DNA from: Actinomycetes bacterium
Lineage (GTDB): Bacteria; Actinomycetota; Acidimicrobiia; Acidimicrobiales; RAAP-2
Length of the DNA stretch: 34,536 bases
Assembly (NCBI GenBank): GCA_021818025.1
Contig: JAKAFH010000015.1
Coordinates: forward strand, 1 to 34,536
Direction of reading: 5' to 3'
Shown: positions 1 to 34,536 of the stretch, piece after piece
Numbering within the stretch: the first letter of the stretch is position 1
Layout of the letters: every line of letters begins with the position of its first letter
Made by a program: the position numbers and the translations under genes
Notes under the pieces: generated by a model
What the model was told of the DNA's origin: nothing
What the model saw: only the letters and a program-made list of their open reading frames with translations
Database searches by the model: none

Positions 1-82
1 GAGGAGGTAGCGCAAAGAGAGCGAGCGCCAGCGGGTCCCCCAACCCGTGATCAGGCGGCGCATCGCCTCGGGCCGCGGGGCG

Positions 83-1375
83 ATGGAGCAGCCCAACGCC
101 ACCAACGACGACGCCGCGCTCACCCCGACGTTCTGGGTCGCCCTGGTGCTGACGAGCGTGGCGACCGGCCTTTTCGCCATGTTCTTGATGTGGGTACTCG
201 CGGTGTTCGAACGACTGGCGTTCAACTTCACCAGCGGCAGCTACCAGAACGCCGTCGCCGCGGTGGGTGGAGCGCGCCGGGTGCTGATGCTCTCGATCTC
301 GGGGGTCGTCGGCGCGGTCGGGTGGTACCTCATCCGCCGGCTGCTGCGCCACGACCGGGCCGAGATCGACGACGCCCTGTGGCGCGGCGACGGGAATCTC
401 TCGATGCGCCGCAGCATCCTCACCTCGGTGCTCTCGGAGGTCGTCATCGGCATGGGCGCGTCCATCGGCCGCGAGGCGGCACCCAAGCTCATGGGCGGCG
501 CGTCGGGCAGCATGGTCGCGCGCTGGTTCAACTTCAGCCCGGCCCAGCGCCGGCTGCTCGTGGCCTGCGGCGGCGGCGCCGGGCTCGCCGCGGTCTACAA
601 CGTGCCCATCGGCGGTGCCCTGTTCACCGCCGAGGTCCTCGTCGGCAGCCTCGCTCTGCCGGTCGTGCTGCCGGCCCTCGCCGCGACCCTGATCGCGACC
701 TTCACGGGGTGGCTGTACCTGTCGAGCACCGCCACCTACACCGACGTCGCGCGCTACCACTTCAGCGCCGCGTTGATGGTGTGGTCGGTCATCGCCGGGG
801 TGGTGATCGGGTTACTCGCCGTGGTCTACGTGCGCATCATCGGCTGGTCGGCGCATCATCGCGCCTCGGGCAAGACGATCTTCTGGGTGATGCCGCTCAC
901 GTTCCTCGCCATCGGCGGCCTCGGGGTCTGGTACCCCCAGCTCTTCGGCAACGGCAAGGACATGGCCCACGAGGCCTTCCTCGGCGTCGGCAGCGTCTGG
1001 CTGCTCTTCGCGCTCTTCGCGCTCAAGCCATTCGTGACGGCGGCCACGCTCGGGAGCGGCGCCGGTGGGGGCGTCTTCACCCCGTTCCTCAGCACCGGCG
1101 CCGTCCTCGGCGGCTTCCTCGGCATCATCTGGTCCTACCTCTGGCCCGGGACCCCGGTCGGCGCCTACGCGCTCGTCGGGGCGGCCGCGATGATCGGGGC
1201 CTCGATGCAGGCGCCCCTCGCCGGGCTCGTGCTCGTTATCGAGCTGACCCACGGGGGTTTTGACATCGCGGTCCCGATGATCACCGCGACGGTCATCGCG
1301 ACCTTGCTCGTTCGCCAGATCGATGGGTACTCCATGTACTCGGCGCGCTTACCCCAACACGACGAGGGCGGCTGA
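83..1375 (+). CDS. ClC-family chloride channel/transporter without CBS domains
   Basis: Integral membrane protein of the voltage-gated chloride channel (ClC) family, 430 aa from ATG 83. Visible signatures are GREAAP at about 130-134 (gating glutamate E131, equivalent to GREGP) and GSGAGGGVFTP at about 324-334 (GxFxP anion-pore motif). Many hydrophobic helices run through the protein; it stops after the last one, so the cytoplasmic CBS pair is absent. In ALFTAEVL the position equivalent to the internal proton glutamate of exchangers (E203 of E. coli ClC) is V185, as in ClC channels. The first pore motif (GSGIP) is not recognisable. An in-frame GTG at 47 would add 12 residues containing codons rare in this window, so ATG 83 is preferred. 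First gene of a tight plus-strand run, 24 bp before the PaiB-like gene. Confidence 0.9.
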   Translation: MEQPNATNDDAALTPTFWVALVLTSVATGLFAMFLMWVLAVFERLAFNFTSGSYQNAVAAVGGARRVLMLSISGVVGAVGWYLIRRLLRHDRAEIDDALWRGDGNLSMRRSILTSVLSEVVIGMGASIGREAAPKLMGGASGSMVARWFNFSPAQRRLLVACGGGAGLAAVYNVPIGGALFTAEVLVGSLALPVVLPALAATLIATFTGWLYLSSTATYTDVARYHFSAALMVWSVIAGVVIGLLAVVYVRIIGWSAHHRASGKTIFWVMPLTFLAIGGLGVWYPQLFGNGKDMAHEAFLGVGSVWLLFALFALKPFVTAATLGSGAGGGVFTPFLSTGAVLGGFLGIIWSYLWPGTPVGAYALVGAAAMIGASMQAPLAGLVLVIELTHGGFDIAVPMITATVIATLLVRQIDGYSMYSARLPQHDEGG

Positions 1376-1399
1376 TCGGCCGCCACGAGAGGATGTGAC

Positions 1400-2011
1400 G
1401 TGTACACCTTGCCCAGCTTCCAACTCAGCGAAGACGACGCGTGGTCGATGGTGCTCGAAGCGGGCGCTGGCTTCTACGTGCGCCCGACGTCGTCAGGGCT
1501 GCGAAGCGTGTTCGCGCCCATCGTCGTCGACGAGTCGCGCCGAACCATCACCACCCACGTGGCGCGAGCGAACGACTGGTGGCGCGAGGCCGATGGCGCT
1601 GACGTGCTCGTGCTCGTGCTCGCGGCGAGCGCCTACGTCTCGCCGCGCCACTACCCCAGCAAGGCCGAGTCGCCCGGCGTCGTGCCGACGTGGAACTACG
1701 TGGCCGCCGAGATCCGCGGCACCGTGGGCGTGCACGACGACGCGACCTGGACGCGCGCCCAGGTCGAGCGACAGACGGACCGATTCGAGGCGACCGCCGC
1801 GACGCCGTGGCGGGTGACTGACGCGCCGAGCGACTTCATCGACCGTCAGATCCGCGCCATCGTCGGGGTCTCGATCGCGGTGTCCTCCATCGAGGGCAAG
1901 GCCAAGCTGTCCCAGAACCGCCCCGAGATCGACCACGACGAAGTCCAGCGGGCGCTGTCCGAGGGGACGCTCGCCGATCGCGAGGTCGCCAGGTGGATGG
2001 GCCATGACTGA
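1400..2011 (+). CDS. PaiB-like FMN-binding protein (negative transcriptional regulator family)
   Basis: 203-aa protein with the PaiB architecture: an N-terminal MYTLPSFQ-type start, a split-barrel flavin-binding region, and the C-terminal KLSQNRPEID segment typical of the family. PaiB proteins bind FMN; Bacillus PaiB was described as a repressor of sporulation and protease genes, but the biochemical role of most members is unknown. The GTG start at 1400 is supported by a GAGAGGA Shine-Dalgarno sequence at 1387-1393. The gene overlaps the following GNAT gene by 8 bp (2004-2011), suggesting translational coupling. In Bacillus, paiB sits beside the GNAT gene paiA, and the same PaiB-plus-acetyltransferase pairing is seen here, although orthology to PaiA is not established. 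Confidence 0.82.
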   Translation: MYTLPSFQLSEDDAWSMVLEAGAGFYVRPTSSGLRSVFAPIVVDESRRTITTHVARANDWWREADGADVLVLVLAASAYVSPRHYPSKAESPGVVPTWNYVAAEIRGTVGVHDDATWTRAQVERQTDRFEATAATPWRVTDAPSDFIDRQIRAIVGVSIAVSSIEGKAKLSQNRPEIDHDEVQRALSEGTLADREVARWMGHD

Positions 2012-2498
2012 GGACCTGCTCGTACGTCCCTGTCAGGTCAGTGACGCCATGGTGCTGCGTGACGTGCGCCTCGAGGCGCTTCGCGACACACCCGACGCCT
2101 TCGGCTCGACCTTCGACGAGGCGAGCACGTGGCCAGCCGAGCGGTGGACCACGATGGCCTCGGACTGGAACTTCTACCTTGGCTACCTCGAGGGCCGTCC
2201 CGCGGGCATGGCCTCGGGCGGGTGGCACGAGCACTACCCGGGCACGCACTGGCTCTATGGGATGTACGTGACGCCGAGCGCTCGCGGGACCGGGCTCGCT
2301 GACGCGCTGGTGGACGCCGTGAGCACCTGGGCGTGCGCCCAGGGCGGCGACGCGCTCTACCTGCACGTCACCGCAACGGTGGCCCGGGCGCGACGGTTCT
2401 ACGAGCGGATCGGCTTCGTGCCGACCGGCGAGGTGACCGCCATGCACCGGGATTCTTCCCTACAGTTAGTAACCATGGTGAAGTACTTTGCATCCTGA
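2004..2498 (+). CDS. GNAT-family N-acetyltransferase (PaiB-coupled)
   Basis: 164-aa single-domain GNAT fold protein that would transfer an acyl group from acyl-CoA to an amine; the substrate is unknown. Acetyl-CoA binding motif A is visible as MYVTPSARGTGLADALVD at about residues 90-107 (R-G-T-G-L-A), followed by the C-terminal FYERIGFVPTGEV motif B typical of the family. ATG 2004 lies inside the last codons of the PaiB-like gene (ATGACTGA shared), so translation is probably coupled. Its 3' end overlaps the next GNAT gene by 11 bp. The neighbourhood resembles the Bacillus pai locus (polyamine N-acetyltransferase PaiA plus PaiB). A polyamine substrate is possible, and an agmatinase lies 3 kb downstream, but this is only inference. 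Confidence 0.85.
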   Translation: MTEDLLVRPCQVSDAMVLRDVRLEALRDTPDAFGSTFDEASTWPAERWTTMASDWNFYLGYLEGRPAGMASGGWHEHYPGTHWLYGMYVTPSARGTGLADALVDAVSTWACAQGGDALYLHVTATVARARRFYERIGFVPTGEVTAMHRDSSLQLVTMVKYFAS

Positions 2499-2967
2499 CG
2501 CCCCCGAATTCCACGTCGAGATCGTCAGCCCCGTCGCCCTGCACGCGGTGCGCCGACGGGTGCTGCGCGGCGACGACCCCGCCATCTCGGTCGTCGACGC
2601 GCGCGACGACGACGACACCGCGCTGCACGTGGCGGGCCTGCTCGGGGACCGCCTCGTCGTGACCTCGTCGTACTACCCGTCGACCTCGCCCGTGCACCCC
2701 GAGCGCGTGACCTATCAACTGCGCTACATGGCGACCGACTTCGACGTGCAGGGGCGCGGCTACGGCGCACTCGTCGCCGCGGCGGCCGAGGACCTGCTGC
2801 GCCAGCGCGGCGTCGAGGAGCTCTGGGCCAACGGTCGCGACACGGCGCTCGGCTTCTATCGCGCGACCGGCTGGCAGACGGTGCCCGGCTCGGAACACCT
2901 GAGCCCCGAGACCCAGCTGCCCCACACGATGATCGTCAAGAGCCTGCTCGACGGCGCGGAATCCTGA
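2488..2967 (+). CDS. GNAT-family N-acetyltransferase, TTG start
   Basis: 159-aa acyltransferase of the GNAT superfamily, substrate unknown. Motif A is seen as DFDVQGRGYGALVAAAAE at about 88-105 (Q-G-R-G-Y-G), and the C-terminal acceptor-side motif as FYRATGWQTV. The best start is TTG 2488, which lies 11 bp inside the preceding GNAT gene and has GGTGAAG just upstream; no ATG precedes the conserved region in this frame. The protein is unlike its GNAT neighbour in sequence, so the pair does not look like a recent duplication. It is followed after 2 bp by the DUF3048 gene, keeping the run operon-like. Confidence 0.8.
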   Translation: MHPDAPEFHVEIVSPVALHAVRRRVLRGDDPAISVVDARDDDDTALHVAGLLGDRLVVTSSYYPSTSPVHPERVTYQLRYMATDFDVQGRGYGALVAAAAEDLLRQRGVEELWANGRDTALGFYRATGWQTVPGSEHLSPETQLPHTMIVKSLLDGAES

Positions 2968-2969
2968 TC

Positions 2970-3986
2970 GTGCGTCGCCTCGCCGTCACCCTCGTGGTCG
3001 TGGTCGTCGTCGTTGCGGTGTCACTCATCGCCCTGCGCCACCACGCGGCCTCGAGCGAGACCACCACCACGACGTCCCCGCCGTCGAGCACCACCACGGC
3101 CGCGGTCGCGACCGCGCCGCTCACCGGACTCGCGGATCCCTCCGGACAGGCGGGCCAGCGCCCAGCCCTGACCGTCAAGGTCGAGAACACGCCCGAGGCG
3201 ATGCCCCAGTGGGGGATCGACCAGGCCGACGTCATCTACGAGGAGATCGTGAACGGTGGCATCACCCGACTCGCCGCGGTCTTCAACTCGCACGCACCGA
3301 CCAAGATCGGGCCCGTCCGGTCGGTCCGCCCAACCGACGAGCAGGTCGTCTTTCCCCTCGGCGGCATCTTCGCCTTCTCCGGCGGCGCGCCCTACGCGCT
3401 CGCGGCCATCGCCAAGGCGCCCGTGACGCTGGTCGACGAGTCGAGCGCCGGGGCCGCGATGTTCCGCGACCCCAACCTGCTCGCCCCGCACAACCTCTTC
3501 GCCGTCGGGCCGTCGCTCTTCACCTTCAAGGCCACGCCCATCCCGCCGCGGCCGCTCTTTGCGTACCGGTCACCGTCCACGCGCGTGGTCGGGCCGGCGG
3601 TCGCGTCGGTGACCGTGCCGTTCCCGAGCATCTACCCCGAGACGTGGACCTGGGACGCCGCGACCGGCTCGTGGGACCGCACGATCTTCGGCCAGCCGGG
3701 GATCACCGGGACCGGCGTGCGCGAGTCACCGGTCAACGTGCTCGTGATGTGGGTCAACTACGTCAACGGCGTCGGCACGTTCACCTCGTACGCGAACCTG
3801 CTCGGTACCGGACCCGTGACGCTCTTCAGCGCGGGCAAGGAGGTCCAGGGGACGTGGTCGCGCGGGCCGTCCCTGAGCGACCCGATCGTCTATTCGACGA
3901 CGTCGGGCAAGCCGCTGGCGCTCACCCCCGGCCAGACCTGGGTCGAGCTGCTCAACACCGGCGCCGTGCTCAGCGTGCACCACTAG
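2970..3986 (+). CDS. DUF3048 (YerB-like) exported or membrane-anchored protein
   Basis: 338-aa protein of the DUF3048/YerB family, function unknown. It opens with a basic residue pair and a very hydrophobic helix rich in valine at about 4-22, acting as membrane anchor or signal; there is no lipobox cysteine. A Thr/Ser-rich linker (about 30-48) leads to the DUF3048 N-terminal domain (about 50-200, containing VKVENTPEAMPQWGIDQADV, EEIVNGGITRL and KIGPVRSVRP motifs). The C-terminal DUF3048 domain (about 225-335) contains VLVMWVNY and GQTWVELL. GTG 2970 follows the GNAT gene by 2 bp, so it is probably co-transcribed. The product should act outside the membrane. Confidence 0.86.
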   Translation: MRRLAVTLVVVVVVVAVSLIALRHHAASSETTTTTSPPSSTTTAAVATAPLTGLADPSGQAGQRPALTVKVENTPEAMPQWGIDQADVIYEEIVNGGITRLAAVFNSHAPTKIGPVRSVRPTDEQVVFPLGGIFAFSGGAPYALAAIAKAPVTLVDESSAGAAMFRDPNLLAPHNLFAVGPSLFTFKATPIPPRPLFAYRSPSTRVVGPAVASVTVPFPSIYPETWTWDAATGSWDRTIFGQPGITGTGVRESPVNVLVMWVNYVNGVGTFTSYANLLGTGPVTLFSAGKEVQGTWSRGPSLSDPIVYSTTSGKPLALTPGQTWVELLNTGAVLSVHH

Positions 3987-4015
3987 CCGACCCGGTTCTC
4001 GACAACGCGCTGGCA

Positions 4016-4021
4016 TAAGGT
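4016..4021 (+). promoter_or_regulatory. -10 box for alpha/beta hydrolase gene
   Basis: TAAGGT ends 9 nt before ATG 4031, so transcription would begin only 1-3 nt before, or at, the start codon. No clear -35 hexamer. Confidence 0.45.
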
Positions 4022-4030
4022 GGACTCGAT

Positions 4031-4948
4031 ATGACCACGCACGAGGGCTACCACGAACGGGCGATCGACGGACCCGACGGCCGGCGCCTCGAGGTCGCCA
4101 CGACCGGGCCCGCGTCGGGTCGAACGGTCGTCGTGCACCACGGCACGCCGGGCACGGCGTCGTTGGTGCACTTCTTTGACGAGCTGGCCGAGGAGTACGG
4201 GCTCTTCGTCGTGGGCCTCAGCCGACCGGGCTACGGCGCGTCGACGCGCCGCGAGGGCCGCGTCGTGGGCTCGGTCGTCGAGGACGTGCACGCAGTTCTC
4301 GACGCGCTACGTCGTGACCGCTACCTCGCCGTCGGCTGGTCCGGCGGCGGTCCGCACGCGATCGCCTGCGCGGCGCTCGGCGCGCCGCGCTGTCTCGCCG
4401 CGTGGTCGCTCGCCGGCGTGGCGCCGACCGACGTCGACTTCGACTGGACCGCGGGCATGGGTCCCGAGAACGTCGCAGAATTCGAGCTCGCCCGCGCGGG
4501 TGGACCGGAGTATGACGCGTTCATGGAGGTGGCCGCCGCGGTCATGTCCGCGGCGACGCCCGAGTCGGTCTTCGCGGACTTCGGCGGTCTCCTCTCGCCG
4601 GTCGACCAGGCGGCCCTCGCCGGCGCGTCGGCCCGCGAGTTCATGGCCAGCTCGATGCGCGAGGCGTTCGCGACGGGGTGGCGGGGCTTCTACGACGACG
4701 ACCGCGCCATATTGGCGCCGTGGGGATTTGACCTGGCCGCGGTGTCGGTGCCGGTCGCGGTCTGGTACGGCGAGCACGACCTGATGGTGCCGCCCTCGCA
4801 CGGCCGGTGGCTCGCCGAGGCCATCGCCGGGGCGGCCACGACCTACTTCCCCGACGACGGGCATGTCTCGCTCGTCTTTCACCACGGCCGCGACCTCGCG
4901 GCCGCCCTCGCCGATCCCGCCTTCGCCGGGGCCGACCCCGACCAGTAA
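4031..4948 (+). CDS. alpha/beta-fold hydrolase
   Basis: 305-aa alpha/beta hydrolase of the proline iminopeptidase/haloperoxidase-like group; the substrate cannot be named from sequence. The oxyanion motif HHGTPG is near residue 37-42, the nucleophile elbow is GWSGGG with S104, the acid is D250 in YGEHDLMVP, and the histidine is H278 in DDGHVSL. A cap region lies between about 135 and 225. ATG 4031 is preceded by TAAGGT, read as a -10 box for a leaderless transcript; AAGGTGG could also serve as a weak ribosome site. The agmatinase gene starts 8 bp after its stop, so the two are probably one transcript. Confidence 0.88.
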   Translation: MTTHEGYHERAIDGPDGRRLEVATTGPASGRTVVVHHGTPGTASLVHFFDELAEEYGLFVVGLSRPGYGASTRREGRVVGSVVEDVHAVLDALRRDRYLAVGWSGGGPHAIACAALGAPRCLAAWSLAGVAPTDVDFDWTAGMGPENVAEFELARAGGPEYDAFMEVAAAVMSAATPESVFADFGGLLSPVDQAALAGASAREFMASSMREAFATGWRGFYDDDRAILAPWGFDLAAVSVPVAVWYGEHDLMVPPSHGRWLAEAIAGAATTYFPDDGHVSLVFHHGRDLAAALADPAFAGADPDQ

Positions 4949-4956
4949 GGACAGTC

Positions 4957-5967
4957 ATGCGCATCGGCAACCTCTACGGACCAGACGCCACCTTCCTCGG
5001 CGTGCCAGCGGCCGATCCCGACGACCGCGCCACGTGGCGCGACGCGCGCGCCGCGATCATCGGGGCGCCCTTCGACGGCGGGACGTCGCACCGCTCGGGC
5101 TGTCGCTTCGGCCCCCAGGCGATCCGCATCACCGACTACCTGCCCCACGACGGCTCGCGCCCGAGCCTCGCGCTCGGGGTCGACCCACTCATCGAGCTCG
5201 GGGTCGTGGACCTCGGGGACGTCGAGATGCCCTCGGGCGAGACCGAGAAGTCGCTTGCGCGACTCGAGGACCGCGTGGCCGCGGTCGCGGCGGCGGGCGT
5301 GCTGCCCGTGGTGCTCGGCGGGGACCACACGATCGCGCTACCCGACGTGACGGCCCTGGCGCGCCACGTGGGCTGGGGGCGTGTCTCGGTCATCCACTTC
5401 GACGCCCACGCCGACACCGGCGACTCCCAGATGGGCTCGCTCTACGGCCACGGCACGCCGATGCGCCGGCTCATCGAGTCGGGCGCCTGCCGCGGCGACC
5501 GCTTCATCCAGATCGGGCTGCGGGGCTACTGGCCCGAGCCCGAGACCCTCGACTGGATGGCCGACCAGCAGATGCGCTCCTTCGAGATGGGCGAGATCGT
5601 GGCCCGGGGACTCGACGCCGTGCTCGACGAGGCCCTCGAGCTCGCGCGCACGGACTGTGAGGCGATCTTCCTCTCGGTCGACGTGGACGTCGTGGATCCC
5701 GGCTCGGCGCCGGGCACCGGCACGCCCGAGCCGGGCGGCCTCTCCAGCCGCCAGCTACTCGACGCGGTGCGCCGCATCGCCATGGAAGGTCCCCTCGGGG
5801 GACTAGACGTCGTCGAGGTCTCCCCGCCCTACGACCACGCCGAGATCACCGCCTACCTCGGGAACCGCGTCGTGCTCGAGGCGCTCGGCGGCGTGGCCTG
5901 GGCCGCGGCTCAGGGCCGCGGGGCCGCCGTGCGCGACCCGGGCGACCCGCTCCTAAAGGACCGCTAG
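4957..5967 (+). CDS. speB: agmatinase / ureohydrolase family protein
   Basis: 336-aa arginase/agmatinase-fold enzyme that hydrolyses a guanidino group to urea plus an amine using two Mn(II) ions. All metal motifs are present: GGDHT (H124), FDAHAD (D149, H151, D153) and SVDVDVVDP (D242, D244). The substrate-side EVSPPYD motif near the C terminus is of the agmatinase/guanidinobutyrase/proclavaminate amidinohydrolase type. Start ATG 4957 has TAAGGA at 4946-4951 formed across the previous stop codon; a longer in-frame extension upstream lies inside the hydrolase gene and is rejected. The substrate (agmatine, guanidinobutyrate or other) is not decided by the sequence. It ends tail to tail with the decarboxylase gene, sharing CTAG. 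Confidence 0.88.
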   Translation: MRIGNLYGPDATFLGVPAADPDDRATWRDARAAIIGAPFDGGTSHRSGCRFGPQAIRITDYLPHDGSRPSLALGVDPLIELGVVDLGDVEMPSGETEKSLARLEDRVAAVAAAGVLPVVLGGDHTIALPDVTALARHVGWGRVSVIHFDAHADTGDSQMGSLYGHGTPMRRLIESGACRGDRFIQIGLRGYWPEPETLDWMADQQMRSFEMGEIVARGLDAVLDEALELARTDCEAIFLSVDVDVVDPGSAPGTGTPEPGGLSSRQLLDAVRRIAMEGPLGGLDVVEVSPPYDHAEITAYLGNRVVLEALGGVAWAAAQGRGAAVRDPGDPLLKDR

Positions 5968-7334
5968 TCGCGCATCGTCTCGAGGATCCGGCGGATCAAC
6001 GCCTCGTCGGTGTCGGGGTGCAAGAAGGCGAACCGGGCGATCGTCTCGCCCTCCCACTTGGTCGGGGTGACGAAGGCGACCTGGTCGCGCAGCAGCTGCA
6101 GGCTCCACTCGTTGTAGCGCTCGTCGCTCCAGCCGATGCGACGGAACATCACGATCGAGAGGCTCGCCGGGCGAACCATCTCGACGTGGTCGTACTCGCC
6201 GATGATCACCTCGGCGCGCCGCGCGATGTCCACCGAGGCCTGGATCGCCGACTCGAAGGCGGCCGTGCCGTAGGTCACGAGCGAGTACCAGAACGGCAGG
6301 CCGCGGGCCCGACGTGAGAGGTGGATCGCGAAGTCCGACGGGTTCCACTCGTAGTGCTCGTCGTCGGTGCTGTGCAGGATATCGAGGTAGCTCGCCTGCT
6401 GGGCGAGGACCTTTCGCGCGACGGTGGGGTTGCGGTAGATCAGGGCCGCGCAGTCGAGCGGCGCGAAGAGCCACTTGTGCGGGTCCACGACGAAGCTGTC
6501 GGCGTGGCGCAGCCCGGTGAACTGGTAGCCCTCGGTCGCCGACATCATGGCCGCGCCGCCGTAGGCGCCGTCGACGTGGAACCACAGGTCGTGCTCGCGC
6601 GCGTAGGCGCCAAGTCCCTCGAGGTCGTCGACGATGCCGGCGTTGGTCGTCCCCGAGGTCGCGACGATGCCGATCACCGTCTCGGGGTGCGGGTCGTTCG
6701 CGAGCGCCTCGATCAGCGCCTCGCGGGTGAAGCGGTGCTCGGTGGTCTCCACGAGCAGGGCGTCCACCCCGATGACGTGCAGGGCCTTGCCGACGCTCGA
6801 GTGCGCGTCAGCCGAGATGGCGTAGCGCACGGCGCGCGGGTCGAGTTCGGGGTGCCGGGTGCGACCGACGTCGCGCCCGACCGTGAGACCGGCGAGGTTG
6901 CCCATCGAGCCGCCCGAGACGAAGGCGCCGCCCGATCCCGCGGGCATGCCCGCGCGCCCGGCGAGGTACTCGAGCGCCTGGTTCTCGGCGATCACGACCC
7001 CAGCCGACTCGAGCCAGCTCGTGCCGTTCAGCCCCGAGCACGCGACGACCATGTCAAAGAGCAGCGAGTTCTTCGTCGGCGCGTTGGGGATGAAGGCGAG
7101 GTAGGTCGAGGCGTCGCTCGAGACCACGGCCGGGGCGAGCGCGCGCTCGAAGAAGTCGAGCACCTCGATCGGCGCGCGACCCTCGGCGGTGATCATCGTC
7201 GACAGTTCGTCCAGGGGCAGCGGGGCCAGCCCGCCGTAGTCGAGGGGCACCGGGTCCATGGCGAGGCGCTCGCGGCAGTACTCGAGGATCGCGTTCGTCG
7301 CCTCGGCGTCGTATTCAAACATCGGATGTCCCAT
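5964..7334 (-). CDS. group II pyridoxal-phosphate-dependent amino acid decarboxylase
   Basis: 456-aa fold-type I PLP enzyme of the glutamate/aromatic-L-amino-acid/diaminobutyrate decarboxylase family. The PLP Schiff-base lysine is K287 in VDPHKWLF, the pyridine-N aspartate is D255 in HVDGAYGG, and the ring-stacking histidine is H178 in ADAHSSVGKA. Length is normal for the family. The product would be an amine plus CO2; substrate specificity (aromatic, glutamate or other) cannot be read with confidence. ATG 7334 has GAAAGG 8-13 nt upstream and a TACGAT -10 candidate at 7371-7366, so it has a conventional short leader. It converges on the agmatinase gene and the two stop codons overlap in CTAG. 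Confidence 0.9.
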   Translation of the reverse strand: MGHPMFEYDAEATNAILEYCRERLAMDPVPLDYGGLAPLPLDELSTMITAEGRAPIEVLDFFERALAPAVVSSDASTYLAFIPNAPTKNSLLFDMVVACSGLNGTSWLESAGVVIAENQALEYLAGRAGMPAGSGGAFVSGGSMGNLAGLTVGRDVGRTRHPELDPRAVRYAISADAHSSVGKALHVIGVDALLVETTEHRFTREALIEALANDPHPETVIGIVATSGTTNAGIVDDLEGLGAYAREHDLWFHVDGAYGGAAMMSATEGYQFTGLRHADSFVVDPHKWLFAPLDCAALIYRNPTVARKVLAQQASYLDILHSTDDEHYEWNPSDFAIHLSRRARGLPFWYSLVTYGTAAFESAIQASVDIARRAEVIIGEYDHVEMVRPASLSIVMFRRIGWSDERYNEWSLQLLRDQVAFVTPTKWEGETIARFAFLHPDTDEALIRRILETMRD

Positions 7335-7365
7335 AGTTCGTTACCTTTCAAATGAGGCCCCTGCC

Positions 7366-7371
7366 ATCGTA
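7366..7371 (-). promoter_or_regulatory. -10 candidate for PLP decarboxylase gene
   Basis: TACGAT on the minus strand, 31 nt before ATG 7334. It would give a leader of about 25 nt that includes the GAAAGG ribosome site. -35 not evident. Confidence 0.35.
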
Positions 7372-7413
7372 GACAGTGCGCGCGGGACGCCGAGAGCGGC
7401 GCCGACGCCTCGG

Positions 7414-7419
7414 TAGCAT
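7414..7419 (+). promoter_or_regulatory. -10 box of leaderless pheA promoter
   Basis: TAGCAT ends 5 nt before ATG 7425, placing the transcript start at the A of the start codon. No Shine-Dalgarno is present. Confidence 0.6.
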
Positions 7420-7424
7420 GTGGC

Positions 7425-8345
7425 ATGAGCGAGACCACGATCGGCTTCCTCGGGCCCGCGGGCTCGTTCTCCCACGAGGCCGTCACCACCCTCGGCGAGG
7501 GCCGGGCCGTCGCGGTCGGCACCATCGGCGACCTGCTGGCCGAGATCGCCCAAGGGCGGCTCGACCGGGCACTCGTGCCCATCGAGAACGCCATCGAGGG
7601 CACCGTCTCGGCGACGATCGACGGACTGGTCTTTGACTACGACCTCTACATCGAGCGCGAGGTCGTGCGCCCGATCCACCTGCACCTGCTCGCCCGGCCG
7701 GGCGTGTCGCTCGACCAGGTCACGACGGTCTACAGCTACGTGCACGCCCTCGCCCAGATCCGCGGCTTCCTCGCGGGCCTGCCGGGGGCGGCCGTGGTGC
7801 AGTCGACGTCGACCTCGGAGGCGGCGCGCCTGGTGGCCGAGTCCGACGAGCCGTGGGCCGCCGTCGGCTCGGCGATGGCCGGGGAGATCTTCGGGCTCGC
7901 GTCCCTCGCCGCTGACATCGAGGACCACCCCGACAACGCCACGCGCTTCGTCGTGGTCGGCCGCGACGCTATCGCCGCACCGACCGGCCACGATCGCACG
8001 ACGATCGTGTGCTTCCAGGACAACGACCGGCCGGGCTCGCTCTACGGGATCCTCGGCCGGTTCGCCGCGCGCGACATCAACCTGACCAAGCTCGAGAGCC
8101 GGCCGACCAAGCGCGGGCTCGGGGACTACTGCTTCGTGATCGAGTTCGAGGGCCACGTCGACGACGACATCGTGGCGGACTGCCTGGTCGACCTACAGGC
8201 CCACCTCGCGCGGGTGAAGTTCCTCGGCTCCTATCCGGTGACCGGCGAGGAGGCGACGCACCGGCGCGTCGAGGTCGAGGAGGCCCGCCGGGCGGCCGCG
8301 AACTGGATGGCGTCGCTGCGCTCGAGGGTGCGAACCAGCAGCTGA
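7425..8345 (+). CDS. pheA: prephenate dehydratase
   Basis: 306-aa monofunctional prephenate dehydratase converting prephenate to phenylpyruvate in phenylalanine synthesis. The catalytic PDT domain spans about 5-185 with FLGPAGSFSHEA at the N terminus, PIENAIEGTV near 50-59, and the TRF motif with catalytic T173. The regulatory ACT domain (about 198-280) contains the phenylalanine-binding ESRP motif (E224-P227); the usual GALV motif appears as GSLY. No chorismate mutase domain is fused, as is usual in actinobacteria. The start is fixed by a TAGCAT box 5 nt upstream. It stands alone on this strand and faces the tRNA-Ser gene. Confidence 0.95.
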   Translation: MSETTIGFLGPAGSFSHEAVTTLGEGRAVAVGTIGDLLAEIAQGRLDRALVPIENAIEGTVSATIDGLVFDYDLYIEREVVRPIHLHLLARPGVSLDQVTTVYSYVHALAQIRGFLAGLPGAAVVQSTSTSEAARLVAESDEPWAAVGSAMAGEIFGLASLAADIEDHPDNATRFVVVGRDAIAAPTGHDRTTIVCFQDNDRPGSLYGILGRFAARDINLTKLESRPTKRGLGDYCFVIEFEGHVDDDIVADCLVDLQAHLARVKFLGSYPVTGEEATHRRVEVEEARRAAANWMASLRSRVRTSS

Positions 8346-8433
8346 CCGGACTGGCGGCCGGTGCGACGGCTCGAGTCGAGTGTCAGCACCACCGAGGCGC
8401 CATCAGCGCGCCGAGGCGTCGCACGTCCATGGG

Positions 8434-8518
8434 CGGAGGGAGTGGGATTCGAACCCACGGTGGGCAAGCCCACGCCGGTTTTCAAGACCGGTACATTCGT
8501 CCGCTCTGTCATCCCTCC
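8434..8518 (-). tRNA. tRNA-Ser(TGA)
   Basis: Class II tRNA of 85 nt. The acceptor stem is GGAGGGA at the 5' end with its complement TCCCTCC, the discriminator is G, and the long variable arm has a CGTGGG/CCCACG-type stem. The T arm contains GGTTCGAATCC. Anticodon loop CTTGAAA gives anticodon TGA, reading UCA and other UCN serine codons. The 3' CCA is not encoded. It starts 18 bp after the typA stop codon, on the same strand, so it may be released from the typA transcript by processing. Confidence 0.97.
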
Positions 8519-8536
8519 GGGGACGATGCTACTGGG

Positions 8537-10357
8537 CTAGCCCTTCTTACTGCGGAGCCGCGCGCGCTGGGTGTGGTCGAGGACCGTCTTGCGCAGGCGC
8601 ACCGACTTGGGGGTCACCTCGACGGCCTCGTCGTCGGCGATGAACTCGAGCGCCTGCTCGAGCGAGAAGATGGTGGGCGGCGTGATCTTCTCGAAGTTGT
8701 CGCTGCCCGACGCGCGCATGTTGGTGAGCTTCTTCTCCTTGGTGGGATTGACGTTCATCTCGTCGGATCGCGCGTTCTCCCCGACGATCATGCCCTCGTA
8801 GACCTCGACGCCGGGCCCGACGAAGAGCACGCCGCGCTGCTCGAGGTCAACGAGCGCGTTGCTCGTCGTGTCCCCGCGCCTATCAGCGACGAGCACGCCG
8901 TTTCGCCGGGTGCGGATCTCGCCGAACCAGGGCGCGTAGCCGTCGAAGTTCGAGTGCATCATGCCCGCGCCGCGGGTCTCGGTCATGAACTCGGTGCGGA
9001 TGCCCACCAGTCCGCGCGCCGGGATGCGCCACTCCAGGCGCACCCAGCCGGTGCCGTGGTTGACCATGTCCACGACGGTGCCCTTGCGCGTCGCGAGCAG
9101 GGTCGTCACGGCGCCGACGAAGTCCTCGGGCACGTCAATGGTGACGCGCTCCATCGGCTCGTTGACGTGGCCGTCGATGACCTTGGTGACGACCTGGGGC
9201 TTGCCGACGGTGAGCTCGAAGCCCTCGCGGCGCATCGTCTCGATCAGGACCGCCAGCTGCAGCTCGCCGCGGCCCTGGACCTCCCAGGCGTCGGGCCGCT
9301 CGGTCGGCAGCACGCGCAGCGAGACGTTGCCGACGAGCTCGCGGTCCAGGCGATCCTTGACCATGCGGGCGGTGAGCAGCTTGCCCTCGGTGCCGGCCAG
9401 GGGCGAGGTGTTGATGCCGATGGTCATCGAGAGGCTCGGCTCGTCGACGTGCAGGGGCTCGAGGGCGATGGGGTTCTCGGGGTCGGCGAGGGTCTCGCCG
9501 ATCGTGATGTCGTCAAAGCCCGCGACCGCGACGATGTCGCCGGGCCCGGCGCTCTGGGCGGGGACCCGGTCGAGGGCCTCAGTGATGAACAGCTCGGTGA
9601 TCTTGGCGTGCTCGATGGTTCCGTCGATGCGGCACCACGCGATGCGCTGGCCCCGCTCGAGGGTGCCGTTGATCACGCGGCAGAGCGCCAGTCGCCCGAG
9701 GTAGGGCGAGGCGTCGAGGTTGCACACGAGGGCCTGGAGGCCGTGGTCCGGGTCGTACTCGGGGGCGGGCACGTAGTCGGCGATCGTCTGGAAGAGCGGG
9801 GTGAGGTCCCCGCCGGTGTCGGACGGGTCGTGTGACGCCCAGCCCTGGCGCGCGCTCGCGTAGAGGATGGGAAAGGCGATCTGGTGCTCGTCGGCGTCCA
9901 GGTCGAGGAAGAGGTTCTCGACCTCGGTGACGACGTCGGCCACGCGCGCGTCGGGCCGGTCGACCTTGTTGATCAGCAGCACCACCGGCAAGCGCCGCTC
10001 GAGGGTCTTGCGCAGCACGAAACGGGTCTGGGGCAGGGGTCCCTCGGCCGCGTCGACCAGCAGGATCACCGCGTCCACCATGGCGAGCCCCCGCTCGACC
10101 TCGCCGCCGAAGTCGGCGTGGCCGGGGGTGTCGATGATGTTGATCGTGAGGTCGCGCCACTTCACCGCGGTGTTCTTGGCGAGGATGGTGATGCCCTTCT
10201 CGCGCTCGAGGTCGCCCGAGTCCATGACCCGGTCGGCGACCTCCTCGTGCGCGGTGAAGGCCCCGGTCTGGCGCAGCATCGCGTCGACCAGGGTCGTCTT
10301 TCCGTGGTCGACGTGGGCGATGATGGCGATGTTTCGGAGCGAGGTGCGTAGTGACAT
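8537..10357 (-). CDS. typA: translational GTPase TypA/BipA
   Basis: 606-aa ribosome-associated GTPase of the EF-G superfamily. The G domain shows AHVDHGKTT (G1, residues about 14-22), DTPGHADF (G3) and NKVDRPDAR (G4). EF-Tu domain-2-like, EF-G C-like and the TypA-specific C-terminal domains follow, and the family-typical length is intact. TypA/BipA supports 50S assembly and growth under stress. ATG 10357 has a TAGCGT box ending 9 nt upstream and no Shine-Dalgarno, implying an almost leaderless message. It lies downstream of the unknown gene pair on the same strand, but its own promoter sits between. The tRNA-Ser(TGA) follows its stop by 18 bp. Confidence 0.97.
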
Positions 10358-10366
10358 GACTGAACC

Positions 10367-10372
10367 ACGCTA
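10367..10372 (-). promoter_or_regulatory. -10 box for typA
   Basis: TAGCGT on the minus strand ends 9 nt before ATG 10357, in the 38-bp gap after the upstream gene. Confidence 0.5.
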
Positions 10373-10395
10373 GTAGGCCGCACCCAGCGGTCAGG

Positions 10396-11199
10396 CTAGG
10401 CGGCGAGCTGGCCCCCGAGACGGCTGCGGGCGATCGCCGCGCGGACCAGGACGCGCCCCCCGGCTCGCACGCTGGTGTCGGTGCCATCGACGGCGAGGAT
10501 CACGCCCGCGTCGGGCCACACCCCGACGTAGCGGCGCGGTGCGCGACCGTCGAGGTCCGCGAAGGTCGCCGCCGCGAGGTCGGCGCGCAGTCCCGATCCG
10601 GCGCTTCGCCGCGGCAGACCCGCGCGCAGGCGCACCACGACCGCGCCGTCGCCGACGACGAGGTCGCGCCGGGCGCGCAACGTGGTCCGAGCCCGCTCGA
10701 CGTCGTAGTAGGCGTCGGCCGTGGCGACGCTCCAGTCGGCCGCGGTCGCCACGGCGACATCGGCCAGTCCCGTCGCCCAGTCGACGGCACAGGCCTGGAC
10801 CAGGGCGAGCTCGGCGGGGTGGCGGTTCGCGAGCCAGGCGCCGAGCGATCCGGCCCGCGACCGTCCGGCCGCCACGCGGCAAAGCAGGTCGTCGATCTCG
10901 TCGCGCACCGCGTCGCGCAGCGCCACGGGACGATCGCTCGTGGCCCGGCGCAGCGCGCCGTTGCCCAGAATTCGCCGCGCCGCGGCCGGTGTCCACTCGA
11001 AGGGCGTGGCGGGCTCGCCGCCGCGCTCGACGAGCCAGGCGTCGATCCGACGATGCCGGTCGGTCGGCACCGCGCCCAGCCGCGCGGCGAGGGCGCGCCG
11101 GTTGGCCCCCGAGACGACGAACCCCTCGGTCGGCGCACCGTCGATCACCCGCGCCAGGGCACTGGGCGAGAGCGTCTCGAGGCGCAGGCCGGCCGTCAC
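10396..11199 (-). CDS. unrecognised protein, second gene of a coupled pair
   Basis: 267-aa soluble protein that I do not recognise. It has no signal peptide, membrane helix or clear catalytic motif. It contains an N-terminal SPSALARV segment, a basic [12 protein letters not shown] region at about 29-40, a long predicted helical middle rich in Ala/Arg, and a C-terminal beta-rich part (about 190-255: [30 protein letters not shown]). GTG 11199 overlaps the previous stop as GTGA, a classic translational coupling, and the third-position G/C bias supports this frame over two competing frames. Its partner is the 259-aa gene upstream; the two probably form one complex or pathway. Confidence 0.7.
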
Positions 11200-11975
11200 T
11201 GGCGCACCACACCGAGCACGTCGTCCACGGCGGCGCCGAGCAGCGTCACGTCCACGTCGGCAGTGACGAGCTCGCCGGTCGCGGTCGAGAACATCGCGAC
11301 CCGCCACGGCACCACCGAGGTCCGCAGGCACTGCGCCAGCGCGTGGTAGCGCAGCAGTCGCGCGGCACTCGAGCCGATCGGCGAGGTGGTGACATCCACC
11401 AGCACGGTCGAGGCGGTGTCGTCGCGGCTCGCGCCGACGACTAGGTCGACGGTGTCGCGCAGCACGACCGCGCCGTTGGCGAGGGGCAGGCGGGTGCGCA
11501 CGGCCGTGCGAACGCTCCAGGCGGCCGGGACCGCGCCGAGTGCCCGGTCGAGCGTGGCGCCGTGGGCGCACACCTCGGTCGCCAGCCGGGCCCGTCCGTC
11601 GGCGTCGAGGTCGTCAAAGACCTGCAGTAGATCGGCGGCGGGCTGGTCGACGCGCCAGGCGCGCAATGCGTCGATGAAGGCGTTGTCGCTGCGGTGCTCG
11701 AGCGCGCCGAGGCGCACGAGCTGGGCGACGAGGGCGCCGCGGAGCCGGCCCATCGGCGCGCGGGCGATGTCGATCGCGTCGTCGCGGCGCACGACGCTCG
11801 CCGCAGTGACCACGAGCGGCGCGCTGCGAGACAGCCGGTCACCGAGTTCGCACAGACCGTCCTCGAGGATCGCGCGCAGTCCCGCCGCGGTCTCGGTGTC
11901 ACGCCGCGGGCGCTCGGACCGATCGCCGCGAAGGGCCTCGAGGATCGATCCGGTGGGCGTCGTCGTCAGGGTCAC
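11196..11975 (-). CDS. unrecognised protein, first gene of a coupled pair; possible degenerate PD-(D/E)xK fold
   Basis: 259-aa cytoplasmic protein with no family that I can name. The C-terminal third has a pattern reminiscent of RecB-like PD-(D/E)xK nucleases: a VDLVVG strand with D177, a VLVDVTTSP strand with D194 at the (D/E) position, then a helix with RYHALAQCL. The catalytic lysine position is T196, so if the resemblance is real the site is altered. The N-terminal half is helical (APMGRLRGALVAQLVRLGALE). The start is GTG 11975. The sequence upstream shows only AAGAGT at -10 spacing, a degenerate box. It diverges from the 41-aa membrane peptide gene by 45 bp. Confidence 0.7.
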   Translation of the reverse strand: MTLTTTPTGSILEALRGDRSERPRRDTETAAGLRAILEDGLCELGDRLSRSAPLVVTAASVVRRDDAIDIARAPMGRLRGALVAQLVRLGALEHRSDNAFIDALRAWRVDQPAADLLQVFDDLDADGRARLATEVCAHGATLDRALGAVPAAWSVRTAVRTRLPLANGAVVLRDTVDLVVGASRDDTASTVLVDVTTSPIGSSAARLLRYHALAQCLRTSVVPWRVAMFSTATGELVTADVDVTLLGAAVDDVLGVVRQ

Positions 11976-12008
11976 GAACCACTCTTGCGCTCGCGTGTGA
12001 CACGTGCC

Positions 12009-12014
12009 TAGCGT
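12009..12014 (+). promoter_or_regulatory. -10 box of leaderless promoter for the 41-aa gene
   Basis: TAGCGT ends 6 nt before GTG 12021. The same hexamer precedes typA and the acyltransferase gene. Confidence 0.5.
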
Positions 12015-12020
12015 GGCGCC

Positions 12021-12146
12021 GTGTTCATCGCCGTGTTCGGATTCTTCGTCGTCGCCCTGCTCGTGCTCAGCGTGCTCGTCGTGCGCTTCGCGATCCGCCG
12101 CGACCGCGAGCGCCGGGCTAGCGGGTCCGCTCCTCGAGATCCTTGA
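12021..12146 (+). CDS. 41-aa single-pass membrane peptide
   Basis: Small protein beginning MFIAVFGFFVVALLV. One strongly hydrophobic helix covers about residues 2-24, followed by a highly basic cytoplasmic tail (RRDRERR at about 26-32), giving an N-out/C-in topology. No homolog can be named. Support comes from the TAGCGT box exactly 6 nt before the GTG, the same leaderless layout used by neighbouring genes, and from the clean membrane-anchor composition. Its last 29 bp overlap the 3' end of the coiled-coil gene on the other strand. It could be a membrane anchor or regulator of a neighbouring complex; that is speculation. Confidence 0.5.
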   Translation: MFIAVFGFFVVALLVLSVLVVRFAIRRDRERRASGSAPRDP

Positions 12147-12339
12147 TCCGCCGGTCGAGGTCGGCGATGGCGCGTTCGATCACGGCCAGGCGCGCGTTCA
12201 CGATCGACTCGACGCGCTCGTCCACGCGCTGGTCGACCTGCTCGCGCAGGCGCGAGTCCAGCGAGTCCACGAGCGGTTGGGCGAGCTGCTTGAGCCGGTC
12301 GCGCAGCTCGTGGGACTTGGGACTCGGCTCGTCGCTCAC
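12118..12339 (-). CDS. 73-aa coiled-coil protein
   Basis: Small, highly charged protein predicted to be almost entirely helical. Heptad-like spacing of L/V/I runs from about residue 12 to 71 (for example LKQLAQPLVDSL and IERAIADLDRRIKDLEE). No transmembrane helix or enzymatic motif is present and the function is unknown. GTG 12339 follows a TAGTCT box by 6 nt, and the first three bases of that box are the TAG stop codon of the upstream glycoside-hydrolase-like gene. It converges on the 41-aa membrane peptide gene with a 29-bp overlap. A coiled-coil partner or adaptor role is plausible. Confidence 0.65.
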   Translation of the reverse strand: MSDEPSPKSHELRDRLKQLAQPLVDSLDSRLREQVDQRVDERVESIVNARLAVIERAIADLDRRIKDLEERTR

Positions 12340-12345
12340 GGCGCC

Positions 12346-12351
12346 AGACTA
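12346..12351 (-). promoter_or_regulatory. -10 box for coiled-coil gene, overlapping the upstream stop codon
   Basis: TAGTCT on the minus strand, 6 nt before GTG 12339. Its TAG (12351-12349) is the stop codon of the preceding gene. Confidence 0.5.
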
Positions 12352-14538
12352 CGCCGCGGCCGGCGGGCAGTAGACGCCCGCGTTGAACTGCAGGGTGTTG
12401 AACTGACCCGACCACGGGGGATTGAGCAGGGTCGACTCCTCGCTCGCGAGTGTCGACGTGGGCGAGCAGACGGCGCTGAAGGCGATGTAGCCGCGCACGT
12501 TGCTGCCCACGGTGCCCATGACCGGCACCGGTCCGCCGCCGCCGAAGGCGAGCGCCACGAAGACCGGCATCGGGGCGTTGGCGAGGTGGTAGTTGCGGTA
12601 CTCGGACTGCGAGGCGTAGACCCCGGCGTTGAGCGAGGGGTCGACCGAGGCGATGCCCGCGGCCCAGCCGCGCAGCATCGCCGACCAGTAGCCGGTATAG
12701 AGGGCCATCGTGGCGTTGGAGGCGCCGCCGGGTGCGTCGAGGCCCGAGTGCGAGTCGGGGTAGCCCTCGGGGTCCAGGATCACCCAGTCCGGCTTGAGCC
12801 CCACCCCGAGGCTGCGGTACTGGTCGATCTGGGTCGCGACCCAGGCGCCGGCGGCGAAGCCGTGCCGGTAGTACGTGGCGGCCGCGATCGTCTCACCCGC
12901 CAGGGGTCCACTGACCGTCCAGAACGACAGCCAGGTGACGCGCTTGTGGGCGTTGTAGAGGCTCTGGCCCATCAAGAAGTCCGGCGACGTCGCCACGCTC
13001 GAAGCTGTCGTGAACCCGACCCAGGGTGACGAGGTGGTGCCGAGGCCGCCGGTCTCGCTCACGATCGGCCAGCCGTCACTGACCGACTGGGTCCACTTGG
13101 CAAAGGGGATCGCGTAGACGCCGACCCCCTGGGGCGGCGGCGAGTTCACGCCGGCGGCGTAGAGGCTGAGCGTGCCGTTCAGCACGAGTCCGGTGACCAC
13201 CGTGCCGACGGTGCGCGCCGCGCTGCCGGCCGTGACCGACACGTCGGTCGAGGTCCACGGCGCGAAGCCGCTCGAGCTGGTGAGCGTGAAGAGGTCGCCC
13301 CAGTTGGCGGCCTGGCCCGCGATGGTGATCTGGGTCGGCGTCACGCTCACGAAGAGCGCGCCGCCGAGCGGGGGCGAGCCCGGCGCGACGGCCGTCACGT
13401 TGAGCACCGTCCACGGGTAGGTCGGGGTCGGGTTGGGGATCGTGGTCGTGGTCGTGGTGGTCGTCGTCGTGGTTGCCGGCGGGAGTGTCGTGGTCGTCGT
13501 CGTGGCCGCCGCCGGGGCGAAGACGGTGGACTGGTTGAAGGTGGTCAGCGGAGCGCTGAAGAGCTCGACCGAGCCCAGCGCGCTGAGCGCGGCGACAAAG
13601 ACGCTCGTCGTGGAGGCGGACGCGGCGAGGGGCCCGTGCACGCGGGGGCCGCCGGTCATGCGGGTCACGTCCTGGACCAGCCACGTGGTCGGGGCCGTCG
13701 GGCTCGTCGAGAAGACCTGCAGGTCGCCGTTGGCGGCCACGGCCGCGACGGCCGGGATCGGGCCGGGCACGACCACCGGGTCGCTCGAGGACTTGGCGGC
13801 GTGGGTGGCCTGGGTGAGGTTCACCGGCGGGGCCGCGACGTAGGGGATCGGCTCGCCGCTGCTCCAGTCGAGCGTGATGGCCTCGACGGTGTTGAGCGAC
13901 GTGCGCGCCGCGACCATCGCGGACGCCCCGGTGACCGCGACCGTGGCGAGGCCCGTCGCGAAGGTGGTCTGGGTGATCGCGCTGAGGTCGGTGACGAGGG
14001 TGGCGTGCCACGCTTGGCCGGGATGGGTGTGCACCCACACCGAGGTCGCCGGATCGTTCTGACTCAGCATGATGAGATGGCCATCGGTGTCGACGTAGAG
14101 CACGTCGATCGCACCCGACGGGTCGATGAACGGCACCGGGTCGGCGGCCGGGGCCGGGGCGTCAAGGCCGAGCGAGAGGTCGGCCCACTGGCTCGTCCCG
14201 GTGGAGGACTCGGTCAGGAGCGCGACGTCGTTGCTCGCGGTACGGTAGGCGATCGCCCCGATCGTCCCATTGCTCGTGCCGTGGGGTCCGCCGAGCATCG
14301 TCGAGTTGTTCACCGAGGCGCTCATGGACTGCGCGTTCCAAGGCAGCGGGCCCGAGCCGTTGTTGAGGAACTGATAGAGCGGCAGACTCGCCGGGGCGGC
14401 ACTGGCCGAGGGCCCCGTTGCCGCGCCGACGTGCGCGACGACGCCGACCAGGCCGACGCCGAGCAGTGCGCCGACCAGGGTGAGCCGTGCGAGCGGCGCG
14501 CGACTACGTGCAGCGGGGGTCGTCCGTCGTCTTGTGAT
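12349..14538 (-). CDS. secreted multidomain protein with C-terminal glycoside-hydrolase-like domain; probable ATC start
   Basis: About 729 aa if read from ATC 14538. Residues about 1-45 form a classical signal peptide: a TRRRTTPAARSR n-region, an LTLVGALLGVGLVGVV core and an Ala-rich cleavage region. Two beta-rich regions follow, at about 75-340 and 370-485, perhaps propeller-like with repeated short strands. They are separated by a Thr-rich linker at about 342-366. The C-terminal part (about 487-729) resembles GH25/DUF1906-like TIM-barrel domains, with a DxE acid pair at D589-P-E591 in WVILDPEGYPD and a later GVYASQSEY strand. The first ATG is at 14325, but that would discard the signal peptide. 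No ATG, GTG or TTG lies between the in-frame TAG stop at 14547-14549 and 14325. A TAGACT box sits 6 nt before the ATC. Confidence 0.72.
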   Translation of the reverse strand: MTRRRTTPAARSRAPLARLTLVGALLGVGLVGVVAHVGAATGPSASAAPASLPLYQFLNNGSGPLPWNAQSMSASVNNSTMLGGPHGTSNGTIGAIAYRTASNDVALLTESSTGTSQWADLSLGLDAPAPAADPVPFIDPSGAIDVLYVDTDGHLIMLSQNDPATSVWVHTHPGQAWHATLVTDLSAITQTTFATGLATVAVTGASAMVAARTSLNTVEAITLDWSSGEPIPYVAAPPVNLTQATHAAKSSSDPVVVPGPIPAVAAVAANGDLQVFSTSPTAPTTWLVQDVTRMTGGPRVHGPLAASASTTSVFVAALSALGSVELFSAPLTTFNQSTVFAPAAATTTTTTLPPATTTTTTTTTTTIPNPTPTYPWTVLNVTAVAPGSPPLGGALFVSVTPTQITIAGQAANWGDLFTLTSSSGFAPWTSTDVSVTAGSAARTVGTVVTGLVLNGTLSLYAAGVNSPPPQGVGVYAIPFAKWTQSVSDGWPIVSETGGLGTTSSPWVGFTTASSVATSPDFLMGQSLYNAHKRVTWLSFWTVSGPLAGETIAAATYYRHGFAAGAWVATQIDQYRSLGVGLKPDWVILDPEGYPDSHSGLDAPGGASNATMALYTGYWSAMLRGWAAGIASVDPSLNAGVYASQSEYRNYHLANAPMPVFVALAFGGGGPVPVMGTVGSNVRGYIAFSAVCSPTSTLASEESTLLNPPWSGQFNTLQFNAGVYCPPAAA
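13433..13512 (-). repeat. low-complexity Thr-codon tract (ACC/ACG repeats)
   Basis: Imperfect ACG/ACC triplet repeats encode two runs of threonine separated by LPPA in the glycoside-hydrolase-like protein. This is a probable flexible, possibly glycosylated linker and a site prone to slippage. Confidence 0.75.
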
Positions 14539-14544
14539 GTTCCC

Positions 14545-14550
14545 AGTCTA
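14545..14550 (-). promoter_or_regulatory. -10 box preceding the ATC-start gene
   Basis: TAGACT on the minus strand, followed by 6 nt (GGGAAC) and ATC. The spacing is identical to that of the S53 and coiled-coil genes beside it. Confidence 0.55.
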
Positions 14551-14586
14551 CGGGTGGGGTCTTCGCGGTTCTCGGCGCCACCGCGG

Positions 14587-14599
14587 CCGGGAAACCCGG
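14587..14599 (-). terminator. small GC hairpin downstream of the S53 gene
   Basis: On the minus strand, CCGGG-TTT-CCCGG lies 7 nt after the S53 stop codon. A second stem (CGCGGT/ACCGCG, 14564-14585) follows. There is no U tract, as is common for actinobacterial hairpin terminators. Confidence 0.3.
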
Positions 14600-14606
14600 G
14601 CGGTCG

Positions 14607-16943
14607 CTAGGGCCGTCGCGTGGTGAGCGTCGCTACCCGCGACGCGGGGCTCGGTCGGTGGGCGGCGACGTAGCGCACGATGACGTGGTACGTGGCGCCC
14701 GCGGCGAGGTGGTCGATGACGATCGCGGCGCCCCGGCGGGTCGCGCGGCGCCACGTGTGTCCGCCGTCGATCGAGTACTCAAAGACGCTCGCCGAGGCGG
14801 CGCCGGGCGCGCTCGTGAAGAGCTGCGCACCCGACACGAGCGGCACTACGCGCGAGATCGTCGGCGCCGCGAGCGGCGCGACCGATGGCGTCACGGTGAT
14901 CACCGTGTCGAGCAGCGTGGTGTTCTGGTAGTTCACCGTCACCGTCAGCGGACCGGGCTTGGAGCTCGAGACGCTCACCGACCCCACGCCGTTAGCGTTA
15001 GTAGTGACGGCGTAGGTCGCGCTGCCCGTGCCGGTGGTGCTCGAGGGGTCGGCGTTGAACAGCACCGTCCCGCCCGCCTCGCTCGCGGCGACCGACACCG
15101 ACGCGTCGGCCACGGGTCCACCCGCCTGATTGCGCAGGGCGAAGGACACGGTCGCAGTCGCGTTGGCGCGCAGCCGGCTCGTCGAGACCGAGGCCGTGCT
15201 CGCGCCGGCGTCAAAGGCGATGGGGCAGAGTCCGCTCAGGAAGGTGGTGGCGTTGGGGCTGCCCAGACCCGAAGCCATGTCGTACCCGGGACCCGCGCTG
15301 TAGACGCCGACGTTGAAGATGTCGTTGTTGCCCGTCGTCACGTCGTTGTAGCCCGTGGTGGCCATCGCGTAGAGCGCCGGGTTGATCAGCCCGAGGCGGC
15401 CGACGCCGCACTGCTGGGCGGCGACCGCGACGAGCGCGCTGACGAGCGGCGCGCCGATCGAGGTGCCGCCGATGCTCGACCAGCCCGAGCCGCAGTTCGA
15501 GCCGCAGTCGACGGCGCTCGTGCCGGTGAAGTATTGGATGAAGCCCGTCGACGGGTCGGCCATCACCGAGAGGTCGGGCACGAGGCGCATCGTCTCGCTC
15601 GACGAGATCCCCGGGGCGCTCTGCCACGGCGGGCGCGACCATAGCGAGGAGACCCCCCCGCCACCGGCGCCGCCGCCGCTGCTGCCCGAGTTCCACACGG
15701 TCTCGTTGAGTGGCGCGATGCTGTTCACGGTGAGCCCGCCGACCCCGGTGACCAGGGGCTGGGATGCGGGGTCGTCCACCGCGGGCGCGTTGGTGGTGAT
15801 GCCGGTGCAGTCCGAGGAGCCGCTGTCGCCCGAGGCGGCGACGACCGTCTGGCCCTGGGCCGCCATCTGCTCGAAGATCGCCTGCTCGGCGTTGACCGCG
15901 CCGTTGGGGTCCTGCTCGCAGGTGCCCCAGGACGTCGTGACGATCGAGGCGGTGTTGTCGTCAGCGATCTGCTGGTAGGCGTCGATCGGGCCCGCCGAGT
16001 TGTTCGGTGCCGCGTAGACCTCGATGGCGGCGCCCGGGGCGAGCACCGACGCCTCCTCGACGTCGAGGGTCGCCTCGTCGCTGTAGGCGCCGGTGGCGCC
16101 GCCGTCGACGTTGACGTTGGTGATCGTCGAGGTGAGGCCGTAGCACGAGTAGTAGGTCGCGAGGTCGCTCGGGCTGTACTTGCCGAGCTCGTAGACCGCG
16201 ATGGTCTGGCCCGCGCCGGTGATGCCGTTGGCCCAGGCCGTGCTGAGCCCGTAGAGCTGGGCCTGCTGCTGGGCGCTGTAGCCACCGAGCGAGTTCGGCG
16301 TGGTCGCGTCAGTCGACTGGCCGCCCGTCGCGCTCGCGCAGGTCGTCGGCGCGCTCGCGCCCGAGGCGCGCGACGACAGTGCCAGGGCGTGGGGAGTGAT
16401 GACGGTGGAGAGTCCCGCCACCGCGCGCACGTCGTGGGCGATCGGCGCGGGCAGTGTGGCGGGCGTCGTGAACTGGGCGGCGAGGTGCGTGGGCGTGCGC
16501 ACCGTCGCGACCGACGCCGCGAAGGCCCGGGCGATGTCGGTGGTCGATCCGCTCACCGGCAGGATGACGCGGCCGCGGCTCAACGCGCCCACGTGCAGGT
16601 GGAAGGAGGTGAAGTAGTCGCGCACCGCGCGCACGACGCTCGCGCGCGCGCCGAAGCGTGCGGCGAACTGGGCCGTGGAAAGGAAGTGCCGGTAGTTCGC
16701 CGACGCGGGGTTGGTGAGCTGCGCGAGGAACGTGGTCAGGGCCGCGTGGTCGGGTCCGGTGAGCGCGACGTCAAAGGAGGTGGTGATCGGTCCGGTGACG
16801 GTCGTGAGCGTGGCCGGCAGGGTCACGGGCCGAGCGACGACGACGCGGGCCTGAGCGCCACCGGCGCTCGCGAGCGGCACGAGTCCGGCGGTGACGGCGA
16901 GCGCGAACGCCGCGATCGGCGCGAGGGGGGATCGAGGGTTCAC
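14607..16943 (-). CDS. secreted S53 (sedolisin/kumamolisin-type) serine peptidase
   Basis: 778-aa exported endopeptidase of the serine-carboxyl family, typically active at acid pH. Order of parts: signal peptide (about 1-32), activation prodomain (about 40-195, with the NYRHFLSTAQFAARFG motif), catalytic domain (about 215-575), then Ig-like/fibronectin-like C-terminal domains (about 585-778). Catalytic residues are visible as E290 and D294 (DEATLDVEE), oxyanion D373 (SGDSGSSD) and S495 (GGTSIGAP). The Ca site is GYDMASGLGSPN. GTG 16943 follows TAGGCT by 6 nt (leaderless). Its own prodomain implies autoactivation outside the cell. It precedes the secreted glycoside-hydrolase-like gene by 68 bp. 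Confidence 0.94.
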   Translation of the reverse strand: MNPRSPLAPIAAFALAVTAGLVPLASAGGAQARVVVARPVTLPATLTTVTGPITTSFDVALTGPDHAALTTFLAQLTNPASANYRHFLSTAQFAARFGARASVVRAVRDYFTSFHLHVGALSRGRVILPVSGSTTDIARAFAASVATVRTPTHLAAQFTTPATLPAPIAHDVRAVAGLSTVITPHALALSSRASGASAPTTCASATGGQSTDATTPNSLGGYSAQQQAQLYGLSTAWANGITGAGQTIAVYELGKYSPSDLATYYSCYGLTSTITNVNVDGGATGAYSDEATLDVEEASVLAPGAAIEVYAAPNNSAGPIDAYQQIADDNTASIVTTSWGTCEQDPNGAVNAEQAIFEQMAAQGQTVVAASGDSGSSDCTGITTNAPAVDDPASQPLVTGVGGLTVNSIAPLNETVWNSGSSGGGAGGGGVSSLWSRPPWQSAPGISSSETMRLVPDLSVMADPSTGFIQYFTGTSAVDCGSNCGSGWSSIGGTSIGAPLVSALVAVAAQQCGVGRLGLINPALYAMATTGYNDVTTGNNDIFNVGVYSAGPGYDMASGLGSPNATTFLSGLCPIAFDAGASTASVSTSRLRANATATVSFALRNQAGGPVADASVSVAASEAGGTVLFNADPSSTTGTGSATYAVTTNANGVGSVSVSSSKPGPLTVTVNYQNTTLLDTVITVTPSVAPLAAPTISRVVPLVSGAQLFTSAPGAASASVFEYSIDGGHTWRRATRRGAAIVIDHLAAGATYHVIVRYVAAHRPSPASRVATLTTRRP

Positions 16944-16949
16944 CAGCCC

Positions 16950-16955
16950 AGCCTA
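16950..16955 (-). promoter_or_regulatory. -10 box of leaderless S53 peptidase promoter
   Basis: TAGGCT on the minus strand ends 6 nt before GTG 16943. Confidence 0.55.
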
Positions 16956-16987
16956 GAAAACTCGCCGCGCGCCCGACGCGCAGCGCC

Positions 16988-17500
16988 TCAACTTTCGTCA
17001 GGTACCACGAACCCCGCGGCGGCGTAGCGCGTGCGCAGGTCCCCGCACTCGGCGCAGATCGACGGCGGGACGACGCCAAAGCGCATCAGCTGGCCGAAGA
17101 TCGCACAGCCCACGCAGTATCCAAAGAACCCCTCGAGCGACGCCGCGCCGATCAGCGGCACGAGGATCCAGCGCGCGGTCGACCAGCCCACGCTCAGCCA
17201 CACCGCGCTCGTCACGAGCGTGAGGACCGCGCCGATGCCCTGGGCGAAGCGCTTGGGCGGACCGGGCACCTCGCGGCGCCAGGCCGTGAGCCGGGGCCCG
17301 GCCACGCGGGTCGCGAACTGGCCGAGCGGTGAGAGCGTCGGACCGGTGAGCACCCGCGCGACGAACCCGTAGGTGAGTGGCACCATCAGCCAGCGCACGT
17401 CGCCCACCAGCGCGACCAGTGCCATCGCGACGACGCCGAGGGCGACGGTGCGCGCCGCCGCGTCGTTGACCGGGTTGGGGAACGAGAGCAACCGCTTCAT
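16988..17500 (-). CDS. DUF4395 membrane protein with two CxxC motifs
   Basis: 170-aa protein of the DUF4395 family, predicted to have four hydrophobic segments (about 15-33, 35-50, 88-106 and 110-128). The loop and tail carry paired cysteines: YCVGCAIFG near 128-136 and SICAECGD near 147-154. In other actinobacteria DUF4395 genes are often found near thioredoxin-like and sulfurtransferase genes. That association is from general knowledge, and the function is undefined. ATG 17500 has a TAGGAT box ending 7 nt upstream. It lies 37 bp downstream of the TSUP transporter gene on the same strand, consistent with a shared sulfur-related job. Confidence 0.82.
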   Translation of the reverse strand: MKRLLSFPNPVNDAAARTVALGVVAMALVALVGDVRWLMVPLTYGFVARVLTGPTLSPLGQFATRVAGPRLTAWRREVPGPPKRFAQGIGAVLTLVTSAVWLSVGWSTARWILVPLIGAASLEGFFGYCVGCAIFGQLMRFGVVPPSICAECGDLRTRYAAAGFVVPDES

Positions 17501-17507
17501 CCCACAA

Positions 17508-17513
17508 ATCCTA
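17508..17513 (-). promoter_or_regulatory. -10 box of leaderless DUF4395 promoter
   Basis: TAGGAT on the minus strand ends 7 nt before ATG 17500. Confidence 0.5.
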
Positions 17514-17537
17514 GTGGAATAGTCAACAATTCGCCAC

Positions 17538-18311
17538 TCACACCGCGAGTGCGAGGTGCACGGTCGTGACCGCGCCGATCGCGACGATCAGCCAGCGCAC
17601 CGTGGCCGGCCGCAGCCGCCGGATGACCACCGTGCCGAGCCACCCGCCGACCAGGGTTCCCACGAGGATCATGTAGATGGCCTCCTGGGCGAGGTGGCCC
17701 CGGACGAGAAAGACCACGGCGGCCACCACGTTGATGATCAGCGACAGGAGGTTGCGCAGCCCCTGGAGCTCGCCGAGCTCGAGGGGCAGGGCCACGGCCA
17801 TGATCGCGAGCAGCATGATCCCCAGTCCCGCGCCGAAGTAGCCGCCGTAGATCGAGGCGAGAAAGATCCCCACGAACAGGACCCGCCGGCGCGAGGGGTG
17901 GTGGTGGTCGAGGTGCGCGAGGCGCGCGGTGATCCGCGGCGAGAGGGCGTAGACGATCGTGGCGGCGCCGATCAGCCACGGCACGACCGACTCGAAGGCG
18001 CGCGAGGAGCCGAGCAGCAGCAGGGCGGTGCCCACGAGCGTGCCGGCCAGGCAGACCGGGGCGAGCGTGGCGACGATAGACGAGTGGCGCCGGATCTCGG
18101 TGCGAAACCCCCGGATGCCGCCGAAGTAGCTTGGCACGACCCCGACCGTGGAGGAGACGTTGGCCTGCAGGGCCCCCACGCCCAGGGCGAGCATCGTCGG
18201 GAAGGTGATGAACGTGCCCCCACCGGCGATTCCATTGGCCACGCCCGCGGCCACCCCGGCGATGAGATAGGTCACGAGCCGCCACGGCAGCGCGAGGGTG
18301 ACCGAGAGCAT
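17538..18311 (-). CDS. TSUP (TauE/SafE) family anion transporter
   Basis: 257-aa polytopic membrane protein of the sulfite exporter TauE/SafE family, with about eight hydrophobic helices. The two half-repeats each begin with the family-typical glycine-rich helices: GVANGIAGGGTFITFPTML at about 25-43 and GGYFGAGLGIMLLA in the second half. Family members move sulfite, sulfonates or other organic anions; the substrate is not decided here. ATG 18311 is chosen over GTG 18320 because the TAGAGT -10 box (18324-18319) would overlap the GTG and leaves 7 nt before the ATG. It is divergent from the NUDIX gene and followed by DUF4395. Confidence 0.9.
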   Translation of the reverse strand: MLSVTLALPWRLVTYLIAGVAAGVANGIAGGGTFITFPTMLALGVGALQANVSSTVGVVPSYFGGIRGFRTEIRRHSSIVATLAPVCLAGTLVGTALLLLGSSRAFESVVPWLIGAATIVYALSPRITARLAHLDHHHPSRRRVLFVGIFLASIYGGYFGAGLGIMLLAIMAVALPLELGELQGLRNLLSLIINVVAAVVFLVRGHLAQEAIYMILVGTLVGGWLGTVVIRRLRPATVRWLIVAIGAVTTVHLALAV

Positions 18312-18318
18312 CCTCCCC

Positions 18319-18324
18319 ACTCTA
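18319..18324 (-). promoter_or_regulatory. -10 box of leaderless TSUP promoter
   Basis: TAGAGT on the minus strand ends 7 nt before ATG 18311. It decides the start codon. Confidence 0.5.
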
Positions 18325-18387
18325 CGAAGCCGGGTGGACTTTCTCGGCGTGCGCGATGGAATACCGTGGGAGGCATCGTGCGTGCCC

Positions 18388-18393
18388 TACCGT
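18388..18393 (+). promoter_or_regulatory. -10 box of leaderless NUDIX promoter
   Basis: TACCGT ends 7 nt before GTG 18401. Confidence 0.45.
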
Positions 18394-18400
18394 TAGCGAC

Positions 18401-18865
18401 GTGTACCTCATGACCGGCGAGCTGATCGTCCCGCGCGACGCGCCGAGCGACTTGATTCGCGCGGCCGGTGGCATCATCATGCGCGTCACCGCCACGGGGC
18501 ACACCGAGATCGCGTGCATCTACCGTGAGTCGCGCGGCGACTGGACCTTCCCCAAGGGCAAGCTCGACGGGAACGAGACCTTCGAGCAGGCCGCGCTGCG
18601 TGAGGTGCTCGAAGAGACCTCCATGCACTGCCGGGTGGTGCGCTTCATCGGCACGACGAACTACACGCACCGCAAGGGTCGACCCAAGATCGTCGCGTAC
18701 TACCTCATGGTCGTCGACGGTGGCGACTTTACGCCCAACGAGGAGGTCGACGACCTCGTCTGGCTGCCGATGGAGCGCGTGCGCGAGCACCTCACCTGGG
18801 ACCGCGACCAGGAGCTGTTCGACCTCGCCGTCGCCATGCCCGAGATCCGCTCGCTGGCGTCCTAG
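18401..18865 (+). CDS. NUDIX hydrolase
   Basis: 154-aa pyrophosphohydrolase. The Nudix box is visible as GKLDGNETFEQAALREVLEE followed by TSM; it matches Gx5Ex7REUxEExGU except that the late glycine is serine. The substrate (nucleotide, diadenosine polyphosphate or similar) is unknown. The flanking GRPKIVAYYLMV and ELFDLAVAMPEI segments resemble the MutT/Ap4A-type group. An upstream in-frame ATG at 18356 is possible, but GTG 18401 is preferred because TACCGT lies 7 nt before it. It is divergent from TSUP. Its TAG stop abuts the TAA stop of the convergent solute-binding gene with no base between. Confidence 0.9.
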   Translation: MYLMTGELIVPRDAPSDLIRAAGGIIMRVTATGHTEIACIYRESRGDWTFPKGKLDGNETFEQAALREVLEETSMHCRVVRFIGTTNYTHRKGRPKIVAYYLMVVDGGDFTPNEEVDDLVWLPMERVREHLTWDRDQELFDLAVAMPEIRSLAS

Positions 18866-19768
18866 TTAGGGCTTGATCGTCGGGACCTGGGTGTAGTCGC
18901 CGAGCCAGCGCTTGGTGAGCGACGCGATCGTGCCGTTGGCGCGCAGCGTGGCCAGCGCCAGGTCCACGCAGCCCACCAGGGGGTTGCCCTTCTGGAACAC
19001 CAGGGAGTAGTGGTCGCCGGTCGAGGGGAACTGCCCGACCACGGTGGCGAATGGGTTGCCACTGGCGTCCACGAGCTGCGAGGTCGTCATGTAGTTGCCC
19101 GTCGGGGTGTCGATGACGAGCGCGTCGATCGCGCCGCTCTTCAGCGCCGCGACGAGTGCTGCCATCGTCGAGTACGACTGGGTCGCCGTTCGCGGGTGGA
19201 TGTAGCGGGTGATATAGGCGAGCCCCGGCGTGCCGGCGAGGTCGCCGTAGCGGTACGTGCGCAGCTGGGCCGGCGAGTGGTTCGTGACGATCGGGTTGGT
19301 GGTCAGCGCGACGATCGCCTGGTGGACGTCGTAGTACGACGAGGAGAAGCTGACGTCCCTCGCGCGGGCCTTGACGTAGGTGATCTCGTTCGCGTCGAAG
19401 TCGAAGGCCTTCTTGCCCGCGGCGTAGCTCGACGCGTAGGGCGCGACGACCCAGCTGACGTCGTGGCGCGCGATCCCCAGTTGGCTCGCGACGGCGTAGA
19501 CCACGCCGGCCTCGTAGCCCTGGCCGTTGGCGGGGTGGTTCTGGACGTACCACGGCGCGGACACCGGGTTGTCCGTCGCGACGGTGAGGTGCCCGCGGGC
19601 GTACTCGAGCGTGGGCATCTCGACCCGGCAGTTGGCGAGTCGCGATGCGCTCGAGGTGGTTGCCCCGGCCGGCGCCGCGACCGGCGCGCCGAGGGCGACG
19701 ACCAGCGCCAGCGCCAGCGCCCGCGGCGCGATTCGTCCGTGCGACGACGAATTGCGTTGACGGTGCAT
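18866..19768 (-). CDS. family 3 extracellular solute-binding protein, orphan
   Basis: 300-aa exported binding protein of the amino-acid ABC transporter type (SBP_bac_3). The signal peptide is about residues 1-36 (RIAPRALALALVVALGAPVAAPAGA) and lacks a lipobox cysteine, so the protein is probably released or held otherwise rather than lipidated. The ligand domain begins at LTVATDNPVSAPWYV and includes AGKKAFDFDANEITY, a hinge near PIVTN, and SGAIDALVIDTPTG. No permease or ATPase gene is nearby. ATG 19768 has a TACAAT box ending 9 nt upstream, and an inverted repeat at 19791-19811 covers the -35 position. Ligand unknown. Confidence 0.87.
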   Translation of the reverse strand: MHRQRNSSSHGRIAPRALALALVVALGAPVAAPAGATTSSASRLANCRVEMPTLEYARGHLTVATDNPVSAPWYVQNHPANGQGYEAGVVYAVASQLGIARHDVSWVVAPYASSYAAGKKAFDFDANEITYVKARARDVSFSSSYYDVHQAIVALTTNPIVTNHSPAQLRTYRYGDLAGTPGLAYITRYIHPRTATQSYSTMAALVAALKSGAIDALVIDTPTGNYMTTSQLVDASGNPFATVVGQFPSTGDHYSLVFQKGNPLVGCVDLALATLRANGTIASLTKRWLGDYTQVPTIKP

Positions 19769-19777
19769 GGTTGCACG

Positions 19778-19783
19778 ATTGTA
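19778..19783 (-). promoter_or_regulatory. -10 box for solute-binding protein gene
   Basis: TACAAT on the minus strand, 9 nt before ATG 19768; the best consensus match in the window. Confidence 0.5.
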
Positions 19784-19790
19784 CTTCGCA

Positions 19791-19811
19791 GTGACGTTTT
19801 TTGACCGTCAC
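19791..19811. promoter_or_regulatory. inverted repeat, possible operator
   Basis: GTGACG and CGTCAC arms of 6 bp are separated by 9 nt that include a T6 run. The repeat spans the -35 position of the solute-binding gene promoter and lies 46 bp before the tRNA -10 box. It could be a repressor site or a weak hairpin. Confidence 0.35.
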
Positions 19812-19856
19812 GGCCGTGCCCGTCGGGCTCGCTGCGCCCCCGCAAGACGCACGTTG

Positions 19857-19862
19857 TAGGAT
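19857..19862 (+). promoter_or_regulatory. -10 box for tRNA-Ser(GCT)
   Basis: TAGGAT ends 10 nt before the tRNA 5' end, placing the transcript start about 3 nt before the mature end. Confidence 0.45.
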
Positions 19863-19872
19863 GGTTGGACTT

Positions 19873-19966
19873 GGAGAGGTGGGTGAGTTCGGTTTAAACC
19901 ACATTCCTGCTAAGAATGCGGCCTGTTAACGCGGGCCCGAGGGTTCAAATCCCTCCCTCTCCGCCA
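19873..19966 (+). tRNA. tRNA-Ser(GCT), CCA encoded
   Basis: Class II tRNA. The acceptor stem GGAGAGG pairs with CCTCTCC at 19956-19962, followed by discriminator G and an encoded CCA. The anticodon arm CATTC-CTGCTAA-GAATG gives anticodon GCT, which reads AGC/AGU serine codons. The T arm is GAGGGTTCAAATCCCTC, and the long variable arm is typical of tRNA-Ser. A perfect 13-bp hairpin begins 2 nt after the CCA. Unlike the tRNA-Ser(TGA) at 8434, the CCA end is in the DNA. Confidence 0.97.
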
Positions 19967-19967
19967 C

Positions 19968-19996
19968 CGACACCGAGCGCCCAGCGCTCGGTGTCG
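19968..19996 (+). terminator. 13-bp perfect hairpin between tRNA-Ser and rimO
   Basis: The arm 19968-19980 (CGACACCGAGCGC) pairs perfectly with 19984-19996 (GCGCTCGGTGTCG) around a 3-nt CCA loop. There is no U tract downstream. It sits 2 nt after the tRNA CCA and 17 nt before the rimO start, so it may end the tRNA transcript, guide 3' processing, or lie in the rimO leader. Confidence 0.6.
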
Positions 19997-20013
19997 CTAT
20001 CTGAGGAGACAGG

Positions 20014-21318
20014 GTGCGGTACTTCATCGAGACGTTGGGGTGCCCCAAGAACCACGTCGACTCCGAGAAGCTGGCCGGCCTGCTCATCACCCAGGGTTAC
20101 GAGCCAACCGAGCGGATCGACGAAGCGGACCTGGTCGTCGCCAACACGTGCGCCTTCATCGAGGCCGCCCGCGAGGAGTCGGTGGACACGGTGCTCGAGC
20201 TCGCCGAGCGCAAGCGCGACTCGGCCCGCCTCGTCGTGACCGGCTGCATGGCCGAGCGCTACGGCGACGAGCTCGCCGCCGCCCTGCCCGAGGTCGACCT
20301 GGTGGCCGGCTTCGGCCAGAGCCTGATCCCGGGCCCCACGCCGACCCCGGTGACCCTGGCCAAGCGCCCGACGTCGGACTTTGACCTGCTGAACCTGCCG
20401 CGCCCGCGCACGACGTCGCCCTGGGCCTACGTGAAGATCGCCGAGGGCTGCGACCGGCGCTGCGGCTTCTGCGCGATCCCCACCTTCCGCGGCGACCAGC
20501 GCTCGCGCTCGACCGAGGAGATCGTCGCCGAGGCCCGCGGCCTCGCCGCGGGCGGTGTGTCCGAACTCGTGCTCATCGCCCAGGACCTCGCGAGCTGGGG
20601 CCACGACCGGCGCCGCGCGGGGCGCGGCGAGCCCGTCGAGGCGCTCGACGACGGCGACCGCCAGCCGCTCATCGGGCTGACGCGAGCCCTGTCGGCCGAG
20701 GTCGAGCGCGTGCGGCTGCTCTACCTGTACCCGTCGGGACTGACGCCCGGGCTCATCGAGGCGATCGTCGAGACCGGCGTGCCCTACTTCGACCTCTCGC
20801 TGCAGCACTCGTCGCGGCCGCTGCTGCGGGCCATGCGCCGCTGGGGTGACGGCTCGAGATTCCTCGAGCGCATCGCCGCGATCCGCGCGATGGCCCCCGA
20901 GGCGACGTTCCGCTCGTCGTTCATCCTGGGCTACCCCGGCGAGACCGAGGACGACCAGCGCGACCTCGTCGCCTTCATCGAGGCGGCCCAGCTCGACTGG
21001 GCGGGCTTCTTCACCTTCTCGCCCGAGGAGGGAACGATGGCGGGGAGTCTCGACGACCAGGTCCCCCACGAGCTCGCGCTCGAGCGCCTGCGCGAGGTGA
21101 GCGAGATCCAAGACGCCATCACGGCCCGGCGCCGCGACGCGATGGTCGGCCGACGACTGCGCCTGCTCGTGGACGCGCCCGGCGTCGCGCGCAGTGTGCA
21201 CGAGTGCCCCGAGATTGATGGCATTGTGATAGTCGACCCATCGTTACCGGTGGGCACGCTCTTCGACGGCGAGGTCGTCGCGAGTCGCGGGACGGATTTG
21301 GAGGCGGTGCCGGTATGA
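20014..21318 (+). CDS. rimO: ribosomal protein uS12 methylthiotransferase RimO
   Basis: 434-aa radical SAM methylthiotransferase that adds a methylthio group to the conserved aspartate of ribosomal protein S12. The N-terminal MTTase domain holds the auxiliary 4Fe-4S cysteines C10 (TLGCPKN), C46 (ANTCAF) and C78 (TGCMAE). The radical SAM motif is CDRRCGFC with C146, C150 and C153. The TRAM domain is at the C terminus (about 370-430). RimO rather than MiaB is indicated by TLGCPKN, ILGYPGE and the overall length. GTG 20014 has a GAGGAGA ribosome site at 20003-20009. It overlaps pgsA by ATGA. Confidence 0.94.
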   Translation: MRYFIETLGCPKNHVDSEKLAGLLITQGYEPTERIDEADLVVANTCAFIEAAREESVDTVLELAERKRDSARLVVTGCMAERYGDELAAALPEVDLVAGFGQSLIPGPTPTPVTLAKRPTSDFDLLNLPRPRTTSPWAYVKIAEGCDRRCGFCAIPTFRGDQRSRSTEEIVAEARGLAAGGVSELVLIAQDLASWGHDRRRAGRGEPVEALDDGDRQPLIGLTRALSAEVERVRLLYLYPSGLTPGLIEAIVETGVPYFDLSLQHSSRPLLRAMRRWGDGSRFLERIAAIRAMAPEATFRSSFILGYPGETEDDQRDLVAFIEAAQLDWAGFFTFSPEEGTMAGSLDDQVPHELALERLREVSEIQDAITARRRDAMVGRRLRLLVDAPGVARSVHECPEIDGIVIVDPSLPVGTLFDGEVVASRGTDLEAVPV

Positions 21319-21890
21319 CCACCGGGCAACGAACGTACGGCGAGACCGCGCTGCTGACGCCGGCGAACATGATGACGGCCTTCCGGCTGCTCGTCGCGCC
21401 GGTCTTCATCTACCTGATCGTCGTGCACCGGATCTCGTGGTGGACGACGATCGTCGGTTTCCTCGCGGCCGCGTCGGACTACTTCGACGGCATCGTCGCG
21501 CGCCGCCACGGCACGACGCGCTCGGGCGCGTTCCTCGACCCGCTGGCCGACAAGGTCCTCGTGCTCGGGGCGCTCTACGCGCTGATCCTCGCCCGACCGC
21601 ATGGCCTCACCTCCTTCGTCATTCCGGCCGCGATCATCACCGTGCGCGAGGTGTGGATGAGCGTCTACCGATCCCGCGCCGCGCGTCGGGGCATCTCGAT
21701 CCCGGCGAGCAAGCTCGCCAAGTGGAAGACCTTCGTCCAGGACTGGGCGATCGCGTTCTGCGTGATCCCGGTCTTCGCGCACGACCCGATCATCGGTGAG
21801 GTCACGATCTGGGCGGCGTCGGCGATGACGATCTACACCGGGTGGCAGTACTACACCGAGGGTCGGCGATTGGCGGGCCGTGCGCGTTGA
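21315..21890 (+). CDS. pgsA: CDP-alcohol phosphatidyltransferase, probable phosphatidylglycerophosphate synthase
   Basis: 191-aa membrane enzyme that condenses CDP-diacylglycerol with an alcohol, most likely glycerol-3-phosphate. The CDP-OH-P signature is visible as SDYFDGIVARR...GAFLDPLADK at about residues 55-79, with all four metal aspartates (D-x2-DG-x2-AR ... G-x3-D-x3-D). The spacer between AR and G is 7 residues, one fewer than the usual 8. Hydrophobic helices flank the motif at about 15-36, 42-55, 83-100, 140-156 and 158-175. The ATG overlaps the rimO stop (ATGA) and its 3' end overlaps cinA by 11 bp. The rimO-pgsA-cinA order supports pgsA. Confidence 0.9.
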   Translation: MTTGQRTYGETALLTPANMMTAFRLLVAPVFIYLIVVHRISWWTTIVGFLAAASDYFDGIVARRHGTTRSGAFLDPLADKVLVLGALYALILARPHGLTSFVIPAAIITVREVWMSVYRSRAARRGISIPASKLAKWKTFVQDWAIAFCVIPVFAHDPIIGEVTIWAASAMTIYTGWQYYTEGRRLAGRAR

Positions 21891-23145
21891 GGTCGTAGCC
21901 GTCGGCACCGAGCTGCTGCTCGGCCAGATCGCCGACACGAACTCCCAGTGGCTCGGCGAGCAGCTCGCCGCCAACGGGATCGCCTCGCACTTCCACCAGC
22001 ACGTCGGCGACAACCACGAGCGCATCGTGCTCGCGATCCGCACCGCGCTCGCGCGCAGCGACGCCGTGATCGTCTGTGGCGGGCTGGGACCGACCCAGGA
22101 CGACATCACGCGCGCCGCCATCGCCGAGGTGATGAACGTGCCCCTCGAGCGCGACCCGGCGCTCGTGGAGCGGATCCGCGGGTTCTTCGAGTCCCGCGGC
22201 CGGTCCATGCCCGACAACAACCGCCTCCAGGCCGACGTGCCGCGAGGCGCGACGATCATCGACCAGACGCGCGGCACCGCCCCGGGGCTGATCTGCCCGG
22301 TCGGGCGCAAGGTCGTCTACGCCGTGCCCGGGGTCCCCTACGAGATGACCGACATGTTCGAACGCGCGATCCTGTCGGACCTGCTCGCGCGCCAGTCGGC
22401 GACGGGCGAGCGCGCCACTATCGCGAGCCGGGTGCTTCGCACGTGGGGCGCGAGCGAGTCGGCGCTGGCCGAGGCGGTCGCGTCGCGCTTCAGCGCGCTC
22501 GTCGACGACGACCGGGTCACGATCGCCTTCCTCGCCTCGGGCATCGAGGGCATCAAGGTGCGCATCACCGCGCGCGCCGACGACGTCGCGCACGCCGCCC
22601 AGCTGCTTGACGACGAGGAGGCCCGAGTCCGCGAGCTCATCGCCTCGACCCTGGGCGACATCGTCTTCGGCGTGGACGACGAGACGATGGAGCACGCCGT
22701 CGCCGCGCGATTGCTCGCGCGTGGTGCGACCCTCGCGGTCGCCGAGTCGGTCACCGGCGGGCTGATCGCCAGCCGGCTGGTGAACGTGTCGGGGGCCTCG
22801 ACGTGGTTCCGCGGCGGCGTGGTGAGCTACGCCTCGGAGGTCAAGTACGACCTGCTCGGGGTGGCGCGCGGTCCCGTCGTCAGCCCCGAGGCCGCGATCG
22901 CCATGGCCCAGGGCGTGGCCGACCTGCTCGGCGCTGACATCGGGCTCAGCGTGACCGGCGTCGCCGGTCCCGACGAGCAGGACGGCCAGCCGGCCGGCAC
23001 GGTCTTCGTCGGTCTCTCGATCGACGGCCGCGTGCACCACGTGGCGCTTCGCCTGCCCGGGGACCGGCCCCGCGTGCGCGCCTACAGCGCGATCAGCGCG
23101 CTCGACGCGCTGCGTCGCGAACTCGATCGGCTGGCCGGCACCTAG
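21880..23145 (+). CDS. cinA: CinA family protein (molybdopterin-binding-like plus nicotinamide-nucleotide amidase domain)
   Basis: 421-aa two-domain CinA. The N-terminal half is MoCF-like (EVVAVGTELLLGQIADTNSQ and GGLGPTQDDITR, about 3-170), known in some homologs as an ADP-ribose pyrophosphatase. The C-terminal half (about 262-420) is the PncC-type amidase that deamidates NMN, with AESVTGGLIASRLV and FRGGVVSYASEVK. The common Cys/Leu after AES is Val here. GTG 21880 lies within pgsA, so translation is likely coupled. The TAG stop at 23143-23145 begins a TAGTCT hexamer that may serve as the promoter of the next gene. Confidence 0.93.
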   Translation: MRVEVVAVGTELLLGQIADTNSQWLGEQLAANGIASHFHQHVGDNHERIVLAIRTALARSDAVIVCGGLGPTQDDITRAAIAEVMNVPLERDPALVERIRGFFESRGRSMPDNNRLQADVPRGATIIDQTRGTAPGLICPVGRKVVYAVPGVPYEMTDMFERAILSDLLARQSATGERATIASRVLRTWGASESALAEAVASRFSALVDDDRVTIAFLASGIEGIKVRITARADDVAHAAQLLDDEEARVRELIASTLGDIVFGVDDETMEHAVAARLLARGATLAVAESVTGGLIASRLVNVSGASTWFRGGVVSYASEVKYDLLGVARGPVVSPEAAIAMAQGVADLLGADIGLSVTGVAGPDEQDGQPAGTVFVGLSIDGRVHHVALRLPGDRPRVRAYSAISALDALRRELDRLAGT

Positions 23146-23148
23146 TCT
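23143..23148 (+). promoter_or_regulatory. possible -10 box overlapping the cinA stop codon
   Basis: TAGTCT begins with the cinA TAG stop. It would give a leader of about 18 nt containing the GGGAGG ribosome site of the serine hydrolase gene. Confidence 0.35.
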
Positions 23149-23172
23149 CGGGAAAGAACCCGGGAGGCCCAG

Positions 23173-24402
23173 ATGTCATCGTTGGAGATCCAGAGCGACC
23201 CGTCCGCCATGGGCATGGACCCCGCGCGACTCGAGCGCATCCGGGGACACTTCGACGGCTACGTCACCGATGGGCGCCTGAGCGGCTGGCTCGTCACGGT
23301 GGCGCGGGCCGGCGAACTCGTCTGGACGGGCTCGGGCGGCTACCGCGACCGCGAGGCCGAACTGCCCGTCACCGACGACACGCTGTGGCGGATCTTCTCG
23401 ATGACCAAGCCCCTCACGACGCTCGGCGCGATGATGCTCTACGAGGAGGGCCGCTTCGACCTCAATGACGACGTCGGCCGCTGGATCGACGCGCTGGCCG
23501 AGCCCCAGGTCTACGTCTCGGGCACCGCGGCCGCGCCGGTGACCGTGCCCGCGGCCGGACCGGTGCGCGTGCATCACCTGCTCAGCCACATGAGCGGACT
23601 GACCTACGGGTTCAACTACCTGCACCCGGTCGACGCGATCTACCGGGCCAAGGGCTACGACTTCGGCTGGGCCAAGGGCGCCGACCTCGCCCAGGCGGTC
23701 GACGACTGGTGCACGAGCCCCCTGCTCTTCCAGCCGGGCAGCCGGTGGAACTACTCGGTCGCGACCGACGTGCTCGGCCGTCTCATCGAGATCTGGAGCG
23801 GCCAGGGTCTCGACGAGTTCTTTCGCGAGCGCATCATCGAGCCCCTCGGGCTGACCGACACCGATTGGTACTGCCCGCCCGACAAACTCGAGCGGCTCGC
23901 GATGCTCTACGTGCCCGTGGCGGGGAGCTTCGCGCCCGTCGTGGACCTCGCGCGCGGAGCCACCCACCCACCCACCCTGCTCTCGGGCGGTGGTGGCCTC
24001 GTCTCGAGCGCCGCGGACTACCAGCGCTTCATGACCATGATCCTGCGCGGCGGCGAGCTCGACGGGCGGCGCCTGCTCTCGAGCCGCACGGTGGCGCTGA
24101 TGACCGAGAACCACCTGCCCGACGACGTCGACCTCGCGACCATCGCCACGGACTCGTTCTCCGAGACCGACTACGCCGGGGTCGGCTTCGGACTCGGCTT
24201 CTCGGTGATGCTCGACCGGCGGGTGAACAAGAGCCTGGTGTCCGAGGGGACGGTCGGGTGGGGCGGTGCGGCCTCGACCGCCTTCTTCATCGACCCCGTC
24301 GAAGAGTTGACCGTCGGCTTCTACACCCAGTTGCTGCCGAGCGGGACCTACCCGATCCGTCGCGAGCTCCAGCAGCTGGTCTATCAGTCCCTGACCGACT
24401 GA
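23173..24402 (+). CDS. serine hydrolase of the beta-lactamase/penicillin-binding fold (EstB-like)
   Basis: 409-aa protein of the class C beta-lactamase-related family. The SxxK motif is S76-M-T-K79, the second motif is Y194-S-V in WNYSVATD, and the third is W363-G-G. The YSV/WGG combination is typical of EstB-type esterases rather than true beta-lactamases. No signal peptide is visible at the N terminus, so it is probably cytoplasmic; the substrate is unknown. ATG 23173 has a strong GGGAGG at 23162-23167. The gene is inserted between cinA and recA, a position where actinobacteria often have other genes, and it is followed by the SOS promoter of recA. Confidence 0.9.
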   Translation: MSSLEIQSDPSAMGMDPARLERIRGHFDGYVTDGRLSGWLVTVARAGELVWTGSGGYRDREAELPVTDDTLWRIFSMTKPLTTLGAMMLYEEGRFDLNDDVGRWIDALAEPQVYVSGTAAAPVTVPAAGPVRVHHLLSHMSGLTYGFNYLHPVDAIYRAKGYDFGWAKGADLAQAVDDWCTSPLLFQPGSRWNYSVATDVLGRLIEIWSGQGLDEFFRERIIEPLGLTDTDWYCPPDKLERLAMLYVPVAGSFAPVVDLARGATHPPTLLSGGGGLVSSAADYQRFMTMILRGGELDGRRLLSSRTVALMTENHLPDDVDLATIATDSFSETDYAGVGFGLGFSVMLDRRVNKSLVSEGTVGWGGAASTAFFIDPVEELTVGFYTQLLPSGTYPIRRELQQLVYQSLTD

Positions 24403-24431
24403 TCGTGCTCGACAACAGGCCTCGAGAATCC

Positions 24432-24460
24432 TTGAAGCGAACACTTGTTCGTAGTACGGT
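24432..24460 (+). promoter_or_regulatory. recA promoter
   Basis: TTGAAG (-35, 24432-24437) and TACGGT (-10, 24455-24460) are separated by exactly 17 nt. Transcription should start near 24467, giving a leader of about 60 nt that includes GAAGGAG. Confidence 0.75.
24438..24451 (+). promoter_or_regulatory. LexA operator (SOS box) of recA
   Basis: CGAACACTTGTTCG matches the actinobacterial/Bacillus-type SOS consensus CGAAC-N4-GTTCG with perfect arms. It lies in the spacer between the -35 and -10 boxes, where bound LexA would block RNA polymerase. Confidence 0.85.
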
Positions 24461-24527
24461 GTCGGCGTAGCCCGACCGATGTCAGAAGGGCGCCCTACAG
24501 TGCCCACGACGTAGACGAAGGAGAACC

Positions 24528-25577
24528 ATGGCCACCGATGACCGCAGCAAGGCCCTCGACGCAGCCCTCGGACAGATCGAGAAGCAGTTCGGCAAGGGAT
24601 CGATCATGCGCATGGGCGAGAACCTGCACATGAACATCGAGACTGTCCCGACCGGCGCGCTCGCTCTCGACATGGCGCTCGGCGTGGGCGGACTGCCGCG
24701 CGGGCGAATCGTCGAGCTCTACGGGCCCGAGTCGTCGGGCAAGTCCACGCTCGCGATGCACGTGGTGGCCGAGGCCCAGCGCAACGGCGGCGTGTGCGCC
24801 TACATCGACGCCGAGCACGCCATGGACCCCGTCTACGCGCGCGCCATCGGCGTGAACGTCGACGACCTCTTGATCAGCCAGCCCGACACCGGTGAGCAGG
24901 CCCTCGAGATCACCGACATGCTGATCCGCTCGGGGGCCCTTGACGTCATAGTCATCGACTCCGTCGCGGCCCTGACCCCGCGCGCCGAGATCGAGGGCGA
25001 CATGGGCGACTCCCACGTCGGGCTCCAGGCTCGGCTCATGAGCCAGGCGCTGCGCAAGCTGACCGGTGGCCTGTCCAAGTCCAACACGATCGCCATCTTC
25101 ATCAACCAGCTGCGCGAAAAGATCGGAATCCTCTACGGTTCACCTGAGGTAACCCCCGGCGGGCGCGCGCTCAAGTTCTACTCCTCGATCCGCCTCGACA
25201 TCCGGCGCATCGAGTCGATCAAGGACGGCACTGAGATCGTCGGCAACCGCACGCGCGTCAAGGTCGTGAAGAACAAGTGCGCGGCGCCGTTCAAGCAGGC
25301 CGAGTTCGACATCATGTACGGCCAGGGCATCAGCCGCGAGGGGTCGGTGCTCGACGTCGCCGTCGAACTCGGCTTCGTGAAGAAGGCCGGCGCCTGGTTC
25401 ACCTACGAGGGCGAGCAGCTCGGCCAGGGCCGCGAGAACGTGAAGAACTTCCTGCGCGAGAACCCCCAGCTCATGGCCGAGATCGACGAGCGGGTTCGCA
25501 CCCACCTCGCCGAGGCCCTGGCGCCCGACGTCATCGGTGAGGCGATTGACGCCGATGCGCCGCTGACTCTCGACTGA
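24528..25577 (+). CDS. recA: recombinase RecA
   Basis: 349-aa RecA, the ATP-dependent strand-exchange protein and coprotease for LexA cleavage. Walker A is GPESSGKST at 66-74 (K72) and Walker B is [10 protein letters not shown] near 142-151. The MAW motif [10 protein letters not shown] is present, followed by loop L2, where the usual GNALKFYAS appears as [10 protein letters not shown]. No intein interrupts it, unlike M. tuberculosis recA. ATG 24528 has a strong GAAGGAG at 24517-24523. It is controlled by a LexA box in its own promoter. recX, commonly the next gene in actinobacteria, is absent; an acyltransferase with its own promoter follows. Confidence 0.98.
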
Positions 25578-25626
25578 GCGTCCACGTAAAACCTTCCCGG
25601 TCGAAGGGTCGATACACCGGCGGCGA

Positions 25627-25632
25627 TAGCGT
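25627..25632 (+). promoter_or_regulatory. -10 box of leaderless acyltransferase promoter
   Basis: TAGCGT ends 7 nt before ATG 25640; it overlaps, and so argues against, the in-frame GTG at 25631. Confidence 0.5.
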
Positions 25633-25639
25633 GGCCCCC

Positions 25640-26281
25640 ATGCAACTGCGCCGCCACGCTCGCCGACTGCTGGGCGGGGCCGTACGTAAGCTCCGGGCCT
25701 ACGCCAACGAGGTAGCGATCGTCGGCCCCGACGACCGCTACGCCGGCGCCTTCCACTACTTCGGCGCCGGCGCGGCCCTGATGGCGCCCCAGGGCGTTAT
25801 CTACAACGAGCGCTACCTCGCAATCGGCGATGGGGCGCTCATCGGCCCCAACGTCTGCCTGACCGCGGGCATCAACGGCGAGCAGACGATGCTCTCGACC
25901 CCGGTCGTGTCGATCGGCGCGCGCTGCGTGATCGGGCGGGGCTCGCACATCATCGGCCACTGGCGCATCGAGCTCGGCGACGAGATCCAGACCGGTCCCT
26001 ACGTCTACATCACCGACCAGAACCACGTCTACGACGACCCCGACGTGCCGATCGGCTGGCAGACCGCGACCGAGGCCGCGGTGCGCATCGGCTCGGGCAG
26101 CTGGCTCGGCGCCAACGTCGTGATCCTGCCCGGCACCGACCTTGGGCCCCACACGACCGTCGCGGCGGGCGCGGTGGTGCGCGGCACGTTCCCCGGCTAC
26201 GTCGTGCTCGGCGGCGTCCCGGCCAAGGTCCTTCGCCACTACGACCCCGAGCGCGGGTGGCTGACCGGGCCGCCGGCGTGA
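25640..26281 (+). CDS. hexapeptide-repeat acyltransferase
   Basis: 213-aa left-handed beta-helix acyltransferase (maltose/galactoside acetyltransferase and WbbJ-like group), transferring an acyl group to a sugar or similar acceptor. Imperfect hexapeptide turns run through about 60-200 (IGDGALIGPNVCLTAG, IGARCVIGRGSHIIG, IGSGSWLGANVVILPG). The probable catalytic histidine is in DQNHVYDD, and the family-closing VLGGVPAKVLR is at the C terminus. ATG 25640 is preferred because TAGCGT lies 7 nt upstream. Its stop overlaps the MFS start as GTGA, so the transporter is translationally coupled; the acceptor may be the exported compound. Confidence 0.88.
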   Translation: MQLRRHARRLLGGAVRKLRAYANEVAIVGPDDRYAGAFHYFGAGAALMAPQGVIYNERYLAIGDGALIGPNVCLTAGINGEQTMLSTPVVSIGARCVIGRGSHIIGHWRIELGDEIQTGPYVYITDQNHVYDDPDVPIGWQTATEAAVRIGSGSWLGANVVILPGTDLGPHTTVAAGAVVRGTFPGYVVLGGVPAKVLRHYDPERGWLTGPPA

Positions 26282-27543
26282 ACCTCGGACTCAACCTCAC
26301 GCCGCTGCGCGCGTCGCGCCAGTACCGCCGGCTCTACGTGTCGGGCTTCGTCTCGGCCCTCGGCAGCCAGGCGACCTACGTCACGACCGCCTACCAGCTC
26401 AAGCAGCTCACGCACTCGCCGATCGCCGTCGGGGCCCTCGGCCTGGTCGAGGTGGTGCCCCTGCTCATCTTCGGGCTCTACGGGGGCGTGCTCGCCGACC
26501 ACTTCGACCGGCGCCGCCTCGTGCTCGTGACCGAGTTCGTGCTGCTGTTGACGGCGGTCGCACTCATGGTGAACGCACGACGCGCCTCGCCCCAGGTCTG
26601 GGTGCTCTACGTCGTGGACGCGGTGATCATCGTCGCCGGCAGCGTGCAGGGACCGAGCATCGCGGCACTCAACCAGCGCCTCGTCGCCCACGACCTGCAG
26701 CGCGACGCCGCCACGCTCAACATGGTGCGCGGCACCTTCGCCTCGATCGTCGGGCCGGCCCTCGGCGGCTTCGTCGCGGTGGCGGCGGGTCCCGAGTGGG
26801 TCTACGCCTTCAACGTCGTGACCTTCGTGGTCTCGCTCGGGTTCCTGGTGACCCTGACCTCGGCGGGGCGTGGAGCGAGTGACGGCGCCTCGGTCAGCTC
26901 GCTGCTCGTCGGGCTGCGCTACGCGCGCTCGCGCCCCGACATCGTGGGTACCTACGTCGTCGACCTGCTGGCGATGGCCCTCGCCTACCCGGTCGTGATG
27001 ATGCCCTTCGTCGCCGAGCGGTTCTCCGAGCACTACGCCCTCGCCCTGCTCTACCTCGGCCTGCCGGTCGGGGCCTTCCTCGCCACGATCACCTCGAGCT
27101 GGTCCCGCCGGGTGCACCGCTACGGCCGCGCGGTGGTGGCGGCGGCGGTGCTCTGGGGACTGGGGATCGCCGTCTTTGGCTACTCGTCGTCCTTCGCGGT
27201 GGTGCTCGGCGGGCTCATCGTCGCCGGCGGCGCGGACGCGGTGAGCGGGATCTTTCGCAACACCATGTGGAACGAGTCGATCCCGCCCGACGTGCGCGGG
27301 CGCATGGCGGGGGTCGAGCTGATCTCCTACTCGCTCGGGCCGACGGCCGGCCAGTTCCGCTCGGGTCTGATGACCGCCTGGACCTCGCTGCGGTTCTCGC
27401 TGTGCGCCGGCGGGCTCGCGAGCGCCGGCTCGGTCGCCGTGGTCGTCGCGGCCCTGCCCCAGCTGTGGTCCTTTGACGCGCGCAGCGACTCCCACGTGGC
27501 CCAGGTCCGCGCGCTGCGCGCGGCCGAGCACGAGGCGTCCTAG
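26278..27543 (+). CDS. MFS transporter (EntS/MFS_3-like exporter)
   Basis: 421-aa major facilitator with about 12 hydrophobic helices. The loop 2-3 motif A is visible as GVLADHFDRRRLVL (about 71-84), and a second GRMAGVELISYSLGPTAGQ segment lies near helix 10. It resembles the enterobactin exporter/drug-efflux branch; substrate unknown. GTG 26278 is chosen because GTGA overlaps the acyltransferase stop. The gene ends 21 bp before serB, which has its own promoter. Co-expression with the acyltransferase suggests export or protection by modification, which is inference. Confidence 0.9.
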   Translation: MNLGLNLTPLRASRQYRRLYVSGFVSALGSQATYVTTAYQLKQLTHSPIAVGALGLVEVVPLLIFGLYGGVLADHFDRRRLVLVTEFVLLLTAVALMVNARRASPQVWVLYVVDAVIIVAGSVQGPSIAALNQRLVAHDLQRDAATLNMVRGTFASIVGPALGGFVAVAAGPEWVYAFNVVTFVVSLGFLVTLTSAGRGASDGASVSSLLVGLRYARSRPDIVGTYVVDLLAMALAYPVVMMPFVAERFSEHYALALLYLGLPVGAFLATITSSWSRRVHRYGRAVVAAAVLWGLGIAVFGYSSSFAVVLGGLIVAGGADAVSGIFRNTMWNESIPPDVRGRMAGVELISYSLGPTAGQFRSGLMTAWTSLRFSLCAGGLASAGSVAVVVAALPQLWSFDARSDSHVAQVRALRAAEHEAS

Positions 27544-27552
27544 CCGACGCTC

Positions 27553-27558
27553 TACGCT
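27553..27558 (+). promoter_or_regulatory. -10 box of leaderless serB promoter
   Basis: TACGCT ends 6 nt before GTG 27565. Confidence 0.5.
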
Positions 27559-27564
27559 TCATCC

Positions 27565-28740
27565 GTGACGAATGCGTACCTGGTGACCGTGAGTGGGCCC
27601 GATCGGGTCGGCGTGGGGGCCGAGCTCTTCGCCGCGCTCTCGGCCCTCGAGTCGAGTGGCGCGACGCTCGCCGACGTCGGTCAGATCACGATTCGCGGCG
27701 CCCTCGTGCTGTGCGCGGAGGTGTCGGGCGAGGGCCTGCGTGCCGAGGCGGTGGATGCGGCGCTCGCGACTCGGGCGATCGCGAGCGACACGATGACCGT
27801 CACCGTCGAGCCAGTCGACCCCGCGACCGCCGGCCAGGGCCGACGCCTCCTCGTGACCCTCATCGCCCCGACGATCGGCGCCACCCAGTTGCGCGCGGTC
27901 TTTGGGGCTATCGCGGCGAGCGGCTCGACGTGCGAGCGCATTGTGCACCTGGCGACCTATCCCGTGGACTGCTACGAGCTCGTGGTGCTCGGCGCCGATC
28001 ACGACGCGCTGCGCCAGGGCGTGACTGACGCCGCCAACGCGGTCGGGCTCGACCTCGCGATCCAGCGAGCCGGCCTGCACCGTCGCGCGAAGCACCTCGT
28101 GGTGATGGACGCGGACTCGACACTCATCCAAGAAGAGGTGATCGACCTGCTCGCCGAGGCCTGCGGACGGGCCGAGGACGTCTCGGCGATCACCGCCTCG
28201 GCGATGGCCGGGGAGATCGACTTCGCCGAGTCCCTGCGCCGGCGCGTCGGGCTGCTCGAGGGGCTGGCGGCGAGCGTGCTCGACGACGTGCGCGCGCGCC
28301 TTCGCCTCACGCCCGGCGCGCGCACGCTGCTCGCCACGCTCCAGCGCCTCGGCTACGTGCCCGCCGTCGTCTCGGGCGGCTTCGTCGAGGTGCTCGCGCC
28401 ACTCCTCGACGAGCTCGGGGTGCGCCACTACGACGCGAACCACCTCGAGGTCGTCGACGGCCGGCTGACGGGCCGGGTGCTCGGCGAGATCGTCGACCGG
28501 GCCGGCAAGGAGCGCGCCCTGCGCCGCTTCGCCGAGGAGATCGGCGTCCCGCTCGAGCAGACCGTCGCGGTCGGCGACGGCGCGAACGACATCGACATGA
28601 TCTCGGCGGCGGGCCTGGGCATCGCCTTCAACGCCAAGGCGGTCGTGCGCGAGCACGCCGACGCCGCGCTCTCGGTGCCCTATCTCGACGCGGTGCTCTA
28701 CTTCCTCGGGATCAGTCGAGAAGAGATCGAAGCGAACTGA
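27565..28740 (+). CDS. serB: phosphoserine phosphatase with N-terminal ACT domains
   Basis: 391-aa HAD phosphatase catalysing the last step of serine synthesis. Two ACT-type regulatory domains occupy about 1-170 (YLVTVSGPDRVGVGAELF and LLVTLIAPTIGATQLRAVF), a layout shared with mycobacterial SerB2. The catalytic HAD core has the nucleophile motif D182-A-D184-S-T (VVMDADSTLIQEEVI), motif II VVSGGF, and the metal motif GDGANDIDM. GTG 27565 follows a TACGCT box by 6 nt. The esterase gene begins 1 nt after its stop, so the serB transcript probably reads into it. Confidence 0.95.
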   Translation: MTNAYLVTVSGPDRVGVGAELFAALSALESSGATLADVGQITIRGALVLCAEVSGEGLRAEAVDAALATRAIASDTMTVTVEPVDPATAGQGRRLLVTLIAPTIGATQLRAVFGAIAASGSTCERIVHLATYPVDCYELVVLGADHDALRQGVTDAANAVGLDLAIQRAGLHRRAKHLVVMDADSTLIQEEVIDLLAEACGRAEDVSAITASAMAGEIDFAESLRRRVGLLEGLAASVLDDVRARLRLTPGARTLLATLQRLGYVPAVVSGGFVEVLAPLLDELGVRHYDANHLEVVDGRLTGRVLGEIVDRAGKERALRRFAEEIGVPLEQTVAVGDGANDIDMISAAGLGIAFNAKAVVREHADAALSVPYLDAVLYFLGISREEIEAN

Positions 28741-28741
28741 G

Positions 28742-29623
28742 ATGGAGAGCCCCGGGCTCGACGAGCGGCGAGCCGCGCTCTCGTCCCTGCGCCGGCTCAT
28801 CTTCTCGTCGTCGGTCCCCTGGGCGCGCCAGCGGGCCCGCTTCGCCGCGGCGACGTCGGCGACGGCGATCGCCGACGGCGTCGAGCGGGGCACCTTTCGC
28901 TTTGGTCGCGTGCACGGTGAGACCTTGAGGCCGCGCGACGCGTATCCCAACCGCGCGATCCTCTACGTGCACGGCGGGGGCTACTGCATCGGCTCACCGG
29001 TGATGGGCCGCGCGCTCGCTTCGTGGCTCGCCGCGACCTTTTTGGCGACCGTCTACGGCCTCGACTACCGCCTCGCGCCCGAACACCCCGCCCCGGCCGC
29101 GATCGAGGACGTGACGGCCTCCCTGGCGCACCTCGCCGAAAGGGAGGTCGTCGGCCTCGCCGACTCGGCCGGCGCCGGCGCGCTCGTCGCGGCGCTGCTC
29201 GACGGCGCGGCGCCGGTCGCCGCGCTCGCCCTGGTGTCGCCCTGGCTCGACCTCGCGCGCGACTACGACGGCGAGCTCGCCGCGCGCGATCCCTTGCTGT
29301 CGGCGGACTGGCTCGGGGCCTGCGCGCGGGCCTACGCCGACGGCGAGCGCACGGGGCCCCACGTCTCGCCGCTTCGCGCGAGCTGGTCGGGCCTCGCCCC
29401 GACGCTCGTGGTGGGGGGCGAGGACGACCTGCTCGCCCCCGACGCGGCCGCGCTCGCGGCGCGCGGGGACCCGCGGCTCACCGTGCGGACCTGGCCGGGG
29501 CTCTGGCACGACTTCGCCCTGGCGCTCGGCCAGGTGCCCGAGGCGACCGAGGCGGCCGAGGCGATCGCGGCCCACGTGGGTGCCGTCACGGGGTGGCGTC
29601 CCAATCGCCCGACCGGCTGGTAG
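28742..29623 (+). CDS. HSL-type alpha/beta hydrolase (esterase/lipase)
   Basis: 293-aa hormone-sensitive-lipase-family hydrolase. The oxyanion motif is HGGGY (H77-Y81), the nucleophile is S142 in LADSAGAG, the acid is in VGGEDDLLAPD near 225-235, and the histidine is in GLWHDF near 256-261. The elbow is usually GDSAG; here the leading glycine is alanine. Acts on esters of unknown identity. ATG 28742 is 1 nt after the serB stop. Its TAG stop provides the first half of a TAGGTT box in front of the ferredoxin gene, and the reading continues into a P450 redox pair. Confidence 0.87.
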   Translation: MESPGLDERRAALSSLRRLIFSSSVPWARQRARFAAATSATAIADGVERGTFRFGRVHGETLRPRDAYPNRAILYVHGGGYCIGSPVMGRALASWLAATFLATVYGLDYRLAPEHPAPAAIEDVTASLAHLAEREVVGLADSAGAGALVAALLDGAAPVAALALVSPWLDLARDYDGELAARDPLLSADWLGACARAYADGERTGPHVSPLRASWSGLAPTLVVGGEDDLLAPDAAALAARGDPRLTVRTWPGLWHDFALALGQVPEATEAAEAIAAHVGAVTGWRPNRPTGW

Positions 29624-29626
29624 GTT
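29621..29626 (+). promoter_or_regulatory. -10 box for ferredoxin-P450, overlapping the esterase stop codon
   Basis: TAGGTT begins with the TAG stop of the esterase gene. It gives a leader of about 20 nt with an AGGAGG ribosome site at about 29644-29649. Confidence 0.45.
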
Positions 29627-29653
29627 CGGGCCCACCTGAGCGTAGGAGGGGAC

Positions 29654-29845
29654 GTGCGGGTTTCTATCGACGCCGAGCGGTGCCAGGGCCACGGGCGATG
29701 CTTCACGGTCGCGCCGACGGTCTTCGGCTTCGACGACCTCGGCAACGGCGTGGTGCTCGTGGCGAGTCCCGAGGGCGAGGGCGCGCGCCTGGCGCGCCTC
29801 GCCGAGGTCAACTGCCCGGAGCACGCGATCACGGTGGAGGCGTGA
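29654..29845 (+). CDS. small ferredoxin with CxxHxxC motif, P450 partner
   Basis: 63-aa single-cluster ferredoxin that would pass electrons to the P450 encoded next. Ligand cysteines are C10, C16 and C54 (CQGHGRC ... NCPEHA). The usual middle cysteine is replaced by H13, the CxxHxxC arrangement found in actinobacterial P450-linked ferredoxins, with a 3Fe-4S or unusual 4Fe-4S cluster. GTG 29654 has a strong TAGGAGGGG ribosome site. Its TGA stop overlaps the P450 ATG by one base (TGATG), so expression is tightly coupled. No ferredoxin reductase is in the window. Confidence 0.92.
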   Translation: MRVSIDAERCQGHGRCFTVAPTVFGFDDLGNGVVLVASPEGEGARLARLAEVNCPEHAITVEA

Positions 29846-31044
29846 TGGACGGGCCCGTCGAGGACTTCGCGACCGACTGGGACCACACCGACCCTCGCTG
29901 GGTCCACGACCCCTACCCGATCTGGGACGAGTTGCGCGAGCGCTGCCCCGTCGCGCACACCGAGCGCTACGGCGGGGCCTGGTTCCCCTCGACCCACGCC
30001 GGCGTCTCGGCCGTGGCGACTGACACCGAGCACTTCACGAGCCGCACGGTCGTCATCGGCAACGGCCGGCCGATGGAGGACGCCCCGCCCGCGCCGATCG
30101 GGGTCGCGCCGCCGATCACCTCGGACCCGCCGTTCCACCAGATCGCGCGCCGACTGATCCTGCCGGTCTTCGCGCCGGGCCCGGTGCGCGAGCTCGAGCC
30201 GATGGTGCGCGCGCTGTGCGAGCGCCTGCTCGACGCGCTCGAGGGCGCCACCGAGCTCGACGCCGCGACCGGCTACGCCCAGTTCATCCCCCCGGCCGTG
30301 ATCATCCGCATGCTCGGCTTCCCCGAGGCCGACGAGGACCTCTTTCGCGAGTTCGTGCACATCGTGCTCGAGGGCGTGAACCTCCCCGTCGAGCAGCGCA
30401 TCGAGGAGTTCGCCCCGATCGAGGCCTACCTCGACGCCCAGATCGAGGACCACCGCGCCAACCCGCGTGACGACCTGACGAGCTACCTGCTCGGCGTGGA
30501 GGTCGCCGGCCAGCGCCTCGCGATCGAGCACATCCGCGGCACGATGATCCTCGTGCTGATCGCGGGGATCGACACGACCTGGTCGGCGATCGGCGCGTCG
30601 CTGTGGCACCTCGCGAGCCACCCCGAGGACCTGGCGCGACTCGTCGCCGAGCCCGAGCTGCTGGCGGTCGCGGTCGAGGAGTTCCTGCGCTTCTACGCGC
30701 CGGTCACCATGGCGCGGCTCGTGAAGGACGACGTCGAGTTCTTGGGTTGCCCGATGAAGCGCGACGACTGGATCCTGCTCGGCTTCCCGGCGGCGAACCG
30801 AGACCCGTCGGCCTTTCCCGACGCCGACCGGTTCGTCATCGACCGGCTCGAGAACCGCCACCTCGCCTTCGGGCTCGGCATCCACCGCTGTGCCGGGTCG
30901 AACCTCGCGCGCATGGAGCTGCGCGTGGCGATCGAGTCGTTCATCGCGCGCTACCCGCGCTTTACGCTCGTCGACCCCGAGGCCGTGACCTGGTCCCAGG
31001 GCCAGGTGCGCGGCCCGCGCAGCGTGAGAGTCCGCGTCGGCTAG
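29845..31044 (+). CDS. cytochrome P450
   Basis: 399-aa soluble bacterial class I P450. The I-helix oxygen-activation motif is AGIDTT (D243, T244), the K-helix ExxR is E279-R282 in EEFLRF, and the heme loop is FGLGIHRCAG with thiolate C349. The N terminus (WVHDPYPIWDELRERCPVAHTERYGG) is typical of the bacterial CYP group. The substrate is unknown. ATG 29845 overlaps the ferredoxin stop; a longer open frame upstream runs through the esterase gene and is not coding. The TAG stop is shared, as CTAG, with the convergent aminopeptidase gene. Confidence 0.95.
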   Translation: MDGPVEDFATDWDHTDPRWVHDPYPIWDELRERCPVAHTERYGGAWFPSTHAGVSAVATDTEHFTSRTVVIGNGRPMEDAPPAPIGVAPPITSDPPFHQIARRLILPVFAPGPVRELEPMVRALCERLLDALEGATELDAATGYAQFIPPAVIIRMLGFPEADEDLFREFVHIVLEGVNLPVEQRIEEFAPIEAYLDAQIEDHRANPRDDLTSYLLGVEVAGQRLAIEHIRGTMILVLIAGIDTTWSAIGASLWHLASHPEDLARLVAEPELLAVAVEEFLRFYAPVTMARLVKDDVEFLGCPMKRDDWILLGFPAANRDPSAFPDADRFVIDRLENRHLAFGLGIHRCAGSNLARMELRVAIESFIARYPRFTLVDPEAVTWSQGQVRGPRSVRVRVG

Positions 31045-32528
31045 CTCAGCCCCAGGTTGGGCGTCGGCCGGCGCCACTGCTCGGCCATCCACGCCTCGAT
31101 CGCGTCGGGGTCGCGCGGCAGCGCGGCCGAGAGGTTGCGTGGTCCGGTCTCGGTGACCAGGATGTCGTCTTCGATGCGCACCCCGATCCCGCGGTACTCC
31201 TCGGGCACGGTGAGGTCGTTGGCCTGGAAGTAGAGGCCCGGCTCGACGGTGAGCACGTAGCCCGCGTGCAGCTCGCCGCGGTAGAGCTCGTTGCGCGCGT
31301 TCGCGCAGTCGTGCACGTCCAGGCCCAGCATGTGCGACACCCCGTGCAGGGTGTAGCGACGATGGGTCTGGCGGTCGGGGCGCAGCGAGTCCTCGGGGTC
31401 CTCGAGGATCCCGAGCTCGGCGAGGCCGTAGGCGAGCACGCGCACCGCGGCGTCGTGGGCGGCGCTGAAGGCCGCGCCGGGCTTGACGGCGGCGATGCCG
31501 GCGTCCTGGGCGGCGAGCACCAGCTCATAGACGCGCCGCTGGGCGCCAGAGAAGACGCCGTTGATCGGCAGGGTGCGCGTGACGTCAGCGGTGTAGAGCT
31601 GGTCGCACTCGACGCCCGCATCGAGCAGCAGCAGGTCGCCGGGTCGCACCGCGCCGGTGTTGCGCGTCCAGTGCAGCACCGTCGCGTTAGCGCCGCTCGC
31701 GGCGATCGTGTCGTAGCCGACGTCGTTGCCCTCGACGCGCGCGCGCAGGTTGAAGACGCCCTCGATCACGCGCTCGCTGCGTCCCGTCGCCTGGGGCAGG
31801 GCCCGCACGACGTCGGCGAAGCCCTCGACGGTGTGCGCGACCGCGACCTCGAGCTGGCGCTGTTCGAACTCGTCCTTCACGAGGCGCAGCTCGCCCAGGG
31901 TCACGACGAGCCGCTCGTCGTGCTCGCTTAGCTCGAGGGCCGCGTCGAGCGTGGCGTCAAAGCCCCGCACGACCGCCATCGTCGTGTCGGCCAGTTCGCC
32001 GAGGTGCTTGGCGAGGTCCTCGAGCGGCGCGGTGTCGATCTGGTAGTACTGGGCCGCTTCGGTGACGCCGCGGCGCGCGCCGACCCAGAGCTCGCCGTAG
32101 CGCGAGTCGGTGAAGAAGGCGTGGGTGCGCGCGTCGCGGCGCTCGGGGACGTACAGCGTCGCGTGGCCCGCGCCCGCCCCCGGGGTGATCACGAGCACGC
32201 AGTCGGGCTCGTGACAGCCGGTGAGGTAGAAGAAGTCGGTGCCGGGACGGAACCGGTAGTCGGTGTCGTTGGCGCGGACCTTGGCGGTGCCGGTCGGGAT
32301 CACGAGGGTGAGCCCGGGCATCGCCTCGGCGAGCCGGGCGCGGCGCTGCGCGGCGAAGGGAGCGCTCGGGTGCACCGCACGGCTCGGCTCGGCCGGGGCC
32401 CAGTTGCTCGTCATCGACTCGACGAGCGCGCGCGGCACCGCGGGGCGGTGCCCGCCGGCCCAGATCCAGTGCTCGCTGATCGGGTGCTCGGCGGAGACGT
32501 CGGGCTCGGTGACGGGGTTATCGCTCAT
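31041..32528 (-). CDS. pepP: Xaa-Pro aminopeptidase (M24B)
   Basis: 495-aa metallopeptidase releasing N-terminal residues before proline. The N-terminal AMP_N domain (about 40-190) contains FYLTGCHEPDCVLVI; the pita-bread catalytic domain follows. Metal ligands are visible as D303 (LLLDAGVE), D315 (TADVTRTLP), His in GVSHMLGLDVHD, Glu in LTVEPGLYF and Glu in GVRIEDDILVT. The two aspartates are 12 residues apart, one more than in the E. coli enzyme. ATG 32528 has a TAGATT box ending 6 nt upstream (leaderless). It is divergent from the enoyl-CoA hydratase gene by 61 bp and convergent with the P450 gene with shared stop bases. Confidence 0.94.
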   Translation of the reverse strand: MSDNPVTEPDVSAEHPISEHWIWAGGHRPAVPRALVESMTSNWAPAEPSRAVHPSAPFAAQRRARLAEAMPGLTLVIPTGTAKVRANDTDYRFRPGTDFFYLTGCHEPDCVLVITPGAGAGHATLYVPERRDARTHAFFTDSRYGELWVGARRGVTEAAQYYQIDTAPLEDLAKHLGELADTTMAVVRGFDATLDAALELSEHDERLVVTLGELRLVKDEFEQRQLEVAVAHTVEGFADVVRALPQATGRSERVIEGVFNLRARVEGNDVGYDTIAASGANATVLHWTRNTGAVRPGDLLLLDAGVECDQLYTADVTRTLPINGVFSGAQRRVYELVLAAQDAGIAAVKPGAAFSAAHDAAVRVLAYGLAELGILEDPEDSLRPDRQTHRRYTLHGVSHMLGLDVHDCANARNELYRGELHAGYVLTVEPGLYFQANDLTVPEEYRGIGVRIEDDILVTETGPRNLSAALPRDPDAIEAWMAEQWRRPTPNLGLS

Positions 32529-32534
32529 GTGGTC

Positions 32535-32540
32535 AATCTA
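32535..32540 (-). promoter_or_regulatory. -10 box of leaderless pepP promoter
   Basis: TAGATT on the minus strand ends 6 nt before ATG 32528. Confidence 0.55.
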
Positions 32541-32577
32541 CCAATCGTGATTTCAGAGACGACCTAGTCCTTCGTCG

Positions 32578-32583
32578 TAGTGT
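32578..32583 (+). promoter_or_regulatory. -10 box of leaderless enoyl-CoA hydratase promoter
   Basis: TAGTGT ends 6 nt before ATG 32590. Its -35 zone overlaps that of the divergent pepP promoter. Confidence 0.55.
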
Positions 32584-32589
32584 CGTGCC

Positions 32590-33255
32590 ATGGCGCTGTC
32601 ACTGGACTTCGACGGCCCGGTCGCGGTGTTGACGTGGCGCGACGGGGAGAACCGCATCAACGACGACTCGATGGGGGCCCTGCACGCCCGCCTCGACGAG
32701 CTCGAGTCGCGCAGCGGACCCCTGGCGCTCGTGCTGACGGGCGAGGGCAAGTTCTTCTCCAACGGCCTCGACCTCGAGCGCTACGGCGCCGATCCGGCGG
32801 GTCTCGGCCACGTGCTCACCGAGCTGCACCGCATGGAGGTGCGCCTGCTCACGTTCCCCGCCTACAGCGTGGCGGCGCTCAACGGGCACACCTTCGCCGG
32901 CGGCGCGCTGCTCAGCTGTGCCTTCGACTACCGGGTGATGCGCGAGGACCGGGGCTTTTGGTGCATGAACGAGGCCGACATCGGCCTGCCGCTGGACCAC
33001 AAGCTCGCCGCCATCCTCTTCAACCGGCTCCCGCGCGCCACCGCGATCGAGGCCATGCTCACCGCGCGGCGCTTTACCGCGCCCGCAGCGCTGGCCGCGG
33101 GCATCGTCGAGGCGGTCGCGAGCGAGGACGCGGTGCTCGAGCGCGCCGTCGAGCGCGCGGCCGCCATGGCCGAGAAGGACCGCGGCGTGCTGGCGCGCCA
33201 CAAGCGCATCGCCTACGGCGAGATCGCCGCGACGTTGGGCTTTCCGCTGGATTAG
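32590..33255 (+). CDS. enoyl-CoA hydratase/isomerase family protein
   Basis: 221-aa crotonase-fold protein, at the short end for the family. The oxyanion-hole segments are GKFFSNGLDLERYG (about 53-66) and NGHTFAGGALLSCAFDYRVM (about 98-117), and the acidic residue region is MNEADIGLPL. The single acidic position and short length resemble delta3,delta2-enoyl-CoA isomerases rather than two-glutamate hydratases. A role in unsaturated fatty acid breakdown is likely but not certain. ATG 32590 follows TAGTGT by 6 nt. Its TAG stop overlaps the bioY TAA stop as TTAG. Confidence 0.88.
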   Translation: MALSLDFDGPVAVLTWRDGENRINDDSMGALHARLDELESRSGPLALVLTGEGKFFSNGLDLERYGADPAGLGHVLTELHRMEVRLLTFPAYSVAALNGHTFAGGALLSCAFDYRVMREDRGFWCMNEADIGLPLDHKLAAILFNRLPRATAIEAMLTARRFTAPAALAAGIVEAVASEDAVLERAVERAAAMAEKDRGVLARHKRIAYGEIAATLGFPLD

Positions 33256-33836
33256 CCCTTGGTGCGGTCGACCAGGCGCCAGGTCGCGGGCAGCGCCACG
33301 CCGGCGATCGCGGCCTTGATGACCTCACCGGTGACAAAGGGCGTCAGGCCGAGCGAGATCGCGGTCGCCAGCCCGACGTGCAGGCTCACGGCGAGCCACG
33401 GGACCGCGATCGCGAAGATGATGACCTCGCCCACGACCATCGACGTGACGGCGCGCGCCACGGTGCGGTCCGCCCCGCGCGAGGCGAGCCAGCCGAGCGC
33501 GGCGCTCGCGACGACGAAGCCCAGCAGGTAGCCGAAGGTCGCCATCGGGACCCCGCTCGAGTGGCCGGCGAACCACGGCACGCCGAGGACCCCGGCGGCG
33601 ACGTAGAGGCCCATGGCCATGGTGGCCCGGCGCCAGCCGAGCGCCGTGCCCACGAGCAGGACGCCGAGCGTCTGGCCGGTGATCGGCACGGGCGTGAAGC
33701 CGAGGTGGATGGTGACCTGGGCGAGCAGGCCAACGAGCGCGGCGCCCGAGACCACGAGCACGGCGTCGGCGACGCGCGACGAGGCCACGGCGTCGGCGAG
33801 GACGCGGCGCGGGGACGGTACGGCGATCGTGGACAT
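33252..33836 (-). CDS. bioY: biotin transporter BioY (ECF S component)
   Basis: 194-aa membrane protein of the BioY family, which binds biotin and works with or without the energy-coupling factor module. About six hydrophobic helices are seen. The family signature is PVPITGQTLGVLLVGTALG at about 52-70, followed by LGVPWFAGHSSGVPMATFGYLLGF. ATG 33836 has a strong GGGAGGT ribosome site and a TAGCAT -10 box at 33864-33859, so this gene uses a short conventional leader. No bioM/bioN ATPase or permease is adjacent. It ends overlapping the enoyl-CoA hydratase stop. Confidence 0.92.
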   Translation of the reverse strand: MSTIAVPSPRRVLADAVASSRVADAVLVVSGAALVGLLAQVTIHLGFTPVPITGQTLGVLLVGTALGWRRATMAMGLYVAAGVLGVPWFAGHSSGVPMATFGYLLGFVVASAALGWLASRGADRTVARAVTSMVVGEVIIFAIAVPWLAVSLHVGLATAISLGLTPFVTGEVIKAAIAGVALPATWRLVDRTKG

Positions 33837-33858
33837 AGGACCTCCCTAGTTTTCGCCA

Positions 33859-33864
33859 ATGCTA
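33859..33864 (-). promoter_or_regulatory. -10 box for bioY
   Basis: TAGCAT on the minus strand, giving a leader of about 15 nt that carries the GGGAGGT ribosome site. Confidence 0.45.
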
Positions 33865-33880
33865 CGCGACGGCGATGGGC

Positions 33881-34536
33881 CTAGAGCCAGCCCTTGTCGC
33901 GGGCGATCTGCTCGACGTCGCCGATGCGCAGACCGGTGCGGTGCTGGAGGGTGCGGATCAGTCCGCCGGCCTCGTAGAGCGACTCGTGGGTGCCGGTGTC
34001 GAGCCAGGTGGTGGCGCGCGAGAGCACCTCGACGCGCAGCTCGCCGCGCTCGAGGTAGGCGTTGTTCAGCGCCGTGATCTCGAGCTCGCCGCGCTCGCTC
34101 GGGGTGAGCGCGCGGGCGAACTCGCTCGCGCGCTCGTCGTAGAAGTAGATGCCCGGCACGGCGTAGCTGCTCTTCGGGGCGGCCGGCTTCTCCTCGATCG
34201 AGAGCACGAGGCCGTCGTCGTCGAACTCGACGACGCCGTAGCGCTCGGGGTCCTTCACCTGGTAGGCGAAGATCAGCGCGCCCGACACGTCGGCGTTCTC
34301 TGCGAGGTGGGTGCCCAGTCCGGGCCCGTAGAAGAGGTTGTCCCCGAGGATGAGCGCGCACTTGTCGCCGTCAAGGAACTGCTCGCCGAGGATCAGGGCC
34401 TCGGCGAGGCCGTTGGGCTGGTCCTGGACGACGTACTCGAGCGCAAGCCCGAACTGGCTGCCGTCACCCAGCAGGCGCTGGAAGGCGGCCTGGTCGTGGG
34501 GGGTCGTGATCAGCAGCAACTCGCGCAGTCCCGTGA
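33881..34536 (-). CDS. rfbA: glucose-1-phosphate thymidylyltransferase, N-terminus outside the window
   Basis: Partial gene: 217 codons to the stop, running off the right edge; roughly the first 45 residues including the GGxGTRL nucleotide loop are missing. Visible motifs are LLLITTPHD, LGDGSQFGL, LGDNLFYGPGLG (metal/sugar site), KDPERYGVVEFD, EEKP, GIYFYD and WLDTGTHESL. These are diagnostic for RmlA/RfbA, which makes dTDP-glucose from dTTP and glucose-1-phosphate, the first step to dTDP-rhamnose. The protein stops at IARDKGWL, about 25-30 residues earlier than E. coli or M. tuberculosis RmlA, lacking their C-terminal helices. Other rml genes are presumably upstream, beyond the edge. Confidence 0.92.
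   Translation of the reverse strand, partial: TGLRELLLITTPHDQAAFQRLLGDGSQFGLALEYVVQDQPNGLAEALILGEQFLDGDKCALILGDNLFYGPGLGTHLAENADVSGALIFAYQVKDPERYGVVEFDDDGLVLSIEEKPAAPKSSYAVPGIYFYDERASEFARALTPSERGELEITALNNAYLERGELRVEVLSRATTWLDTGTHESLYEAGGLIRTLQHRTGLRIGDVEQIARDKGWL

Follow-up and report, generated by a model that had tools for sequence, protein, structure and literature searches.

The window, by which we mean the whole stretch of 34,536 nucleotides analysed, is contig 43 of a 2.06-Mb draft genome in 148 contigs (G000). The gene of interest, here called the window gene, lies on its minus strand between a gene with a pro-kumamolisin activation domain and a 73-residue frame (Table 1); the box of the latter overlaps the stop of the window gene. 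An earlier reading of this DNA, made from the sequence only, had described TAGGCT-6-GTG and TAGTCT-6-GTG ahead of these neighbours, and both are present (GTG at 16943 and 12339, respectively). It had also described, for the window gene, a TAGACT box followed after 6 nt by ATC, which was confirmed; TAGACT-N6-ATC occurs once in the window versus 0.03 times expected from shuffles. That a signal peptide is encoded in frame upstream of ATG 14325, with no earlier ATG, GTG or TTG after the stop, likewise held up; ATG 14325 lies beyond the signal peptide. The upstream stop itself had been placed at 14547-14549 and is in fact the TAG of the box, 14550-14548. Read from ATC, the window protein begins ITRRRTTPAARSRAPLARLTLVGALLGVGLVGVVAHVGAATG..., with a net charge of +6 ahead of the hydrophobic core. 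No SD sequence precedes any in-frame NTG of the gene.

Table 1. Coordinates of the window gene, its signals, its neighbours and a second gene (window positions unless a locus is given)
Feature	Position	Strand	Remarks
-10-like box TAGACT	14545..14550	-	its TAG doubles as the upstream stop that closes the frame
ATC, proposed start codon at +1 of a leaderless mRNA	14536..14538	-	box spacing 6; ATC or ATT in seven orthologs
Coding frame of the window gene, 729 codons plus stop	12349..14538	-	stop at 12351-12349
Signal-peptide region, end approximate	14395..14538	-	Arg-rich n-region, hydrophobic core; from hydropathy and charge, cleavage site inferred
41-nt block starting exactly at ATC	14498..14538	-	identical in G122, one change in G115
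Predicted beta-propeller-like part, residues about 50-460	13159..14391	-	low-confidence Thr-rich linker 338-373
Upstream neighbour, pro-kumamolisin activation domain	14607..16943	-	TAGGCT-6-GTG
Downstream neighbour, 73-residue frame	12118..12339	-	TAGTCT-6-GTG
PAP2-type phosphatase, 159 residues	L063:2829-3308	+	TAGACT-6-ATT; contig 1 of G000; found by geometry scan

The whole window protein had no match in Pfam, NCBIfam or PDB sequences. A structure model built from 14 sequences (mean pLDDT 56.5) reached good confidence over most of residues 50-335 and fair confidence over 371-460, but was not confident in the C-terminal part. The best PDB matches to it by Foldseek were the Photorhabdus propeller lectins PLL and PHL, which took ranks 1-22 (E 1e-12 to 6e-10, TM on target 0.66-0.72, identity 12-15%). 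On this model the product is predicted to be a propeller-like, lectin-like protein whose C-terminal part is conserved but of unknown fold, and the signal peptide fits its secretion; a carbohydrate-binding role is inferred from the fold alone.

Leaderless geometry and the orthologs of the window gene

With no SD sequence to help in placing the codon, leaderless initiation is generally assumed to require AUG or GUG at the RNA 5' end. In leaderless mRNAs of Deinococcus, TANNNT boxes lie about 6-7 nt before the start, according to the available part of the source (PMC12340547). The window gene meets this spacing criterion and resembles the leaderless mRNAs of Actinobacteria and Deinococcus in its box, its lack of an SD sequence and its neighbours, which are of the same type with GTG. 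It fails the requirement for AUG or GUG at the 5' end, having ATC, as its orthologs discussed below have ATC or ATT. ATC sits at the predicted +1, so we infer that no SD sequence can precede this start in the RNA. Predicted folds of the first 45 nt of RNA differ between orthologs (no shuffle control).

To place this geometry in its genomic context, coding-like frames following a box were collected from 517 kb of G000 and their first codons counted. At box+6, 52 of 96 frames began with ATG (26) or GTG (26), versus 2 of 30 at box+5 (both ATG); the counts were 11 ATG and 4 GTG of 47 at box+7, and 12 ATG and 1 GTG of 97 at box+9. Because of the difference between box+6 and box+5, we take the leaderless geometry to be common and real in this genome, with its ATG/GTG peak at box+6. 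ATC and ATT showed no clear excess at box+6/7 over other spacings in the same 517 kb. A strict scan was made for TANNNT-6/7-ATH frames that lack NTG alternatives; it discards frames in which an NTG occurs early or upstream, or in which a long open frame lies upstream. It gave nine matches: four in 727 kb of G000, none in 408 kb of G115, three in 435 kb of G123 and two in 149 kb of other relatives. Five of the nine were the window gene or the PAP2-type phosphatase gene described below, and the remaining matches, two each in G000 and G123, were judged doubtful on visual inspection. The same filter kept out the window-gene orthologs of G115, G026, G041, G120 and G113. A genome-wide AUC rule is unsupported, the strict scan of 35% of G000 having returned only two credible genes. 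Matches with ATT or CTG from looser scans, ahead of three genes that each have an ATG further on, were dropped; we take these genes to encode NrdR, RecA and DnaK.

Of 99 searched genomes from the genus, 95 carry the window gene. ATG or GTG at the ATC position in close relatives would have refuted the proposed start. All three nearest orthologs (G115, 84% identical; G122, 83%; G026, 73%) instead have ATC after TAGACT, at a spacing of 6 in G026 and 7 in G115 and G122. Further orthologs have ATC (G120, G041) or ATT (G113, G118) at box+6/+7, and the TAGACT box is kept in all seven. Read from ATY, the N-termini of these seven and of the window gene carry a net charge of +4 to +7 before the hydrophobic core. 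An in-frame NTG ahead of the core exists in five of the eight ATY loci: in G026 a GTG abuts the box and a TTG follows GAGG at a distance of 9 nt, and G041, G120, G113 and G118 have later in-frame NTGs, none of them SD-led by the criterion used. In G115 and G122 the first in-frame NTG lies inside the core, 60-57 nt ahead of the LPLYQF codon. The genomes are without exception drafts or metagenome bins, and start sites were inferred from comparison only.

Among 38 further orthologs, counted without 2 repeats and 10 rows that came from named contigs, an SD-led start occurs in 32, at distances of 42-71 nt after the box (mostly 49-56); the six without one include G127 and G123, which lack ATY in the window gene and have ATG 34 nt after the box instead, and which both have ATC in the PAP2 gene. 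Two of the 38 (G034, G109) combine ATT at box+7 with an ordinary SD-led GTG. ATC or ATT at box+6/+7 was thus found in 10 of 46 genomes, and an SD-led in-frame start was missing in 7 of these 10 versus 6 of the 36 others (Fisher p 0.0025). This p value ignores relatedness and is therefore too small, and 49 of the 95 gene-bearing genomes lay outside the tabulation. In a 57-row tree, from which G118 was absent, seven of the eight ATY loci fell, together with six further rows, into a set of 13 (support 96); ATY did not form one clade. Some SD-led orthologs (L040-L045, L056, L062) have a similar leader of ~50 nt, with apparent short inverted repeats before the SD sequence when inspected by eye; these leaders are perhaps structured 5' UTRs.

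A PAP2-type phosphatase gene with the same geometry

The second gene, for a membrane phosphatase, was assigned to its family by a Pfam PAP2 match (E 2.4e-12); the best NCBIfam matches were undecaprenyl-diphosphatases, below their cut-offs. Matches to the gene were found in 53 of 99 genomes of the genus, and N-termini were compared for 47 loci from 46 genomes after excluding two duplicate fetches and seven genomes with weak or partial matches. In the start column, ten loci from nine genomes have ATY (ATC in nine loci of eight genomes, ATT in G000), and the other 37 have GTG or ATG. The geometry is common to both groups: TANNNT stands at a spacing of 6 in 29 of the 37 RTG loci and TAGACT at 7 in seven, with no TANNNT in one (G042), and the ten ATY loci have TANNNT at 6 in nine and TAGACT at 7 in the second G118 copy. 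G118 carries two copies of the gene (L158, L237), with ATC in the start column of both.

In G000, G115, G002, G026 and G122 the TAG of the box closes the reading frame four codons before ATY. G123 and G127 lack any in-frame NTG between ATY and the preceding stop, 50 codons away, and also within the 49 codons that follow. In the other ATY loci the next NTG is at codon 15, 17 or 18, within the first hydrophobic stretch. Both G118 copies have an in-frame NTG far upstream (59 and 76 codons). In the PAP2 tree all ATY rows are united in one clade (support 97), and the state changes only once, a number as low as this being reached in none of 500 shuffles. To judge from the alignment and tree, it looks as if ATY had directly replaced RTG in a leaderless gene, on one branch, and the gene very probably starts at AUY.

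Selection and competing readings

The window gene has been kept without a canonical start, and strong purifying selection acts on its body. Counted from codon 50, dN/dS was 0.147 for the window and G115, 0.173 for the window and G122, 0.104 for G115 and G122, 0.269 for the window and G026, and 0.181 for G115 and G026; with changes placed using G026 as outgroup, the window branch has 9 nonsynonymous and 30 synonymous changes and its sister 12 and 46. The beginning of the gene speaks against a simple coding reading, and looks like a conserved RNA leader that codes poorly. The window and G122 have no silent differences in the first 12 codons, the only one of 57 blocks so low, and differ in 189 of 606 same-residue codons (~31%) over the whole gene; the 12 codons that follow ATC have a GC3 of 0.42, in the bottom 2% of 57 leaderless RTG genes (mean 0.77). 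The 41 nt shared with G122 start precisely at ATC, and the six or seven bases that separate it from the box vary, so the RNA 5' end appears to be at ATC. We read the 41-nt block as a former 5' leader that would now also encode the n-region and remain under RNA-level constraint, its history being inferred.

The same block could be an untranslated conserved leader, with translation starting at a weak codon near the ancestral start, codon 17 of a four-row alignment. This would account for its silent-site conservation and low GC3, and the SD-led starts of the other orthologs do fall near codon 17; in G026 this codon is the TTG preceded by GAGG. It is CTG in G115 and G122, however, and CTC in the window; no SD sequence precedes any in-frame NTG in these three, nor codon 17 when inspected by eye; and CTG was not enriched even with an SD sequence in Mycobacterium smegmatis, as far as the accessible part of the report goes (PMC4633059). 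Such a start would also leave the PAP2 gene unexplained. We therefore regard it as unlikely, although for the window gene a conserved leader combined with some other weak start cannot be ruled out. Another possibility is that ATY at +1 is kept only as a signal for transcription start or RNA stability, and that the genes start by an unknown route. The abrupt onset of conservation at ATC after a variable spacer would fit, but in the PAP2 gene ATY stands in the column where 37 other loci have their RTG start, which is hardly chance, and we give this idea little credence.

Two further alternatives had been raised by the sequence-only reading. If a recent start mutation had silenced secretion, translation would begin at ATG 14325 or not occur at all, and the window does lack a canonical start before 14325. 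Yet G115 and G122, in separately named assemblies, also have ATC and no canonical start before the hydrophobic core, the low dN/dS is no looser on the window branch than on its sister, the charge and hydrophobicity of the signal peptide are intact, and starting at 14325 would remove the invariant LPLYQF...PLPWNA stretch. These observations contradict a silenced gene, which is more improbable still than a mere RNA signal. A sequencing or assembly error, conceivable in a draft of 148 contigs, can be practically dismissed, as the same ATC recurs in the separately named bins G115, G122 and G026.

The AUC start on a leaderless mRNA that had been proposed for the window gene is thus the best-supported reading, the three nearest orthologs having ATC and the PAP2 gene showing the same switch; it is unproven, and without RNA or protein data we put its probability at about 0.7. 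More broadly, with transcript 5' ends and N-termini inferred, we conclude that this lineage starts leaderless mRNAs at AUC or AUU in at least two genes. Transcription from the TAGACT promoter would begin at the A of ATC, and a ribosome carrying initiator tRNA would start on the 5'-terminal AUC, yielding the full signal peptide and a secreted lectin-like protein. Comparison suggests that the SD-led GTG or ATG ~50 bases after the box was lost in the lineage and that the leader became the n-region. Because the PAP2-type phosphatase gene shows the same swap, AUC or AUU in place of AUG or GUG on leaderless mRNAs is probably an inherited trait of the lineage; the swap is evident from comparison, the initiation is not.

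The initiation machinery and known systems

Baudet et al. 2010 reportedly describe an ATC start in Deinococcus deserti. Among the literature matches listed there was no AUC leaderless start, most subscription journals being outside the coverage. AUC/AUU leaderless starts go against published assays in M. smegmatis, so far as these could be consulted: only AUG and GUG were accepted in leaderless reporters, AUC serving as a negative control; ATG and GTG made up all but 547 of 343,242 reads from a 64-codon library at +1; and with an SD sequence at a leadered position ATT kept 9.8% and ATC 0.2% (PMC4633059). An AUC start has been proposed, as for the window gene, for Staphylothermus marinus L12ae, in that case by alignment (PMC2678158, available in part).

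AUH starts are a known theme for infC, AUA being the infC start of Staphylococcus aureus (PMC13009471, seen in part). The ATC start of infC stands behind a strong SD sequence, RAGGAG-6/7-ATC, in 18 of 18 genomes of the genus checked (L201-L218), so that a conserved AUC start, proposed for the latter, is common to infC and the window gene. A GTG lies three codons after this ATC in eight of the 18, all outside or at the edge of the ATY group, and infC of G000 has no NTG before the conserved part. This suggests that AUC works as a start codon in the genus. It has no bearing on leaderless initiation; infC is SD-led, unlike the window and PAP2 genes, which have no SD sequence and start at the predicted 5' end.

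Changes in the initiation machinery were considered as causes and rejected. For an altered initiator tRNA, the usual anticodon arm was matched perfectly in G115, G002, G026, G123, G118, G041, G120 and G113, and ARAGORN called tRNA-Met(CAT) in the six of these on which it was run (G115, G002, G118, G120, G026, G123). No match to the arm was found in G122 or G127, and the initiator tRNA of G000 was not found, a place with one mismatch not being called as a tRNA. Loss of IF3 was rejected on the presence of infC in all 18 genomes looked at, the sequences not having been compared residue by residue.

According to the available portion of a review, some leaderless mRNAs are inhibited at higher IF3 levels and stimulated at low ones, and infC mutants that are less strict in codon choice enhance them (PMC9031893). 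In vitro, initiation at third-base mismatches, AUU with CAU for example, fell as IF3 rose (PMC10158994, likewise seen in part). Because this literature and the M. smegmatis assays disfavour such starts, initiation at a 5'-terminal AUC should be weak and sensitive to the IF3 level of the cell, unless the lineage has changed something. A wider proposal, which we offer only tentatively, is that 5'-terminal AUC/AUU forms a regulated class of leaderless starts in many species of this Acidimicrobiaceae lineage, entered by the PAP2 gene through RTG-to-ATY replacement and by the window gene through conversion of an SD leader, and coupled via IF3 to the AUC start of infC.

If AUC/AUU starts are indeed kept over several species, pairing at the third codon base would be dispensable for leaderless initiation in some bacteria, and gene finders would trim or miss proteins that start in this way. 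The ATY and RTG orthologs would then be natural gene pairs for testing how ribosomes and IF3 choose start codons.
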